This document shows positions 1 through 64,000 of a stretch of DNA of 64,000 nt, one piece after another. The notes below the pieces were generated by a model. The model had not been told where the DNA came from. It was given only the letters and a program-made list of their open reading frames with translations, and searched no databases. The position numbers and the translations under genes were made by a program. Origin of the DNA: Phytoactinopolyspora halotolerans (GTDB lineage Bacteria > Actinomycetota > Actinomycetes > Jiangellales > Jiangellaceae); assembly GCF_010550675.1 (NCBI RefSeq), contig NZ_JAAGOA010000011.1, forward strand, positions 62,001-126,000. The letters are read 5' to 3'. Each line of letters opens with the position of its first letter. The stretch's first letter is position 1.

Positions 1-653
1 CCCATCTCGTGCGTGACCACCACCATCGTCATGCCTTCCTTGGCGAGCGACGTCATCACGTCCAGGACCTCGTTGATCATCTCCGGGTCCAGTGCGGACG
101 TCGGCTCGTCGAAGAGCATGACCTTCGGTTTCATCGCTAGCGCGCGGGCGATGGCAACCCGCTGCTGCTGACCGCCGGAGAGCTGAGCCGGCAACTTGTT
201 CGCCTGGTTCGCCACCCCGACCCGTTCCAGCAGACGCATCGCTTCTTCCTGCGCGGCCGCTCTCTTCACCCCCTTCGCCTTCATCGGCCCGAGTGTCACG
301 TTCTGTAGCACCGTCTTGTGTGCGAACAGATTGAACGCCTGGAAGACCATGCCGACGTCGGCGCGGAGCCGGGCCAGCGCCCGCCCCTCCGCGGGGAGCG
401 GCTGGCCGTCGAGGGTGATGGTGCCGGAATCGATCGGTTCCAGGCGGTTGATGGTGCGGCATAACGTCGACTTGCCGGAGCCGGACGGGCCGATCACCAC
501 CACCACCTCGCCGCGCGCCACGGACATGTTGATGTCCTGCAGCACATGCAGCGAGCCGAAATACTTCTGGACGTCACGCAATTCGACAAGGGGCTGGCCG
601 ACCTCCGCCGTGGGCACGGAGGCGGAGCCGGTCATGTCGTCGCTGGCGGTCAT
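1..653 (-). CDS. gluA: Amino-acid (glutamate-type) ABC transporter ATPase, 3' end cut by window
   Basis: ATP-hydrolysing subunit of a polar amino acid importer on the inner face of the membrane. The 217 visible codons contain Walker A (GPSGSGKST), Q-loop (VFQAFNLF), the ABC signature ([15 protein letters not shown]), Walker B ([13 protein letters not shown]) and the H-loop (VVTHEMG) just before the window edge. The family is usually 240-260 residues, so only the C-terminal tail is missing. Two in-frame ATGs (653 and 635) are possible starts. Position next to miaB matches the gluABCD arrangement of many actinomycetes, which is the only basis for the symbol; substrate could be another polar amino acid. 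The permease and binding-protein genes would lie outside the window. Confidence 0.85.
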
Positions 654-764
654 GCAGGCAACCTACCTATCTTGACCAGGGATGTGCACGGATTTCACGG
701 TTACGGTCAGGCTACGACTCGACTTCGGATGATGCAGGGTGTTTGGCGTAGCCTAGATCCCGAC

Positions 765-2297
765 ATGAATGCGCGCACATACCAGGTCCGCACCTACGGG
801 TGCCAGATGAACGTCCACGACTCCGAGCGGCTCGCCGGTCTGCTCGACGACGCCGGCTACACCAAGGCGGGCGACGACGGCTCCGGTGCGGACGTCGTCG
901 TGCTCAACACGTGTGCCGTCCGGGAGAACGCGGACAACAAGCTGTACGGCAACCTGGGGCATCTGGCCTCGGTGAAGGCCTCCCGTCCGGGCATGCAGAT
1001 CGCGGTGGGGGGATGCCTGGCGCAGAAGGACCGGGACGAGATCGTGCGCCGTGCACCCTGGGTGGACGTGGTCTTCGGCACGCACAACGTCGGGTCGCTG
1101 CCGGTGCTGCTGGAGCGGGCCCGGGTGGAGCAGGAGGCCCAGGTCGAGATCGTCGAGGCGCTGGAGGTGTTCCCCTCGTCGCTGCCGTCCCGGCGGGAGA
1201 GCCCGTACTCGGCGTGGGTGGCGATCAGCGTCGGCTGCAACAACACCTGCACCTTCTGCATCGTGCCGGCTTTGCGCGGCCGGGAGAAGGACCGGCGGCC
1301 TGGAGACATCCTGGCGGAGGTGGAGGCGCTCGTCGCCGACGGTGTCATCGAGGTGACGCTGCTCGGGCAGAACGTCAATGCCTACGGCGTGGAGTTCGGC
1401 GACCGGTACGCCTTCGGCAAGCTGTTGCGCTCGGTGGGCGCGGTGGAAGGCCTGGAGCGGGTCCGCTTCACCAGCCCGCACCCGCGGGATTTCACCGACG
1501 ACGTGATCGCCGCGATGGCCGAGACACCGACGGTGATGCCGCAGCTGCACATGCCGCTGCAGTCCGGTTCGGATCGGATACTCAAGGCGATGCGCCGCTC
1601 GTATCGGCAGCGCCGGTACCTGGACCTGGTGGAGCGGGTGCGTGCGGCGATGCCGGACGCCGCGATCACCACCGACATCATCGTGGGCTTCCCGGGCGAG
1701 ACGGACGAGGACTTCGAGCAGACCCTGCACGTGGTGCGTGAGGCCCGGTTCGCTTCCGCGTTCACGTTCCAGTACTCCAAACGCCCGGGGACACCCGCGG
1801 CGGAGATGGCGGATCAGGTCCCGCCGGAGGTGGTCCGCGAGCGGTATCAGCGGCTGGCGGACCTGGTCGAAGAGGTGGCCTGGGACGAGGCCCGGGCACT
1901 GGTCGGCAGCGAGGTCGACGTGCTTGTTTCCGACGGCGAGGGCCGCAAGGACGAGCGCACGCAGCGCCTGTCCGGCCGAGCACGGGACAACCGGCTGGTG
2001 CACTTCGCAGTGCCCGCCACCACGACGGAGGACGGTGCTGAGGGCCCACAGCCGCCCCGTCCAGGTGACGTGGTGACCGTCGAGGTCACCAGGGCCGCTC
2101 CGCACTACCTGGTGGCCGACTCGGCGGCGGACGGCGGTCGCTACGAGATACGTCGTACCCGGGCCGGTGATGCGTACGAGCGGGCCACCGCGGCGGATGC
2201 GGGCGGCGGCAGCAGCGGCGTGCTGCTCGGCATGCCGTCGATCGGTGTGCCGCAGGAGGAGGCGGCGAGCGTGTCAGGCTGCGCTGTCTCAGGATGA
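765..2297 (+). CDS. miaB: tRNA-2-methylthio-N6-dimethylallyladenosine synthase
   Basis: Radical-SAM methylthiotransferase that adds a methylthio group to i6A37 of tRNAs reading UNN codons. The 510-residue protein has the N-terminal MTTase domain with three cluster cysteines (first at C13 in [11 protein letters not shown], then NTCAVRE and GCLAQKD), the radical-SAM CxxxCxxC at C158/C162/C165 (CNNTCTFC), and a C-terminal TRAM RNA-binding region at about residues 375-460. The extra tail after about residue 470 is low complexity and common in actinobacteria. Start chosen at the ATG that gives the canonical RTYGCQMN beginning. No Shine-Dalgarno precedes it; a TAGCCT hexamer (749-754) ends 10 nt upstream, so the mRNA may have almost no leader. 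Confidence 0.95.
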
Positions 2298-2441
2298 TTC
2301 GCCCGCTCATTGAGTGTCAGTGACGCATACAGGCTCCCAAACCGGCGTATGACGCAACGTGCACTCATGAACAAGCGCGAGGACCCCGGTGGGCACCCGG
2401 CCGCGGCCCTACTGTGTGGGGTGAGAAGCTCCTGGTGACCT
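2298..2441. terminator. Convergent intergenic stretch with an imperfect hairpin
   Basis: Between the 3' ends of miaB and the membrane protein on the other strand, 2318-2339 can pair imperfectly with 2348-2369 (GAGTG and CATA ends match, centre is mismatched). It is a plausible weak bidirectional terminator; no T-tract is present. Confidence 0.35.
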
Positions 2442-2963
2442 TCACGGCGGGGGAGCGGCCGTGGGCGGCGGACGGAAATGCCGGCGCAGCGCGTCCCGGT
2501 AGGTCACACGAGCACGGTCGGCGATGGCCAGGGTGCCCAGCAGGCCCGTCCCAGCCGCGAACACGCTCGCGATGAGCCGTACCTCCTCGCTCATCGCGCC
2601 GAACACCCACCATCCGCGGATCACCGCGTACGTCAACGCGCCGAAGAACAGCGACGAGACGACGAAGCCGACTCGACGCGGGCGGGGGAGCTCGGGCTCG
2701 GGTTGACCTGACCACCACACGGCCAGACCCATGGCCGCGAGCACCAAGCCGATCACGCCCAGGCCGGCCGGCTCCCAGATGATGGCCACCAGTCCGACCG
2801 AGATGAAGACCCGGGACGGGAGGCCTCCCGGATATCGGCCGCGCGCCGGTATCCAGGCGATAGTGAGGCAGACAGTCACCAGGGCGACCACCCCAGCACC
2901 TACGATCTGTGCGGCGTCGTCGGCGGAGAGCATGGTGGTATTCGACCACGTTCCGTCGTTCAC
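2442..2963 (-). CDS. Small four-helix membrane protein of unknown function
   Basis: A 173-residue protein that I do not recognise. About four hydrophobic segments are visible: residues ~17-42 (VGAGVVALVTVCLTIAW), ~52-65, ~68-86 (LGVIGLVLAAMGLAVWW) and ~103-150. A short basic tail ending in a proline run (FRPPPTAAPPP) probably faces the cytoplasm. The start is GTG at 2963, preceded by a GGGGG tract about 10 nt upstream. A longer overlapping frame in another phase was rejected because it lacks hydrophobic organisation and is arginine-rich, the usual sign of a shadow frame. It is single-gene, with no operon partner in the window. Confidence 0.65.
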   Translation of the reverse strand: MNDGTWSNTTMLSADDAAQIVGAGVVALVTVCLTIAWIPARGRYPGGLPSRVFISVGLVAIIWEPAGLGVIGLVLAAMGLAVWWSGQPEPELPRPRRVGFVVSSLFFGALTYAVIRGWWVFGAMSEEVRLIASVFAAGTGLLGTLAIADRARVTYRDALRRHFRPPPTAAPPP

Positions 2964-3496
2964 TTCCGCTATGCCCCCTACCCGGCGTGCCGAGCCGGCC
3001 TGTTCGACCTGCCCCGGCGAGGGCGTCGCGCGGGGCGCTCGGGGCAGCGAGCGTCGACGCGCCAGTGGACGCTAGCCGGACGAGCGTTCTGTAGCCGAAC
3101 ACCGCGCTGACCACCGGAGACGGTCGAATTGAGCGACCGATATTGCACCCGCCATTGGGTGGAAATCATGATCAGATTCGCTGTGAAATCACTCGCAGTA
3201 CGCCATGAAAATGTTGCGCACTTCGGAACGGTTGCGCCCATGGGAACAAATCTGTCATCGTTTATGCAATGCGCGTGGAGGGTACATGAAGACGTACGGA
3301 CCAGCGTTGACGTGGGAAGATCGGAATCGCTCCCGCCCACATGGTGAGATATTGGTGAAGTTACCGAACGGCACTACTTTACGCCATTGATTCACGGCTA
3401 TGGCCAGGTGCCCTCGCAGGCGTCTGGATTGCATCGGGACCACGTATGAAATGGTCCGTGACCTCCCAGGTCAGCCCGGGTTTCGGTGGGTGAGAG
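2964..3496. other. Long intergenic region with locally reduced GC
   Basis: About 530 nt precede the betaine-operon promoter. From about 3120 to 3460 the composition is visibly less GC-rich than the rest of the window. It holds one candidate micro-ORF (3286-3390) and an inverted repeat GGACCA/TGGTCC (3437-3442 and 3452-3457, 9-nt loop). Other open frames here lack a ribosome site or protein-like composition. The stretch may contain decayed coding sequence or upstream control sites for the betaine operon. Confidence 0.5.
3286..3390 (+). CDS. Candidate 34-residue micro-protein
   Basis: An ATG preceded 4 nt upstream by GGAGG (3277-3281) opens a 34-codon frame whose product begins MKTYGPALTWEDRN and ends LPNGTTLRH. 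It has a balanced amino-acid composition, unlike the arginine-rich shadow frames around it. I do not recognise it; it may be a real small gene, a leader peptide, or the remnant of a longer gene, since the surrounding DNA is compositionally unlike its neighbours. Confidence 0.25.
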   Translation: MKTYGPALTWEDRNRSRPHGEILVKLPNGTTLRH

Positions 3497-3525
3497 TTGA
3501 TATGTCTGTTCGGATCCTTTAGCGT
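3497..3525 (+). promoter_or_regulatory. Sigma-70-like promoter of the betaine/SAM-cycle operon
   Basis: TTGATA (3497-3502), a 17-nt spacer and TAGCGT (3520-3525) form a near-consensus housekeeping promoter. Transcription would begin near 3532, giving a leader of about 220 nt before the methyltransferase ATG at 3751. Confidence 0.6.
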
Positions 3526-3603
3526 GTTCAGTAATGCGCGACGGGGCCAGCCGCGGGTTCCGCCGCGACGCTGGGACCGGTCCAGTGAAATGCCGACGGG
3601 AAG

Positions 3604-3655
3604 TCAGGTGACAGGCGGGCGTGAGGCTGCCCGCGCGGCAGAGAGCGTCGCCTGA
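3604..3655 (+). promoter_or_regulatory. Structured 5' leader of the betaine operon
   Basis: In the leader, 3604-3612 (TCAGGTGAC) pairs with 3647-3655 (GTCGCCTGA, one G-U). The enclosed hairpin has stem 3615-3620/3629-3634 (GCGGGC/GCCCGC) and loop GTGAGGCT. Together they form a closed two-stem fold about 95 nt before the start codon. It matches no SAM, SAH, cobalamin or glycine riboswitch consensus that I know. Confidence 0.4.
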
Positions 3656-3750
3656 ACGTGTTTCCTTGCCCGACGGGAGCGGTCAGCGGCTGACGCAACG
3701 GTGCTTCGGCTGCGGTGCTCCGCATGCCGCATGAACACTGGGAGTTGTGC

Positions 3751-5457
3751 ATGGCCAGAGAAAATAGTGCAGCAGTCCGTGGAACCGACAGCGTCAATGC
3801 CGACCCGGAGTCATCTGGGACTTCCGACGTTCATCAGGACTTCGGCGAGAATCCGCTGGAGGTCAGGACGACCGATCACTACACCGAAGAATATGTGACC
3901 GGGTTCGTCGACAAGTGGGACGACCTCATCGATTGGAAGAAGCGGGCCGAGAGCGAGGGCAACTTCTTCGTCGACCAGCTCAAGGAGCGCGGGGTCCGCA
4001 AGGTACTCGACGTGGCGACCGGTACGGGGTTCCACTCGGTGCGGCTCATCGAAGAAGGTTTCGAGACGGTCAGTGCCGACGGCAGCCCGGAGATGCTTGC
4101 CAAGGCGTTCGAGAACGGCGTCAAGCACGGCGGGCACATCCTGCGGGTGGTCAACGCCGACTGGCGCTGGCTCAACCGGGACGTCCACGGTGAATATGAC
4201 GCGATCGTGTGTCTGGGTAACTCATTCACCCACCTCTTCTCAGAGCGTGACCGCCGCAAGGCGCTGGCCGAGTTCTACGCGATGCTCAAACACGATGGTG
4301 TGCTGATTCTGGATCAGCGCAATTATGACGCGATTCTGGACGAGGGTTTCTCCAGTAAGCACACCTATTATTACGCCGGCGATGACGTGTCCGCCGTTCC
4401 AGAACACGTCGATGACGGGTTGGCTCGTTTTAAGTACACATTCCCTGACGGCTCCGAGTATTACCTCAATATGTATCCGTTGCGCAAGAATTATGTGCGC
4501 CGCCTCATGCGCGAGGTGGGTTTCCAGCGGATCGAGACGTACGGCGATTTCCAGGAAACGTACAAGGAAAACGAGCCGGACTTCTTCATTCACGTCGCGG
4601 AGAAGCGCTACCGCCCCGATGAAGAGCTGACCGAGATCTATTCGACGCCGGTCAACGTGGCGCGGGACTACTACAACTCCGAAGACGCCGACAACTTCTA
4701 CGCCATCATCTGGGGCGGCGAAGACATCCACGTCGGAACCTACCTGACACCGGATGAGGAGATCGCCTCCGCGAGCCGTCGCACGGTCGAGAACATGGCC
4801 GCCGAACTGAAGATCGACGCGGACACCAAGATTCTGGATGTCGGCGCCGGCTACGGTGGCTCGGCGCGTTACCTCGCCAAGACCTACGGCTGCCGGGTGA
4901 CCTGTCTCAACCTCAGTGAGGTCGAGAATGAGCGCAACCGGAAGATGAATTCCGAGCAGGGCATCGACGACCTGATCGACGTGGTCGACGGATCGTTCGA
5001 GGACCTACCGTTCGAGGACAACTCCTACGACATCGTCTGGTCGCAGGACGCCTTCCTGCACAGCGGTGATCGGGTCCGGGTGCTCGAAGAGGTGGTCCGG
5101 GTACTCCGCCCGTCCGGGACGCTGATCTTCACCGACCCGATGGCGGCCGACCACTGCCCGGCCGGCGCGCTCGAGCCCATTCTGGCTCGTCTGCAGCTGG
5201 ACACGATGGGTTCGCCCGGCTTCTACCGCCGCGAGTTGTACCGGCTCGGCATGGGCAACGTCGAGTTCAGGGACCAGAGCGAGCAGCTGCCGCGTCACTA
5301 CGGCCGGGTCCGGGACGAGCTGGAGCAGCGCGCGTCCGAGCTGACCGGGCGGGTGAGCGTCGAATATCAAGAGCGGATGAAGGCAGGGTTGAAGAACTGG
5401 GTCGAGGGCGGCCACGCCGGAAACCTGGCCTGGGGCATCATCATCGCACGTCAGTAA
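3751..5457 (+). CDS. Glycine/sarcosine/dimethylglycine N-methyltransferase (GSMT-SDMT fusion)
   Basis: Makes the osmoprotectant glycine betaine from glycine by three SAM-dependent methylations. The 568-residue chain contains two class-I methyltransferase domains: an N-terminal GSMT-like half with SAM motif VLDVATGTG at 85-93, and a C-terminal SDMT-like half with ILDVGAGYGG at 361-370 followed by the WSQDAFLHS segment. GSMT and SDMT are separate proteins in several halophiles; the fused form is known from Actinopolyspora halophila and has nearly this length. Start ATG at 3751 is chosen because GGGAG lies 6 nt upstream; an in-frame ATG at 3715 lacks a site. First gene of the operon, with metK 108 nt downstream. 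Each betaine costs three SAM, which explains the SAM-recycling genes behind it. Confidence 0.93.
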   Translation: MARENSAAVRGTDSVNADPESSGTSDVHQDFGENPLEVRTTDHYTEEYVTGFVDKWDDLIDWKKRAESEGNFFVDQLKERGVRKVLDVATGTGFHSVRLIEEGFETVSADGSPEMLAKAFENGVKHGGHILRVVNADWRWLNRDVHGEYDAIVCLGNSFTHLFSERDRRKALAEFYAMLKHDGVLILDQRNYDAILDEGFSSKHTYYYAGDDVSAVPEHVDDGLARFKYTFPDGSEYYLNMYPLRKNYVRRLMREVGFQRIETYGDFQETYKENEPDFFIHVAEKRYRPDEELTEIYSTPVNVARDYYNSEDADNFYAIIWGGEDIHVGTYLTPDEEIASASRRTVENMAAELKIDADTKILDVGAGYGGSARYLAKTYGCRVTCLNLSEVENERNRKMNSEQGIDDLIDVVDGSFEDLPFEDNSYDIVWSQDAFLHSGDRVRVLEEVVRVLRPSGTLIFTDPMAADHCPAGALEPILARLQLDTMGSPGFYRRELYRLGMGNVEFRDQSEQLPRHYGRVRDELEQRASELTGRVSVEYQERMKAGLKNWVEGGHAGNLAWGIIIARQ

Positions 5458-5565
5458 GTTAGGTAACGCCTTTCCAACGGAGATTATGAGGCGCCCGCGG
5501 AAGCCAAGGCGGCTTCGTTCAGTTCGGCGCGGCCCGTTTGTGACGAGAGAAGAGAGTGGAGAAGA

Positions 5566-6762
5566 ATGGCATATCGGCGTTTGTTTACGAGTGAGTCGGT
5601 CACCGAGGGGCATCCGGACAAGATGGCGGATGCGATCAGCGACTCGATCCTGGATGCGCTGCTGGCGCAGGACCCGAAGTCGCGGGTGGCGTGTGAGACT
5701 CTGATCACCACCGGGCAGGTGCACATCGCCGGTGAGATCACCACTGAGGCGTATGTGGACATGCCGAGCATCGTCCGGGAGCGGATCCTGGAGATCGGCT
5801 ATGACTCCTCGGCCAAGGGTTTCGACGGTGCGTCGTGCGGTGTGAACATCGCGATCGACGCGCAGTCCCCGGACATCGCCCAGGGTGTGGACACCGCGTT
5901 CGAGAAGCGGGTCGAGGGCAGCGACGACGAGATCGCCTCGCAGGGCGCGGGGGATCAGGGGCTGATGTTCGGCTTCGCCTGCACCGAGACCCCGGAGCTG
6001 ATGCCGCTGCCGATCGCGCTGGCGCACCGGCTGTCCAAGCAGCTGACCGACGTGCGTAAGCAGGGCGCGCTGCCGTACCTGCGCCCGGACGGCAAGACGC
6101 AGGTCACGGTGGAGTACGAGGACGGTAAGCCGGTCCGCCTCGACACGGTTGTGGTGTCGTCGCAGCACGCTGCCGACATCGACCTGGAAGCGATGCTCAC
6201 CCCGGACATCCGGGACCAGGTGATGCGCCCGCAGATCGAGGCGCTGGGTCTGGACACCTCGACCACGCGGCTGCTGGTGAACCCGACGGGTCGGTTCGTC
6301 ACCGGTGGCCCGGTGGGCGACGCTGGTCTGACCGGGCGGAAGATCATCGTGGACACCTATGGCGGCTACGCCCGTCACGGTGGTGGCGCGTTCTCCGGTA
6401 AGGACCCGTCGAAGGTGGACCGCTCCGCGGCGTACGCGCTGCGCTGGGTGGCGAAGAACGCCGTCGCCGCCGGGCTGGCCGACAAGATCGAGGTGCAGTC
6501 CGCGTACGCGATCGGCAAGGCCGCGCCGGTGGGGCTGTTCATCGAGACCTTCGGCACCGAGAAGGTGGACCCGGCCAAGATCCAGCTGGCCATCGAGGAG
6601 GTCTTCGACCTGCGTCCCGGCGCGATCGTGCGCGATCTCGAGCTGCTGCAGCCGATCTACGCGCCGACCGCCGCGTACGGCCACTTCGGCCGGGACGACC
6701 TGGACGTGCCGTGGGAGCGGACCAACCGGGTCGAGGAGCTCAAGGCTGCGGCCCGCGTCTGA
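5566..6762 (+). CDS. metK: S-adenosylmethionine synthetase
   Basis: Forms SAM from methionine and ATP, releasing phosphate and pyrophosphate. At 398 residues it is full length, with the signature elements GHPDK (15-19), GAGDQG (ATP-binding region), and the glycine-rich [10 protein letters not shown] loop. GGAGAAG sits just before the ATG. Being second in an operon with a betaine methyltransferase rather than at a housekeeping locus suggests dedicated SAM supply; whether the genome has a second metK cannot be seen here. A small GAAGCC/GGCTTC hairpin (5500-5516) lies in the gap before it. Confidence 0.97.
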
Positions 6763-6791
6763 GGGGCCGGACAGGCGCCCCGAGAGTAGGT

Positions 6792-6864
6792 CACCCTCGC
6801 GCGCGTGGGCGTTCCGCGGCGACAATGAATATCGCCGCGCATGCTCGCCCACGCGCGCCGGGTG
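6792..6864 (+). promoter_or_regulatory. Large intercistronic hairpin between metK and adenosine kinase
   Basis: An outer stem pairs 6792-6811 with 6846-6864 (13 bp GC-rich perfect core plus CACCC/GGGTG after a bulge). The inner stem CGCGGCGA (6815-6822) pairs perfectly with TCGCCGCG (6832-6839) around a 9-nt AT-rich loop. No T-run follows, so it is more likely an mRNA-processing or stability element, or a partial attenuator, than a full terminator. Confidence 0.55.
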
Positions 6865-6961
6865 ACAGACCGACGCCGTTGACGATGCACGCCGACGAGG
6901 GCACGGGCCGAAACCGACACGCGCCCGCCGCCGCCCAGCTCGATTGAACGAGGAGACCCCT

Positions 6962-7945
6962 TTGCGTATCGCAGTGACCGGATCGATCGCGACCGACCAG
7001 CTGATGGTCTTCCCGGGCAGGTTCACCGACCAGCTCGTGGCCGACCAGCTGGAACAGGTGTCGCTGTCGTTCCTGATCGACCATCTGGACATCCGCCGTG
7101 GCGGGACAGCCGGCAATATCGCTTTCGGCTTCGCGAAGGTGGGGTTGTCTCCCGTTCTGGTCGGCGCGGTCGGACAGGACTTCGCCGAGTACCGTGCCAT
7201 TCTGGACAGCCACGGTGTGGACACCTCGTCGATCCACGTATCCGACGAGAAGCACACGGCCCGATTCATCTGCACCACCGACGAGATGCAGAACCAGATC
7301 GCCTCGTTCTACACGGGCGCGATGGAAGAGGCACGGGAGATCGAATTGAGCCCGATCGCCGACCGCGTCGGCGGGTTCGACCTGGTGCTGATCTGCCCGA
7401 ACGACCCGGTGGCGATGATCAAACACACGAACGAATGCCGCGAGCGCGGCTACCGGTTCGTGGCCGATGTGGGGCAGCAGGTGGCCCGGATGACCGGCGA
7501 CGAGCTGCGTCAGCTGGTGGATGGGGCGCACTACCTGTTCACCAACGAGTACGAGCGCAGCCTGCTGCTGGAGAAGACCGGCTTGAGCGAAGACGAGGTC
7601 CTCGGCCAGGTCGACTTCTGGATGACGACGCTCGGCGCGGCCGGCGCACGGCTCGAGTCGAGCGGCGGCGACGTCGTGACCGTGCCCAGCGTGCCGGCCA
7701 AGCAAGAGGTCGACCCGACAGGCATCGGCGACGCGTTCCGGGTGGGCTACTTCGCGGGTGTATCCTGGCAAGTCTCGGCTGAGCGCGCCATGCAGGTCGG
7801 CGGTGTGCTCGCCACGACCGTCCTGGAGACGCTCGGGGGACAGGACTATGAGGTCGAACCGGACTCGTTCGTCCGCCGGTTCGCGGACGCCTACGGTGAA
7901 GACGCTGCCGCCGAGATCAAGCCCTTCATCGGGCAGGCTGCCTAG
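6962..7945 (+). CDS. adoK: Adenosine kinase, PfkB (ribokinase) family
   Basis: Phosphorylates adenosine to AMP. The 327-residue protein opens with RIAVTGSIATDQLMVFPGRF and has the GG(T)AGN motif near residue 44 and the C-terminal PfkB motif DPTGIGDAF with catalytic Asp257. Overall it closely resembles the mycobacterial adenosine kinase (AdoK/CbhK) rather than sugar kinases. The start is decided by the ribosome site: AGGAGA (6951-6956) lies 5 nt before TTG 6962, whereas the upstream in-frame TTG (6944) has none. In this operon it would remove adenosine released by ahcY and so pull SAH hydrolysis forward. It stops 14 nt before metH, and its stop codon overlaps the metH ribosome site. Confidence 0.9.
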   Translation: MRIAVTGSIATDQLMVFPGRFTDQLVADQLEQVSLSFLIDHLDIRRGGTAGNIAFGFAKVGLSPVLVGAVGQDFAEYRAILDSHGVDTSSIHVSDEKHTARFICTTDEMQNQIASFYTGAMEEAREIELSPIADRVGGFDLVLICPNDPVAMIKHTNECRERGYRFVADVGQQVARMTGDELRQLVDGAHYLFTNEYERSLLLEKTGLSEDEVLGQVDFWMTTLGAAGARLESSGGDVVTVPSVPAKQEVDPTGIGDAFRVGYFAGVSWQVSAERAMQVGGVLATTVLETLGGQDYEVEPDSFVRRFADAYGEDAAAEIKPFIGQAA

Positions 7946-7959
7946 AGGAGGTGGCAGAC

Positions 7960-10900
7960 GTGGCTGAGAGTGCATTTCTGGACGCGGTGCGCCGGCGGGT
8001 GCTGGTCGCGGACGGGGCGATGGGCACTCAGCTGCAGGCACATGACCTCACGCTGGACGACTTCGCGGGCCTGGAAGGCTGCAACGAGATCCTCAACGTC
8101 ACTCGGCCCGACGTGGTGCGTAGTGTGCATCGCGGGTTTCTCGAGGTCGGCTCCGACCTGATCGAGACCAACACGTTCGGGAGTAACTGGGCCAACCTCG
8201 CCGAGTACGACATCGCGGGCCGGATCCACGAGTTGGCCGAGGCCGGTGCCCGGCTGGCTCGGGAGACGGCCGATGAGTTCTCGACCCCGGACAAGCCGAG
8301 GTTCGTGCTCGGGTCCATCGGCCCGGGAACGAAGCTCCCCACGCTGGGACATGTCACCTACGCCAAGATCCGCGACGCGTATGTCGAGCAGGTCCGCGGC
8401 ATGCTGGCCGGTGGCATCGACGTGGTGTTGGTGGAGACGAGCCAGGATCTGCTGCAGACGAAGGCGGCGATCCTGGCGGCGAAGCGGGCCATGGCCGCCG
8501 AGGGCCGGACCGTGCCGATCGTGGCTCAGGTGACCGTGGAGACGACGGGCACCATGCTGGTCGGCTCCGAGATCGGCGCCGCCGTGACGGCGCTGGAGCC
8601 GCTGGGCATCGACATGATCGGCATGAACTGCGCGACCGGTCCGGCGGAGATGGGAGAGCATCTGCGGTACCTGTCGCAGCATGCGCGGGTGCCGCTGTCG
8701 GTGATGCCGAACGCGGGGCTGCCGGAGATCGGTCCGAACGGCGCCGTCTACCCGCTGAGCCCGGACGAACTGGCCGAGGCGCTGGCCGGATTCGTCACCG
8801 AATATGGCACCCGGATGGTCGGCGGGTGCTGTGGAACCACCCCTGAGCACCTGGACCGCGTGGTCGAGGCGGTGGCGGATCTGCAGCCGCTCGAGCGGAG
8901 CCCGCAGTTCGAGCCGTCGGTGGCCTCGATCTATCAGCCGGTACCGTTCCGGCAGGACGCCAGCGTGCTGATGATCGGAGAACGCACCAACGCCAACGGC
9001 TCCAAGGCGTTCCGGGAGGCGATGGCTTCCGAACGGTGGGAGGACTGCGTCGAGATCGCTCGTGCGCAAACACGCGAGGGCGCGCACATGATCGACCTGT
9101 GCGTCGACTATGTCGGGCGGGACGGCGTCGCGGACATGGACGAGCTGGCCGCACGCCTGGCGACCGCGTCGACCCTGCCGATCATGGTCGACTCGACCGA
9201 ACCGGAGGTGATCCGGGCCGGCCTGGAGCGGATCGGCGGCCGGTGCGTCATCAACTCGGTGAACTACGAGGACGGCGACGGCCCGGATTCGCGGTTCCAG
9301 CGGGCTATGCGGATCGCGTCCGAGCACGGGGCCGCCGTCGTCGCACTCTGTATCGACGAGGAGGGCCAGGCACGCACCGCGGAGTGGAAACTGCGGGTGG
9401 CCCGGCGGCTCATCGACGATCTGACGACCAACTGGGGGATGGCGGTCGAGGACATCATCGTCGACTGCCTGACCTTCCCGATCTCCACCGGTCAGGAGGA
9501 GGTCCGCCGGGACGCGATCGAGACCATCGAGGCCATCCGCCGATTGACCGCCGAGTTCCCGGGCGTGCAGACCACGCTGGGTGTCTCCAACGTGTCGTTC
9601 GGCTTGAACTCGGCGGCCCGGCAGGTGCTGAACTCGGTCTTTCTGCATGAGTGCGTCGAGGCCGGACTGAGCACGGCGATCGTGCACGCGTCGAAGATCC
9701 TGCCGATGGCTCGGATCCCGGACGAGCAGCGCGAGGTCGCCCTCGACCTGGTGTATGACAGGCGCCGCGAAGGCTACGACCCGCTGCAGAAGCTGATGCA
9801 GCTGTTCGAGGGGGCGACCGCGTCGTCCAGCCGGGAGTCGCGCGCGGAGGAGCTGGCCGCGCTGCCGCTGAACGAGCGGTTGGAGCGGCGGATCGTCGAC
9901 GGCGAGCGGAACGGCCTGGAAGTCGACCTCGACGAGGCGATGAAGGAGCGCAAGCCGCTCGAGATCATCAATGACACGCTGCTGGCCGGGATGAAGACCG
10001 TCGGGGACCTGTTCGGGTCCGGGCAGATGCAGCTGCCGTTCGTGCTGCAGTCCGCCGAGGTGATGAAGGCGGCCGTCGCTCATCTCGAGCCGCACATGGA
10101 GAAGGACGACCCAGAGAGTAGTGGCGGCAAAGGCCGGATCGTGCTCGCGACGGTCAAGGGCGACGTGCACGACATCGGCAAGAACCTGGTCGACATCATC
10201 CTGTCGAACAACGGCTACGACGTGGTGAACATCGGCATCAAGCAGCCGATCAACGCCATCCTCGACGCGGCGAGCGAGCACCGGGCGGACGCGATCGGCA
10301 TGTCCGGCCTGCTGGTCAAGTCCACCGTGATCATGAAGGAGAACCTCGAGGAGATGAACTCCCGAGGCGTCGCGGAGAACTGGCCGGTGGTGCTGGGCGG
10401 CGCCGCGCTGAACCGCTCGTACGTCGAGGACGATCTGGCCGAGATCTTCCACGGCGAGGTCTCCTACGCACGCGACGCGTTCGAGGGTCTGCGGCTGATG
10501 GACTCGATCATGGCCCGGAAGAAGGGTGACGTGACCGAGGCGGATGAGGAGGCCGAGCGGAAGCGTGCGGAGCGCAAGGCGCGCCGGGAACGGTCCAAGC
10601 GGATCGCCGCGGCCCGCGAGGCGCAGGCGGCCGCGTCCGGCGACGGAGCCGCCGAGGAGGTGCCGGCACGTTCCGACGTGGCGGCGGACGTCGCCGTACC
10701 GGAGCCTCCGTTCTGGGGCCACAAGGTCGTCAAGGGCGTGGCACTGGCGGACTACGCGGCGATGCTGGATGAGCGGGCCACGTTCTTCGGCCAGTGGGGG
10801 CTGCGCGGCGCGAAGGGCGGTGCCGGGCCGTCGTACGAGGAGTTGGTCGAGACCGAGGGCAGACCGCGGTTGCGGTACTGGCTGGACCGGTTGACGACGG

Positions 10901-11529
10901 AGAACATCCTCGCGCACGCGGCCGTGGTGTACGGGTACTTCCCGTGCGTCTCGGACGGTGACGACGTCGTCGTGCTGTCCACGCCGGAGCCGGACGCCCC
11001 CGAACGGACCCGGTTCACCTTCCCGCGGCAGCGGCGAGATCGTCGGCTCTGCCTAGCCGACTTCTTCCGTTCCCGGGAGCTGGCCGCAGCCCGCGGCCAG
11101 GTGGATGTGCTGCCATTGCAGCTGGTCACGATGGGACAGCCGATCGCGGACTTCGCCAACGAGCTGTTCGCCGCCAACTCCTACCGGGACTACCTGGAGG
11201 TGCACGGCCTCGGTGTGCAGCTCACCGAGGCGCTGGCGGAGTACTGGCACCGCCGGGTGCGGGAGGAGCTGTTGTTCGGTGACGGCACGCAGGTGGCCGC
11301 GGAGGACGCCGACGACATCACCGAGTTCTTCCGGCTCGGCTACCGCGGCGCGCGGTTCTCCCTCGGCTACGGCGCGTGTCCGGACCTGGAGGACCGGGAC
11401 AAGATCGTCGAGTTGCTGGAGCCGGAACGGATCGGCGTGAAGCTCTCCGACGAGCACCAGCTGCATCCGGAGCAGTCCACCGATGCATTCGTCGTCCACC
11501 ACCCGGAGGCCAAGTACTTCAACACCTAG
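7960..11529 (+). CDS. metH: Cobalamin-dependent methionine synthase
   Basis: Methylates homocysteine with 5-methyl-THF using B12. The 1189-residue chain shows all four modules: homocysteine domain with zinc cysteines C224, C290 and C291 (GCCGTTPEH); pterin domain starting near MIGERTNANGS; B12 domain with the DVHDIGK motif (cobalt-ligand His737) and the GMSGLLVKS loop; and the SAM reactivation domain (GYRGARFSLGYGACPD). A charged linker (about 860-905) separates B12 and activation modules. Start GTG 7960 is preferred because GAGGAGG (7945-7951) is 8 nt upstream; GTG 7951 would overlap that site. It depends on B12 and on SAM for reactivation, both relevant to flux through this operon. Confidence 0.96.
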   Translation: MAESAFLDAVRRRVLVADGAMGTQLQAHDLTLDDFAGLEGCNEILNVTRPDVVRSVHRGFLEVGSDLIETNTFGSNWANLAEYDIAGRIHELAEAGARLARETADEFSTPDKPRFVLGSIGPGTKLPTLGHVTYAKIRDAYVEQVRGMLAGGIDVVLVETSQDLLQTKAAILAAKRAMAAEGRTVPIVAQVTVETTGTMLVGSEIGAAVTALEPLGIDMIGMNCATGPAEMGEHLRYLSQHARVPLSVMPNAGLPEIGPNGAVYPLSPDELAEALAGFVTEYGTRMVGGCCGTTPEHLDRVVEAVADLQPLERSPQFEPSVASIYQPVPFRQDASVLMIGERTNANGSKAFREAMASERWEDCVEIARAQTREGAHMIDLCVDYVGRDGVADMDELAARLATASTLPIMVDSTEPEVIRAGLERIGGRCVINSVNYEDGDGPDSRFQRAMRIASEHGAAVVALCIDEEGQARTAEWKLRVARRLIDDLTTNWGMAVEDIIVDCLTFPISTGQEEVRRDAIETIEAIRRLTAEFPGVQTTLGVSNVSFGLNSAARQVLNSVFLHECVEAGLSTAIVHASKILPMARIPDEQREVALDLVYDRRREGYDPLQKLMQLFEGATASSSRESRAEELAALPLNERLERRIVDGERNGLEVDLDEAMKERKPLEIINDTLLAGMKTVGDLFGSGQMQLPFVLQSAEVMKAAVAHLEPHMEKDDPESSGGKGRIVLATVKGDVHDIGKNLVDIILSNNGYDVVNIGIKQPINAILDAASEHRADAIGMSGLLVKSTVIMKENLEEMNSRGVAENWPVVLGGAALNRSYVEDDLAEIFHGEVSYARDAFEGLRLMDSIMARKKGDVTEADEEAERKRAERKARRERSKRIAAAREAQAAASGDGAAEEVPARSDVAADVAVPEPPFWGHKVVKGVALADYAAMLDERATFFGQWGLRGAKGGAGPSYEELVETEGRPRLRYWLDRLTTENILAHAAVVYGYFPCVSDGDDVVVLSTPEPDAPERTRFTFPRQRRDRRLCLADFFRSRELAAARGQVDVLPLQLVTMGQPIADFANELFAANSYRDYLEVHGLGVQLTEALAEYWHRRVREELLFGDGTQVAAEDADDITEFFRLGYRGARFSLGYGACPDLEDRDKIVELLEPERIGVKLSDEHQLHPEQSTDAFVVHHPEAKYFNT

Positions 11530-11580
11530 AACACACCGCCGGGACATTGAAACGAACACGAAGAAGAGGAGTCATCTGAT

Positions 11581-13062
11581 ATGACCGCAGGGTTCACCAC
11601 CCCGTCCGTGCCGAAGCAGACGATCAACGGCATCGATTTCGCCGTTGCCGACCTGTCGCTGGCCGAGTGGGGCCGTAACGAGATCCGGCTGGCAGAGCAC
11701 GAGATGCCCGGGCTGATGGCGCTGCGTGAGGAGTACGGGGAGACCAAGCCGCTGAAGGGCGCGCGGATCTCCGGCTCGTTGCACATGACGATCCAGACGG
11801 CGGTGCTGATCGAGACGCTGGTCGCGCTGGGGGCCGAGGTCCGCTGGGCCAGCTGCAACATCTTCTCCACGCAGGACCACGCGGCGGCGGCCGTCGTCGT
11901 CGGGCCGAACGGCACCAAGGACGCCCCGGCCGGCACCCCGGTGTACGCCTGGAAGGGCGAGTCGCTGCAGGAGTACTGGTGGTGCACGGAGCAGATGCTG
12001 ACCTGGCCGGGCGAGGGTCCGAACATGATCCTCGACGACGGCGGGGACGCGACGCTCCTGGTGCACAAGGGCGTCGAGTTCGAGAAGGCCGGTGCGGTGC
12101 CGGCGGCGGACGAGAACGACCCGGACGAGTGGAAGGTCTTCCTCGAGCTGCTGCGCGTGTCGCTGGCGGAGGAGCCGAAGAAGTGGACGAACCTGGCCTC
12201 GGACATCAAGGGTGTCACCGAGGAGACCACCACCGGCGTGCACCGGCTGTACCAGCTGGCCGAAGCCGGTGAGCTGCTCTTCCCGGCGATCAACGTCAAC
12301 GACGCCGTCACCAAGTCGAAGTTCGACAACAAATATGGCTGCCGCCACTCCCTGATCGACGGCATCAACCGCGCCACGGACACGCTCATCGGTGGCAAGA
12401 CCGCCGTCATCTGCGGCTACGGCGACGTCGGCAAGGGCAGCGCGGAGTCGCTTCGCGGCCAGGGCGCCCGGGTCATCGTCACCGAGATCGACCCGATCTG
12501 CGCGCTGCAGGCGGCGATGGACGGCTACCAGGTGGCCACGCTGGACGACGTCATCGACCAGGCCGACATCATCATCACCACGACCGGGAACAAGGATGTC
12601 ATCACGATCGACCACATGGTGAAGATGAAGCACCAGGCGATCGTCGGGAACATCGGCCACTTCGACAACGAGATCCAGATCGCCGAGCTGGAACGGTACC
12701 CGGGCGTCAAGCGGGTCAACATCAAGCCGCAGGTCGACGAGTGGACGTTCCCGGACGGGCATTCGATCATCGTGCTCTCCGAGGGCCGTCTGCTGAACCT
12801 GGGCAACGCGACCGGCCACCCGTCGTTCGTGATGTCCAACTCGTTCTCCGACCAGACGATCGCCCAGATCGAGCTGTTCACCAAGCAGGGCCAGTACGGC
12901 ACGGACACGGTCCACCTGCTGCCGAAGCACCTGGACGAGAAGGTCGCCCGGATCCACCTGGAGGCGCTGGGCGGCAAGCTGACGAAGCTGTCGAAGGACC
13001 AGGCGGAATACATCGGCGTCGACGTCGAGGGCCCGTACAAGCCCGAGCACTACCGCTACTAA
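11581..13062 (+). CDS. ahcY: S-adenosylhomocysteine hydrolase
   Basis: NAD-dependent enzyme splitting SAH into homocysteine and adenosine, relieving product inhibition of methyltransferases. The 493-residue protein shows the SGSLHMT and QDHAAAAV substrate segments, the Rossmann motif [12 protein letters not shown] near residue 278, the insert typical of bacterial long-form enzymes, and the C-terminal YKPEHYRY end that closes the NAD site of the partner subunit. GAGGAG precedes the ATG. It is the last gene of the operon and is followed by a strong terminator. Confidence 0.97.
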
Positions 13063-13152
13063 AGAGCGCGTCGCCTCCGTCGTAGCGTCCCTGGCCGCGT
13101 GGCGGTCGGTGCACGCGCTGCGGGACGCGAGGGGTTGACCACCCCCACGATC

Positions 13153-13191
13153 ACGGCCCGGCCGGGACTGCACAAGTCCCAGCCGGGCCGT
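13153..13191. terminator. Bidirectional terminator ending the betaine operon
   Basis: 17-nt arms (13153-13169 and 13175-13191) pair with one mismatch around a GCACA loop, followed by TCCTCATTT. It separates ahcY from the convergent gene whose stop codon begins at 13199. Confidence 0.85.
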
Positions 13192-13198
13192 CCTCATT

Positions 13199-13690
13199 TC
13201 ATGCCGCGGAGCGGTAATGCTCGGGCGCGGCGGCGGAGCCGGGCGAATCGGTGGAACCGGGCGCCCCGCTCGTGCCGTCCGTGCCGTCCGTGCCGTCCGC
13301 GCCGTCCGGCCCGGCCGCTCGGTCGGGCCTGTCGGCTCCGTCGGCCTTCCGCGCGGTCACCGACATCGCGTGCCAGGTGAGGGCCAGTTCGTGCACGGTG
13401 GCGGCGTCGGCGATGCCGTCGCTGCGCAACTCCCGTTCGCGCTGGAACTCCGCCAGCGCGCGCAGCGTGTGCGGGTTGGTGGTGCCCGTGGCGTGCCGGG
13501 GCTCAAGCCGGCCGATCTCGACCAGGATGCGCTGGACGGACAGCGGATCCGCGGCCGGCGGACTGCTCAGCTGTCGCCATGCGTCGCCGACGGTGCGGTG
13601 GTAGCGGGACAGGACTCGCGCCGCGCGCCGTAGCCAGGTCGTGGCCGGCTGCTGCGTGGTGGGAGAGGCGGCCGTCGCGTAGGTGGCCAT
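13199..13690 (-). CDS. Unknown protein with Gly/Asp/Thr-rich tail
   Basis: A 163-residue product I do not recognise. The first ~110 residues are alpha-helical in character (WLRRAARVLSRYH, PLSVQRILVEIGRL, LRALAEFQRERELRSDG). From about residue 123 it turns into a low-complexity run of GAD, GTD and GTS units encoded by short imperfect tandem repeats (13272-13310), reminiscent of a collagen-like or flexible linker. Start ATG 13690 is supported by AGGAGG five nt upstream; an upstream in-frame ATG lacks a site. No signal peptide or membrane segment is visible. Confidence 0.6.
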   Translation of the reverse strand: MATYATAASPTTQQPATTWLRRAARVLSRYHRTVGDAWRQLSSPPAADPLSVQRILVEIGRLEPRHATGTTNPHTLRALAEFQRERELRSDGIADAATVHELALTWHAMSVTARKADGADRPDRAAGPDGADGTDGTDGTSGAPGSTDSPGSAAAPEHYRSAA

Positions 13691-13860
13691 GGTGTCCTCC
13701 TGCTGGATTGTGCGGACACTATCCAGACTGCCCGGGATCGGCCCGTCCATGCGTCTGCCCGGGGGATGTTTCGGTGCCTGGGCAGATCCACCTGCGCGCT
13801 GACGTCATCCCGTGGTGCGTCATCCCGTGGGTGGACCTCAGACGGGTCAGCCGAGCCACT

Positions 13861-13917
13861 CCCATGATCATGAACAGTAACCGTGCTATGTGAACGGCTA
13901 CTGTTCATGATCATGGG
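13861..13917. repeat. 55-bp dispersed palindrome, copy 1
   Basis: Arms 13861-13884 and 13894-13917 pair at 23 of 24 positions around a 9-nt loop; the arms contain CATGATCATGAAC. It sits directly 3' of the GerMN lipoprotein gene and can terminate that operon. The reverse complement is nearly identical, loop included, to the element at 44037-44089. Confidence 0.8.
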
Positions 13918-13923
13918 AGGCGG

Positions 13924-14451
13924 TCAGCCGAGAACCGGACACGACCTTTCCTCCGGGCCGGTGTCGGTGAGACTCACCACCACCTCGACTCGGTCGAGGT
14001 CCCGCCCCGAGGCCGCGATGACGCCCATGGCCGTGCACACGATCTGATCGATGCCCTCGGGACTGATATCGCCGCTCATGAACGGCAACCGAATGGTCAC
14101 GTGTTCGCCTGCGTCGACGATGCTCGGGCTGACGGTGGTGTCGGGGATCTCGGTGTGCAGGCCGTCGCCGACCTCTGGCGGGGAGGTGCCGTACATCAGC
14201 AGCTGAACCGCTCCCAGGACGGTACCCAGGCGGCCGGTGTCGCGCTGGCTCGGCGTCGGCGTCCCGTCGTCGTCGAGGAAGAACACCGTGGTCCCTTCGG
14301 CGAGCCCGGTCGGCGCTTCACCGGCGTACTGGACCTCGCTCGGGCTCACCCCGCACCCGCCGAACAGGAGCGCGGCCGCCGTCAGGAGCAGCGCCGCCCG
14401 CCCTCGGATCGTTGGATGCCGTGCCTGCGACGGGCCGCTACCGTCTGCCAT
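13924..14451 (-). CDS. GerMN-domain lipoprotein, partner of the adjacent two-component system
   Basis: A 175-residue secreted lipoprotein: a basic N-terminus, hydrophobic segment (AALLLTAAALLFGG) and lipobox Cys in FGGCGVS, then a GerMN-like domain (residues ~50-170: TTVFFLDDDG, LGTVLGAVQLLMYG, VTIRLPF, IVCTAMG). The start ATG 14451 is set by AGGAGG five nt upstream and overlaps the kinase 3' end, so translation is coupled. Response regulator, kinase and GerMN lipoprotein in one operon resembles mtrA-mtrB-lpqB in miniature, suggesting that it modulates the sensor at the outer membrane face. Confidence 0.75.
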   Translation of the reverse strand: MADGSGPSQARHPTIRGRAALLLTAAALLFGGCGVSPSEVQYAGEAPTGLAEGTTVFFLDDDGTPTPSQRDTGRLGTVLGAVQLLMYGTSPPEVGDGLHTEIPDTTVSPSIVDAGEHVTIRLPFMSGDISPEGIDQIVCTAMGVIAASGRDLDRVEVVVSLTDTGPEERSCPVLG

Positions 14452-15916
14452 CGTCCCCTCCTGGATGTCCATCCGCCGCCGGATCCGGTGGGGGAGGTGC
14501 GGGCGGCGGATCGTCGTCGTCGAGCCGGCGCGGCAGACGCAGCGTGAACTGTGCGCCGGCTCCCTCGGTGTTACACGCCGTCAGGTCACCGCCGTGCAGC
14601 CGTGCGTTGGCCAGGGCGATCGACAGACCGAGGCCGCTGCCGTCGGATGTGGACCGGGATGCGTCCGACTTGTAGAACCGGGCGAACAGCGCGTCGGGAC
14701 CCACGTCGTCGGGAATGCCGGGGCCGTGGTCGGTCACGATGACGACGATGTCGTCGCCATCCACCTGGACGTCGACGATCACCGGTGGACGGCCGTGCCG
14801 GAGCGCGTTCCCGACGATGTTGCCGACGGCGACGTCCAACCTGCGCACGTCCACCCGGGCGAGGACTGGGGCGTGCGTCCTCAGCTCGACGCCGTCGTCG
14901 AACGCGCGCAGCTGGAGGGAATCGGCGACGACGCGAGCGACGTCGACCATCTCCGGCCGGAGCTGGGCGGCCCCGGCGTCCAAACGGGAGATCTCCAGCA
15001 GGTCTTCGGCCAGGCGCGCCAGCTTCTGGGTCTGGCCGACGGCCATGGCCGCCATCTGTGCATCGTCCGGCGATCGGCTGCGCGCGTCCGCCTCCAGCAT
15101 CTCCATCAGCGACGTCAACGCCATGATGGGCGTACGCAGCTCGTGGGACACGTCTCCGGCGAAGCGGCGTGCGTCGGCCTCGCGGCGCTGCAGTTCGCCG
15201 ACCGAGCGTTCCAGCTCCGCCGCGGTGTGGTTGAACGTGGTCGCCAGATCTGCCAGCTCGTCCCGCCCGGTCGGCGACAGACGGGTGCTCAGGTCCCCGT
15301 GCGCGAGCTGGTTCGCGCTGTCCCGGAGCCCCCGTATCGGACGCAGAACGCTTCGGGAGATCAGCAGGGCCAGAGCGATGGCGAGGGGGAGCGCGCCGGC
15401 GATGGTCAATCCGACCACTCGCGTCCACTGGTCCAGCTGATCTTGCAGGCGCTGCAGGTCCTGGATGACGTAGACGTCGACGCCCGACTCGCTCCGCGTG
15501 CCGTCGAGCCCGGTCAGCGTCATGGACGTGCCCATCACCAGCTTGGGGCCGGAATCGTCGACGACGCGCTGGACGGCGAAACCGTCCCCGGTTGCGACCG
15601 CGGCACGCAGCTCGTCGCTCACGAGTCCGAGTGCGCTGCCGGCGGATGCGCTCATCCCGTCGAACGTGACCAGCGCGTCGTCGCCGATCGACCTGCGCAA
15701 CCGGTCGAGAGCCTGCTGGTCCGGCGGGTACGTCACATCCGGGGCCAGTTGGGTGAGCTGGTCGCGGAGCGAGTCGGTCGCGCGCTGCTGCGACTCCTCG
15801 ATCAGCGAGCCCCGTGCGACGACGTAGCCGGCGCCTGACGCGGCCGTGGCGGCCGCCATCGCGACCACGACGAACGCCACGATCACCCGGGTACGCAGGC
15901 CACCTGGCCAGCGCAT
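14438..15916 (-). CDS. Membrane sensor histidine kinase
   Basis: A 492-residue classical sensor: TM1 (residues 11-32), an extracytoplasmic domain of about 130 residues, TM2 (about 166-187), HAMP (190-240), dimerisation box with phospho-acceptor His258 (FAGDVSHELRTP), N box (IVGNALRHG), G1 (DHGPGIPDD) and G2 (GSGLGLSIALANA). The acidic proline-rich tail overlaps the lipoprotein gene by 14 nt. Start ATG 15916 is chosen because GGAG lies about 5 nt upstream; ATG 15934 is also in frame. The signal is unknown; the lipoprotein and deacetylase neighbours point to the cell envelope. Confidence 0.9.
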   Translation of the reverse strand: MRWPGGLRTRVIVAFVVVAMAAATAASGAGYVVARGSLIEESQQRATDSLRDQLTQLAPDVTYPPDQQALDRLRRSIGDDALVTFDGMSASAGSALGLVSDELRAAVATGDGFAVQRVVDDSGPKLVMGTSMTLTGLDGTRSESGVDVYVIQDLQRLQDQLDQWTRVVGLTIAGALPLAIALALLISRSVLRPIRGLRDSANQLAHGDLSTRLSPTGRDELADLATTFNHTAAELERSVGELQRREADARRFAGDVSHELRTPIMALTSLMEMLEADARSRSPDDAQMAAMAVGQTQKLARLAEDLLEISRLDAGAAQLRPEMVDVARVVADSLQLRAFDDGVELRTHAPVLARVDVRRLDVAVGNIVGNALRHGRPPVIVDVQVDGDDIVVIVTDHGPGIPDDVGPDALFARFYKSDASRSTSDGSGLGLSIALANARLHGGDLTACNTEGAGAQFTLRLPRRLDDDDPPPAPPPPDPAADGHPGGDDGRR

Positions 15917-15948
15917 GACATCTCCGAGGCGCATCTGCCGTTGGATGG

Positions 15949-16632
15949 CTAAACCGGCCCGAAGCGGTAGCCGAAGCCGCGGACCGTCTGGATGAAGACC
16001 GGCGCCGTGGTGTCGGTCTCGATCTTGGCGCGCAACCGTTGGACCCCGTTGTCCACCAGACGCGAGTCCCCGAGGTAGCTGTGATCCCAGACGGATTCCA
16101 GCAGCTGCTGCCGGGTCAGCACCCGGCCGGGGGATTCCGACAGCTCCAACAGCAGACGCAGCTCGGTAGGGGTCAGCGCGACCTCCCGGCCCGCCTTGGT
16201 GACCGTCATGGACGCGCGGTCGATGATCAGGTCGCGGAAGGAGGCGGTACTGGGCTGCTCGGTCGGGGCGGGGGTGCCACGCCGGAGCACCGCCTTGATG
16301 CGGGCATCCATGACGCGCGGCTCGACCGGCTTGACCACGTAGTCGTCGGCGCCTGCTTCCAGCCCGCCGACGATGTCGGTGTCGTCGCCCCGTGCCGTGA
16401 GCATGATGACCGGCACGTTTCCGGCCGCCCGAACCCGGCGGCATACCTCGAACCCGTCGATCTCGGGCAACATGAGGTCGAGCACGACGAGCTCGGGAGC
16501 ACGTTCCCGGTACATCCGTAGGCCCTGCTCACCGGTCGGCGCCGCGTCGACCTCGTGGCCGTAGCGCCCCAGCGCCTTGGCCAGGCTGATCCGGACCGAG
16601 TCGTCGTCCTCGACAAGCAGGATGCGGGGCAT
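15949..16632 (-). CDS. OmpR-family response regulator
   Basis: A 227-residue regulator with a receiver domain (acidic pocket EDDD, phospho-acceptor Asp52 in VLDLMLPEIDG, switch Thr in MLTARGD, Lys in VVKPVE) and a C-terminal winged helix (LTPTELRLLLEL to RGFGYRFGP). It is the first gene of the operon. A GATACT hexamer ends 6 nt before ATG 16632, which fits a leaderless transcript; ATG 16650 is an alternative start. It is transcribed away from the polysaccharide deacetylase, with a 12-bp inverted repeat between them. Confidence 0.9.
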   Translation of the reverse strand: MPRILLVEDDDSVRISLAKALGRYGHEVDAAPTGEQGLRMYRERAPELVVLDLMLPEIDGFEVCRRVRAAGNVPVIMLTARGDDTDIVGGLEAGADDYVVKPVEPRVMDARIKAVLRRGTPAPTEQPSTASFRDLIIDRASMTVTKAGREVALTPTELRLLLELSESPGRVLTRQQLLESVWDHSYLGDSRLVDNGVQRLRAKIETDTTAPVFIQTVRGFGYRFGPV

Positions 16633-16696
16633 GGCTCGAGTATCGGACATGAGGTGAGGGCCCGGCACGCGGTTCTCCGGCTCTGCGACACGGTTG

Positions 16697-16740
16697 CGAC
16701 ATTCCTGCGATAGGGCGGCCAAACCGCGGCAGGAATGTCG
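16697..16740. promoter_or_regulatory. 12-bp inverted repeat in the divergent regulator/deacetylase promoter
   Basis: CGACATTCCTGC (16697-16708) and GCAGGAATGTCG (16729-16740) are perfect inverted copies 20 nt apart. The right arm covers the deacetylase start codon, so a bound dimer would block it. Alternatively it forms an mRNA hairpin hiding the start. Confidence 0.5.
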
Positions 16741-17454
16741 ACGTCCGTGAGACGAACACGACGACTGCTGATCGCGGCTATCGCTGCGGTGACGCTCGGT
16801 ATGGCCGCCTGCTCGACCGGCCTCCTCCCCGGGGGGCCTGCCGGTGACGGCGTGGTAGACGGAGACGGCGGGACGGGCGGTGGCGGCAGGGCTGGCGTGG
16901 GCAAGGTGATCTATCTGACCTTCGACGACGGGCCCTCCAGGGAGACCGTTCAGATCCTGGAGGTACTGAGCACATACGATGCCAAGGCCGTGTTCTTCGC
17001 GGTCGGGCAGAACCTCGCGCAGCAGGGGGATGTGGCCCGACGGATCGTCGCCGAGGGCCACGTGCTCGCCAACCACACCTGGAACCATGCGGATCTCACC
17101 GGTCTTGACGATGCTGGATTCGACCGCGAGCTCGACGAGACGGCCGCGCTGCTCGCCCGGCTCGGGTCCCACAGCACGTGTGTGCGACCTCCGTACGGTT
17201 CCACCGACGACGGTGTGGAACGCGAGCTGGTCGAGCGCGGGATGCACCAGGTGATGTGGAACGTCGACACCGAGGATTGGACGAAGCCCGGCGTCGACCA
17301 CATCGTCGACCGGCTGCTCGGCGTGGACAGCGGGGACGTGATCCTGATGCACGACGGCGGGACAGGGCGCAAGCAGACCGCGGAGGCGCTACGAGAGGCC
17401 CTGCCCGAGCTCGCCGAACGCGGGTACGCATTCGAGGTCGTCCCGGGATGTTGA
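16735..17454 (+). CDS. Lipoprotein polysaccharide deacetylase (NodB family)
   Basis: A 239-residue carbohydrate esterase family 4 protein. N-terminal signal with lipobox Cys26 (TLGMAAC) and a Gly-rich spacer (~35-55) lead into the NodB domain: TFDDGPS (metal and base Asp pair), HTWNHADL (metal His pair), RPPYG, and IVDRLLG..VILMHDGG. It should remove N- or O-acetyl groups from peptidoglycan or another wall glycan outside the membrane. The AGGA just before ATG 16735 is closer than ideal; GTG 16747 is the alternative. Divergence from the envelope two-component system suggests co-control. Confidence 0.85.
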   Translation: MSTSVRRTRRLLIAAIAAVTLGMAACSTGLLPGGPAGDGVVDGDGGTGGGGRAGVGKVIYLTFDDGPSRETVQILEVLSTYDAKAVFFAVGQNLAQQGDVARRIVAEGHVLANHTWNHADLTGLDDAGFDRELDETAALLARLGSHSTCVRPPYGSTDDGVERELVERGMHQVMWNVDTEDWTKPGVDHIVDRLLGVDSGDVILMHDGGTGRKQTAEALREALPELAERGYAFEVVPGC

Positions 17455-17577
17455 AATGTGCGCCGCCGCCACGTGCTCCAGGTGCGACGGATGTTGACCG
17501 ACGACGAGCATCGTGAAGATATGGCTCGTCTACTGGTCGCCTGAGTGAACCGCTCGATGCCCACACGTCCCGCCGAC

Positions 17578-17620
17578 ATGATCAGGCCAGGACCGCACGC
17601 AGCGATCCTGGCCTGATCAT
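17578..17620. terminator. Bidirectional terminator between deacetylase and glnA
   Basis: Perfect 15-bp arms (17578-17592 and 17606-17620; core TGATCAGGCCAGGA) around a 13-nt loop, between two convergent genes. It shares the ATGATCA outer end with other intergenic hairpins in the window. Confidence 0.8.
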
Positions 17621-17639
17621 CTCGAGCGTTCGAGAAGCC

Positions 17640-19064
17640 TTACAGGTCGTAGTAGAGCTCGAACTCGTGCGGGTGCGGACGCAGCCGGATCGGGTCGACC
17701 TCGTTGGTGCGCTTCCAGTCGACCCAGGTCTCGATGAGGTCCGGGGTGAACACGTCGCCCTCGGTGAGGTAGTCGTGGTCCTCTTCGAGCGCCTTCAGCG
17801 CGTCCGGCAGCGACGCCGGAACGGTGCCGATGTCGCCGAACTCCTCCGGCGGAAGTTCGTAGAGGTCCTTGTCCACCGGCTCCGGCGGCTCGATCTTGTT
17901 GCGGATGCCGTCGACGCCGGCCATCAGCATCGCGGAGAACGCGAGGTACGGGTTGCTGGACGGGTCCGGCACCCGGAACTCGATCCGCTTGGCCTTCGGC
18001 GAGGTCCCGGTGATCGGGATGCGCACGGCGGCGGAGCGGTTGCGCTGCGAGTACACCAGGTTGACCGGCGCCTCGAAGCCCGGCACCAGGCGGTGGTACG
18101 AGTTCACCGTCGGGTTGGTCAGCGCCAGCAGCGACGGGGCGTGCTTGAGCAGACCACCGATGTACCAGCGGGCGGTGTCGGAGAGGCCGGCGTAGCCGAG
18201 CTCGTCGTAGAAGAGCGGCGAGCCGTCCTTCCACAGCGACTGGTGGCAGTGCATGCCGGAGCCGTTGTCGTTGAAGACCGGCTTCGGCATGAACGTGGCG
18301 GTCTTGCCGGCGGCCCAGGCGACGTTCTTGATGATGTACTTGTACAGCATCAGCTGGTCACCGGCGTGCAGCAGGCTGTTGAACTTGTAGTTGATCTCGG
18401 CCTGGCCGGCGGCGCCGACCTCGTGGTGGGCGCGCTCGACCGGGATGTTGGACGCGATCAACGTCTTGACCATCGTGTCGCGCAGATCCGCGTAGTGGTC
18501 CGTCGGCGGGACGGGGAAGTAGCCGCCCTTGTACCGGGTCTTGTAGCCGCGGTTGCCGCCCTCTTCCTGACGACCGGTGTTCCAGGCCGCCTCGATCGAG
18601 TCGATGAAGTAGTAGCCGGACTTCTCGTTGGTCTCGAAGCGGACGTCGTCGAAGACGTAGAACTCGGCCTCCGGGCCGAAGAAGGCCGTGTCCGCCAGGC
18701 CGGTGCTCGCCAGGTAGGCCTCGGCCTTGGACGCGATGTTGCGCGGGTCGCGGCTGTACGGCTCGTCGGTGAAGGGGTCGACGATGGAGAAGTTCAGGGC
18801 AAGCGTCTTGGCCTGACGGAACGGGTCGACGAAAGACGTCGCCGGGTCGGCCATGAGCTTCATGTCGGACTCGTGGATGGCCTGGAAGCCGCGGATCGAG
18901 GAGCCGTCGAACATGACCCCGTTGGCGATCGCGTCCGCGTCGAAGACGTCAGCCGGGATGGTGAGGTGCTGCATGACCCCGGGGAGGTCGCAGAAACGGA
19001 CGTCGATGAACTCGACGCCCTCGTCTCTGACGAACTTCAGGAGCTCGTCGGCGTTGGTGAACAT
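17640..19064 (-). CDS. glnA: Type I glutamine synthetase
   Basis: Assimilates ammonia into glutamine with ATP. The 474-residue chain has the GSI landmarks: beta-grasp N-domain, DGSSIRGF, the metal-site PEAEFY segment, [23 protein letters not shown], and the adenylylation tyrosine at Tyr402 ([10 protein letters not shown]), placing it in the adenylylatable GSI-beta class. AAGGAGAG precedes ATG 19064. A GlnR-type box lies 115 nt upstream, so nitrogen control acts on both transcription and activity. It supplies amino nitrogen for general metabolism; no other nitrogen gene is adjacent. Confidence 0.97.
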
Positions 19065-19179
19065 GTTCTCTCCTTCGCACCTGGCGGGGTTGGCCGGGGG
19101 TGTCGACGGTCAGCATTGACCGACTCGCTCGATAGCCTGCGACGTTATGGGGGGAGGATTTCCCGCTTGTGTCTCTAGT

Positions 19180-19195
19180 GTTTCACGAGTGTTAC
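19180..19195 (-). promoter_or_regulatory. GlnR-type operator upstream of glnA
   Basis: On the minus strand the site reads GTAAC-N6-GAAAC, exactly the half-site pair recognised by actinobacterial GlnR (a GTnAC box and a GAAAC box 6 nt apart). It lies 115 nt before the glnA ATG. Confidence 0.65.
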
Positions 19196-19356
19196 GCCGC
19201 CGTCAGTAGGCGTCAGAGCGCACGCGGCTGAGCGCCGACATATGTCTGATGATCGCCGGTTCACGTTACAGACCCGATACGGCCATGCTTCGCGGTGATG
19301 TCCGCGGTGCGGTGGCGGCCGGGCGCCGAACCCGGCTCCGGCGTCGGTAGAGTCGT

Positions 19357-19791
19357 ATGGTGAGCACCGATCAACCGTCTCCATCGCGTTCCGGGCTTCC
19401 GGCGACCGGGCCGGGCTCGCCGGCGACGTGGGGCCGCCGCTTCGCGGCCCTGATGATCGACTGGGTGTTGGCGAACATCGCGGCGCTGATCCTGGTCGGG
19501 GGAGAGGCGTGGGAGGTCGGCTCCAGCATGACCTGGGTCCCTCTCGTGTGCTGGTTCGGCATGGTGTGGCTGAGCACGGCCTTCACCGGGGCCAGCATGG
19601 GCCAGTGGATGCTGGGTGTTCGTATCGTCCGAGTCGCCGGTGGTCGGGTGGGCGTCTTGAACGCCGCGTTGCGCACCGCGCTGATCCTGCTGGTGATCCC
19701 GCCGATCGTCGCCGACAAGGACCGCCGCGGTCTGCACGATCTGGCCGCCAACACGGCCGCCGTCAACGGCCCACACCGAACGCCTAAATGA
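19357..19791 (+). CDS. RDD-family membrane protein
   Basis: A 144-residue protein with the RDD fold: a proline-rich N-tail, then WGRRFAALMIDWVLANIAAL (the Arg-Asp pair in the first helix), a second helix (MTWVPLVCWFGMVWLSTAF), the GQWMLGVRIVRVAGG motif and a last helix ending DRRGLHDLAANT. In actinomycetes such genes commonly sit between glnA and the lipA region. Function is not established; some RDD proteins act in ion exchange. The stop codon lies inside the arm of a 37-bp hairpin. Confidence 0.85.
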   Translation: MVSTDQPSPSRSGLPATGPGSPATWGRRFAALMIDWVLANIAALILVGGEAWEVGSSMTWVPLVCWFGMVWLSTAFTGASMGQWMLGVRIVRVAGGRVGVLNAALRTALILLVIPPIVADKDRRGLHDLAANTAAVNGPHRTPK

Positions 19792-19876
19792 TCATGTGAA
19801 GTAGGCTTTCTCGTGCCCTACCATGCCTGCAGACCTGTCAGGGCACGAGAAAACCTACTTCACATGATCATTTAGG
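19783..19876. terminator. Very long convergent hairpin (37-bp stem)
   Basis: Arms 19783-19819 and 19840-19876 pair at 36 of 37 positions around a 20-nt loop. The left arm contains the RDD stop codon, and the right arm ends 11 nt before the stop of the opposite gene. The core ATGATCATG is shared with the 55-bp palindromes. The AAA/TTT flanks allow termination in both directions. Confidence 0.85.
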
Positions 19877-19886
19877 GCGCGCGCGA

Positions 19887-20594
19887 TTAACGGCGGGTGG
19901 TGGGGGGCGGGCCGCCGGTGGGCAGCTTCATGCCCTTGGGCAGCGGGCCCTTGGGCATCCCCACTGGCTGTGTGCCGAGGGCACGCAACCGCTGCCGGAG
20001 TTCGGTGACCTCGGCGGGGCGCAGATTCTTCGGAAGCTTCTGCAGGTGTTTGGTGAGCTTCGGCAGGGGCACCTCGTCCTGACCGCGGCCGACGACGATG
20101 TCGTAGACCGGCGTCTCCGGGGCCACTCGGGCGTGTCGCTTCTTCTCCTGCTGAAGGAGGTTGGCTACCCGCCCGTGCACCTCTCCCTCGCCGATCAGGA
20201 CGATGCCGGGCCGTCCGACGGCGCGGTGCACCACATCCTGGTGACGGTTGGCGCCGATGCCGGGAGCGGAATCCCAACCCCGCCGGAGCGTACCGAGCGC
20301 GGCCGCGGCGGCGCCGGGCTGGCCTTCGATCTGCGAGTACGCCGCCCGCTCGGCCCGGCGGCCGAACACGATGGCACCGGCCAGCAGCGCCGACGGAAGG
20401 CCGAGGATCAGCCAGATCCAGATCGGACCGATCAACCAGCCGATCAGGATCGTCAGGCCCAGGACGCCGAGCATCCAGGCCAGCGTGACCCATCCGACCC
20501 ACCGGTCCGACCGCCTGGCCATCCGGTAGGTCTGCTTGATCTGAGCGATCCGGCCCTTCTTCTCGCCGGTGTCTTCCTGATCCTTACGCGCCAT
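19887..20594 (-). CDS. DUF4191 membrane protein
   Basis: A 235-residue conserved actinobacterial protein. A lysine-rich cytoplasmic N-terminus (MARKDQEDTGEKKGR) precedes two close membrane helices (residues ~36-78), then a cytoplasmic domain with a RPGIVLIGEGE segment, a coiled-coil-like stretch and a basic Pro/Gly tail. It follows lipA on the same strand with a 54-nt gap. Function unknown; conservation beside lipA/lipB suggests, without proof, a link to lipoylation or its membrane context. Confidence 0.85.
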   Translation of the reverse strand: MARKDQEDTGEKKGRIAQIKQTYRMARRSDRWVGWVTLAWMLGVLGLTILIGWLIGPIWIWLILGLPSALLAGAIVFGRRAERAAYSQIEGQPGAAAAALGTLRRGWDSAPGIGANRHQDVVHRAVGRPGIVLIGEGEVHGRVANLLQQEKKRHARVAPETPVYDIVVGRGQDEVPLPKLTKHLQKLPKNLRPAEVTELRQRLRALGTQPVGMPKGPLPKGMKLPTGGPPPTTRR

Positions 20595-20648
20595 ATGACA
20601 AATCCTAGCTAAGGTGCGCCATCTTCAGCGCGACGGTGCGTGGCGTAC

Positions 20649-21584
20649 TCAGTTGGTCTGACCCTGACGGGCCGCGACGGCCTGCCGGTACAGCCGGCCG
20701 GCCCGATACGACGAACGCACCAGCGGCCCGGACATGACGCCGGCGTAGCCGATCTCGGTCGCCTCGGCACCCAGCTCGTCGAACTCCTCCGGGGTGACCC
20801 AGCGTTCGACGGGATGATGCCGCGGAGTGGGGCGGAGGTACTGGGTGATGGTGATCAGGTCGCAGCCGGCGTCGTGCAGGTCGACCAGCGCCTGCGAGAT
20901 CTCCTCACGGGTCTCACCCATGCCGAGGATCAGGTTGGACTTGGTGACCATCCCGGCCGCGCGCGACATGGACAGGACCTCGAGGGAGCGCTCGTAGGAG
21001 AATGCGGGGCGGATCCGCCGGAAGATACGCGGCACGGTCTCGACGTTGTGCGCGAAGACCTCGGGGTTCGAGTCGAACACCTGCTGGAGCAGATCCGGCT
21101 TGGCGGAGAAGTCGGGGGTGAGGATCTCGACGCCGGTGTTCGGGTTGAGCTGATGGATCTGCCGGACCGTCTCGGCGTACAGCCAGGCGCCCTCGTCCTC
21201 GAGGTCGTCCCGGGTGACACCGGTGACCGTGGCGTATCGCAGCCCCATCGCCTGCACCGACTCGGCCACCCGGCGCGGCTCGTCGACGTCGAGGGGGTCC
21301 GGCTTGCCGGTGTCGATCAGGCAGAAGTCACAGCGACGCGTGCAGTGGTCGCCGCCGATGAGGAACGTCGCCTCACGATCCTCCCAGCATTCGAAGATGT
21401 TCGGACAGCCCGCCTCCTGACAGACCGTGTGCAGGCCTTCGCGCTTCACCAGCGCCTGCAACTCCCGGTACTCCGGGCCCATGGTGGCCTTGGTCTTGAT
21501 CCAGGACGGCTTCTTCTCGATGGGCGTCTCGCTGTTGCGGACCTCGAGGCGCAGCAGCCGACGTCCCTCCGGTGCGACAGTCAC
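20649..21584 (-). CDS. lipA: Lipoyl synthase
   Basis: Radical-SAM enzyme that inserts two sulfurs into protein-bound octanoate. The 311 residues carry both clusters: auxiliary cysteines C55, C60 and C66 ([13 protein letters not shown]) and the radical-SAM triad C81, C85 and C88 (CTRRCDFC), plus the C-terminal [11 protein letters not shown] serine motif. It lies downstream of lipB on the same strand (105-nt gap). Its targets include the lipoyl domains of the E2 protein encoded at 25.6-27.4 kb and the glycine-cleavage H protein, which acts with gcvT. Confidence 0.97.
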
Positions 21585-21689
21585 ACCCTCACCCTACGAG
21601 GTCTAGACGGCAGCGGACCACGCGGTGTGCCCAGCGCCACAGGCCGGCGCCACGCTCAGCCCACCGGGTGCCTCAGGCGGGAGCCGCGC

Positions 21690-22394
21690 TCAGACGACCG
21701 CTTGCTGCGGCGGCGCCGGCGCCACCGCCGGCTGGCCGGTCTGCGCCGGTGCCGGCGTGGCCGTCTGCACCACGTGCAGGTGTGCCTCGACGCGGGGGAG
21801 GACCTCGGCGACCGTGACCGCGCGGCCGAGCTCCTGCGAGATCGAGGTGACGGCGGCGTCCGAGATCCCGCACGGCACAATCCGGTCGTACCAGCTCAGA
21901 TCGCAGTCGCAGTTGAGCGCGAAGCCATGCATGGTGACCTTCTGCGCGACCCGGATCCCGACCGCGCCGACCTTGCGGGCCGGACCCCGCTCGTCGGCCG
22001 GCACCCATACGCCGCTGCGGCCCTTGATCCGTTCCGCGCTGAGCCCGAACTCCGCGCAGACGTCGATCATCAGCTGCTCGACGCGGCGCACATAGGCGAC
22101 GACGTCGAGCCGCCCGGGCAGCTCGATGATCGGGTAGCCGACGATCTGGCCGGGACCGTGCCAGGTGATCTTCCCGCCGCGGTCGACGTCGATCACCGGG
22201 GCGCCGGCATCGATGAGCGGCCGCTCGTGCGGTTTGGTCAGCTTTCCCGCCGTGTAGACGGGCGGATGTTCCAGTAGGACGACGGTGTCTGAGATGTCGC
22301 CGGCCACCCGGGCCGCATGCAGCCGGCGCTGCTCCTCCCACGCGTCTACGTACGGCACGTGCGCGTCATGACGGATCACCCGCAACTCGCTCAT
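21690..22394 (-). CDS. lipB: Octanoyl-ACP:protein octanoyltransferase
   Basis: Transfers octanoate from ACP to lipoyl domains, the step before lipA. The 234-residue protein shows [13 protein letters not shown], the [12 protein letters not shown] motif, the catalytic Lys/Cys pair ([10 protein letters not shown] and VPCGISD) and [10 protein letters not shown]. The C-terminal ~30 residues are a Pro/Ala/Gln tail outside the usual fold. Start ATG 22394 gives the standard N-terminus; an open frame continues upstream but without family similarity. Confidence 0.95.
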
Positions 22395-22633
22395 GGGTGA
22401 CGAGCTTATGACGCCGGGGTGGCCGTACTCTAGGGCGCATGTCACGTGCATCACTCCGACAGCCACAAAGTGGTTAAAACGGACAAAATGCGTCACAGTT
22501 GGCGGTTGGGTCCAGCGCAGAAGTCGTCCGAGGTCGCCAGGGACGCGGCTGAGTGAGATTATTCGATGGAAAATTGATCTCGGGCGGCGACGAACACCAA
22601 GATTTGGAAACATAGACGCTTATGGAGGGGTCG

Positions 22634-24523
22634 TTGCACGTCCCTGGTTACACCGTCATCCGGCGGTTGGGGTCAGCCGATTCGCCGATGTGGCTTGGCG
22701 CTGACAATGCCACCGGACAGGCTGTCACCCTGCGGCAGGTGCGCGGTGATGCCCAAGCTCTCCGCGATGGGCTCAGGTCGGCGACGCTGGTGCTGGGTGC
22801 GCTGAACCACCCGCACGTCATCCCCTTTCACGAGCTGGTCGAGACGCCGACCGGGCCGGTGCTGATCCTCGGCGCGGCCGACGGCGGTAGCTTGACCGAC
22901 GTTCTGATCAACCGCCGTATCCTCCCGCCCGGCGAGATGGTCACCGCATGTGCGCCGGTGGCCGAGGCGTTGGCGGAGATCCACCAGCATGGCATCGTCC
23001 ACGGGGCGATCACGCCGGACGAGATCGTCTTCGCCCGGGACGGCCGGCCGATGCTGGCCGGGATCGGTTTGGCCAACGTCGGCGCCCGGGTCAACCTGCA
23101 CGGCGTGACGATCGCACCGGAGGCCGCGTCCGGCTCCGGGTCCGGATTCGCCCCGCCCGCCGACGTGTACAGCATCGCCGCGATCGGCGTCCTGTGCCTG
23201 ACCGGGCCCGTCTCGGCGCAGCAGCTGTACGCGGCATCGGCGGAGCACTTGCTGGCCACCGGCATGCCGCCGGCCGCGCAGGCGGTGGTCACGCGCGCCA
23301 TCGGCCGGAACATCAGCCGCCGGCCGGACGCGGAGACGCTGGTCAACGCGCTGTACGCGATCGCCGATCCGGAACCGGTCGAGCTTGTGGTGCCGGATCT
23401 CGACGTGCCGCCGGGCCCATCCGCACCAGCGGGCCCGTCGGCGCCAGCGGGCCTAGCGGCGCCGTCGGCACCGGTGACGCAGACGTACGGTCCCGGACCG
23501 CTGCCCCCGCTGTCCGCGTCCGCGCCACCCACCGGTGCGCCGGAACCCACCGCCTTCGACGACGGTGCGCACGACCCGGGTCAGGAGGACGTCACCGCGT
23601 TCATGCGTCAGGTGAGCAGCCCGGGACGGCGAGCTCGCCGCCGTGGTTCTGCGGAGGACGACGAGACGGGCGAGAGCCGCGCGGTGCCCTCCCGCAGAGC
23701 CGCGACGGAGGAACCCGCCGGCCGCGAGTCCCGTGCATCCGGGCGCGGCTCAGGTGGCGTGTCGACGGAGCCTTCGGGCGGGGGCCGGCGCGGACGGGAT
23801 CGTACCGAGCGGCGCGGCGCGGCTGCCGGGGAATCGGCGCCTCCGCGCGGACGCTCGACGTCCAGACGGGGCCAGAAGACGCGCGACGACGACGCCCCCG
23901 CCACGAAGGACTCCTCCCGCGGCCCGCGTGGGCGCCCGAGCCGCGGTGACCTCACCAAGGTGGCTAGTGTGCTGGTGGTGCTGCTGCTCGCGGCCGGCGC
24001 GGTCCTCATCGTGATGAACCTGATGAACGACGAATCCGATCTGCCGAGCGCCGACCTCGGTACGCCCGATGCAGCCGACACCGCCGAGGTGAATCTGTGC
24101 GGTGGGCCTCGTCCGGCGCCGGAAGAGGAACCGCCGGAGGTGTCCGACTGGACGCAGGAGGTCCAGCGCCTGTATACGCTGCGCGCCCAGGCGTTCGAGG
24201 AACTCAACGCGGAACTGCTCTGCCAGGTCTATGCGCCCACGAGCGAGGGCCTGGTCAGAGACGTCGAGCTCATGCAGGAGTACGCGGATGCCGGCGTGCG
24301 TACGCAGAACCTCTCCTTCGAGGTGATCGACGCCGAACTGGTCGAGCAGGAGGGCGGCACCGTCGTCGTCGAGATCTCCGACCGCCTTCCTGCCTACCAG
24401 CTCATCGACGACGACGGCGAGGTCGTCCAGGAGAAGCCGGGCCAGGAGAACGACCCATGGATGGCGGAACTGGTGCCGATCGCGGACGAAGGCTCCACGA
24501 CGCCGTCGTGGCGGTTCGGCTGA
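22634..24523 (+). CDS. Membrane-anchored Ser/Thr pseudokinase
   Basis: Has the order of a bacterial Ser/Thr kinase: a kinase-like domain (1-250), a disordered basic Pro/Arg/Ser linker (260-440), one TM helix (~443-464) and an extracytoplasmic domain (465-629) with an NTF2-like feel (QRLYTLRAQAFEELNAELL). Catalytic residues are gone: the glycine loop reads GSADSPMWLG, the VAIK lysine is Arg (VTLRQV), HRD is HGA (123-125) and DFG is replaced by GIGLANVG. It probably binds and scaffolds rather than phosphorylates. TTG 22634 has GGAGG five nt upstream; ATG 22622 is the other option. Divergent from lipB. Confidence 0.75.
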   Translation: MHVPGYTVIRRLGSADSPMWLGADNATGQAVTLRQVRGDAQALRDGLRSATLVLGALNHPHVIPFHELVETPTGPVLILGAADGGSLTDVLINRRILPPGEMVTACAPVAEALAEIHQHGIVHGAITPDEIVFARDGRPMLAGIGLANVGARVNLHGVTIAPEAASGSGSGFAPPADVYSIAAIGVLCLTGPVSAQQLYAASAEHLLATGMPPAAQAVVTRAIGRNISRRPDAETLVNALYAIADPEPVELVVPDLDVPPGPSAPAGPSAPAGLAAPSAPVTQTYGPGPLPPLSASAPPTGAPEPTAFDDGAHDPGQEDVTAFMRQVSSPGRRARRRGSAEDDETGESRAVPSRRAATEEPAGRESRASGRGSGGVSTEPSGGGRRGRDRTERRGAAAGESAPPRGRSTSRRGQKTRDDDAPATKDSSRGPRGRPSRGDLTKVASVLVVLLLAAGAVLIVMNLMNDESDLPSADLGTPDAADTAEVNLCGGPRPAPEEEPPEVSDWTQEVQRLYTLRAQAFEELNAELLCQVYAPTSEGLVRDVELMQEYADAGVRTQNLSFEVIDAELVEQEGGTVVVEISDRLPAYQLIDDDGEVVQEKPGQENDPWMAELVPIADEGSTTPSWRFG

Positions 24524-24542
24524 CCGGCGTCGGCCGGGTGCG

Positions 24543-25460
24543 TCAGCGCGTCGCGGACGGTCGCCCGTGCAGCGCGGCGGTGACGACGTCGCGCGCCGTG
24601 TGATGCTCGAAGACGAAGCCGCTGTCGACCAGGCGGCGGGGGAGAACCCGTAGGCTACCCGCCAGATACTCAGCCGACTCGCCGAGCGCGATGCGCAGCG
24701 CGAAGCGCGGCACCGGCATGATCGCCGGCCGGTTCAGCGCATGCGCGAGCACGCGGGTGAACTCGGCGTTCGTCGCGGGCTCCGGTGCGGTGATGTTGAA
24801 CGCCCCCACGCAACCCGGCTGTTCGATCAGAAACCGCAGCGCACGCACCGTGTCCGGAAGCGAGACGTGGCTCCAGTACTGTCCGCCGCCGGCCAGCGGA
24901 CCGCCGAGCCCCGACCTGAACAGCGGGAGCATCCGGGCGAGCATGCCGCCGGACGAGTCCGCGACCAGCCCGAAGCGTGGATAGCACACCGCGACCCCCG
25001 CGCTCTTGGCCGGCTCGGCGGCGGCCTCCCACGCCTGGCATAGGTCGGCCAGGAAGCCGGCACCAGGGCCGGAGTCTTCATCGAGGACGTCGGCGCCGCG
25101 GTTCCTGCCGTAGGCCGAGGTTCCGGTGGCGGAGACGAATACACGCGGCGGTCGGTCCAGGTGTGTCAGGGCATTGGCGAGAATGGACGTGCTCCGGATC
25201 CGGCTACGGTACAGCTCTTCCTTGAAGCGCTTCGTCCATCGCCGCTCGCCCACATGTGCGCCGCAGAGATTCACCACGGCGTCGAGCCCTTCCAGCGGGG
25301 CCGGGTCGATGTCGCCGACCGCTGGATCCCAGGGCACCTCGCCGGCGTCGGCGACGGCCGGCCGGCGCACCAGCCGCAGTACGTTATGGCCGTCGGCGGT
25401 GAGCGACCTGACCAGCGCAGTGCCGATGAAGCCGCTGGATCCGGAGATCGCAACCCGCAT
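24543..25460 (-). CDS. TIGR01777-family NAD-dependent epimerase-like protein
   Basis: A 305-residue extended SDR protein. It has the N-terminal nucleotide-binding GSSGFIGTALVRSL, the family hallmark VNLCGAHVGERRWTKRFKEE, the YG motif (TGTSAYG), and a C-terminal DUF1731-like end (PVPRFALRIALGESAEYLAGS..LPRRLVDSGFVFEH). Substrate is unknown for the family. Its convergent neighbour, the pseudokinase gene, ends 19 nt away, so no separate terminator fits. Confidence 0.9.
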   Translation of the reverse strand: MRVAISGSSGFIGTALVRSLTADGHNVLRLVRRPAVADAGEVPWDPAVGDIDPAPLEGLDAVVNLCGAHVGERRWTKRFKEELYRSRIRSTSILANALTHLDRPPRVFVSATGTSAYGRNRGADVLDEDSGPGAGFLADLCQAWEAAAEPAKSAGVAVCYPRFGLVADSSGGMLARMLPLFRSGLGGPLAGGGQYWSHVSLPDTVRALRFLIEQPGCVGAFNITAPEPATNAEFTRVLAHALNRPAIMPVPRFALRIALGESAEYLAGSLRVLPRRLVDSGFVFEHHTARDVVTAALHGRPSATR

Positions 25461-25525
25461 GCACCCAACCTACCCAGCGCCGGATGATGCAGACGGTCGT
25501 GCGGGCGGGCGCGATCTCCTCACGA

Positions 25526-25584
25526 AACGACATGGCGGTCGTGATGAACGACATTACGGTCGTCCCCGCGACCGCAATGTCGTT
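25526..25584. terminator. Terminator hairpin downstream of sucB with repeated motif
   Basis: AACGACATTACGGTCG (25547-25562) pairs with 25569-25584 at 15 of 16 positions, 6-nt loop. A second, unpaired copy AACGACATGGCGGTCG sits at 25526-25541. It lies just beyond the sucB stop. Confidence 0.7.
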
Positions 25585-25603
25585 CGTTGCTGCGTGGCGA
25601 GAC

Positions 25604-27412
25604 CTACAGTCCGAGCTCTCCCTCGAACTGGCCCTCCTCCAAGCGCTGCTTCACCGCGCTGAGGTAACGGGCAGCATCCGCACCGTCGATGATCCGGTGG
25701 TCGTAGGAGAGCGCCAGGTAGACCATCGACCGGATCGCGATGTTGTCCGCGCCGGTGTCATCGGTGACGACGACGGGCCGCTTGACCACGGCACCGGTGC
25801 CGAGCATGCCGACCTGGGGCTGGTTCAGGATCGGCGTGTCGAACAGCGCACCGCGGCTGCCGGTGTTGGTGAGCGTGAAGGTGCCCCCGGCGATGTCGTC
25901 CGGCTTCAGTTTGTTGGTGCGCGTCCGCTCCGCCAGGTCGGCGATCTGCCGCGCCAGGCCACCGATGTTGAGATCGCCGGCGTTCTTCACCACCGGCACC
26001 ATCAGCCCGCGCTCGGTGTCGACGGCGATGCCCAGGTTCTCCGTGTCGTGGTAGACGATCTCGTCGCCGTCGACGCTGGCGTTGACGATCGGGTACACCT
26101 TGAGCGCCTCGACGGCGGCCTTCGCGAAGAACGGCAGGAAGGAGAGCTTCACGCCCTCGCGCGCCTGGAAGTCCTTCTTCGCCCGGTCACGCAGCCGCGC
26201 GATGCGGGTGATGTCCACCTCGATGACCGTGGTCAGCTGCGCGGACGTGGCCAGGGAGTTGACCATGTGCTCGGCGATCGCCTTGCGGATCCGGCTCATC
26301 TTCTGCCGGGTGCCACGCAGCGGCGACGGCTCGACGGGCGAGGGTGCACCGGCCGATGGGGCCTCGGCGGCGGGCGCGGCCGGAGCCTGCTCAGCGGCCT
26401 TGGCAGCCTCGGCGGCGGCCAGCACGTCCTGCTTACGGATGCGGCCGCCAACGCCGGAGCCCGTGACGGTCGAGAGATCGACGCCGTGTTCGGCGGCGAG
26501 CTTGCGCACCAGCGGCGTGACGTACGGTGCTCCGTCTCCGGACGGTGCGGCTGCCGACGGCTGCTGGGCTGCCTGCGGCGGTTGCTGCTCCGACGCTGCG
26601 GGGGCGCGTTCAGGCTGGGGGGTCGGTGTCTGCTCCGCGGCGGGGGCCTGCGGCTGCGGGGCCTGCTGCTGGGGCTCCTGAGCCTGCTGCGGAGCTTCTT
26701 GCTGGGGCTCCTGGGCCTGTTGCGGGGCCTGCTGCTGGGGTTCGGGTTCGGCGGCGGGTGCGGCGCCTTCTTCGCCGATGATGGCCAGCTCTGCGCCGAC
26801 CTCGACGGTCTCGTCCTCGCCGACCTTGATCTCTTGCAGGACGCCGGCGACGGGGGAGGGGATCTCGGTGTCGACCTTGTCGGTGGAGATCTCCAGCAGT
26901 GGCTCGTCGACGGCCACCTGGTCGCCGGGCTGCTTGAGCCAGCGGGTCACTGTGCCCTCGGTGACGCTTTCCCCGAGTGCGGGCAACGTGACCGGCGTGC
27001 CACCGCCCGCGGGCGCCTGCTGCGAGGCTTGTTCCTGCGGCTGCGACTCTTCGGCCGGCGGCGGCGCGGACTCCGGCTGCGGCGGCGCTTCCGGTTCCGG
27101 AGCTTCTTGCTGGGGCTCCTGGGCCTGTTGCGGGGCCTGCTGCTGGGGTTCGGGTTCGGCGGCGGGTGCGGCGCCTTCTTCGCCGATGATGGCCAGCTCT
27201 GCGCCGACCTCGACGGTCTCGTCCTCGCCGACCTTGATCTCTTGCAGGACGCCGGCGACGGGGGAGGGGATCTCGGTGTCGACCTTGTCGGTGGAGATCT
27301 CCAGCAGTGGCTCGTCGACGGCCACCTGGTCGCCGGGCTGCTTGAGCCAGCGGGTCACTGTGCCCTCGGTGACGCTTTCCCCGAGTGCGGGCAAGGTGAC
27401 AGAGGTTGCCAT
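25604..27412 (-). CDS. sucB: Dihydrolipoamide succinyltransferase (E2), two lipoyl domains
   Basis: Core acyltransferase of a 2-oxoacid dehydrogenase complex, most likely 2-oxoglutarate dehydrogenase. The 602 residues comprise lipoyl domain 1 (Lys43 in STDKVDTE), a Gln/Pro/Glu/Ala linker, an identical lipoyl domain 2 (Lys179), a second linker, the E1/E3-binding domain (~297-337, [16 protein letters not shown]) and the catalytic domain with His572 and Asp576 (SYDHRIIDG). The two lipoyl regions are identical over 297 bp of DNA. GAGAGG precedes ATG 27412. lpd lies just upstream on the same strand (148-nt gap), forming an E3-E2 pair fed by lipA/lipB. Branched-chain E2 is the alternative assignment. 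Confidence 0.92.
26690..26986. repeat. 297-bp perfect direct repeat in sucB, copy A (lipoyl domain 2)
   Basis: Identical base for base to 27098-27394 (offset 408 = 136 codons), covering lipoyl domain 2 and part of the linker. Differences resume immediately on both sides. Confidence 0.95.
27098..27394. repeat. 297-bp perfect direct repeat in sucB, copy B (lipoyl domain 1)
   Basis: Second member of the repeat, covering lipoyl domain 1 and the same part of its linker. Silent sites are also identical, which indicates recent duplication or ongoing gene conversion. Confidence 0.95.
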
Positions 27413-27560
27413 CGTCAGTCCTCTCGAACGTCTCTTACGCCATTTGAGCCTATGCGAGGCGTGCCAGCAACATGAGCGTATATGGCGTCTGCTTGTGGTC
27501 TGTCACAGGCCTCCTGTGACCGCCGACACAGGCGATTCTGTGCGTCCATGATCTCGGATG

Positions 27561-28946
27561 TCAGCCGTGTACGTGCAGCGGCTTGCCGGCCAGGGCGAGA
27601 TGCGCCTCGCCCAGTGCCTCGCTCTGGGTCGGATGCGGGTGGATGAGTGGGGCGACGTCGTCCGGCAGCGCTTCCCAGTTGTAGATGAGCTGGGCCTCGC
27701 CGATAAGCTCACCGACCCGGGCGCCCACCAGGTGGATGCCCAGCACCGGGCCGTCTTTCTCCCGCACGAGCTTGGCGAAGCCTTGGGTGCCCAAGATCTG
27801 GCTCTTGCCGTTGCCGGCCAGGTTGTAGTCGAGCGTCTCGACGGCGTCATCGCCAAGCCGTTCGCGTGCCTGGGCCTCGGTGAGCCCGACGGAGGCGACC
27901 TCGGGGTCGGAGTAGGTGACGCGCGGGATGCCCGCGTCGTCGACCGGCGCCGGGGTGAGCCCGGCGATCTCCTCGGCGACGAAGATTCCATGTGCGAATC
28001 CGCGATGCGCGAGTTGCAGGCCGCGCACCACATCGCCGACGGCGAACACGCCTGGTACGCCGGTGCGCAGGCGCTCGTCGGCGCCGACGAAGCCGTCGTC
28101 CAGGGTGATTCCCGCCTGTTCATAGCCGAGGTCTTCGGTGACGGGGCCACGACCGACGGCCACCAGAACCGTCTCCGCGTCGATCGTCTCGCCGCCCTCC
28201 AAGGTGACGGCGACGCCATCGTCTCGCCGCTGCACGTCGGCGACGCGAGCGCCGGTCTTGATGGTCATGCCACGCTTGCGGAAGGCCCGCTCGACAGCCT
28301 TCGAACAGGCCTCGTCCTCGCCGGGGAGCAGCCGCGGCAACATCTCGACGATCGTGACCTCCGCGCCGAACGACCGCCAGACGCTGGCGAACTCGGCACC
28401 GATGACGCCCCCGCCCAGCACCACCACCGACGTCGGCACCCGCTCCAGGGCCAGCGCCTCCGTGCTGCTCAGCACCCGAGTGCCGTCGATGTCCAGGCCA
28501 GGCAGGCTGCGGGCACGCGAGCCGGTGGCCAGCACCACATGGGCGCCGGTATACCGAGTGCCGCCGACGTCGACCGTATGCGCGTCGGCCAGCCGTCCGG
28601 CGCCTTCGAGCACGGTGACGCCGTTGGCCGCCACCAGACCCTGCAGACCCTTGTACAACCGGCCCACGATCTTGTCCTTGTAGGCGTTGACCGCGGTCAT
28701 GTCCACCGACTCGAACGCGGCCTTGATCCCGAACGTCTCGCTGCCGCGGGTGACGTCGGCGACCTCGGCGGCGTGCAGCAGGGCCTTGGTCGGGATGCAC
28801 CCGTAGTGCAGGCAGGTGCCGCCGACCTTGTCCTTCTCCACCAGAGCGACACGCTGTCCGAGCTCGGCGGCGCGGAACGCGGCCGCATAGCCGCCGCTAC
28901 CGCCGCCAAGGACGATCACGTCGTAGTCGCGATCCTCAGCATTCAT
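27561..28946 (-). CDS. lpd: Dihydrolipoyl dehydrogenase (E3)
   Basis: FAD enzyme that re-oxidises dihydrolipoyl groups of 2-oxoacid dehydrogenases and the glycine cleavage system. The 461 residues contain the FAD motif GGGSGGYAAAFRA, the redox disulfide C45/C50 (GGTCLHYGC), the NAD-binding VVLGGGVIGAEFA, the second FAD motif VFAVGDV, and the C-terminal catalytic HPHPTQSE. Start ATG 28946 has GGGAG 5 nt upstream; earlier in-frame codons lack one. It precedes sucB on the same strand. Confidence 0.96.
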   Translation of the reverse strand: MNAEDRDYDVIVLGGGSGGYAAAFRAAELGQRVALVEKDKVGGTCLHYGCIPTKALLHAAEVADVTRGSETFGIKAAFESVDMTAVNAYKDKIVGRLYKGLQGLVAANGVTVLEGAGRLADAHTVDVGGTRYTGAHVVLATGSRARSLPGLDIDGTRVLSSTEALALERVPTSVVVLGGGVIGAEFASVWRSFGAEVTIVEMLPRLLPGEDEACSKAVERAFRKRGMTIKTGARVADVQRRDDGVAVTLEGGETIDAETVLVAVGRGPVTEDLGYEQAGITLDDGFVGADERLRTGVPGVFAVGDVVRGLQLAHRGFAHGIFVAEEIAGLTPAPVDDAGIPRVTYSDPEVASVGLTEAQARERLGDDAVETLDYNLAGNGKSQILGTQGFAKLVREKDGPVLGIHLVGARVGELIGEAQLIYNWEALPDDVAPLIHPHPTQSEALGEAHLALAGKPLHVHG

Positions 28947-29219
28947 GCTCACTCCCATTCCCCGCGATCGCCAACCCATTGATCCGGCATGACGCGGCCG
29001 ACCGTTGGTGACATCGGATAGACCTGTCAGGACGATCCTGTCACCCCGGACCGAGCGGTGCGACGGTCGCCCTGCCGCGCGCCGACACCGCCGCTCCAGC
29101 GGGCGACACGGCCGCTCCGAGGGACGACACAGCCGGTCGGGGGACCATGCGGATGATCCGGATGGAACACACGCGGTACTGTCAGGAGTTCAACAGACAG
29201 CTCAACGGAAGGTGTGATG

Positions 29220-29543
29220 ATGCGGTGGTTCGGCCGGCGACGCAAGAGCGCTGAAGGCAGCTTGGACAGGGCCGCCGACGACGCCGACATCAAGCATCTC
29301 AAGGAATTCGCCAGCTCTCGGCACGGTGTCGAGGCGTTCGTCGAGCCGCCGACCACCATGACCGCCACCACCGTGGTGTTCGTCGCCCATGACGGCGAGT
29401 GGACCCGCCGACGGGTGAAGGACGCGGCCGCTGCCCACGATCTGGCCCGCAAGCTCGGCATACCGGCATACGACGCCCAGGTGGTCGGCTACCCGCAACG
29501 GATGCGGGAGTGGAACCGCAAGACCGGGGGGCGCGGGGTGTGA
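29220..29543 (+). CDS. Small conserved actinobacterial protein of unknown function
   Basis: A 107-residue protein beginning RWFGRRRKSAEG with no membrane segment. The centre (TTMTATTVVFVAHDGEWTRRRV) looks like a beta hairpin, followed by a helix (DAAAAHDLARKLG) and YDAQVVGYPQRMREWN. I recognise it only as a conserved gene found beside lpd/pepA in actinomycetes. GGAAGG (29207-29212) best fits ATG 29220; GTG 29214 and ATG 29217 are also in frame. It ends at a palindromic terminator. Confidence 0.65.
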   Translation: MRWFGRRRKSAEGSLDRAADDADIKHLKEFASSRHGVEAFVEPPTTMTATTVVFVAHDGEWTRRRVKDAAAAHDLARKLGIPAYDAQVVGYPQRMREWNRKTGGRGV

Positions 29544-29546
29544 CCA

Positions 29547-29572
29547 CCAGCTCGCCCGCGCGGGCGAGCTGG
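29547..29572. terminator. Perfect 26-nt palindrome, convergent terminator
   Basis: Two abutting 13-nt arms (CCAGCTCGCCCGC and its complement) lie between the small gene and pepA, which converge here. Confidence 0.7.
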
Positions 29573-29588
29573 CTGCGCTAGCGATCCG

Positions 29589-31091
29589 TCACAGGCGGCC
29601 TTCCGCGACGTCGTCGACGACCTGCACCAACGTGCGAACGGCGGCGCCGGTCCCGCCCTTCGGGGTGTAGCCGTACGGCTCCGCGTCGTTGAACGCCGGC
29701 CCGGCGATGTCCAGGTGCGCCCACGCGACGCCGTCCGGGACGAACTCCTGCAGGAACAGTCCTGCCTGCAACGCGCCACCGTTGCGGTCGCCCACGTTGG
29801 CGATGTCCGCGACCGCGGAGTCGAGCTTGCTCCGCAGCTCGGCGGGGAGCGGCAACGGCCACATCGCCTCACCCGCGCGCTCGGCGGCGTCGTGCACCTG
29901 GCCGGAGAGCTCGTCGTCGTTGGACATGATCCCGGAGACGCGAGGGCCGAGGGCGACGACGGCGGCGCCGGTCAGGGTGGCGACGTCGACGATCAGATCC
30001 GGCTCGTCGTCGGCCGACCGTACCAGCGCGTCGGCCAGCACGAGACGGCCTTCGGCATCGGTGTTGAGCACCTCGACCGTTTTGCCGCCGTAGATGGTGA
30101 TGACATCGGAGGGGCGCTGCGCGTCACCGGACGGCATGTTCTCGGCCATGGCGGCGTACGCCGTGACCGCCACCCGCGGCGCGAGCTCCGCCACCGCCAG
30201 CACCGCGGCGACCACGGCGGCCGCACCGCCCATGTCGCACTTCATGGTCGCCATGCTGTCCGACGGCTTGAGCGAGAGCCCGCCGCTGTCGAAGGTGATG
30301 CCCTTGCCGACCAGGACGACGTGCTTCTTCGCCCGGGTGGGCCGGTAGCTCAACCGGACCAGCCGCGGTGGGTTGGCCGAGCCCTGCCCGACCCCGATCA
30401 GACCGCCGTAGCCGCCCTTGGCCAGCGCCTTCTCATCGAGCACCTCGACGTTGAGCTTCGCGGCCTTGCCGAGCTTGGAGCTGATCTCGGCGAACACCTT
30501 CGGGGACAGGTCGCGTGGCGGCATGTTCACCCAGTCGCGGGCGCGGTTGACGGCGGTGGCCACCGCCTCGGCGCGAGTCACCGCATCCTTGGCGGCCTTG
30601 GCCTTGACGCCGGGGCCGACCAGCGTCGCGGATTCGAGCGGTTCCTTGGCGGTGTCGGACTTGTACTCGTCGAAGGAGTACGCGCCGAGCAGAACACCCT
30701 CGGCGACCGCCGCCGCCTCGTCCTCACCGTCCACCGGTAGCGCGAACGCCGCGCTCTTGATTCCGCCGAGGGCCCGCGCCGCGGCTCCGGCCGCACGTCG
30801 GATCTCCTCCCGGCGAGCCGGCGTACCGGCCGCACCCGGCGAGCCGACGCCGACGGCGACCACGACCGGGGCCTTCACCTTGCCCATGGTCGGGAGCTTG
30901 ATCACCTCGTCGGCCTTGCCGGTGGCGCCCAGTTGTCTCAGTGTCTCCGCCAGCGTGCCCTTGAAAGCCTTGTCGACAGACTCTGCGCCGGCCAGCAGGC
31001 CCGGCCCGTCATCGCCACTGGTGGTGCCGATGACGACGGCGTCGACCTTGAGCCCGGTGGGATTGGCTGAGGACAAGGTGATGGCAGTCAC
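29589..31091 (-). CDS. pepA: Leucyl aminopeptidase (M17)
   Basis: Cytosolic two-metal aminopeptidase. The 500-residue protein has the variable N-domain and the catalytic domain with LVGKGITFDSGGLSLKP (metal-binding Lys/Asp), DMGGAAAVVAA, the family signature NTDAEGRLVLADAL, and a C-terminal helix. Start GTG 31091 is selected by AGGAG about 5 nt upstream; the frame stays open further but without family similarity. It is transcribed divergently from the VOC-protein gene. Confidence 0.95.
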   Translation of the reverse strand: MTAITLSSANPTGLKVDAVVIGTTSGDDGPGLLAGAESVDKAFKGTLAETLRQLGATGKADEVIKLPTMGKVKAPVVVAVGVGSPGAAGTPARREEIRRAAGAAARALGGIKSAAFALPVDGEDEAAAVAEGVLLGAYSFDEYKSDTAKEPLESATLVGPGVKAKAAKDAVTRAEAVATAVNRARDWVNMPPRDLSPKVFAEISSKLGKAAKLNVEVLDEKALAKGGYGGLIGVGQGSANPPRLVRLSYRPTRAKKHVVLVGKGITFDSGGLSLKPSDSMATMKCDMGGAAAVVAAVLAVAELAPRVAVTAYAAMAENMPSGDAQRPSDVITIYGGKTVEVLNTDAEGRLVLADALVRSADDEPDLIVDVATLTGAAVVALGPRVSGIMSNDDELSGQVHDAAERAGEAMWPLPLPAELRSKLDSAVADIANVGDRNGGALQAGLFLQEFVPDGVAWAHLDIAGPAFNDAEPYGYTPKGGTGAAVRTLVQVVDDVAEGRL

Positions 31092-31235
31092 GGTTCTCCT
31101 GACGTCGTACTCCACAAGTCAAACGTCGATGCTACTCGCCGGTCGGTGCGATGGATCCGGAAGGCCGTACGCACGCCGGACCGCTGTCGCGTTTGTACAA
31201 GACCGGCCGATGCTCACCTGAGCACAATCGGACGC

Positions 31236-31706
31236 ATGAACACGAAGGTCAATCCGATTCCCGAGGGCTACCACAGCCTCACGCCGTTCATCGTCTGTGC
31301 GGACGCCGCCGGCGCGATCGACTTCTACCAGCGGGTGTTCGGGGCGCAGGTGCTCGGTCGTCATGACGGGCCGGACGGGACCGTCATGCATGCCGAGCTC
31401 CGGATCGGCGATTCGATCCTCCAGCTCAGCGACCCGAACCCGGCTTTCGGGCTGGCCGCGCCGGACCCGGAGGCCTCGTCCGCGTCGCTGGTGCTGTACT
31501 GCGACGACGTCGACGACGTCTTCGCGAAGGCCGTGGAGTCCGGCGCCAGCGTGCGCGAGCAGGTGCAAGACTTCGTCACCGGCGATCGGTACGGCAGCAT
31601 CGTCGACCCGTACGGCCGCCGATGGGCGATCATGACTCGTGTGCAGGATGTGTCGCGCGAGGAGGCCGAGCGACGGGTGAACGAGTGGATCGCGGCGTCC
31701 TCGTGA
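31236..31706 (+). CDS. VOC (glyoxalase/PhnB-like) family protein
   Basis: A 156-residue protein with two beta-alpha-beta-beta-beta units: YHSLTPFIVCADAAGAIDFYQRVFGA, MHAELRIGDSILQLSD, LVLYCDDVDDVFAKAVESGA, and DRYGSIVDPYGRRWAIMTR. It resembles the PhnB-type subgroup of uncharacterised enzymes. Metal ligands are not clear, so activity cannot be assigned. It is followed after 35 nt by the S41 protease-like gene. Confidence 0.85.
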   Translation: MNTKVNPIPEGYHSLTPFIVCADAAGAIDFYQRVFGAQVLGRHDGPDGTVMHAELRIGDSILQLSDPNPAFGLAAPDPEASSASLVLYCDDVDDVFAKAVESGASVREQVQDFVTGDRYGSIVDPYGRRWAIMTRVQDVSREEAERRVNEWIAASS

Positions 31707-31741
31707 AATAGGCCGCTGGTCGCGGTCGATAGGCTGCGACC

Positions 31742-33370
31742 GTGCTGGATGACGTGCGCCCCTTCGCCGGAGCCGAGACGGTCCGTGTCGTCTTGCCGGC
31801 CGGCGACGACGCGGACGTGAGCGGGCTTCGTGAACTGATCGTCCGGGAGAGCGCCGAGTTCGAGGCCGAGCTCGGCGCTCCGGTGACGTTTCGTGTGTCC
31901 GAGCACATCGGCCGGAGCCGCCCTGTCGAGTACCCGACCGTGTATGTAGGGCCGTCGTCACATAACCCCGAACTTCGTTCCTGGCGGGCGGCACGCGACC
32001 GCGTCGGTGGTGACGATGGCGGCTCCGACGGCGACGGGCACCACGGTCATGGCGGGTGCGACGGTGACCTGCCCTACGTCGAGATCGACCGGGATGTCGT
32101 CGTCATCGACGCTCCGGGCGGACCCGCCGACGTGCCGGAGGCGATCAGCCTGCTGCGAACCGCAGTGCGCTCACGGCGGATGATCGCCGGTGATTCCCCT
32201 CGAGCCCGGGTCGACGGACGACCGGCCGCCGACGCCGCCGAGGCGGTGCAGCGTGTAGTCGACGAGGTGGCCTGGACGTACCCGTCGTTCGCGCTGCGTG
32301 GCATCGACTGGCCCGAACTGACGAGCCGGTGGCGCGCCCGCGCGGAACAGAGTGATGCAGATCTGGGTGTGCTTCAACAATGGATCGCCGAACTCCGGGA
32401 CCCGCACACCTCGGTGCAGCGCAGCCGGCCGCGAGGGCTGCTGCCGTACACCGCGTACGTCGCGGTCGCGGACCGCCCGGATGTGCCGGGCCCGGATGCC
32501 GAGCCGGTGGTCCGGCTCGGCCACGTGCCGCGGTGGAGCGCCGGGTGGGCCGCCGGCGCGCGCGGCGGTGACACGGTGCGGGTCGTCGGCGATGTGCTGG
32601 ACGCCGCCGGGCTGTTGCGGACCTCCGCAGGTGAGACCCGGACACGCGGGTGGTACGCCGGTCGCCGGGCGATGACGGTCACCCCGCCCGGGCCGGTCGG
32701 CGTCGAGGTGCGCACCCGCGGGGGAAGGACGGTGCGCTGGGAGGAAGAGGCGATGCCGGTGCCCCAACATGTGCCGATCTCCTGGACCCGTCTGTCCTCC
32801 GGCACCGGCTACCTGCGGATTCGCGGCTGGCAGGATGCGCCGTCTTGGTCTGACGCGGTGGACGCGGCGTTCGCCGAGCTGGACCGGTGCGGCCGGATGA
32901 TCGTCGACGTCCGCGGCAACTTCGGCGGAAACCTGGTGGCCGCGCTCGGTTTTCGAGATCGATTCCTGGACGCCCGGACGAGACTGGGATCGATCCGGTT
33001 CAGCGACGGCAGCGGCGGCCTGGCCGCGCCGGCACCGATCGACGGGGAACCGTCCGACGCGCGTCGTTGGCGCCGGCCGGTCCGGTTTCTGCTGGATCGG
33101 TTGTCCTACTCCGCGACGGAGGACGCGCTGCTCGGCCTGCGGGACCTGGATCACGTTCAGTTCTTCGGCGAACCCAGCGGGGGCGGGAGCGGCCGCCCAC
33201 GGTCGGTGCGGCTCATGGCCGGCGTCCGGCTTTCCGTCAGCACCGCGCTGACCTTCGAGAACTCGGGCCGTTGTGTGGAGGGCGCCGGTCTGGCCGTGGA
33301 CGTGGAGCTGCCTCGCGCGGTGCTGGGCTCAGGTCGCGCCGTGGAGGCGACAGACGCATCGTGGGGATAG
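31742..33370 (+). CDS. S41-family (tail-specific-like) peptidase
   Basis: A 542-residue protein. The C-terminal half (about 350-530) has the S41 core: GTGYLRIRGW, CGRMIVDVRGNFGGNLVA, the nucleophile region DRLSYSATEDALLGL, and FGEPSGGGSGRPRSVRLMAG..LSVSTALTFE. The central part (~165-240) resembles the N-terminal helical domain, ending LRDPHTSVQ. The first ~160 residues include a Gly/His/Asp-rich insertion (DGDGHHGHGG). No signal peptide is visible, unusual for this family, so it may act in the cytosol. Start GTG 31742. gcvT follows after 18 nt. Confidence 0.8.
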   Translation: MLDDVRPFAGAETVRVVLPAGDDADVSGLRELIVRESAEFEAELGAPVTFRVSEHIGRSRPVEYPTVYVGPSSHNPELRSWRAARDRVGGDDGGSDGDGHHGHGGCDGDLPYVEIDRDVVVIDAPGGPADVPEAISLLRTAVRSRRMIAGDSPRARVDGRPAADAAEAVQRVVDEVAWTYPSFALRGIDWPELTSRWRARAEQSDADLGVLQQWIAELRDPHTSVQRSRPRGLLPYTAYVAVADRPDVPGPDAEPVVRLGHVPRWSAGWAAGARGGDTVRVVGDVLDAAGLLRTSAGETRTRGWYAGRRAMTVTPPGPVGVEVRTRGGRTVRWEEEAMPVPQHVPISWTRLSSGTGYLRIRGWQDAPSWSDAVDAAFAELDRCGRMIVDVRGNFGGNLVAALGFRDRFLDARTRLGSIRFSDGSGGLAAPAPIDGEPSDARRWRRPVRFLLDRLSYSATEDALLGLRDLDHVQFFGEPSGGGSGRPRSVRLMAGVRLSVSTALTFENSGRCVEGAGLAVDVELPRAVLGSGRAVEATDASWG

Positions 33371-33388
33371 ACGATATGGTGCGGAGGT

Positions 33389-34486
33389 GTGACTGAGACT
33401 GAGACACCCGCGAGAACTGCCCTGTACGACCGGCACGTCGAACTCCGTGCGAAATTCGCGGAGTTCGGTGGCTTCGAGATGCCGCTTCAGTACCAAGGGG
33501 TGGTGGCCGAGCACGAAGCGGTGCGCGAGCAGGTGGGTCTGTTCGACGTCAGCCACCTGGGGAAGGTTCGGGTCACCGGTCCAGGTGCGCGCGCCTTCGT
33601 GGATTCCTGCCTGACCAACGCCCTGGAGAAGATCGGCCCTGGGGAGGCGCAGTACACGCTGTGCTGCGACGAGTCCGGCGGCGTCGTGGACGACCTCATC
33701 GTGTATCTGCGTTCCGATGAGGAACTGCTGCTGGTTCCGAACGCCGCGAACACCACCGAGGTGATCCGCCGGCTGGAGGCCGCCGCGCCGGACGAGGTCG
33801 AGATCCGCGACGAGCGTGCGAGGCTGTCCATCCTCGCGCTGCAGGGGCCGAACAGCGACGCCGTCCTGTCCGCCTTGTGGATCCCGGTCGGCCACAGCTA
33901 CATGTCGTTCGTCGATGCCGAGTTCAACGACGTCCCGATCACCGTCTGCCGCACTGGATACACCGGCGAGCGTGGCTACGAGATCATCGCCGCCTCGGAC
34001 AGTGTCCACGTCATCTGGGACGCGTTGCTCGCCTCCGGGGAGCCGCAGGGCATCACGCCGTGCGGGCTGGGGGCCCGGGACACGCTGCGCACCGAGATGG
34101 GTTATCCGCTGCACGGACAGGACCTCTCCCGGGAGATCAGCCCGCTGCAGGGCCGCAGCGGCTGGGCGGTCGGCTGGTCGAAGCCGGCGTTCTGGGGACG
34201 CGACGCGTTGCTGGAGGAGAAGGAGGCCGGGCCAAAGCGCCGGTTGCGCGGCATCCGGGCGACCGGGCGCGGTATTCCGCGACCAGGAATGGTGGTCACG
34301 GTGGGCGGCGCGGAAGTCGGTGTGGTGACCTCGGGGACGTTCTCGCCGACCCTCAAGCAGGGAATCGGCCTGGCGCTGCTGCCGAGGGACGTCAGCGACG
34401 GCGACGAGGTCGGCGTGGACATCCGCGGCCGCTCGGAGACGTTCGAGGTGGTGCGGCCGCCGTTCGTGAAGACGTCGCCGGCGTAG
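33389..34486 (+). CDS. gcvT: Aminomethyltransferase, glycine cleavage T protein
   Basis: Moves the methylene group from aminomethyl-lipoyl H protein to THF, releasing ammonia. The 365-residue chain shows FGGFEMPLQY, LFDVSHLGKV, RTGYTGERGYEI, the folate-site region CGLGARDTLRTEMGYPLHG, and a C-terminal barrel (SGTFSPTLKQGIGLALLP). Start is GTG 33389 although GGAGG is only 1 nt away; a TATGGT hexamer 8 nt upstream suggests a leaderless mRNA. gcvP and gcvH are not nearby. It supplies methylene-THF from the same glycine pool used for betaine synthesis. Confidence 0.94.
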   Translation: MTETETPARTALYDRHVELRAKFAEFGGFEMPLQYQGVVAEHEAVREQVGLFDVSHLGKVRVTGPGARAFVDSCLTNALEKIGPGEAQYTLCCDESGGVVDDLIVYLRSDEELLLVPNAANTTEVIRRLEAAAPDEVEIRDERARLSILALQGPNSDAVLSALWIPVGHSYMSFVDAEFNDVPITVCRTGYTGERGYEIIAASDSVHVIWDALLASGEPQGITPCGLGARDTLRTEMGYPLHGQDLSREISPLQGRSGWAVGWSKPAFWGRDALLEEKEAGPKRRLRGIRATGRGIPRPGMVVTVGGAEVGVVTSGTFSPTLKQGIGLALLPRDVSDGDEVGVDIRGRSETFEVVRPPFVKTSPA

Positions 34487-34491
34487 GTAGC

Positions 34492-35772
34492 TTAGGCGGC
34501 CGCGTCCTCCGGGGTGGCGAGCTGCCGGGGCGCGTGCCGCAGCGGCGACCACCAGGCGACGGCGGTGGCGGCCACGATCGCGCCCTGACACAGCAGCAGA
34601 GCGTACGACACGTCGATGTGGTCGGCCAGCAGGCCGGCCACCATGGCGCCCGCCGGGAACCCCGAGCCGAACGACGTCATGCGACCTACCGTCATGACCC
34701 GGCTCATCAAGGGCTCGGGGGTCACCTGCTGGCGTAGCGTGACCGAGTTCGCCGCGACGATGATGTAGGCCGCGCCCCAGGCCGCCACCGCGAACACACC
34801 GACGATCCAGTTCGTGGCGAGCGCGGTGGCCACGCCGCCGATTCCGGACAACGGCAGACAGACCAGCGCGGTACGGACCCCGCCGAGCCTGTAGATGATC
34901 CTGGGCATGAGGATGCTGCCGGCGACCGCGCCGACGCCCCATGCGGCGAAGACGAAGCCGAATCGCCAGTCGCCCTCCCGTACCCCCAGGCTGCGGTCGG
35001 CCCATACCACCAGGACGCCCACCAGCGAGCCGCCGCTGAATGCCACGAACGTGCCGATCACCGTCATATACCGCAAGACGGGGTGGTCCACGATGAACCG
35101 CACGCCCTGCGCGATGGCGGCGAACCCACCGGTGCCGCGGCGGCCGGACTGTTCGCTGAGGACGCGCGGCCGGCTCAGCGGCCGCACGATGCTGCGGACG
35201 AGCAGTGCCGAGGCGACGAACGTCACGGCGTCGATGACGAGCAGCGATGAAGGGCTGAGGACCACCAGCAACAGTCCGGCGATCGCCGGGACGGTGGCCT
35301 CGACGATCGTCCCCCCGCCGGCCACCAGCGAGTTGGCCGCGGGAAGCCGGCGCCGTGGCACCAGGCTGGGCAGCGCGCCGAGGTTGGCGGCGTCGAAGAA
35401 GACGAAGATCGTCTGGGCGAGTAGTGCCACCACGAGCACGTGGGCGGCGGTGAGCCGGTCCGCCCACGCGGCCAGCGGGATCGTGATCAGCACCAGCGCC
35501 GCCGCGGCGTCCGAGCTGATCATCACCGTCTTGCGCTCGAACCGGTCGGCGAGCAAGCCGGCCCAGAGCCCGGCGAAAAGGTACGGCACCCCTTCGGAGA
35601 CGGCCACCAGTGCGGTCCATGTGGCAGAGCCGGTGAGCGAATAGACCAGGGCGGGCATGACGACATATGTCACTGCCGATCCGCTCAGCGAGACCAATCG
35701 CGCGATGAGATATCTGCGCAGGTCAGCGTCGTCAAGGAGACGCCGCTCCGGCTCGCTGGAAGAAGAATGCAC
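34492..35772 (-). CDS. MFS transporter
   Basis: A 426-residue permease with about 11-12 helices, the loop 2-3 motif AGLLADRFERKTVM, and long cytoplasmic ends. It fits the MFS_3-type (EntS-like) exporters. Start is GTG 35772. Substrate cannot be told; it ends five nt from gcvT on the opposite strand, with no room for a separate terminator. Confidence 0.88.
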   Translation of the reverse strand: MHSSSSEPERRLLDDADLRRYLIARLVSLSGSAVTYVVMPALVYSLTGSATWTALVAVSEGVPYLFAGLWAGLLADRFERKTVMISSDAAAALVLITIPLAAWADRLTAAHVLVVALLAQTIFVFFDAANLGALPSLVPRRRLPAANSLVAGGGTIVEATVPAIAGLLLVVLSPSSLLVIDAVTFVASALLVRSIVRPLSRPRVLSEQSGRRGTGGFAAIAQGVRFIVDHPVLRYMTVIGTFVAFSGGSLVGVLVVWADRSLGVREGDWRFGFVFAAWGVGAVAGSILMPRIIYRLGGVRTALVCLPLSGIGGVATALATNWIVGVFAVAAWGAAYIIVAANSVTLRQQVTPEPLMSRVMTVGRMTSFGSGFPAGAMVAGLLADHIDVSYALLLCQGAIVAATAVAWWSPLRHAPRQLATPEDAAA

Positions 35773-36042
35773 CCGAGACCCCGCTCGCCCGGAGACGTCG
35801 AAACTTTACCAGGGAGAAAACAGGATGATGGGTGATCTGTCAAGGCGACCTTCCGGGCGCAGCTATCCGGCTGTCGGAGGGTCCTGCCGGCCGGTCCTGT
35901 GTCGGCGAGGCCGGCCGTCGGCGACGTCCCCTGTCCGCCGCCGGCGAACCGGCCCCGTCACCAGATCACGACGGGTGGGCGCGGCGGTCATGACGCGTGA
36001 TCTGCGACACTTATGCACGCAAGGCGCGAGAGGAGCGAACGG

Positions 36043-36264
36043 ATGGCATGGAGCTGGCGATTCATCGATGATCACGGTGCCGTGATCAAGGACGAGGACG
36101 GCTCGGAGGCGGGCAGCGGCGTCGAGTTCCCGACTCAGTCCGACGCGGAGAGCTGGATCGGTGAGCATTGGCGGCAGCTGTCGGAATCGGGTGTCCACTC
36201 CGTCACGCTCTACGAGGACGGCCGTGAGGTGTACGGCCCGATGAGCCTGGAACCGCCCGAGTAG
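36043..36264 (+). CDS. Small conserved acidic protein of unknown function
   Basis: A 73-residue protein beginning WSWRFIDDHGAVI and continuing PTQSDAESWIGEHWRQL and VTLYEDGREVYGPMSLEPPE, a compact alpha/beta pattern without membrane segments. AGGAG lies 7 nt before the ATG. I recognise it only as a widespread short actinobacterial gene. The 270 nt upstream of it hold nothing I can assign. Confidence 0.75.
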   Translation: MAWSWRFIDDHGAVIKDEDGSEAGSGVEFPTQSDAESWIGEHWRQLSESGVHSVTLYEDGREVYGPMSLEPPE

Positions 36265-36326
36265 GCGGCGAGTTGAAGAGAACGACATTCGGGTCGCGAT
36301 CACGACCTGAACGCATGCTTCTGATC

Positions 36327-36373
36327 CCGCTGTGTGCGGCCGGAGCCGTTTCCGCTCCGGCCGCACACAGCGG
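36327..36373. terminator. Perfect 19-bp convergent terminator
   Basis: Arms 36327-36345 and 36355-36373 are exact complements (GGCCGGAG / CTCCGGCC core) with a 9-nt loop, between the small gene and the aldo/keto reductase gene. Confidence 0.85.
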
Positions 36374-36396
36374 CGTGAATGGTGTGCTGCCGTCGT

Positions 36397-37404
36397 TCAG
36401 TCGAAGACGGGGGAGCGGGTGGCGGTGATGGCCGGATCCCGTTCCACCTTGTCGCCGAGCGTCTCGTCGATCGCCTTCATCAACTCCGGCTCGAGCGTGA
36501 CCCCGGCCGCCTGCACGTTCTCCGCGACCTGCTCGGGCCGGGATGCGCCGATGATCGCCGCGGCGACGTTGCTGTTCTGCAGCACCCACGCCACGGCGAG
36601 CTGTGCCATGGTCAGCCCGGCCTGATCGGCTAAGGCCCTGAGCTGCTGGATCCGTCCCAGCAGGTCGTCGTCTTCCAGCCAGCGGCGGATGGCGCCGGCA
36701 CCACCGGCCTCGTCTGTGGCCCGGGAACCGGCCGGCGGAGCCTGTCCGGGACGGTATTTCCCGGTCAGGACGCCCTGCGCGATCGGGGACCAGACGATCT
36801 GCGACACACCGAGCTCCTCGCAGGTGGGCACCACCTGAGATTCGATGACGCGCCAGAGCATCGAGTACTCCGGCTGGCTGGAGATCAGCGAGATGCGCAG
36901 ATCGCGCGCGAGCTCGTGCGCCTGCCTGATCTGCTCCGCCGTCCATTCCGAGACGCCGATGTAGAGGGCCTTGCCGGAACGGACGACGTCCGCGAACGCC
37001 TCCATCGTCTCCTCCAGCGGCGTTCCGTGATCGAAACGGTGCGCCTGGTAGAGATCGACGTAATCGGTCCCGAGCCGCCGCAGCGACGCGTCGATCGATT
37101 CGAGGATGTGCTTGCGGCCCAGGCCGCGGTCGTTCGGGCCGGTACCGCTCGCCGGCCAGAACACCTTGGTGAAGATCTCGAGGGATTCCCGGCGCTGGCC
37201 TGCGAGCGCCCGGCCCAGAACCTCTTCGGCTCGGCCGGCCGCGTAGACGTCAGCCGTGTCGAACGTCGTGATGCCGGCGTCCAGCGCGCCGCGGACGCAG
37301 GCCTGAGCCGCGTCCTCCTCCACCTGCGAGCCGTGCGTGATCCAGTTGCCGTACGTGATCTCACTGATCTTCAGGCCGGATCGGCCAAGTCTGCGAAACT
37401 CCAT
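36397..37404 (-). CDS. Aldo/keto reductase
   Basis: A 335-residue NADPH-dependent oxidoreductase of the K+-channel beta-subunit-like AKR group. It begins MEFRRLGRSGLKISEITYG and has FDTADVYAAGRAEEVLGRAL (Asp/Tyr of the tetrad), IFTKVFWP (Lys), YQAHRFDH (His), and the cofactor-binding IIGASRPEQVAENV. Start ATG 37404 matches family N-termini. Substrate unknown. It is downstream of the acetyltransferase and DUF3043 genes on the same strand. Confidence 0.92.
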   Translation of the reverse strand: MEFRRLGRSGLKISEITYGNWITHGSQVEEDAAQACVRGALDAGITTFDTADVYAAGRAEEVLGRALAGQRRESLEIFTKVFWPASGTGPNDRGLGRKHILESIDASLRRLGTDYVDLYQAHRFDHGTPLEETMEAFADVVRSGKALYIGVSEWTAEQIRQAHELARDLRISLISSQPEYSMLWRVIESQVVPTCEELGVSQIVWSPIAQGVLTGKYRPGQAPPAGSRATDEAGGAGAIRRWLEDDDLLGRIQQLRALADQAGLTMAQLAVAWVLQNSNVAAAIIGASRPEQVAENVQAAGVTLEPELMKAIDETLGDKVERDPAITATRSPVFD

Positions 37405-37414
37405 GAGCTTGACG

Positions 37415-38014
37415 CTACAACAGCTCTCGTTCGTCGCTTTCGCTGTCGGCACCGTCGCCGCCCGCATGATCGCCGTCGGCCGGGTCGGGATCGGGCTGAT
37501 GGCCGTCGACGCTTTCATCCACGGCCAGCGTCTTGGTGAAATACCGGCTGTACGGATTGTGCGCGTGATGACCGAACGGCGCCGTGGGCGAGTAGCCGCT
37601 CGACGTGTAGAGCGCGATCGCCTCGGGCTGCTTCAGACCCGTTTCCAGCACGATCCGCTCGTATCCGACTGCGGCCGCGCGATTCTCCAGCTCGATCAGC
37701 ATCCGGCGGGCGTGCCCTCCGCCGCGGTGGTCGTGCGGAACGTACATCCGCTTGATCTCCGCGACGCGTTCGCCGTGCCGTCGGAAGCCGCCCGTCGCCA
37801 CCGGCTCGTTTCCCAGGAACCCCACCAGGAACTGGCCTTCCGGCGGTGCGAACTCGTCGGGCTCCACGGGAGCGTCGTCGGGATCCCCGTAACGCTCGAT
37901 GTACTCCTGCTGCAGTTCGTCTTCGAGTGCGCGGACGACCGGGTCGGAGTAGCGCAGCGAACGGAACAGGATCTCGGTCGCGTCCTTCTTCCCGCCAGTG
38001 AACGTGTCCGTCAC
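37415..38014 (-). CDS. GNAT-family N-acetyltransferase
   Basis: A 199-residue acyl-CoA-dependent acetyltransferase: VGFLGNEPVATGGFRRHG (motif D), AEIKRMYVPHDHRGGGHARRML (motif A with RxxGxG/A), IVLETGLKQPEAIALYTSSGY (motif B). The last 30 residues are acidic and disordered (DPDPADGDHAGGDGADSESD). Its GTG start overlaps the upstream DUF3043 stop by 4 nt (GTGA), so the two are translationally coupled. Confidence 0.88.
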   Translation of the reverse strand: MTDTFTGGKKDATEILFRSLRYSDPVVRALEDELQQEYIERYGDPDDAPVEPDEFAPPEGQFLVGFLGNEPVATGGFRRHGERVAEIKRMYVPHDHRGGGHARRMLIELENRAAAVGYERIVLETGLKQPEAIALYTSSGYSPTAPFGHHAHNPYSRYFTKTLAVDESVDGHQPDPDPADGDHAGGDGADSESDERELL

Positions 38015-38634
38015 ACCAGTTCTCCAGGCTTCACAGCGGGCTTGGGCAGCCGCAACCGGCGCAGTTGCATGGCGCGCATGATGGCGTAGAAGGCATGGCC
38101 CCGCCCTTGGTCGTCTTCGAACCTCTGCCGCACCGCGCGTTTGACGCGGATGCCGAGGATGGTCATGTCGATGATCAACAAGAGCATGACGACCAGCCAG
38201 ACGGCCATCATGATCAGTTGGATCTGGGCGACCGGAATGAAGTTACCGAACAGCACGATCACGATGATCGGCAGGAAGTACTCGCCGACGGTGCGCCGCG
38301 AATCCACGAAGTCGCGGATGAACTTGCGCACCGGGCCCTGGTCTCGTTTGAGGAAGTAGCGCTCGTCGCCGGAAGCCATGGCTTCGCGCGCCTTCGCCCG
38401 CTGCGCCTTCACGCGTTCGCGATCCTTGCGCATGGCCTCGCGCTTGTTCAGCGGCGGTTTCCGGCGCTCCTTGCGAGCCTGCTCGGCCTCGCTGCGCTTG
38501 GGCGTCGGTCTGCCCTTGGGACCAGGGGCGGAACCGTCCCGCCCGGTGCCGGACGAGGACGACTCGGCTCCCGGATCGGCGTGCGCCACGGTCTGGGCAT
38601 TGCTGGATTCAGTGTCGGATCGGCGACGGAACAC
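38011..38634 (-). CDS. DUF3043 membrane protein
   Basis: A 207-residue protein with a long highly charged N-terminus (residues 1-90, rich in Lys/Arg/Glu, RKERRKPPLNKREAMRKDRERVK), two adjacent membrane helices (~118-160) and a cytoplasmic tail (RQRFEDDQGRGHAFYAIMRAMQLRRLRLPKP). This order identifies the actinobacterial DUF3043 family. Function unknown. It is divergent from pspA, 173 nt away. Confidence 0.88.
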   Translation of the reverse strand: MFRRRSDTESSNAQTVAHADPGAESSSSGTGRDGSAPGPKGRPTPKRSEAEQARKERRKPPLNKREAMRKDRERVKAQRAKAREAMASGDERYFLKRDQGPVRKFIRDFVDSRRTVGEYFLPIIVIVLFGNFIPVAQIQLIMMAVWLVVMLLLIIDMTILGIRVKRAVRQRFEDDQGRGHAFYAIMRAMQLRRLRLPKPAVKPGELV

Positions 38635-38807
38635 ACCTACAGGGTAAGTTAGACAGAGTCCCTAGACCATCGGCTGGGCTTACCGGTCGCCGGCGGAGGC
38701 GGACAGGTGCGTAGCCTCCTCTGCCATCGCGGGCCCGGAGGTCGTAGGGTAGGACTGCGAACATTCATACAGACTGACCACCGCTCAAGGAAGGGCTACC
38801 TGGCCAC

Positions 38808-39602
38808 ATGGGGATCTTTCAGCGAATGTCCATGATCTTCCGGGCCAAGGCCGACAAGGCGCTTGATCGTGCTGAGGACCCCCGGGAGACCCTTGACTAC
38901 TCCTACAAGAAGCAGCTCGAGATGCTGCAGAAGGTGCGGCGCGGTGTAGCCGATGTGGCTACCAGCCGCAAACGCATCGAAGTGCAGATGACCCAGCTGC
39001 AACAGCAGTCCGGCAAGCTGCAGGAGCAGGCCAAGAAGGCACTGTCTCTCGGGCGTGAGGACCTGGCACGTGAAGCTCTGAGCCGGCGCTCCGGTTTGGA
39101 GGGGCAGATCGGTGACCTGCGCACCCAGCATGAAGCGCTGCAGGGTGAGGAAGAGAAGCTCACCCTCGCCGCGCAGCGGCTGCAGGCGAAGGTGGAGTCC
39201 TTCCGCACGCGGAAGGAGACCATCAAGGCCACCTACACCGCGGCCGAGGCTCAGACCCGCATCGGCGAGGCCTTCAGCGGCATCTCCGAGGAGATGAGCG
39301 ATGTCGGCATGGCGGTGCAGCGGGCCGAGGACAAGACGGCCGAGCTGCAGGCGCGTTCCGGTGCGATCGACGAGCTACTGGCCTCGGGCGCGCTCGACGA
39401 CGTCACCGGCACGTCCTCGGACAACATCAGCGCCGAGCTGGACCGGCTCTCGTCGACGAACGACGTCGAACTCGAGCTGGCCAAGATGAAGGGCGAGCTG
39501 ACCGGCGGCTCCAGCGAGGCGCCGAAGGCGATCGAAGGAGAGTCGAATTCGGCCGAGTCCGTCCTTGAGGCGGAGATCAAGCGCGAGGAGGAGCAGCGGT
39601 GA
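38808..39602 (+). CDS. pspA: Phage-shock protein A (PspA/IM30 family)
   Basis: Peripheral membrane coiled-coil protein that shields stressed membranes. The 264 residues are almost wholly helical: amphipathic N-helix (MGIFQRMSMIFRAKADKAL), then long coiled coils (residues ~25-190), and a C-terminal extension of actinobacterial type ending in EAEIKREEEQR. First gene of pspA-pspAA-htpX-pspAB; its stop overlaps the next start (GTGA). A TAGGGT hexamer about 60 nt upstream may be its -10. Confidence 0.94.
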   Translation: MGIFQRMSMIFRAKADKALDRAEDPRETLDYSYKKQLEMLQKVRRGVADVATSRKRIEVQMTQLQQQSGKLQEQAKKALSLGREDLAREALSRRSGLEGQIGDLRTQHEALQGEEEKLTLAAQRLQAKVESFRTRKETIKATYTAAEAQTRIGEAFSGISEEMSDVGMAVQRAEDKTAELQARSGAIDELLASGALDDVTGTSSDNISAELDRLSSTNDVELELAKMKGELTGGSSEAPKAIEGESNSAESVLEAEIKREEEQR

Positions 39603-39898
39603 TCGTCCGCATCATGGGTGAGGGACAGCTGAGGATCGCGGACGAGTTCTTCACCGAGCTGAACCGGCTCGACGACGAGCTCAGCGAGGCGATCGATTCG
39701 GGCGACGACGAGAAGTTCCGCGCCGCGCTGGTGACGTTGCTGGACGAGGTCCGGAAGGTGGGCACACCGGTGCCGGACGACGAGCTGGTCGACAGCGACC
39801 TCGTTCTTCCGTACGCGGAGGCGCACATCGACGAGGTCCGTGAGCTGCTCACCGAGGAAGGTCTGATTCCGGCAGACCCGCCGACGTCGGCGCGCTGA
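39599..39898 (+). CDS. PspA-associated protein PspAA
   Basis: A 99-residue soluble protein (MIVRIMGEGQLRIADEF, LNRLDDELSEAIDSGDDEKFRAAL, LPYAEAHIDEVRELLTEEGL) matching the PspAA family found next to actinobacterial pspA. GTG start overlaps the pspA stop by 4 nt, so output is coupled and probably stoichiometric. Biochemical role unknown; the context implies a PspA partner. Confidence 0.88.
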   Translation: MIVRIMGEGQLRIADEFFTELNRLDDELSEAIDSGDDEKFRAALVTLLDEVRKVGTPVPDDELVDSDLVLPYAEAHIDEVRELLTEEGLIPADPPTSAR

Positions 39899-40014
39899 AG
39901 CCGCCCCTGCGGAGCGGGTGGAATCGGGAACGTTGTAGCTCGCTACGGCGTTGATCAGAGCGAAGGCTCGTATGCAAGGCTCCGCAGGAGTGCGATAACA
40001 GGAGGAATAGTCGG

Positions 40015-40917
40015 GTGGCTCGTACCAGGTTCGCTCCGGACCGCGGGCTGACCGCTCGCATGCTGGTGACGATGGGCCTGTTGGCCGTGTTGTACGTCGT
40101 GCTGGTCGGCGCGATCTCACTGCTGTCCGGCGCGTGGCTGCTCGGTGTGATCATCGGGCTCGCCGTGTTGTGGGGGCAGTGGTACTTCTCGGACAAGCTG
40201 GCCCTCTCCGCAATGGGCGCGCGTGAGGTCTCGCCGGCCGAGGATCCGCAGCTGCACGCGATCATCGACCGGTTGTGCGCGATGGCCGACATGCCCAAGC
40301 CGAAGGTGGCGGTGGCGCACACAGACCTGCCCAACGCGTTCGCCGCGGGTCGCAGCCCGGACCGGGCGGTGGTCTGCGTCACCGACGGTTTGCGCAGACG
40401 CGTGGATGAGCGGGAGCTCGAGGCGGTCGTGTCGCATGAGCTCTCGCACGTCGCGCACCGGGACGTCCTGGTGATGACCATCGCATCGGTGGTGGGTGTG
40501 CTCGCCGGCTTCATGACCCGCGCTGTGCTGTGGAGCGGCATGATGGGCGGTCGGAACAATAACAACAACGCGGCCATCGTGGCGCTCGGCGTGATGCTGG
40601 TCGCGGCCGTCGTGTACTTCGTCAGCTTCCTGCTCACGCGATTGCTGTCCCGGTACCGGGAGCTGGCCGCGGACCGGGGCGGTGCCATCCTGACCGGTCA
40701 GCCCTCGGCGTTGGCCAGCGCTCTGACGAAGATCTCCGGCGATATGGCGAAGATTCCCAACAAGGATCTGCGGGCGGCGGAGCCGTACAACGCGTTCTTC
40801 TTTTACCCGGCTATGACCGGGAAGCTGGACATCGCGTCGTTGTTCGCCAGCCACCCGCCGCTGGAGAAGCGGCTCGCGCAGCTCGACAAGATCTCCGTTG
40901 AACTGGGCCGGGAGTGA
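40015..40917 (+). CDS. htpX: Membrane zinc metalloprotease HtpX
   Basis: A 300-residue M48 protease for quality control of membrane proteins. Two N-terminal helices (~18-55), the zinc motif HELSH at 141-145 (catalytic Glu142), helices near 155-170 and 183-205 with an Asn-rich loop (GGRNNNNNAA) between them, the third zinc ligand region (YRELAADRGGAILTG), and SHPPLEKRLAQLDKI at the C-terminus. GGAGGAA lies upstream of GTG 40015. It is embedded in the psp operon. Confidence 0.95.
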   Translation: MARTRFAPDRGLTARMLVTMGLLAVLYVVLVGAISLLSGAWLLGVIIGLAVLWGQWYFSDKLALSAMGAREVSPAEDPQLHAIIDRLCAMADMPKPKVAVAHTDLPNAFAAGRSPDRAVVCVTDGLRRRVDERELEAVVSHELSHVAHRDVLVMTIASVVGVLAGFMTRAVLWSGMMGGRNNNNNAAIVALGVMLVAAVVYFVSFLLTRLLSRYRELAADRGGAILTGQPSALASALTKISGDMAKIPNKDLRAAEPYNAFFFYPAMTGKLDIASLFASHPPLEKRLAQLDKISVELGRE

Positions 40918-40978
40918 GCGGTCGGGCGACACACCGGCGAAACGGTCGGCCACACGGATGAGGAGTCAGTAGGGGCAC

Positions 40979-41545
40979 ATGGGATTCTTGGACTCGATTC
41001 TCGGCCGGTCCAAGCGCGTGGAGCCGAACCTCGATGCGCTGTTCGCTCTGCCGACGGCCGCGTTGACGCTGGAGGCGTCGGCGCAGATGCACCCGACGGG
41101 CGTGGGCGCCGTCTGTTTCCGCCAGGCCGAGGGTGGGCCGTTCGCGCGGCTGAAGCAGGAGATCACCCAGCTTCTGGGCGGCTCGGAACCGGAAGAGTTC
41201 CAGGACGACTACGGCTACACCTGGTTGATCGTGCGGCGCGCCCCGGACGACATGACCTCGCTCTGCACCGACCTGCACTCGGTGAACTCTTCCTTAGAAG
41301 CGGCCGGTTTCGGACCGTCGCTGTTGTGCACGACCATCGGGCTGCGCTCCGACGACGGCCGCGGACTGGCGCTGGTGTACCTGTACAAGCGCGGCACCTT
41401 CTATCCGTTCGCGCCGGCCGACAGTAAGGCGCAGCGCCGGGATAACGCGCTTGAACTGCAGGTGCGGGCTCTGGTCAGCGGTGACCTGGCAATCGAGGAA
41501 GACGTCAGCCGCTGGTTCCCCGTCTGGGGCGCACCCGGCGTCTGA
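40979..41545 (+). CDS. PspA-associated protein PspAB
   Basis: A 188-residue soluble protein starting MGFLDSILGRSKRVEPNLDALFALPTA..., followed by GVGAVCFRQAEGG, YGYTWLIVRRAPDD, GFGPSLLCTTIGLRSD and YKRGTFYPFAP. It matches the PspAB family by length and by position after htpX. Function unknown, presumed PspA or HtpX partner. Last gene of the operon. Confidence 0.88.
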   Translation: MGFLDSILGRSKRVEPNLDALFALPTAALTLEASAQMHPTGVGAVCFRQAEGGPFARLKQEITQLLGGSEPEEFQDDYGYTWLIVRRAPDDMTSLCTDLHSVNSSLEAAGFGPSLLCTTIGLRSDDGRGLALVYLYKRGTFYPFAPADSKAQRRDNALELQVRALVSGDLAIEEDVSRWFPVWGAPGV

Positions 41546-41680
41546 GCACCGCACCGGCCGAGCTTTCGTCCGTCGTCGTTCGGCGGCTCCGTCGTGCGGC
41601 TTCGGTCTCCCGCGCCGGACGCATCGACGACGTGACGCCGTCCGCGCGGCCACGCCCCACGTCGGCTGCCTTTCGATGCC

Positions 41681-41721
41681 GTCCGCGCCGCGCTGCCGTG
41701 AGGGCGACGTGCGGCGCGGAC
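41681..41721. terminator. Convergent hairpin between pspAB and nadA
   Basis: GTCCGCGCCGC (41681-41691) and GCGGCGCGGAC (41711-41721) are perfect inverted arms around a 19-nt loop, just beyond the nadA stop. Confidence 0.6.
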
Positions 41722-41730
41722 GACTGGCGT

Positions 41731-42921
41731 CTAACTCTTCGACCCGGCGGAGATGGCGGGCAGCGCGAGCATCCGGTCAAGCGCCACGCGCGCCCAGTGC
41801 GCCGTGTCGTCGTCGACCTCGATCCGGTTGACCACACGACCCTCAGCCAAGCTTTCCATCGCCCACACCAGGTGCGGGAGATCGATGCGGTTCATGGTCG
41901 AGCAGAAGCAGACGTTGCGGTCCAGGAAGACCACGTTCTTGTCCGGGTGCCGCTCGGCCAGCCTCTTCACCAGGTTCAGCTCGGTGCCGACCGCCCAGGC
42001 GGTGCCGGACGGTGCGTCGGCGATGGTCTTGATGATGTACTCGGTGGAACCGATGTAGTCGGCCCGGGTCACCACCTCGTGCTTGCATTCCGGGTGGACC
42101 AGTACGTTGACGCCGGGCACCCGGTCGCGCACGTCGGCGACCGAGTCGGCCGTGAACCGGCCGTGCACCGAGCAGTGACCGCGCCAGAGCAGCATCCGAG
42201 CCGCGCGCAGCTGCTCGTCGGTGACGCCGAAGTCCGGCTTGTGCGGGTCGATGAGCACGCAGTCGTCCAGCGACATCCCCATCTGCAGTACCGCGGTGTT
42301 CCGGCCGAGGTGCTGATCGGGCAGGAAGAGCACCTTCTCGCCCTGCTCGAAGGCCCATTCCAGGGCACGCTGCGCATTGCTGGAGGTGCACACCGCGCCG
42401 CCGTTGCGACCGACGAACGATTTGATGTCGGCCGAAGAGTTCATGTACGTGATCGGCACCGTGGTGGACGTCACACCGGCTTCGGCCAGCCGCGCCCACG
42501 CGTCTTCCACCTGGACGAGCTTGGCCATGTCGGCCATGGAGCAGCCGGCGGCGAGGTCCGGTAACACCACCTGCTGATGATCGCCGGTGAGGATGTCGGC
42601 GGACTCGGCCATGAAGTGCACGCCGCAGAAGATGATGTACTCGGCGTCCGGCCGGGCCGCGGCGTCTCGGGCAAGCTTGAACGAGTCACCCGTGACGTCG
42701 GCGAACTGGATCACCTCGTCACGCTGGTAGTGGTGGCCGAGGAGGAATGCCCGGTCGCCGAGCGCGTCTCGGGCGCGCCGGGCACGGTCGACGAGGTCTG
42801 GGTCGCTGGCTGCGGGGAGATCGCCGGGACACTCGACGCCACGTTCGGAGGCGGGGTCGGCACCCTTTCCCAGGAGCAACAACGGCAGAGGGTTCTGAGG
42901 CGATGTCTGCGTGACGGTCAC
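41731..42921 (-). CDS. nadA: Quinolinate synthase
   Basis: Condenses iminoaspartate with DHAP to quinolinate in de novo NAD synthesis; 4Fe-4S enzyme. The 396 residues show LLGHHYQRDEVIQFAD, a first cluster Cys in FCGVHFMAE, IKSFVGRNGG, FLPDQHLGRN, a second in VHPECKHEV, TELNLVKRLAE and a third in RNVCFCSTMNRID. GTG 42921 is taken as start; the frame is open to 43011, but the extra N-terminus is charged and unlike the family. nadB and nadC are not adjacent. Confidence 0.95.
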   Translation of the reverse strand: MTVTQTSPQNPLPLLLLGKGADPASERGVECPGDLPAASDPDLVDRARRARDALGDRAFLLGHHYQRDEVIQFADVTGDSFKLARDAAARPDAEYIIFCGVHFMAESADILTGDHQQVVLPDLAAGCSMADMAKLVQVEDAWARLAEAGVTSTTVPITYMNSSADIKSFVGRNGGAVCTSSNAQRALEWAFEQGEKVLFLPDQHLGRNTAVLQMGMSLDDCVLIDPHKPDFGVTDEQLRAARMLLWRGHCSVHGRFTADSVADVRDRVPGVNVLVHPECKHEVVTRADYIGSTEYIIKTIADAPSGTAWAVGTELNLVKRLAERHPDKNVVFLDRNVCFCSTMNRIDLPHLVWAMESLAEGRVVNRIEVDDDTAHWARVALDRMLALPAISAGSKS

Positions 42922-43117
42922 AGCTCTTTCGTCCTTCTTCCGGCGGTCGTGGACCTCGACGTCGTCATCTCGTGCCCGCGTCCCGCGTTCCTTCGACGTT
43001 GGCGTCAACACACGTAGGACGGCTGGTATGCCCGTCCCGGGTCGAGACTCGCTCTGGCCCTCGGTGCTGCCGCGTGGCGTGCTGGTTACCGTGCCACACC
43101 TCTATCGTTGCACGTTG

Positions 43118-44002
43118 TTAACCGAACGGCACGGACGGCACATATGGAACCGGCGGCCGCATGTGTCGTAATGCGAGACAGCCGTCCATCTCGACTCGCA
43201 GACCTGCGGCAAGGCCGACGTCGAGCGCCCACTCCTGGTCAGATGTGAGATAGCGCACGGTGACCTCTTCTCCGGGTGGTGTCTGGGCGAGCGCCGCCCA
43301 CAGCAGCCGCTGCGCGATCGAGCGGTTGGTCGCGGCCAGCAGCGCGATCGCGGAACCGTCGAGATAGGCGTAGCCCGAGCCGGTGAACAGGTCGCACACC
43401 AGCAGCTGCCCGTATCGTGTCATGAAGGCGTGGTCCGGGCGATGAGTGGCGCCGCGCACCTGCCGGTCCACGGAGTCGACAAGGTCGAGATCTCTGTCCG
43501 TGGCCGCCCGGACGCCGTCGATCTCCGGGATGACATGGTGATCGACAGTGCCGACGAGCTTGAACGCCGGATACAAGGAGAAGCCGGCGCCGCGGTAACG
43601 GCGCAGCGCCGCCGGGTTGGGCAGCGCGCACAGCATGCCGCGCAGGCAGCCGTGGCCGTAGTCGATCGCCGCCTCCAGCAGAGCCGTGCCGGCGCCTTCG
43701 CGCTGGCGGTCCGGATCGACCGCATAGGTGGACAGCACCCAGAGCAGATCGCGGCGCAGCGCCGCGGCGACACCGAACACGCCGTCGTCGTCGGCCGCCA
43801 CCCAGCACCCCGCCGGATCCACCGCGAGCATATGCCGGAGCCGGTCCATCCAACGTTCCCGAGCCAGCGGCGCGCGTCCGGCAGGCGACGAGTTGGGCGC
43901 ACCGGACGAGCCGGACGCGGACGGCGTGGGGAGCGCGAAGGCGCGCGCGGTGATGCGTTCCGCGGCGGCGACGTCGTCGGCTCGCATCGGCCGAATCCGC
44001 AT
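43118..44002 (-). CDS. Tandem-GNAT acetyltransferase
   Basis: A 294-residue protein with an N-terminal GNAT domain (MRIRPMRADDVAAAERITARAF, TYAVDPDRQREGAGTALLEAAI, RYRGAGFSLYPAF) and a degenerate second GNAT-like half (DGVRAATDRDLDLVDSV, SGYAYLDGSAIALLAATN). A Ser/Ala/Pro-rich insertion (residues 26-46) is unusual. Substrate unknown. Divergent from the glycerate kinase gene, with a palindromic repeat between. Confidence 0.85.
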   Translation of the reverse strand: MRIRPMRADDVAAAERITARAFALPTPSASGSSGAPNSSPAGRAPLARERWMDRLRHMLAVDPAGCWVAADDDGVFGVAAALRRDLLWVLSTYAVDPDRQREGAGTALLEAAIDYGHGCLRGMLCALPNPAALRRYRGAGFSLYPAFKLVGTVDHHVIPEIDGVRAATDRDLDLVDSVDRQVRGATHRPDHAFMTRYGQLLVCDLFTGSGYAYLDGSAIALLAATNRSIAQRLLWAALAQTPPGEEVTVRYLTSDQEWALDVGLAAGLRVEMDGCLALRHMRPPVPYVPSVPFG

Positions 44003-44036
44003 TCGAACCTCCTCCCCGCCTGGCCAACTATAGCTT

Positions 44037-44089
44037 CATGATCATGAACGATAACCGTTCACATGGCACGGTTACCGTTCATGATCATG
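44037..44089. repeat. 55-bp dispersed palindrome, copy 2
   Basis: Arms 44037-44058 and 44068-44089 pair at 21 of 22 positions around loop TCACATGGC. Inverted copy of the element at 13861-13917 (5 differences in 55 nt). This copy lies between divergent genes, not at a 3' end. Confidence 0.8.
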
Positions 44090-44114
44090 GGGAGGTATCT
44101 GACAGACTCTCCGC

Positions 44115-45242
44115 ATGCGCATCCTTGTTGCTCCAGACAAGTTCGCTGGGACGTTGACGGCGGTTGAAGCGGCCGAGGCGATCGCCGACGGTTGGCGACG
44201 CACGTCGCCGGAGGCAGAGGTGGTGCCGATACCGATGGCGGACGGCGGTCCCGGGTTTGTGGACGTCCTGCATGCCAGTCTGGGCGGTGAGCTGCTCGCC
44301 GGCTCGGTGTCCGGCCCGCTTGCCGAGCCCGTTCCGGCGACCTTCCTCCTGGTCGAGGATGTCGCCTATATCGAGTCGGCGCAGGCCTGCGGGCTGGCCC
44401 TGATGCCGCTGGGACCGGATGGGCGTACGCCGGAGCCGGGGGCGGTGAACCGTGCGTCCACCTATGGAGTCGGTCAGCTCATCGGCTCGGCGGTGCAGTC
44501 CGGCGCGCGGCGAGTGGTCATCGGCCTCGGTGGCTCGGGTACGAACGACGGCGGGGCGGGGCTGCTTGCGGCCCTGGGTGCGACGTCGGAACCAGCCGGG
44601 GCATTGACCCGAGGACCGGACGGGCTGGCGGAGCTCACCTCCGTGGACCTCGGACCAGCGCTCGAGCGACTGGCCGGGGTCGAGCTGGTCGCCGCATCCG
44701 ACGTCGACAACCCGTTGCTCGGGCTACGTGGCGCGTCGAATGTGTTCGGTGCGCAGAAAGGGCTGGTCGACGAGGACGCCAGACTGGCCGCGGACGCCGC
44801 GCTCAGCAGACTCGCCGAGGCGGTCGAGCGGAAGACGGCTGAGGCGGCCGGCGCGGGTGCGGCGGGTGGCCTCGGATACGCCCTGCTCGTCCTCGGCGGA
44901 CGCCGGGAGCCGGGATTCGCCACCGTGGCGAGCGCGGTCGGCCTGTCCGACCTGGTAACGGCGTCCGACCTGGTCATCACCGGCGAGGGCAAACTCGACT
45001 GGCAGTCGATGAACGGCAAGGTTCCGGTGGGCGTGGCTGGGGTGGCGAACGCCGCTCTGCGGCCGTGCATCGCCCTCGCCGGTGCGGTACAGGTGGGCAA
45101 CCGTGAACTCCGCGCCAACGGCATCGAGGCCGCGTACTCGCTGGTGGACATCGTGGGGGAGGAACAGGCATTCGCCCAGCCCGCGCAGAGCCTGGCCGCG
45201 GTCGCCGCGCGCGTGGCCAAGACGTGGGGAAGGGCACGGTGA
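44115..45242 (+). CDS. Glycerate kinase (GarK/GlxK type)
   Basis: A 375-residue glycerate 2-kinase-type enzyme: MRILVAPDKFAGTLTAVEAA, PMADGGPGFVDVL, STYGVGQLIGSAVQSG, GLGGSGTNDGGAG, ASDVDNPLLG, and ITGEGKLDWQSMNGKVP. It channels glycerate into glycolysis, for example from glyoxylate or serine breakdown. No Shine-Dalgarno directly precedes ATG 44115; a TATCTG hexamer lies about 13 nt upstream. Confidence 0.93.
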   Translation: MRILVAPDKFAGTLTAVEAAEAIADGWRRTSPEAEVVPIPMADGGPGFVDVLHASLGGELLAGSVSGPLAEPVPATFLLVEDVAYIESAQACGLALMPLGPDGRTPEPGAVNRASTYGVGQLIGSAVQSGARRVVIGLGGSGTNDGGAGLLAALGATSEPAGALTRGPDGLAELTSVDLGPALERLAGVELVAASDVDNPLLGLRGASNVFGAQKGLVDEDARLAADAALSRLAEAVERKTAEAAGAGAAGGLGYALLVLGGRREPGFATVASAVGLSDLVTASDLVITGEGKLDWQSMNGKVPVGVAGVANAALRPCIALAGAVQVGNRELRANGIEAAYSLVDIVGEEQAFAQPAQSLAAVAARVAKTWGRAR

Positions 45243-45416
45243 CACCGAACATGCCCGATACGCGCCCGGCAAGGACCATCGTCCCTGGCGGGCGCCGGGT
45301 GCTATGGGAACAGTGAGTTCGGGTCCTACACTGGCAATGGCGGTACGGAATGACGCCGCCGCCGCAGGTGTTGGAAGCCTTGAACACGCAGTCCGCTATT
45401 CGTCAGGAGAACAACG

Positions 45417-45764
45417 ATGACGGTTCAGGAACAGGCCGCTACCGGCGTGGTGCTCACCGAGGAGGCATCCGGCAAGGTCAAGGCCCTGCTCGACCAGGAA
45501 GGCCGGGACGACCTCCAGTTGCGCATCGCTGTCCAGCCGGGTGGCTGCTCCGGCCTGCGCTACCAGCTCTTCTTCGACGAGCGGTCGCTGGACGGTGACA
45601 TCGTCCAGGACTTCCACGGTGTGAACGTCGTTGTCGACCGGATGAGCGCTCCGTACCTCACCGGCGCCACCATCGACTTCGTCGACACGATCGAGAAGCA
45701 GGGGTTCACCATCGACAACCCCAACGCCGGCGGTTCCTGCGCCTGCGGCGACTCGTTCCACTGA
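45417..45764 (+). CDS. erpA: A-type iron-sulfur carrier (ErpA/HesB)
   Basis: A 115-residue Fe-S insertion protein with the three conserved cysteines (PGGCSGLRY and SCACGDSF). AGGAG precedes the ATG by about 7 nt, and a TACACT hexamer (45327-45332) is a candidate -10. Fe-S clients in this window include lipA, miaB, nadA and the Rieske protein. It converges on the TusA gene 21 nt away. Confidence 0.93.
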   Translation: MTVQEQAATGVVLTEEASGKVKALLDQEGRDDLQLRIAVQPGGCSGLRYQLFFDERSLDGDIVQDFHGVNVVVDRMSAPYLTGATIDFVDTIEKQGFTIDNPNAGGSCACGDSFH

Positions 45765-45785
45765 TCGTCTCAGCGCGCCAGTTCT

Positions 45786-46016
45786 TCACCGGATACGCCG
45801 GACCAGGTATGAAGGGGCCGTAGCCTCGGGTTCGCCTGGGCCGGCGTATTCGTGTTCTCGCATCCGGCACCACGCCGGAATGTCGGTCGCCGCCGCGGGG
45901 TCGTCGGCGATGACGCGGATGATCCCGCCCACCGGGACATCACCGATCCGTTTCGCCAGCTCGATGACGGGCAGCGGGCACCGCTTGCCGCGGCAGTCGA
46001 GATCCAGGTCCGTCAT
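45786..46016 (-). CDS. TusA-like sulfur carrier
   Basis: A 76-residue TusA/SirA-fold protein: DLDCRGKRCPLPVIELAKRI carries the active CPxP cysteine, and GGIIRVIADDPAAATDIPAWCR is the second hallmark. Start ATG 46016 has GGAGG 8 nt upstream. It is downstream of a cysteine desulfurase on the same strand, so it can accept persulfide sulfur from it, for tRNA thiolation or another sulfur transfer. The frame is open upstream through a 24-bp tandem repeat, which I regard as non-coding. Confidence 0.88.
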   Translation of the reverse strand: MTDLDLDCRGKRCPLPVIELAKRIGDVPVGGIIRVIADDPAAATDIPAWCRMREHEYAGPGEPEATAPSYLVRRIR

Positions 46017-46047
46017 CGCCGACACCTCCACGCTCTCGTCGCGTCGC

Positions 46048-46095
46048 CGCTCGTGTTGTCTGGTCGCGCTCCGCTCGTGTTGATTGGTCGCGCTC
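46048..46095. repeat. Two tandem 24-bp repeats between desulfurase and TusA genes
   Basis: 46048-46071 and 46072-46095 are 24-nt units differing at two adjacent positions (core GGTCGCGCTC), with an 8-nt partial third copy. Confidence 0.8.
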
Positions 46096-46098
46096 CGC

Positions 46099-47280
46099 TC
46101 ACATGCCCGCCTCGGAGCGGAGCCGGGCGACCACCTCGGGAAGTACGTCGAGAAAGCGATCGACGTCGTCGCCGCTGACGTCCCGGGACAGGGAGACGCG
46201 CACGTTGCCGTGCGTGAGCACACCCATCGCCTCCAGCACGTGGCTGGGTCGCAGCGTGCTGGCGGTGCAGGACGAGCCGCTGTTGACGGCGAACCCGGCC
46301 CGGTCCAGTTCGGTGACGAGCGCTTCGCCGTTGACGTACAGGCAGGAGAAGGTCACCAGGTGCGCAAGCCGGTCGACGGGAGCACCGACCACCTCCACGT
46401 CCGGTATGCGCCGCGGGACCTCCTGACGGATCCGGTCGATCAGTTCCCGGTGACGGCGGGCGAGCTCATCCGCCTCTTCGACGCGGGCCCGCAGTGCGGC
46501 CGCCGCGGCCAGCACACCCGGCACGTTCTCGAAGCCCGGCACACGGCCGCCCTCCCGCTCGTCCTCGGGCAAGGCCGATCGCCATCGAGTCTTCCGGCCG
46601 ACTGCGAGGACCCCGACGCCGGGTGGGCCGCCCCACTTGTGTGCGCTTGCCGTCAGCACCGACCATCCACCGGGCACAGGTTGCCGCCCGACCGTCTGCG
46701 CGGCGTCGACCAGTAACGGAACCGTCCGGGCCTGACATGCGTCGGCGACGGCCTCGACCGGCTGGACGGTTCCGACCTCGTGGTTCGCCGTCTGCAGGCA
46801 GGCCAGCGCGGTGTCCGGGGTGAGCGCGGCGGCGAATGCGGCCGTGTCCACCCGTCCGAGCCGGTCTACCTCGACGATCCGCACGTCCGGCCCGGTCTGT
46901 CCGGTGCGCTCCATGGCCAGGTGACGTGCGGTGTGCAGCACGGAGGAGTGCTCGACGGCGGAGGCCACGATGCCGGCGGCGGAGCGGTCGCGAGCCCGGG
47001 CCGTGCCGAGCATGCCCAACTGGACGGCCTGGGTACCGGAGGAGGTGAACGACACCTCGTCCGGCTTCGAACCGATCACGGCGGCCACCAGTTCCCGGGC
47101 GTTGTCGAGCAGCACCCGCGCGCGCCGTGCCGAACCGTACAGCCTGGCCGGATCGGCCCAGCCGTCGTCGATCGCCGCCAGCCACACATCGCGGGCCGCC
47201 GGATGCAGCGGTTCTGTCGAGGCCGCGTCGAAGTATCCCTGCCGGCTCTGGGCAGCGCCGTCGGTACGTGTGGGGTCCAC
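46099..47280 (-). CDS. Cysteine desulfurase (class V aminotransferase)
   Basis: PLP enzyme that takes sulfur from cysteine to form a protein persulfide. Key parts: YFDAASTEPLHPAA, TSSGTQAVQLG, SAVEHSSVL, NHEVGTVQP, DAAQTVGR, the PLP lysine in ASAHKWGGP, and the catalytic cysteine loop NSGSSCTASTLRPSHV. Length 393 residues with the GTG at 47280; the frame stays open to a TTG at 47328. A TATTAC hexamer (47291-47296, minus strand) sits 10 nt before GTG 47280. Pairing with TusA suggests an IscS/NifS-like sulfur donor. Divergent from ctaC. Confidence 0.9.
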   Translation of the reverse strand: MDPTRTDGAAQSRQGYFDAASTEPLHPAARDVWLAAIDDGWADPARLYGSARRARVLLDNARELVAAVIGSKPDEVSFTSSGTQAVQLGMLGTARARDRSAAGIVASAVEHSSVLHTARHLAMERTGQTGPDVRIVEVDRLGRVDTAAFAAALTPDTALACLQTANHEVGTVQPVEAVADACQARTVPLLVDAAQTVGRQPVPGGWSVLTASAHKWGGPPGVGVLAVGRKTRWRSALPEDEREGGRVPGFENVPGVLAAAAALRARVEEADELARRHRELIDRIRQEVPRRIPDVEVVGAPVDRLAHLVTFSCLYVNGEALVTELDRAGFAVNSGSSCTASTLRPSHVLEAMGVLTHGNVRVSLSRDVSGDDVDRFLDVLPEVVARLRSEAGM

Positions 47281-47444
47281 GACACGTACGGTAATAGGCA
47301 GACCTGCTGGCTCGGCGTCGAGTGCCAACCGCTAGGGTGGGCTGCGACAAGAGAAGCTTGCCTAGGGCGCAGTGCGTCGTTCGACCGCTCCGGTCCCGTT
47401 TCGCGCTGCCGCACGGGTGGGTGCAATGCATGGAAGGGCGCCTC

Positions 47445-48287
47445 GTGGGTCAGGATAGGTGGGCTCGCCCGGTGCGTCGCAGAGTCATGGCTGCGTCCGC
47501 CGCGGTGGGCACGGTATTGGCACTGAGCGGCTGCGCTGCGGACGCTGACAACCAAGGGCAGCGGTTTGGCCTGCCCGAGGGGGTGACGGAAGAGGCGCCG
47601 CTGATCGGTGACCTCTGGGTCGGCTCCTGGGTGGCCGCTTTCGCCGTCGGTGTCCTGGTCTGGGGGCTGATCCTCTGGGCCGTGGTGGCGTACCGGAAGC
47701 GGAACGATGAGCTGCCCAAGCAGACTCGGTTCAACATACCGATCGAGTTCTTGTACACGGTGACGCCGCTGATCGTCATCGGCGTGCTGTTCTACTTCAC
47801 TGTGCAGCACCAAGACGACATCCTCGACGAGTCGGAGGACCCCGATCTGACGGTCCACGTCATCGGCCAGCAGTGGTCGTGGGCGTTCAACTACACCGAC
47901 GAGGACGTGTATGACATCGGGACGACCACCGACATCCCCACGCTTTACCTGCCAGTGAACCAGACCGTGCGGTTCGAGCTCGACTCGCCGGACGTGATCC
48001 ACTCGTTCTGGGTTCCGCAGTTCTACATGAAGATGGACGTGATCCCCGGGCGCACCAACAGCTTCCAGGTGACCCCGAACGAGGAGGGCACCTACGCCGG
48101 CAAGTGTGCCGAGCTGTGCGGGGCATATCACGCGCGGATGCTGTTCAACGTCGAGGTGGTCTCCGAGCAGGAGTACGCCGCTCACATGCAGGAACTGCGC
48201 CAGGAGGGCCAGACGGGACAGATCGATGTCCCGCTCCGCGGTTCGTATGCGAACGTGCCGGAAGGCGAAGGCGGGAGCCAAGAGTGA
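47445..48287 (+). CDS. ctaC: Cytochrome c oxidase subunit II (lipoprotein)
   Basis: CuA-bearing subunit of the aa3 oxidase. The 280 residues comprise a lipoprotein signal with Cys30 (VLALSGC), two TM helices (~62-85 and ~103-125), the [12 protein letters not shown] loop and the CuA site C221, C225, H229 and M232 ([12 protein letters not shown]). GTG 47445 is the likely start: GGAAGG (47432-47437) is 7 nt upstream, while ATG 47430 has no site. Stop overlaps ctaD by 4 nt. The downstream order is ctaC-ctaD-ctaF. Confidence 0.95.
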
Positions 48288-50059
48288 CGACATACCTCGA
48301 ACGTACGGCCGCCACGCGGGAGGCCGCCCCACGTCCGGCGGCGATGCCGCGGCTGAAGGGCAACGTCGCCGTCCGGTGGATGACGTCCACCGACCACAAG
48401 ATCATCGGGTACATGTACCTGATCGCCTCGTTCGGCTTCTTCCTCATCGGCGGCGTGATGGCGCTGCTGATCCGGGCGGAGCTGTTCGCGCCGGGGCGCC
48501 AGGTGGTCAGCGACGGTGTCTACAACCAGCTGTTCACCATGCACGGCACCATCATGCTGCTGCTGTTCGCGACACCGCTGTTCATCGGGTTCGGCAATAT
48601 CATCGTGCCGCTGCAGATCGGTGCGCCGGACGTGGCCTTCCCCCGGCTGAACATGTTCAGCTTCTACCTGTTCCTATTCGGTGGGCTGATCGTCATCTCC
48701 GGCTTCCTCACCCCGGGCGGTGCCGCCGACTTCGGCTGGTTCGCGTACACGCCGCTCTCCAATGACGTGTACACCCCGCACGTCGGCGGCGATCTGTGGG
48801 TCGCAGGCCTCGCGATGAGCGGCTTCGGGACGATCTTCGGCGCGGTGAACTTCGTGACGACGATCGTCTGTATGCGGGCGCCGGGTATGACCATGTTCCG
48901 GATGCCGATCTTCACCTGGAACATCCTGGTCACCAGCATTCTGGTGCTGATCGCCTTCCCGTTGCTCGCGGCCGCGCTGTTCGCGCTGTTCGCGGACCGG
49001 AACCTGGGCACGCACATCTTCGATCCCGCCGCCGGCGGCGCGGTCCTGTGGCAGCACCTGTTCTGGTTCTTCGGCCATCCCGAGGTGTACATCATCGCGC
49101 TGCCGTTCTTCGGCATCATCACCGAGATCATCCCGGTCTTCAGCCGCAAGCCGATCTTCGGCTACAAGGGCCTGGTACTGGCGACGCTGTCGATCGCCAT
49201 GCTCTCGGTGGCGGTGTGGGCGCACCACATGTACGTCACCGGCGCCGTCAGCCTGCCGTTCTTCGCGGCGATGACGATGTTGATCGCGGTTCCGACCGGC
49301 CTGAAGTTCTTCGCCTGGATCGGGACGATGTGGCGTGGCTCGATCACGTTCGAGGCGCCGATGCTGTTCGCGCTCGGTTTCATGGTGACGTTCCTGTTCG
49401 GCGGGTTGACCGGTGTCATCCTGTCGTCGCCACCACTGGACTTCCACGTCTCGGACTCGTACTTCGTGGTGGGGCACTTCCACTACGTGGTGTTCGGCAC
49501 CGTGGTGTTCGCGATGTTCGCCGGCTTCTATTTCTGGTGGCCCAAGTTCACCGGTCGCATGCTGGACGAGCGGCTGGCCAAGATCCACTTCTGGTCCCTG
49601 TTCATCGGGTTCCATGGCACGTTCCTGGTGCAGCATTGGCTGGGTGTCGAGGGCATGCCTCGGCGCTACTCGGACTACACCGTCGACGACGGCTTCGAGT
49701 TCCTGAACCAGATATCGACGATCGGCTCGTTCATCCTCGCCGTGTCCACGCTGCCGTTCATCTGGAACGTGTGGAAGTCGCGACAGCTGCCGCGAGTCGC
49801 GGTGGACGACCCGTGGGGCTGGGGTCAGTCCATGGAATGGGCGACGTCCTGCCCGCCGCCACGGCACAACTTCACGTCGTTGCCCCGGATCCGCAGCGAG
49901 CGCCCAGCGTTCGACTTGAAGTTCCCCGAGGCCGCGGCCGGCTCGCAGCTGAAACCGGCCGGCAGCGGGACGATCGTCGAGGTGCTCGGCCCGGCGGATG
50001 TGGACGCGACAGGCTACGAGAAGCCTGCGGACGGCCGCAAGAGGGAGGATGAAGAGTAG
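48284..50059 (+). CDS. ctaD: Cytochrome c oxidase subunit I
   Basis: Catalytic aa3-type subunit, 591 residues, 12 helices. Visible are the low-spin haem helix ([10 protein letters not shown]), the CuB/haem a3 site with the His-Tyr crosslink motif (FFGHPEVYI), the HHMYVTGA histidine pair and the terminal haem ligands ([11 protein letters not shown]). A cytoplasmic C-terminal tail of ~70 residues is typical for actinobacteria. GTG start overlaps the ctaC stop (GTGA) and the stop overlaps ctaF by one base, so the three subunits are coupled. Confidence 0.98.
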
Positions 50060-50454
50060 TGAAGGTTGAAGCACTCGTCTTCGGCGTCGTCGCGGTCTTC
50101 TTGGCGGTCGTGACACCGATCTACTGGTTCGCCTCCAACGATCCGACCGGTACCACCGCGCTGGCCGTGACGTTCGGTTTGGGCGCGATGATCGCGTTCT
50201 ACTTCATGCTGCTGGTGCGGCGGCTCGGCCCACGCCCGGAGGACCGACACGACGGTGAGATCGAGGAGCTGGCCGGGGAGTACGGCTTCTTCAGCCCGCA
50301 CTCGTGGTGGCCGCTGATGGGCGGCCTCGCCGCATCCGTGGTGTTCCTCGGCTTGGTGTTCGCCTGGTTCATCCTGATCATCGGCGTCGCGTTGGCGGCG
50401 ATCGCCGTGATCGGGTGGGTCTTCGAGTACTATCGCGGCGAGTACAGCCACTAG
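50059..50454 (+). CDS. ctaF: Cytochrome c oxidase subunit IV (actinobacterial)
   Basis: A 131-residue membrane subunit with four helices: VEALVFGVVAVFLAVVTPIYW, ALAVTFGLGAMIAFYFMLLV, and two after the loop (WWPLMGGLAASVVFLGLVFAW, FILIIGVALAAIAVIGWVF), ending EYYRGEYSH. This is the actinobacterial CtaF found after ctaD. GTG start overlaps the ctaD stop. A 22-bp terminator follows 63 nt later. Confidence 0.93.
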   Translation: MKVEALVFGVVAVFLAVVTPIYWFASNDPTGTTALAVTFGLGAMIAFYFMLLVRRLGPRPEDRHDGEIEELAGEYGFFSPHSWWPLMGGLAASVVFLGLVFAWFILIIGVALAAIAVIGWVFEYYRGEYSH

Positions 50455-50517
50455 ATCCTGCGCCGCGCCCCCTGCATACGGCCTCCTTCCGCCGACCAGG
50501 TCCCGCGGGGTCGCGCA

Positions 50518-50571
50518 CACGACGTCCTGCACCCCCGAGTGCCCCAGGCCTCGGGGGTGCAGGACGTCGTG
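50518..50571 (+). terminator. 22-bp hairpin terminating ctaCDF
   Basis: Arms 50518-50539 and 50550-50571 are perfect complements (CTCGGGGGTGCAGGACG core) with a 10-nt loop. It abuts the -10 element of the next gene. Confidence 0.8.
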
Positions 50572-50573
50572 CG

Positions 50574-50579
50574 TAAGGT
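50574..50579 (+). promoter_or_regulatory. -10 element for a leaderless SRPBCC gene
   Basis: TAAGGT lies exactly 7 nt before GTG 50587, the spacing expected when transcription starts at the initiation codon. No convincing -35. Confidence 0.45.
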
Positions 50580-50586
50580 CGGTGGG

Positions 50587-51063
50587 GTGAGATCCCGTGC
50601 GTTCCGGCTCCGGACGAGGTGGCTGATCGACGACGAGCGGCAGCGGTGCTGGGAGTTTCTCACCGCGCCGGGGCAACGTTGGCGGGACTGGTGGCCGCGG
50701 CTGCAGGAGATTCATGTCGACCGGGCCGACGACTTGGTCGGCAGCGAGGCTCGCTGCGTATGGCGCAGTCCGATCGGTTACCGTGTCCGCACCGACCTGA
50801 AGCTCGTCGATGTGGTGGCCGAGAAACGTGTCGAGCTGTCGGTGCGTGGCGACGTGACGGGCGGGGCCGTGGTGGAGTTCGCCGCCGGGTCATCGGGTGG
50901 CACGCTGATCGATGTCGCGCTGGAGCTGACGCCGGCAGCGCGCTGGATGCGGCTGACGACGCCGGTGCTGCGGCCGCTGTTCATGTTCGGCCATCGAGTG
51001 GTCATGCGCGGAGGGGAGCGTGGTATGAACGCGGTCCTGGTTGGGCGTCGCGCCGTGGATTGA
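50587..51063 (+). CDS. SRPBCC (START-like) family protein
   Basis: A 158-residue helix-grip protein: SRAFRLRTRWLIDDERQRCWEFLT opening strand/helix, WRDWWPRLQEIHVD, RCVWRSPIGYRVRTDLKLVDVVAEKRVELSVRGDV-like central strands, and a long C-terminal helix (RWMRLTTPVLRPLFMFGH). Such proteins bind hydrophobic ligands; none can be assigned. It sits between the ctaCDF and qcrCAB blocks and converges on qcrB. Confidence 0.8.
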   Translation: MRSRAFRLRTRWLIDDERQRCWEFLTAPGQRWRDWWPRLQEIHVDRADDLVGSEARCVWRSPIGYRVRTDLKLVDVVAEKRVELSVRGDVTGGAVVEFAAGSSGGTLIDVALELTPAARWMRLTTPVLRPLFMFGHRVVMRGGERGMNAVLVGRRAVD

Positions 51064-51144
51064 GAAATCCGCAGCCCCCGCGCGCCTGAAGGAACGTGTG
51101 GCCGCGCCTGGACGAAGCTGTGGGCGCCGCCCGAGGCGAACGCA

Positions 51145-51196
51145 AAACGGCCGTGAGTCCGAAGGGGATCGGTCCCCTTGGTCCTCACGGCCGTTT
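51145..51196. terminator. Two-tier bidirectional terminator before qcrB 3' end
   Basis: Outer arms AAACGGCCGTGAG (51145-51157) and 51184-51196 are perfect complements. An inner hairpin AAGGGGA/TCCCCTT (51162-51168, 51173-51179) has a TCGG loop. A/T ends suit termination in both directions. Confidence 0.85.
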
Positions 51197-51261
51197 CCGC
51201 GGCTCATTCTCCTACGGGACGGGTGTGCCGTGTCAGGGCAGCACCTGTCACGACTGGCCGG

Positions 51262-52980
51262 TCAGCGCGTCGTCACCTGGTCTCCCGGGTGCTCCTCATG
51301 TGCGCCGCTCTCCAGCTCGCCGTGTCCGTTGTGGTGCGCCTGCTCCATTTCCTCCCGGGTCGGCTTCTGGATGACGTCGCCGAAGTAGAAGCGGGACAGC
51401 CGGGCACGCCGCCGTTCCTTCTTGTATGCAGGATTGGGCACACCGCTCGCGTCCGTCGCCGGGCCGGGCTCGATCGGCTCGATCCGGTCGTGCGCGGTGA
51501 GAGCGTACGCATCGCCGTGTTCCAGCGGCTGGTGCCGCTCGGAGAACTCGCCGTCCGGGCTGACCACGATGATGCCGCTCTCCCGGCCGTGCAACACCTT
51601 CTCCCGGTCACGCCGCTGCAGCCCGAGACAGATCCGCTTGGTGACCCAGAACGCGAGCGGTGGCCCGAGGATGATGCTGAACTGAAGGAAGCGAGAGATC
51701 CAGTTGACCGGAATCTCCAGGATGGTAGCGAAGAAGTCGTTCCCGCCGGCGATCCAGAGCAGGATGTAGAACACGATGAACCCGACGCCCAGGCCGGTCC
51801 GGACGGGCATGTTCCGGGGGCGGTCCAGGACGTGGTGCTCCCGTGTGTCTCCGGTGACCTTCTGTTCGATCCACGGGTACAGCGCCAGCGGCGTGAGGAT
51901 CAGGCCGGGCAGGATGACCGCCGGGATCAACACGCTCAGCGCGAGCTCATGCCCGAGGATGTCGATGCCCCACGCAGGCATCACTCGCAGCGCACCGTCC
52001 AGGAAGCCGACATACCAGTCTGGTTGTGTTCCGGCCGTGACCTGCGATGGATCGTACGGTCCCCAGAACCAGACCGGGTTGATCTGGATGGTGGCGGCCA
52101 TCAGGAAGATGAAGCCCCAGACGATGAACTGGAATCCGCCGGCCTTGGCCACATAAACCGGGAAGAACGGGTAACCCACCACATTCCGGTCGCTCTTGCC
52201 GGCACCCGGGTACTGGGTGTGCTTCTGGTACCACAGCAGCATCAGATGCAGCGCCACCAGTGCGAGGATGAGGCCGGGGACCAGCAGAATGTGAATCGGG
52301 TAGAGCCGGGAGATGATGTCGTCGCCCGGATACTCGCCGCCGAAGATGAAGAACGACAGGTACGTGCCGACCACCGGGATGGCGAGCATGCCGCCTTCGA
52401 TGATTCGCAGCCCGGTGCCGGAGAGCAGATCGTCCGGGAGCGAGTAGCCGGTGAAGCCGTTGGTGATGCCGAGCACCAGCAAGGACAGACCGACCAGCCA
52501 GTTCAGCTCCCGCGGCTTGCGGAACGCGCCGGTGAAGAAGATCCGCAGCATGTGTGCCGACATCGCCGCGATGAACACCAGCGTGGCCCAGTGGTGCACC
52601 TGGCGCATCAGCAGTCCGCCGCGGACCTCGAAGGAGAGCTCCAGCGTCGAGGCGTACGCCTCGGAGAGACCGACCCCGCGCAGCGGTATGTACGCGCCCT
52701 CATAGGTGATGTGCGCCATCGAGGGCTTGAACCACAGCGTCAGGAACACACCCGACAAGATGATCAAGATCAAGCTGAATAACGCGATCTCACCGAGCAA
52801 GAACGACCAGTGGTCGGGGAAGACCTTCCGGATGTTCCGCTTGAGCCAGTTGCTGGCCGTGATGCGCTGGTCGACGAAGTCGACCACGCGGCCAGCGCCC
52901 TTGACGACGGCGTTGTCGCTCGCCCTGGTCTCCGGAGGCGCTTCGCGGGCGGTCTCCGGCGGGGTAGTCGTGGTGGTCAT
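51262..52980 (-). CDS. qcrB: bc1 complex cytochrome b subunit
   Basis: A 572-residue quinol-oxidising membrane subunit. Haem b ligands are visible in QVHHWATLVF/AHMLRIFFTGAF and HILLVPGLILALVALHLMLLW; the Qo-site PEWY appears as PDWY (TQPDWYVGFLDG), the usual actinobacterial form. A long charged cytoplasmic C-terminus (residues ~440-572) is typical for the phylum. ATG overlaps the qcrA stop by 4 nt. Last gene of ctaE-qcrCAB. Confidence 0.97.
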   Translation of the reverse strand: MTTTTTPPETAREAPPETRASDNAVVKGAGRVVDFVDQRITASNWLKRNIRKVFPDHWSFLLGEIALFSLILIILSGVFLTLWFKPSMAHITYEGAYIPLRGVGLSEAYASTLELSFEVRGGLLMRQVHHWATLVFIAAMSAHMLRIFFTGAFRKPRELNWLVGLSLLVLGITNGFTGYSLPDDLLSGTGLRIIEGGMLAIPVVGTYLSFFIFGGEYPGDDIISRLYPIHILLVPGLILALVALHLMLLWYQKHTQYPGAGKSDRNVVGYPFFPVYVAKAGGFQFIVWGFIFLMAATIQINPVWFWGPYDPSQVTAGTQPDWYVGFLDGALRVMPAWGIDILGHELALSVLIPAVILPGLILTPLALYPWIEQKVTGDTREHHVLDRPRNMPVRTGLGVGFIVFYILLWIAGGNDFFATILEIPVNWISRFLQFSIILGPPLAFWVTKRICLGLQRRDREKVLHGRESGIIVVSPDGEFSERHQPLEHGDAYALTAHDRIEPIEPGPATDASGVPNPAYKKERRRARLSRFYFGDVIQKPTREEMEQAHHNGHGELESGAHEEHPGDQVTTR

Positions 52981-54074
52981 GCTTCACGCTCCCAGTAGCT
53001 CGGCCCGACCGGCTCGGTGAAGTCGCTCTGCGCGACGAGAAAACCTTCGCTGTCGACGGCGATCGGCAACTGTGGCAATGCCCGCGTGGCCGGTCCGAAG
53101 ATGACCTCTCCGTTGTTCGCGAGGTCGAACGTCGATTGGTGACACGGACAGAGCATGTGGTGGGTGGTTCGCTCGTAGAGGCTGATCGGGCACCCGACAT
53201 GGGTACAGATCTTCGAGTAGGCGACGATCCCGTCGACGTGCCAGTTCTCCCGGCCGGCCGCCGCGTTGATCTCCTCCGGCAGCATCCGGATCAGCATGAC
53301 CGGGGACTTGGCCCGCTCGTTGATCCGTTCCGGACCGTGGTCGGGCAGTTCCTCATATGTGGCGGGCATGACGTTCACCAGCTGGCCGATCTCCAGGTCC
53401 GCCGCTCTGATCGGCTCGAACGTGACATCGGTCAGCAGCCGCACGCCCTCGGCCCAGACGGTGTGCTCCTTCGCGTTACCCGGTGTCGGTCCGAGATCGC
53501 GCAACAACACGATGGCCGGCAGCGGTAGCAGCGCCAAGGCGCCCAGCAGCGAGTTGCGGATCATCTTGCGCCGGCCGAAGCCGGTCTCCGCCGCACCAGT
53601 GTCGAAGCTCGCCAGTGCGCTCTCCCGCACGTCGTCCGAGCTGCGCAGTGGCTTGCGCTTCTCGGCGAACTCGGGGGAGGTCATCAGCGCGCGCGCCCAC
53701 TGCACCGCGCCGACTCCGATCAGCAGCATCGCCATGCCCAGGGTGATGCCGAGCGCGAAGTTGGAGACCTGGACATCGCCGATGTCCACGCCTTCCTCTC
53801 CGCCGTCGATGCCGAAGATCACGTACGCGACGATCGACGCCACGATGAAGACCGATGCCAAGGTGAACATGCCCGCGACCTGGCGCTCGGCGCGCTTGGC
53901 GGCGCGGGTGTCGATCTCGGTCAGTCGCGGGCCCGGGTCGTGCAGGCCCGGGTCGGGGATCGGGTCGCCGTCCGGCGCCTGCCGCTCGACCTCACCGGCC
54001 TGTTCCGGGTGGTCGGCGGGCGTCTTCTCCAGCTCTCCGGTCAGACGCTTCGCATCTTCATCTTGTGTACTCAC
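52977..54074 (-). CDS. qcrA: Rieske iron-sulfur subunit of bc1
   Basis: A 365-residue subunit with three TM helices (about 69-88, 102-125 and 171-190), as in actinobacteria, and the C-terminal Rieske fold: 2Fe-2S ligands C290, H292, C309 and H312 (CTHVGC and CPCHQS) with the stabilising C295-C311 pair. Start GTG 54074 has GGAGG 8 nt upstream and overlaps the qcrC stop; its stop overlaps qcrB. Confidence 0.97.
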   Translation of the reverse strand: MSTQDEDAKRLTGELEKTPADHPEQAGEVERQAPDGDPIPDPGLHDPGPRLTEIDTRAAKRAERQVAGMFTLASVFIVASIVAYVIFGIDGGEEGVDIGDVQVSNFALGITLGMAMLLIGVGAVQWARALMTSPEFAEKRKPLRSSDDVRESALASFDTGAAETGFGRRKMIRNSLLGALALLPLPAIVLLRDLGPTPGNAKEHTVWAEGVRLLTDVTFEPIRAADLEIGQLVNVMPATYEELPDHGPERINERAKSPVMLIRMLPEEINAAAGRENWHVDGIVAYSKICTHVGCPISLYERTTHHMLCPCHQSTFDLANNGEVIFGPATRALPQLPIAVDSEGFLVAQSDFTEPVGPSYWEREA

Positions 54075-54958
54075 GACGACGACCTCCACGAGCCCGACTT
54101 CGCCGCTGCGGACCGGGTCACGACCCAGGCAGCGAAGGCGATCAGGCCTCCGATTCCGACGAGCCACGCCCACAAGCCCTCGGAGACCGGCCCCGCCCGG
54201 CCGATGCCGAGGCCGCCCGGGTCAGGCTGGTCTTCGACGTTCTTCAGATACGCGATGATGTCTCGCTTCTCCTCCGGCCCCAGAAGCTCGTCGTTGAAGA
54301 CGGGCATGGCTTGCGGGCCGGTGATCATGGCTTCGTAAATGTGCTTGGGTTCGACGCCGGTCAAGTTCGGAGCGTGCTGGCCGTAGGTCAGCGCACCGCC
54401 CTGACCGGTGGCACTGTGGCACTGCGCACAGTTGGTACGGAACAGCACACCGCCGCGGGCGACGTCGACACCTTCGGCGTCGACGTTGACCATCGACTCG
54501 TCCGGGATGTCCGGGCCAGGTGCGAACGAGTCCACGTACGCGGCGAGAGCGGCGATCTGCTCCTCGTTGTACGCAGGCTGCTTACGTTCGGCTTGGGCGC
54601 CGGGGGCGGCCATCGGCATGCGTCCGGTGCCGACCTGGAAGTCCACCGAGGCAGCGCCTACACCGACCAGTGACGGACCGAGCACGGTGCCGTCCTCGCG
54701 CACCTGGCCTTCTCCGTTCAGTCCGTGGCACGACGCGCACCCGATGGCGAACAGTTGCCGGCCTTCCTCGATCTGTGTGGTCTGCGCCGCGGTCGTGGTC
54801 GACGCGGGCGCCGACGACGGACTGAGCGTGGCGTATGCGCTGCCGCAGGCGAACAGGACCACGAGGAGGACCGCGACCGCCGCCATCGGATGGCGGCGGC
54901 GCCGGGAGAGCGCCCGGCCCAGCCACCGGCCGTTGCGACGGGACGTAGATGGGGACAC
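54071..54958 (-). CDS. qcrC: Dihaem cytochrome c subunit of bc1
   Basis: Fused cytochrome cc that passes electrons directly from bc1 to the aa3 oxidase. The 295 residues have an N-terminal anchor (~24-44), two CxxCH sites (CASCH 74-78, CAQCH 177-181), each followed by a Met ligand region, and a C-terminal TM helix (LWAWLVGIGGLIAFAAWVV). Start GTG 54958 has AGGAG 4 nt upstream; GTG 54973, overlapping the ctaE stop, is the alternative. Confidence 0.95.
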   Translation of the reverse strand: MSPSTSRRNGRWLGRALSRRRRHPMAAVAVLLVVLFACGSAYATLSPSSAPASTTTAAQTTQIEEGRQLFAIGCASCHGLNGEGQVREDGTVLGPSLVGVGAASVDFQVGTGRMPMAAPGAQAERKQPAYNEEQIAALAAYVDSFAPGPDIPDESMVNVDAEGVDVARGGVLFRTNCAQCHSATGQGGALTYGQHAPNLTGVEPKHIYEAMITGPQAMPVFNDELLGPEEKRDIIAYLKNVEDQPDPGGLGIGRAGPVSEGLWAWLVGIGGLIAFAAWVVTRSAAAKSGSWRSSS

Positions 54959-54969
54959 GTTTCTCCTCA

Positions 54970-55605
54970 TCACTGGGCGATGTAGATAGTGAGGTACAGG
55001 GCGATCCAGACCACGTCGACGAAGTGCCAGTAGTACGACACGACGATCGCGCTGGTGGCCTGCTGGTGGGTGAACCGCTGGGTCATGAACGTCCGGCCCA
55101 GGACGAGCAGGAACGCGAGCAGACCGAGCGTCACGTGCAGACCGTGGAAGCCGGTGGCGAGATAGAAGATCGAGCCGTACGGATCGCTCGACAGCGTCAA
55201 CCCCTCATGCATCACCAGCTCGGCGTACTCGTATGCCTGGCCGGAGATGAAGAGCGCACCCATGACGAACGTCAGCACGAACCACTCGCGCATACCCCAC
55301 TGTCCGACCTGCAGCAGGCTGCCGGTCCGGCCCACCTGGCCGCGTTCGGCGCGCAGTACGCCGAGCTGGCAGGTGACCGACGACAGCACCAGGATCGTCG
55401 TGATGGTCAACGAGAAGGGGATGTTGAGCAGTTCGGACCGCTCAGCCCAGAGCTCCTCTTCGTTGGACCGCAGGGTGAAGTAGATCGCGAACAGCGCCGC
55501 GAAGAACATGAGCTCGCTGGACAGCCAGACGATGGTGCCGACCGATGTGAGGTTCGGCCGCACCGGCGACTGGGGGTGGGCAGCGTCGACAGTCGTGGAA
55601 GCCAC
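54970..55605 (-). CDS. ctaE: Cytochrome c oxidase subunit III
   Basis: A 211-residue five-helix subunit: [58 protein letters not shown], the [19 protein letters not shown] signature, and [19 protein letters not shown]. The Glu of HEGLTLSSD precedes the signature. GTG 55605 is taken as start since CATAAT ends 6 nt upstream, fitting a leaderless mRNA. First gene of ctaE-qcrC-qcrA-qcrB. Confidence 0.94.
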
Positions 55606-55611
55606 GGAGCC

Positions 55612-55617
55612 ATTATG
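55612..55617 (-). promoter_or_regulatory. -10 element of ctaE-qcrCAB (leaderless)
   Basis: CATAAT on the minus strand lies 6 nt before GTG 55605, so transcription should start at or next to the initiation codon. The -35 is weak (TCACGT at 17 nt). Confidence 0.55.
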
Positions 55618-55783
55618 TCGGTCCGGCCTCGGCGACGTGACGCCGCCCCGCCGACACGGTGTTTGCGGAGCCAGTACCATCATCGTTGACAGGATTCCGC
55701 CCATTGCCACACGGCGTCTGGGATGCATCTCCTCCCGGGTCGTGCCGTGCGGTGCACTCCGACGCCAGCGAGGACCAGAACCC

Positions 55784-56200
55784 ATGAGCAGTACCGAGGA
55801 GAAGATGACGATCCTCGTCTACAGCGACGACCGTGCGACCCGGGACAAGGTCCGACTCGCCCTGGGCCGACGGCCGGCAGCGGACGTGCCGCTGATCGAG
55901 ATCGTCGAGGCGGCCACCCACCCCGCCGTGATCAAGCGGCTGGACGCCGGCGGCGTGGACGTGGTGATCCTGGACGGTGAGGCGGTGCCGTCCGGCGGTA
56001 TGGGCATCGCCCGCCAAATCAAGGACGAGATCTATCAGGCGCCGCCCGTCCTGCTGTTGCTCGGGCGTCCCCAGGATGCCTGGCTTGCCACCTGGTCACG
56101 CGCGGAGGCCGCCGTCTCGCACCCGATCGACCCGCTCGAGTTGGCGTCCGCGGTGGCGGGTCTGATGCGTCGCCGCGGTGAGTTGCGGACGGCGTCATGA
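55784..56200 (+). CDS. Receiver-like domain protein of unknown role
   Basis: A 138-residue stand-alone protein with response-regulator topology: [19 protein letters not shown] (acidic pocket in DD), [23 protein letters not shown] (Asp in the phospho-acceptor position), [19 protein letters not shown], and [19 protein letters not shown], where the conserved Lys is replaced by His. Without that Lys, phosphorylation switching is doubtful. Overlaps trpD by 4 nt (ATGA). It is conserved between ctaE and trpD in actinomycetes. Confidence 0.75.
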
Positions 56201-57231
56201 GCAGCGCGCCGCAGACCTGGCGGGCGGTGCTGAGCACGCTGCTTGCAGGTCAGGACCTGCCGACTGAATCGACGGCCTGGGCGATGAACGAGATCATGCA
56301 GGGCGAGGCGACCGAGGCGCAGATCGCCGGCTTCGTGATCGCGCTGCGGGCCAAGGGTGAGACGGTCGGCGAGTTCGAGGGCCTGGTCGAGGCGATGTAC
56401 GCCAACGCCACGCCGTTCCGAGGCTCGGGCCCGGCGCTGGACATCGTCGGCACCGGTGGCGACGGGGCACACACGGTCAACATCTCGACGATGGCCTCTC
56501 TGGTGGCGGCGGGCGCGGGCGCGCGTGTGGTCAAGCACGGCAACCGTGCCGCGTCGTCGGCGTGCGGCGCCGCGGACGTGCTGGAGCGGCTCGGAGTGCG
56601 CCTGGACCTGGCGCCGGAGCGGGTGGCGGAGCTGGTCGACGAGGTCGGCATCACGTTCTGCTTCGCCCCGGCCTTCCATCCTTCCATGCGGTTCGCCGCG
56701 GTGCCGCGCCGCGAGCTGGGCGTGCCGACCGTGTTCAACTTCCTCGGTCCGGTGGCCAATCCGGCGCGGCCATCGGCGCAGGCGGTGGGGGTGGCCGATC
56801 CGCGGATGGCGAATGTACTCGCCGGTGTGCTGGCCGGCCGCGGCGTCTCTGCGCTGGTATTCCGCGGCGACGACGGGTTGGACGAGCTCACCACCACGAC
56901 CACGTCCAGAGTCTGGGTGGTCGCCGGTGGCGAGGTGGCCGAGGAGCGGCTCGATCCGGCGGCGCTGGATCTCGCGCCCGCGTCGCAGGAGGCGCTACGC
57001 GGCGGCGACGCCGACTACAACGCGGACGTCGTCCGCCGGGTGGTCGCCGGTGAGCAGGGTCCGGTGCGGGACGCCGTGGTGCTCAACGCCGCCGCGGGTC
57101 TGGCGGCATATCACCCCGCGGAGGCGCCGCTGCTGGAGCGGATGTCCGTTGCGCTGGAGCAGGCTCGACACTCGATCGACTCGGGCGCCGCTGCCGCCGT
57201 GCTCGATCGCTGGGTCTCCGCGGCCGCGTGA
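56197..57231 (+). CDS. trpD: Anthranilate phosphoribosyltransferase
   Basis: Second step of tryptophan synthesis: anthranilate + PRPP. The 344 residues show the PRPP loop [56 protein letters not shown] and GDDGLDEL. Other trp genes are not in the window. Start ATG overlaps the previous stop, giving coupling with the receiver-like protein. Confidence 0.96.
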
Positions 57232-57258
57232 CCGCGGACGTTTCCGGCTGACGCTCCG

Positions 57259-57276
57259 GACTCCCTTTCGGGAGTC
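57259..57276. terminator. Short hairpin between trpD and the Lrp-like gene
   Basis: GACTCCC and GGGAGTC pair perfectly around TTTC; the two genes converge here. Confidence 0.6.
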
Positions 57277-57287
57277 GGACCGCGTGC

Positions 57288-57578
57288 TCAGTCGTTCGGG
57301 ACCTCGGCGCCGAGGGCGAACGCCGACTCGAGGTCGTGCTTGGAGAAGGCGCGGAAGGCGATGTGCGTCTCGGTGCTCAGGACACCGTCGACCTTGTTCA
57401 GCCGATCGGCGACGACATCGGCGATGTCTTCGTGCTTGCGCACCCGGACCATCGCCACGAGATCGAGCTCACCGGTCACCGAGTAGACCTCGCTCACTCC
57501 GTCGAGGGCCGCGATCTGCTCGGCAACCTCGGGGATGCGGGCGACGTCGGCCTGGATGAACACGATCGCAGTGATCAC
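57288..57578 (-). CDS. Stand-alone Lrp/AsnC ligand-binding (RAM) protein
   Basis: A 96-residue protein consisting only of the effector domain of Lrp/AsnC regulators (ITAIVFIQADVARIPEVAEQIAAL, EVYSVTGELDLVAMVRVRKHEDIADVV, VLSTETHIAFRAFS). No helix-turn-helix precedes it; the frame upstream is not DNA-binding-like. Such single-domain proteins form decamers and may sense amino acids. Start GTG 57578 has GGAG 8 nt upstream. Confidence 0.85.
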   Translation of the reverse strand: MITAIVFIQADVARIPEVAEQIAALDGVSEVYSVTGELDLVAMVRVRKHEDIADVVADRLNKVDGVLSTETHIAFRAFSKHDLESAFALGAEVPND

Positions 57579-57692
57579 GGACGAATCTCCTCTCACGGGT
57601 GTGAGGACGCTGTGTGCTCGCCGGACGGCGTCCTCGGCACGACACTATCGGTTCCGTAGGCCCCGTGCGCCGGAGGGCCCGCGGCAGCGGCA

Positions 57693-57747
57693 CCGGAAAG
57701 TACGACATCCGGGCTGCCTCCGTGACCACAATGTCGACTCCTTCCGG
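57693..57747. terminator. Imperfect inverted repeat at the exonuclease-fusion 3' end
   Basis: CCGGAAAG..CGACAT (57693-57708) can pair with ATGTCGACTCCTTCCGG (57731-57747) with small bulges, just past the stop of the adjacent gene. Confidence 0.4.
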
Positions 57748-57748
57748 A

Positions 57749-59485
57749 TCACGCCGACGGGCGCAGCCCGCGACGGTCGCCGAACGGCACCGCGGCCGAG
57801 CGGTCGAGTTCACCGGCGGCGGCGATGTCCGCGTACGCCGCCGCGCTCGGCACCGGGAAGGACCAGTCGCCGTCTACCTCCACCAGCCGCACCCCCGGCG
57901 TCTCCAGCCAGCGCAGCACGCATTCGGCTTCCTCCGCGGTGCCACCGGCACGCGGCGGCGGGGGCGCGGGCACGGTCTCCGCGGTGGCGACGGTCGCGTC
58001 GATATACGGCCGTGGGTCGGCCCCGGGAGGCGACGTGCCCGCGGCCGCGAGCCGGGCGTGCCGGATGACGTGAAACTCCCAGCCGCCGACCTCCAGCCGC
58101 CGCGCCGCGACGAGTTGCCGGACGGCGGCAAGGGCGCCGATCCGCTGGCAGCGGATGGCCGTGCGGATGAACGTGGACAGCCGGTCCCGGTGGGAGGCCG
58201 CGTCCTCGTAGCGCTGCCGGTTGGCGAGGGCTTCGATGCGCTCGAGGATCCGCTGCACGATGCGGCCCGGATCGGCGGTGAACGCGGCGCGGACGGCTTC
58301 GGCGTGGGCCGCGTACTCGTCCATGGTCTCGTTGCCGGAGCAGGGCGCGCCGCAGCGATCCATCTCGGCCAGGATGCACGGGCTCTGCGGCTTGTTCGGT
58401 GAGAGCCGCTGTGTGCACTGCCGGATCGGGATCGCCTCGTGCACGGCCGTCATGGCGGTCTCGGCGAGCCGGCGTGAGCCGAACGGGCCGAGGTAGGCCG
58501 CTCCGTCGTCGCTGACCTTGCGGACGACCGAGAGCCGTGGGAACGGCTCGATGGTGAGCTTGAGCCAGCTGCCCCGCTCCGGGAACCGGGAACGCCGGTT
58601 GTAGCGCGGTTTCCGCTCCGCGATCAGCCGCAGCTCGCGGACCTCGGCCTCCAACGGGGTGGAGCACTCGATGCCGGTGATCGACGACGCGACCGCGATC
58701 ATCTCGGTCATCCGGGTGCGGGTCTCGGACGCGGTGAAGTAGTTGCGGACGCGGGAGCGCATGTTCTTGCTCTTGCCCACGTAGAGCGTCCGGCCGTCGC
58801 CGTCGCTGAAGATGTAGACGCCCGGCGCCGCCGGAATCCGCTCGGCGAGGTGCCGCTTGCTGCGCTGCGCCGGCGTGACCGTGCTCTGCCACAGGCTGAG
58901 CTCCTCGACGGTATGCACACCGACGTTGCCCAGCCGCTCCAGCAGGCCGTGCAGGACGTCGACGGTGGCGCGCGCGTCGGCCAGCGCGCGGTGGTTCGGT
59001 GTGGTGCCGGCCCTGAACAACCGCGCCAGTGTGGACAGCTTGCAGTCGTGCGCCTCGTCGCGGGCGAGCACCCGGCGCGCCAGCCGGGCGGTGTCGAGCA
59101 CCTGGAACGACGGCCAGGCGATGCCGATCCGGTCACACGCGGCGCGCAGGAAGCCGATATCGAACGGGGCGTTGTGCGCCACCAGGACCGAGCCTCGGGC
59201 GAACTCCAGAAACGAGGGGAGCGCCGCGGACACCCGAGGCGCGTCGGCGAGCATCGCGTCGGTGATGCCGGTGAGGACGGCGATGAACGGCGGTATCGGA
59301 GACGACGGGCGGACCAGCGTGCCGAACTCGCCGAGCACCTCGCCGCCGCTGACCTTGACCGCACCGATCTCGGTGATCTCCGCGGCGTTCGGCGAGCCCC
59401 CGGTGGTCTCCAGGTCGACGACGACGAACGTGGTCGACGCCAGCGGTATCCCGATCTCGTCGATGGTCCCTTGCACGCCTTCCAT
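57749..59485 (-). CDS. DEDDh exonuclease fused to a UvrC-like GIY-YIG nuclease
   Basis: A 578-residue fusion. Residues 15-180 are a PolC/DnaQ-type 3'-5' exonuclease: VVVDLETTGG (ExoI), VAHNAPFDIGFL (ExoII), and HRALADARAT (ExoIII, His/Asp). Residues 215-300 are a GIY-YIG domain (GVYIFSDGDGRTLYVGKSKNMRSRVRNYF, with downstream Arg and Glu). Residues ~375-400 contain four cysteines (RQC, SPC, DRC, APC) as in the UvrC/Cho cluster region, then a UVR-like helix (RQRYEDAASHRDRL). It is likely a DNA-repair nuclease. Start ATG 59485; 206 nt separate it from the divergent NYN gene. Confidence 0.88.
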   Translation of the reverse strand: MEGVQGTIDEIGIPLASTTFVVVDLETTGGSPNAAEITEIGAVKVSGGEVLGEFGTLVRPSSPIPPFIAVLTGITDAMLADAPRVSAALPSFLEFARGSVLVAHNAPFDIGFLRAACDRIGIAWPSFQVLDTARLARRVLARDEAHDCKLSTLARLFRAGTTPNHRALADARATVDVLHGLLERLGNVGVHTVEELSLWQSTVTPAQRSKRHLAERIPAAPGVYIFSDGDGRTLYVGKSKNMRSRVRNYFTASETRTRMTEMIAVASSITGIECSTPLEAEVRELRLIAERKPRYNRRSRFPERGSWLKLTIEPFPRLSVVRKVSDDGAAYLGPFGSRRLAETAMTAVHEAIPIRQCTQRLSPNKPQSPCILAEMDRCGAPCSGNETMDEYAAHAEAVRAAFTADPGRIVQRILERIEALANRQRYEDAASHRDRLSTFIRTAIRCQRIGALAAVRQLVAARRLEVGGWEFHVIRHARLAAAGTSPPGADPRPYIDATVATAETVPAPPPPRAGGTAEEAECVLRWLETPGVRLVEVDGDWSFPVPSAAAYADIAAAGELDRSAAVPFGDRRGLRPSA

Positions 59486-59691
59486 GGACACGCACGCTAC
59501 GGGGACCGACCGACAGGGTCGCCCCGCCACGCCGCCGCACGGTCACCCGGCAGCCACGGCGCCATGCCGCCGTGCCGTCGCCAATGCCGCCTGGCCGGCA
59601 CGTCGTTCCGTCGTCCGCGGTCACGTCCCGCTGCCGGGTCCGCAGGCGCCGGAACGCGGTCGGGTTTGACGCCGACCACTAGCCTGGAACC

Positions 59692-60981
59692 GTGCTTCCC
59701 GAGCCGGTACGGACGAAGGTGGTTGCTCTTGGTGCCGAAACCTTGAGCTTGCTACCCAGCGCGGACATACCTGCGCCGTTGCGTCCGGTGGCCAAGTTCG
59801 CCCCGGCGAAGCGGGTTCGCCTGGCCTCCACCGCCATCGCGGCGGCATTGGAATCTGACGACGCATTCCGCCGCAAGGTCTTCGAGACCGCTGCGAAACA
59901 CCATCCGACTCTGGTGGAGAGCCTGCGGGAGGGAAAGGCGCCACCGGCTGCCGATCCGGCCGATGTGGCCGGCGTCGCGTATCTGCAGCGCCCGGACGGC
60001 TGGGAGGAGATCGTCGGCGCGGCCGCACAGGTCGTGCAGCAGAAGGAGGACGACCAGATACGATCCCGGGAGACCGAGGCGGTAGCCCGGGTGCAGGCGC
60101 AGCTGGACGCCGCGCGCACCGAGGCCCGCGAGACCCGCGACCGTCTCAAGGGCGAGATCTCCCGGCTGAAGGAGGAGAACTCGACGTTGCGCCGCCGGCT
60201 GCAGACCGCGCGACAGCAGTTGACCGAGGCGCGCGACGCCGAGCAGACGGCTCGCTCCGAGGCACAGGACGAGGTGGAGCGGGCACAGGCGGCCCAGCGA
60301 TCGGCGGAAGCCGAGGCGCGGCGGCTGCGGGCACGGCTGGCCGAGGCGGAGGAGGCCGCAGCCTCGTCGCGGCGCGCCGAGCGCGGCGGGCGCGATCTGG
60401 CGACGGCGCGCCTGTCCCTGCTGCTGGACACGCTCGTCGACGCCGCCACCGGGCTCCGGCGAGAACTGGCCCTGCCGGCCTCCTCGTTGCGGCCGGCGGA
60501 CTCGGTCGCCGGGGTCGAACCGTCGGCGCACGAGGGCCGTGGGGGAGCCGGGCTCGGGCGGGATCCGAGCGATCCGCAGCTGCTCGATGAGCTGCTCCGG
60601 CTGCCCCGCGCACATCTGGTGGTGGATGGATACAACGTGACGAAGGCGGCCTGGCCGACGATGCCGCTGCATGCGCAGCGCACCCGGTTGGTGCAGAGCC
60701 TGGCGGCGCTGGCAGCCCGATCGGTGTCGGAGGTGACGTGTGTCTTCGACGGCGCGGACGTGTCCGCGCCGCCTCCGGTCGGCGCGGCCGGTGGGGTCCG
60801 GGTCCGATTCAGTCCTCCTGGCAGCAACGCGGACGAGCTGATCAAAGCTCTGGTCGCCGCCGAGCCCGAAGGGCGCGCCGTCGTGGTCGTCTCGTCGGAT
60901 CGTGAGATCGCCGAGGCGGTCCGCCGGCCCGGCGTGCACAGCGTGGAATCGGTGGCCTTGATCGGCCTGCTACGCAGCTGA
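59692..60981 (+). CDS. NYN-domain (YacP-like) protein with long coiled coil
   Basis: A 429-residue protein in three parts: an N-terminal conserved helical domain (1-110, RPVAKFAPAKRVRLASTAIAA), a long Glu/Ala/Arg coiled coil (~115-235), and a C-terminal PIN-like NYN nuclease domain (~300-429) with catalytic acids in HLVVDGYNVTK, TCVFDGADV, SNADELIKAL and VVVSSDREIAEAVR. YacP/Rae1 relatives cleave RNA at the ribosome; coiled coil and N-domain are actinobacterial additions. TAGCCT (59680-59685) lies 6 nt before GTG 59692, suggesting a leaderless mRNA. Confidence 0.87.
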   Translation: MLPEPVRTKVVALGAETLSLLPSADIPAPLRPVAKFAPAKRVRLASTAIAAALESDDAFRRKVFETAAKHHPTLVESLREGKAPPAADPADVAGVAYLQRPDGWEEIVGAAAQVVQQKEDDQIRSRETEAVARVQAQLDAARTEARETRDRLKGEISRLKEENSTLRRRLQTARQQLTEARDAEQTARSEAQDEVERAQAAQRSAEAEARRLRARLAEAEEAAASSRRAERGGRDLATARLSLLLDTLVDAATGLRRELALPASSLRPADSVAGVEPSAHEGRGGAGLGRDPSDPQLLDELLRLPRAHLVVDGYNVTKAAWPTMPLHAQRTRLVQSLAALAARSVSEVTCVFDGADVSAPPPVGAAGGVRVRFSPPGSNADELIKALVAAEPEGRAVVVVSSDREIAEAVRRPGVHSVESVALIGLLRS

Positions 60982-61068
60982 GTAGCCGTCGGCGGGCGGA
61001 CCTTGTCAGTGCCGGGTTCTAGTGTCTAGCCCGAATAGACAAGTGCTGAGGTCAAGGAGGCTGCGACC

Positions 61069-61299
61069 GTGCTCATCGACTGCGATCGTTGTGAGATGCG
61101 GAACATTGCGTGCTCGGACTGCGTGGTGAATGTCTTGCTGTCCGGCGGTGAGGGTGCGCTCGACGGTGCGGAACAGCGAGCCATCGGTGTCCTCGCCGAT
61201 GCCGGGTTGGTCCCGCCGCTGCGCCTGAGCGTCGTCCGCTCGGAGCCGGCACCGGAGGCGGACCAGCAGGCGGAGGAGCGGGTGGAGCGGAGCGCCTGA
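61069..61299 (+). CDS. Small cysteine-rich conserved protein
   Basis: A 76-residue protein beginning LIDCDRCEMRNIACSDCVVNVLL: four cysteines in a CxxC-x6-CxxC pattern, suited to binding zinc or an Fe-S cluster, followed by an acidic/Gln-rich tail. AGGAGG is 8 nt before GTG 61069. I know no function; it stands between the NYN gene and the NlpC/P60 gene. Confidence 0.75.
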   Translation: MLIDCDRCEMRNIACSDCVVNVLLSGGEGALDGAEQRAIGVLADAGLVPPLRLSVVRSEPAPEADQQAEERVERSA

Positions 61300-61467
61300 G
61301 CCATCTGATCGTCGCCCACCGTCACCGAGGTCCACGACAGCCGGGGCGCGCAGCCGCGTAGCCCGGCGAGCGCAGAAGTCCGCTGAGATCATCAAATCCA
61401 TCACCAGGTACAACGCAAGATCAGCTACGTCCGGACGTAAGAGTTACGTGAAACACGGTGTAGGGGT

Positions 61468-61496
61468 TTGCCCTCGCTGGCTGAGCTGGCTAAGCT
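61468..61496 (+). promoter_or_regulatory. Promoter of the NlpC/P60 endopeptidase gene
   Basis: TTGCCC (61468-61473), 17-nt spacer, TAAGCT (61491-61496); the start codon at 61538 would then have a leader of about 35 nt containing GGAAGGA. Confidence 0.55.
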
Positions 61497-61537
61497 GCCG
61501 CATCAGGTGCCTGACGCCAGCCTACGGAAGGACCAGC

Positions 61538-62617
61538 GTGCCTGAACATCAGCGTCGATCCCGTGGATCGGCTCGCCTCATAGCGTTCTGTACAGCAGCC
61601 GTGACGGTCGCGGCCGGAGTGAGCCTTACGCAGGTCGGACACGCCGACCCGGAGCCCACACTGGACGACATCCGGGAGAAGGTCGACGAGCTGCACCACG
61701 AGGCCGAGGTGGCCACCGAGGAGTATCACCAGGCCGGTGAAGAACTCGAGGACGTGCAGCGCCGCCTGGAGCGCGCGGAGAACGCCATCGCGAAGCAAGA
61801 GGACAAGCTCGAAGACGCCCTCGCCGGCATGGCGGGTTGGGTAGCCGCGACGTATCAGACCGGCGGCATCGATCCGACTGTCCGCATGCTCCTCGCCGAT
61901 GACCCGGTTGCGTATCTCGACCAGGCATCCGTGCTGGATGCGTACACGCGCCAGCAGGCGAGCCAGATCACTACTGTGGAACACGAAGCGCGCGCGCTCG
62001 ACCAGGCGAAACTGCTCGCCGAGGAGGAGCGTGACCGCGCGAGGGCGATCGAGGAGGAACTCGAAGAGACGAAGGCCTCGATCGAGGAGAAGCTCTCCGA
62101 GTCCGAGGAGATCCTCGCCGAGCTGGAGGAAGAGGAACGCCAGCGGCTTGAGGAGGAACGTCGCCGCCAGGAAGAGGAGGAGGCGCGCCGCAGGGCTGCC
62201 GAAGACGAGAGCCGCGGCGAGGACCGTGACGACGGTTCGGACGACGAGACCGACCCGCCGCCGGTGAGCGGTGATGCGGGCGCCGTCGTGCAGTTCGCAC
62301 TCGCCCAGGTCGGCGACATGTACCAGTGGGGAGCCTCGGGGCCGGACCTCTGGGACTGCTCCGGTCTGACGTCGGTGGCGTGGGCGCAGGCCGGTGTCTC
62401 GCTGCCGCGTTCGTCCGCGTCGCAGATCAACGTCGGGACGCGGGTGTCGAAGAGCCAGCTGCAGCCGGGCGATCTTGTCTTCTACTACAGCCCGATCAGC
62501 CATGTCGCCATCTACATCGGCAACGGCCAGATCGTGCACGCCACCCACCCGGGAAGTCCGGTCAGCGTCGATCCCGTCGACCTGATGCCGTTCGCGGGCG
62601 CCAGCCGACCCGGCTGA
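61538..62617 (+). CDS. Secreted NlpC/P60 peptidoglycan endopeptidase (RipA/CwlO-like)
   Basis: A 359-residue wall hydrolase: signal peptide (residues ~1-37, cleavage near GHADPEP), a long coiled coil (~42-235, very Glu/Arg-rich) of the type that docks on FtsEX-like activators, a short acidic linker, and the NlpC/P60 domain (~252-359) with catalytic Cys274 (WDCSGLTS), His322 (SHVAIYIG) and a third polar residue in the IVHATHPG strand. It cuts D-Glu to meso-DAP bonds during growth or division. GTG 61538 has GGAAGGA about 5 nt upstream. Confidence 0.92.
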   Translation: MPEHQRRSRGSARLIAFCTAAVTVAAGVSLTQVGHADPEPTLDDIREKVDELHHEAEVATEEYHQAGEELEDVQRRLERAENAIAKQEDKLEDALAGMAGWVAATYQTGGIDPTVRMLLADDPVAYLDQASVLDAYTRQQASQITTVEHEARALDQAKLLAEEERDRARAIEEELEETKASIEEKLSESEEILAELEEEERQRLEEERRRQEEEEARRRAAEDESRGEDRDDGSDDETDPPPVSGDAGAVVQFALAQVGDMYQWGASGPDLWDCSGLTSVAWAQAGVSLPRSSASQINVGTRVSKSQLQPGDLVFYYSPISHVAIYIGNGQIVHATHPGSPVSVDPVDLMPFAGASRPG

Positions 62618-62703
62618 TCCGCGACGCAGCCCTTCCGAACGCCGCGCCAGGTGCAGGCGCTCCACGGGCGGCCGACGAGGCGCCGTTACTGAGCCGGTCG
62701 CGT

Positions 62704-62811
62704 GGGGCCGGAGAATTCTCCTCGCTCTCACGCGATCGGCGGGCAGCACGATCAGTCTGGTTGCGTGGTCTGCCGCCGATCGAAGATCGCTCGGAGAAGG
62801 TTCTCCGCCCC
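62704..62811. repeat. ~107-bp palindromic element, copy A
   Basis: Outer arms GGGGC.GGAGAA (62704-62715) pair with 62799-62811; inner arms 62733-62746 pair with 62770-62782. Two blocks (62721-62742, 22 nt; 62767-62793, 27 nt) are identical to copy B in reverse complement. Confidence 0.8.
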
Positions 62812-62973
62812 TCGTCCGTGCGTTGCGGTTCCGGTCTCGGACTGGGTGATATCGGCCACGGACACAGCCGCAGTTGCGCTGATCTCGACCGCTTGAACCG
62901 GCTCGAGCGTGCGCACGACGTCGATCGGCAGCGACGTACACCGCTGCCGCCGCGGAGTTCCTGGGGCGAGGCC

Positions 62974-63045
62974 AAGGCGAGAAGGCCATCGGACCGACCG
63001 AGGCGAGAAGGCGATCGGACCGACCGAGGCGAGGAAACGATGGGG
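62974..63045. repeat. 26-bp tandem repeat (2.7 copies)
   Basis: Units 62974-62999 and 63000-63025 differ at two of 26 positions (core GGCGAGAAGGC); a diverged partial unit follows and runs into copy B of the palindromic element. Confidence 0.85.
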
Positions 63046-63147
63046 CCGGGGAGATTCGTCGAGCGATCTTCGATCGGCGGCAGACCAACGCAGCCCGTCC
63101 GCGAACCGTCCGCCGATCGCGTGAGAGCGAGACGAACTCCCCGGCCC
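63042..63147. repeat. ~107-bp palindromic element, copy B (inverted)
   Basis: Outer arms 63042-63060 and 63131-63147 pair over 17 bp with one bulge; inner arms 63071-63079 pair with 63111-63119. The outer arms differ in sequence from copy A yet still pair. Confidence 0.8.
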
Positions 63148-63256
63148 ACCCAAGCCGACCACAGCCTGTCCGCCCGCCTCGGGCGGCCACGATTGGCGCG
63201 CCCCGAGTGTTGGGAGCGTCCCGTCAGTGCGTCGTTGAGACGCGCGCGCAGGCCGC

Positions 63257-63895
63257 TTAAGGCTCAGTGGTGCTGTCGAGCAGGCCGGCGCGGACCGCGG
63301 CCATGATCGCCTGAGCCCGGTTACCGGCGCCGAGCTTGTCGTACAGCTTCGACACGTGGGTCTTCGTGGTCGACTCGCTGATGTAGAGCTTGCGGGAGAT
63401 GCTCGACACCCCCAGGCCCTCGGCGAGTAGTCCGAGCACTTCGCGTTCACGCCGGGTGAGCTGTGGACCGCTGGGATTGAGCTTGCGATGCATCGCCTCG
63501 GCCAGATCGGCCGCGATGAACGAGGACGGTTTGGCAGCGGCGTGCCGTGCTGCGGCCACCACGTCGTCACTAGGAGCGCTCTTGGGCACGAACGCCGAGG
63601 CTCCGGCGTCCAGGGCAGCGAAGAGTTGGTCATCGCCGGCGTACATGGTCAGGATGACGAGACCGACGTCGGGCCGTGCCGCACGCAGCGCTTGAGCGAG
63701 GTCGAGTCCGCTGCCGTCCGGCAGGCGCACGTCCAGAACGGCGACGTCCGGCTGAGTGGTATCGGCCAGTCGGCGAGCGTCGGCCACGGAGGCAGCCTCA
63801 CCGACTACTTGGAACTCCGAGTCACGCTCGAACGCGCGGCGCAGTCCTTGACGGATAAGCTCGTGATCATCGACCAGCATGACCGTCACTGGCAC
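63257..63895 (-). CDS. NarL/LuxR-family response regulator
   Basis: A 212-residue regulator: receiver with VMLVDDHELIRQG and phospho-acceptor Asp55 (VAVLDVRLPDGSG), switch Thr in LTMYAG, Lys in VPKSAP, and a C-terminal LuxR helix-turn-helix (LTRREREVLGLLAEGLGVSSISRKLYISESTTKTHVSK-like, residues ~145-205). Start GTG 63895 lies inside the upstream kinase gene (29-nt overlap), a strong sign of a cognate pair. Confidence 0.92.
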   Translation of the reverse strand: MPVTVMLVDDHELIRQGLRRAFERDSEFQVVGEAASVADARRLADTTQPDVAVLDVRLPDGSGLDLAQALRAARPDVGLVILTMYAGDDQLFAALDAGASAFVPKSAPSDDVVAAARHAAAKPSSFIAADLAEAMHRKLNPSGPQLTRREREVLGLLAEGLGVSSISRKLYISESTTKTHVSKLYDKLGAGNRAQAIMAAVRAGLLDSTTEP

Positions 63896-64000
63896 GGATT
63901 AACCCCTCTTCGTAGTCATTTCCCAGGGATACGCTCACGACCGTACCCCCTTCTGGCGCGTCTTCGATCACCAACGTAGCTCCGATACGCCGGGCTCGCT
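63867..64000 (-). CDS. Sensor histidine kinase, C-terminal end only
   Basis: The last 44 codons of a kinase running off the window edge. The visible part reads RARRIGATLVIEDAPEGG followed by TVVSVSLGND, the final strands of a HATPase domain, then a short tail ending at 63867. The overlap with the LuxR-type regulator identifies it as a NarX/DesK-like partner. Sensor domain not visible. Confidence 0.75.
   Translation of the reverse strand, partial: RARRIGATLVIEDAPEGGTVVSVSLGNDYEEGLIRASDGHAGR

Follow-up and report, generated by a model that had tools for sequence, protein, structure and literature searches.

The window, i.e. the whole stretch of 64,000 nucleotides of the Phytoactinopolyspora halotolerans genome (G000; 7.30 Mb in 65 contigs) analysed here, contains two copies of a short palindrome, termed here family A, and a longer hairpin, termed family B. 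Copy 1 lies just past the stop codon of a gene, and copy 2 lies between the starts of two divergent genes. The features are as follows.

13199..13750, minus strand: the next downstream gene, 183 aa, with a peptidoglycan-binding domain, 112 bp from copy 1
13863..13915, minus strand (assigned because the loop reads TCACATAGC on it; as a palindrome the element is symmetrical): copy 1 of the family A hairpin, with a core of 53 nt
13865..13870, no strand: TGATCA sequence, left foot of copy 1
13908..13913, no strand: TGATCA sequence, right foot of copy 1
13916..13923, no strand: gap of 8 bp that separates copy 1 from the stop codon of the minus-strand gene at 13924-14472
13924..14472, minus strand: gene of 182 aa without Pfam match, its 3' end facing copy 1
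19783..19876, no strand: 94-bp hairpin of family B, CCTAAATGATCATG...CATGATCATTTAGG, flanked by convergent genes
43118..44002, minus strand: GNAT acetyltransferase gene, its start to the left of copy 2 (placed at 43987 by the codon-usage caller)
44037..44089, plus strand: family A hairpin copy 2, 53-nt core, with the loop TCACATGGC on this strand
44039..44044, no strand: TGATCA sequence, left foot of copy 2
44082..44087, no strand: TGATCA sequence, right foot of copy 2
44115..45242, plus strand: glycerate kinase gene, its start to the right of copy 2

The two copies are one 55-nt sequence in inverse orientation (50 of 55 positions equal, 91% complementary), with cores at 13863-13915 and 44037-44089 and a common 9-nt loop, TCACAT(A/G)GC, which reads TCACATAGC in copy 1 and TCACATGGC in copy 2; all this agrees with a sequence-only reading made earlier. 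The same reading had taken a paired change from A-T to G-C as the mark of a maintained repeat. The change is real at core pair 14/40 (A-T in copy 1, G-C in copy 2, with loci L005 and L006 aligned in one orientation), but pair 15/39, G-C in copy 1, is broken in copy 2 (A.C), and at pair 18/36 the G.T of copy 1 corresponds to A-T in copy 2. A single paired change in two copies, with another pair broken, is insufficient by itself to claim that a repeat is maintained. The RNA folding z-scores of the four strands of both copies are -9.46, -11.51, -6.31 and -8.43, none of 200 shuffles folds as well as any of these strands, and the family A arm matches the window four times, compared to none in 100 shuffles. 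A terminator scan of positions 13700-14100 of the window found none, and there is no Rfam match at gathering thresholds within the window; 13 of the 14 sub-threshold Rfam matches of copy 1 are microRNA hairpin models.

Analysis of whole genomes reveals that family A is dispersed and abundant. A genome-wide count, proposed by the sequence-only reading, yielded 108 copies in G000 (both arms, at most three mismatches) and none for the reversed control, while a loop-specific pattern gave 104 matches; 102 of the 108 copies are readable in full, and one false regex match (L085:9920) was removed before all counts. Over 60 genomes the two-arm pattern occurs, besides G000, 38 times in Phytoactinopolyspora endophytica (G002) and 27 times in G005, with no match in the other 57. 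The element is thus neither confined to the two copies in the window nor missing from relatives. The arms (CATGATCATGAAC) are near-invariant and AT-rich, with a GC content of 0.43 as compared to 0.68 in the genome pieces read. Exact paired arms, searched by their ends only, number 93 in G003, 46 in G001 and 133 in G005 (control: 0), and the arm TGATCATGAAC, counted on both strands, is found 238 times in G000, 117 in G001, 90 in G002, 191 in G003, 7 in G004 and 312 in G005, and at most 11 times in each of the remaining 16 of the 22 family genomes; this search revealed that two further species of the genus carry the element with a different interior. Among 393 actinomycete genomes, paired arms match only in G000-G003, G005 and G008 (one pair). 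We take Phytoactinopolyspora to be a member of the family Jiangellaceae. A Jiangella genome paper places the genus close to Jiangella. Copy 1 has no match among 72,556 plasmid and 50,697 phage records, and the exact arm pattern has none in viral contigs; a looser pattern, TGATCATG, picks up at least 120 stretches, of which 3 of the 80 checked form a hairpin. On these grounds carriage by phages or plasmids was rejected.

Comparison of the copies indicates that the pairing of the stem is upheld, though not at every position. In the 22-pair hairpin, the 98 distinct copies from G000 exhibit 72 cells with double-sided changes, against a mean of 38.4 and a maximum of 50 in 500 shuffles, a figure that is not a count of events, because related copies share changes by descent; 92.8% of the cells are paired, compared to 90.4% after shuffling. 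In a set of 53 sequences, comprising 49 of the 102 copies from G000 (six of them hand-picked after their stems had been seen) and four from P. endophytica, there are 43 double-sided cells against 22.0 in shuffles; sliding the partner strand, a control that applies to this set alone, leaves 1-6. Preference is given to the count from all G000 copies, which involved no selection. Pair 15/39 is Watson-Crick in 79 of the 102 copies (46.3 expected), and pairs 17/37 and 18/36 in 61 and 60, respectively (50.6 expected for each). The stems of other species, which are mostly paired throughout, are independent support for pairing. The proposal of a maintained, dispersed, REP-like repeat is thus supported by the number of copies, by covariation and by the presence of copies in relatives. 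Tandem copies, read in the sense of transcription, contain 857 Watson-Crick cells, 16 G-U, 16 A-C and 57 others; G-U, a pair tolerated in RNA only, is no commoner than A-C, hence nothing here suggests that selection acts on the RNA instead of the DNA. Neither this result nor the Rfam search bears out the alternative proposal of a structured RNA.

The genomic neighborhood of family A was analysed with genes from a simple codon-usage caller. With the exception of four copies inside ORFs, all of the 102 copies (i.e. 98) are intergenic: convergent genes flank 41 of them, tandem genes 43 and divergent genes 14 (including copy 2). In the background, the 373 intergenic gaps that measure 55 bp or more in these pieces of the genome, the corresponding numbers are 58, 200 and 115. 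Stop codons that face an element are close to it (118 of 125 at most 57 bp away), and 56 of the 125 are located inside it, 42 of them as TGA at bases 3-5; start-side distances are broad. The last 5 nt before the hairpin are rich in C and poor in G both on stop sides (n=125; C 0.62, G 0.11) and on start sides (n=71; C 0.58, G 0.12). This approach extends over ~30-40 nt on both sides and falls to background level by ~45 nt, whereas the composition of control gene ends (n=613) is flat. Flank bases pair no better than their composition alone gives. As for the earlier statement that the hairpin is something other than a chance terminator, chance can indeed be set aside, but the copies do occupy terminator positions. 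No U-tract follows the hairpin (at least 5 T in 8 nt: 0 of 204 tails). A target duplication was sought as direct repeats of 2-9 bp flanking the element, but these do not go beyond the spread seen in 300 shuffles; if a duplication were concealed by the palindromic CATG/TGATCA feet, it would be indistinguishable from them. Insertion into a pre-existing terminator stem was rejected: at each of 25 offsets, at least one of 500 shuffles gives as much flank pairing as observed. Folding energy sets element junctions apart from other gene junctions only in part, since DNA of high GC content folds well in any case.

The four copies inside ORFs (L108:6090-6142, L029:1501-1553, L017:1501-1553 and L002:1501-1553) all use the one stop-free frame, reading (S/P)(M/V)IMN(S/T)NR...SVHDH, and the one in L002 is close to the end of its ORF. 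The L108 copy resides in a glycolate-oxidase-like gene, which has an in-frame copy with a different stem in P. endophytica too (L191). More distant homologs align over it without a gap, so that insertion and replacement are indistinguishable in this case.

Among the copies listed, the ends are the same in all species, but the stem is particular to each species and largely uniform within it, e.g. ACTTTGCCGTGC-YATR-GCACGGCAAAGT in G003 and ACTAGTTGACC-ATATT-GGTCAACTAGT in G001, with a usual foot-to-foot length of 50 bp in G003 and 49 bp in G000 and G001. At 15 sites common to G000 and P. endophytica, several of which were matched via a gene neighbor at unequal distances, the copies differ at 6.93 positions on average, against 6.96 with the partners shuffled, and the loop is inverted at seven of the 15. 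Copies at a shared site are thus no more alike than random pairs, i.e. as sequences they retain no memory of orthology. Among matched gene 3' ends, an element is present in both G000 and P. endophytica at 13, in G000 only at 6, in the relative only at 2, and in neither at 58; the corresponding numbers are 1, 6, 2 and 31 for G003, and 1, 3, 2 and 28 for G001. These rates, like the shares of the families, are biased, since the pieces of G000-G003 were chosen around family A copies. The reciprocal best matches come from partial genomes. At one convergent junction (window 29543-29589) G000 has a GC-rich palindrome and G001 a family A element; nothing similar to that palindrome was found at the other empty sites compared. 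Within that junction, positions 29547-29572 of the window form a perfect palindrome, CCAGCTCGCCCGCGCGGGCGAGCTGG.

The pieces read also contain other intergenic palindromes, family B and further ones of ~50-58 bp, that have a quite different interior and TGATCA(T) feet. Of the intergenic palindromes outside family A, 41 of 154 in G000-G003 and 5 of 25 in G010 and G004 together carry TGATCA at mirror places, compared to 4 and 1, respectively, for the next palindromic hexamer. The pattern TGATCAT-N(22-52)-ATGATCA is found 161 times in G000, 51-214 times in the other four Phytoactinopolyspora genomes and at least once in all 22 family genomes. Outside the family at least seven matches are present in 19 of 371 genomes; the reversed control has none in Phytoactinopolyspora, the family or these 19 genomes. 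Most of the matches listed from G026, G050, G077, G092, G101, G114, G168, G179 and G256 represent species-specific hairpins; in many of the genomes with 1-5 matches, by contrast, there are only chance matches that form no hairpin. Fifteen of 18 loci checked pair at 13 or more of the 17 outer positions. To judge from these sequences, TGATCA-footed hairpins occur in several actinomycete families. Non-A TGATCA hairpins of G000-G004, G050, G168 and G256 also have the C-rich approach, which is weak (G001, G003) or missing around palindromes other than TGATCA hairpins, with too few flanks for this test among the G010 TGATCA hairpins and the other palindromes of G256. Thirty flanks from further genomes exhibit a weaker approach (C 0.45, G 0.19 at 3-8 nt), and 20 of 21 stop-side distances in G168, G050 and G256 are at most 60 bp. 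Family B is present in 63 copies in G000, 27 in G001 and 8 in G004, with none in the other 19 of the 22 family genomes. Its copies carry species-specific segments beside TGATCATGT, and in several of the 11 copies read the first 9 bases include TAA or TGA as a stop codon.

Family A shares features with several known systems. MITEs are short, non-coding, dispersed elements with inverted-repeat ends, and family A resembles them in all these respects and in having a few copies in frame in ORFs; it differs in that the whole unit is palindromic with a species-specific stem and no target duplication was detected. Visual inspection of the proteins encoded between neighboring copies (21 close pairs) brought no parent element to light; these proteins look ordinary, and no transposase is apparent among them. 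Palindromic elements of Rickettsia can lie in frame inside genes, as do four of the 102 family A copies, but the other 98 are intergenic and mostly at gene ends. Like intrinsic terminators, family A forms a stable hairpin just past stop codons and is common between convergent genes; unlike them, it lacks the U-tract (in all 204 tails), and its arms are AT-rich and near-invariant over ~100 sites. REPs of the GTAG and CGTC super-families are described, in the part of the survey cited here, as short high-copy palindromes found mainly outside genes, past the ends of coding sequences, which are particular to a species and comprise several families per genome, and that part names no Actinobacteria among the hosts of either super-family (PMC3733652, Di Nocera et al. 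2013). Family A agrees with them in being a short, high-copy, dispersed, extragenic and species-specific palindrome at gene ends, with several families per genome. It departs from them in its longer stem (~20-22 pairs) and in having symmetrical TGATCA feet instead of a tag: near the 5' foot GTAG occurs in 1, GTGG in 0 and CGTC in 10 of the 102 copies. REPINs/BIMEs and REPtrons with TnpAREP, as far as the cited portion of PMC6006769 describes them, likewise comprise inverted, hairpin-forming units dispersed between genes; family A is instead a single ~50-bp hairpin with no guide tetranucleotide and with no tnpAREP in the 22 family genomes. The REP-associated tyrosine transposase suggested by the sequence-only reading did not come to light: a search for Pfam Y1_Tnp (PF01797), positive in 5 of 14 control genomes, gave no match in any of the 22 family genomes, and a RAYT/IS200 mobilizer was rejected on this ground. 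Family A works like REP but is not a tagged, RAYT-linked REP. In the open-access full-text literature we found no paper on TGATCA-footed repeats, and the cited parts of PMC5292007, PMC8355165 and PMC3364876 make no mention of them.

As an explanation of these findings we propose, at roughly even odds, that the REP-like family A, one of a broader set of TGATCA-footed hairpins of actinomycetes, is a gene-end module, which is spread and overwritten by a copying process. The module would be symmetrical: a transcript from either side would enter an unstructured C-rich stretch, often with a stop codon at the foot, and then a hairpin of ~20 pairs, which may end transcription or protect the new mRNA 3' end. 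Because there is no U-tract, factor-dependent termination of the Rho type or 3' trimming to the hairpin would be likelier than classical intrinsic termination. A C-rich, G-poor stretch ahead of a pause hairpin is a known trait of Rho-dependent terminators. The C-rich approach, the stop codon and the hairpin fit what would be expected of a bidirectional end signal. Copies would be gained, lost and overwritten by a process that acts on the TGATCA-footed hairpin and is presumably not driven by a Y1 transposase. In favor of a gene-end module combined with copying are the 108 copies against none in the control, the excess between convergent genes, the proximity to stop codons, the covariation, the two-sided C-rich approach and the species-specific stems; copying and turnover are further suggested by shared-site copies being as different as shuffled ones and by the G001 element opposite the GC-rich palindrome. 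Against the module speak the copies between divergent genes and inside ORFs, the lack of a G-U preference and the missing U-tracts, against a sense-strand terminator the C-rich approach that is equal on start sides, where it is not needed, and against the copying process the failure to find an enzyme that might carry it out.

Three of these observations favor a role at the DNA level or selfish spread: the skew is as strong on start sides, some copies lie between divergent genes, and G-U pairs are not preferred. Family A could be purely selfish, non-autonomous mobile DNA, with an enzyme that recognizes TGATCA-footed hairpins, a gene-end bias that results from selection against insertions elsewhere and the C-to-G switch as the preferred target; we consider this possible but doubtful. 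It would account for the patchy presence among relatives, with gain and loss at orthologous gene ends, for several families with the same feet in one genome, for the in-frame copies in four ORFs and for a C-rich approach independent of gene direction. However, no target duplication exceeds the shuffle range (even though palindromic feet could hide one), no transposase is apparent by eye between close copies, and 56 of 125 genes use stop codons inside the element. Moreover, the flanks at shared sites, in the examples seen, have diverged yet are still C-rich and G-rich, which speaks for upkeep. Alternatively, the palindromes may be protein-binding or chromosome-organizing sites, in which a dimer sits on the palindromic TGATCA feet ~44 bp apart, with the stem serving as a spacer between them and the location at gene ends keeping the sites out of coding DNA. 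The feet are indeed self-complementary and nearly invariant while the stem drifts, and the same 49-50 bp spacing is seen in more than one family and species, but elsewhere the spacing is 37, 45-59 or 82 bp, and a spacer needs no self-complementary stem, yet the stem of every dialect is paired; we regard this explanation as unlikely. A third alternative, which we find very unlikely, is mutational upkeep only, where template switching between the arms during replication corrects the palindromes and flips the loops, so that paired changes arise without function. The inverted loops at seven of 15 shared sites and the absence of an RNA-type G-U preference agree with it, but pairs 17/37 and 18/36 deviate from Watson-Crick in 41 and 42 of the 102 copies, which implies that correction is inefficient, and it explains neither dialects common to many sites nor the location at gene ends. 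In Neisseria and Pasteurellaceae, DNA uptake sequences occur as inverted pairs at gene ends and are also abundant singly. An uptake function, suggested by the species dialects and the inverted pairs at gene ends, is hardly credible and was rejected already for the near absence of single arms, since nearly all arms are paired (in G003, 191 arms make 93 exact pairs) and the pieces read contain four lone arms, three of them in coding DNA.

Returning to the gene-end module with copying, we tentatively suggest, as a less probable extension, that it represents a new class of bacterial repeats present in several actinomycete families, which combines a C-rich approach, a TGATCA foot that gives a stop from either side and a freely re-written, self-complementary stem, with non-HUH copying of one stem over sites within a species while feet, approach and location stay fixed. 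What has been learned about REPs comes from systems with tagged hairpins and a Y1 (RAYT) transposase, and the genomes analysed here possess comparable hairpins with neither. Several families per genome have in common one 6-bp foot and the flanking composition, and their stems are altered in place. It thus becomes possible to test how transcripts are ended without U-tracts in high-GC actinomycetes, and what can keep 50-bp repeats alike at a hundred sites apart from each other. The combination of TGATCA feet, a paired stem and a C-to-G switch is a simple finder for other actinomycete genomes.

Other repeats were observed in the same material. Dispersed palindromes with TGATCG feet (GGTGATCGTCAGT..., GTGATCGTTGCC...) have 9-10 members per species in the pieces read, e.g. 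at L214, L215, L217 and L221 in G001 and at L178, L179, L182 and L184 in G003. A family of ~50-bp palindromes without TGATCA, GATGGGATGCG...CGCATCCCATC, has three members in the G000 pieces (L133:1385, L090:7296 and L117:8183). The window itself also contains two 300-nt direct repeats, 95% identical and 408 bp apart (26645-27352), and nested inverted repeats of 46 and 38 nt, with 230 and 367 nt between the arms (62705-63147).
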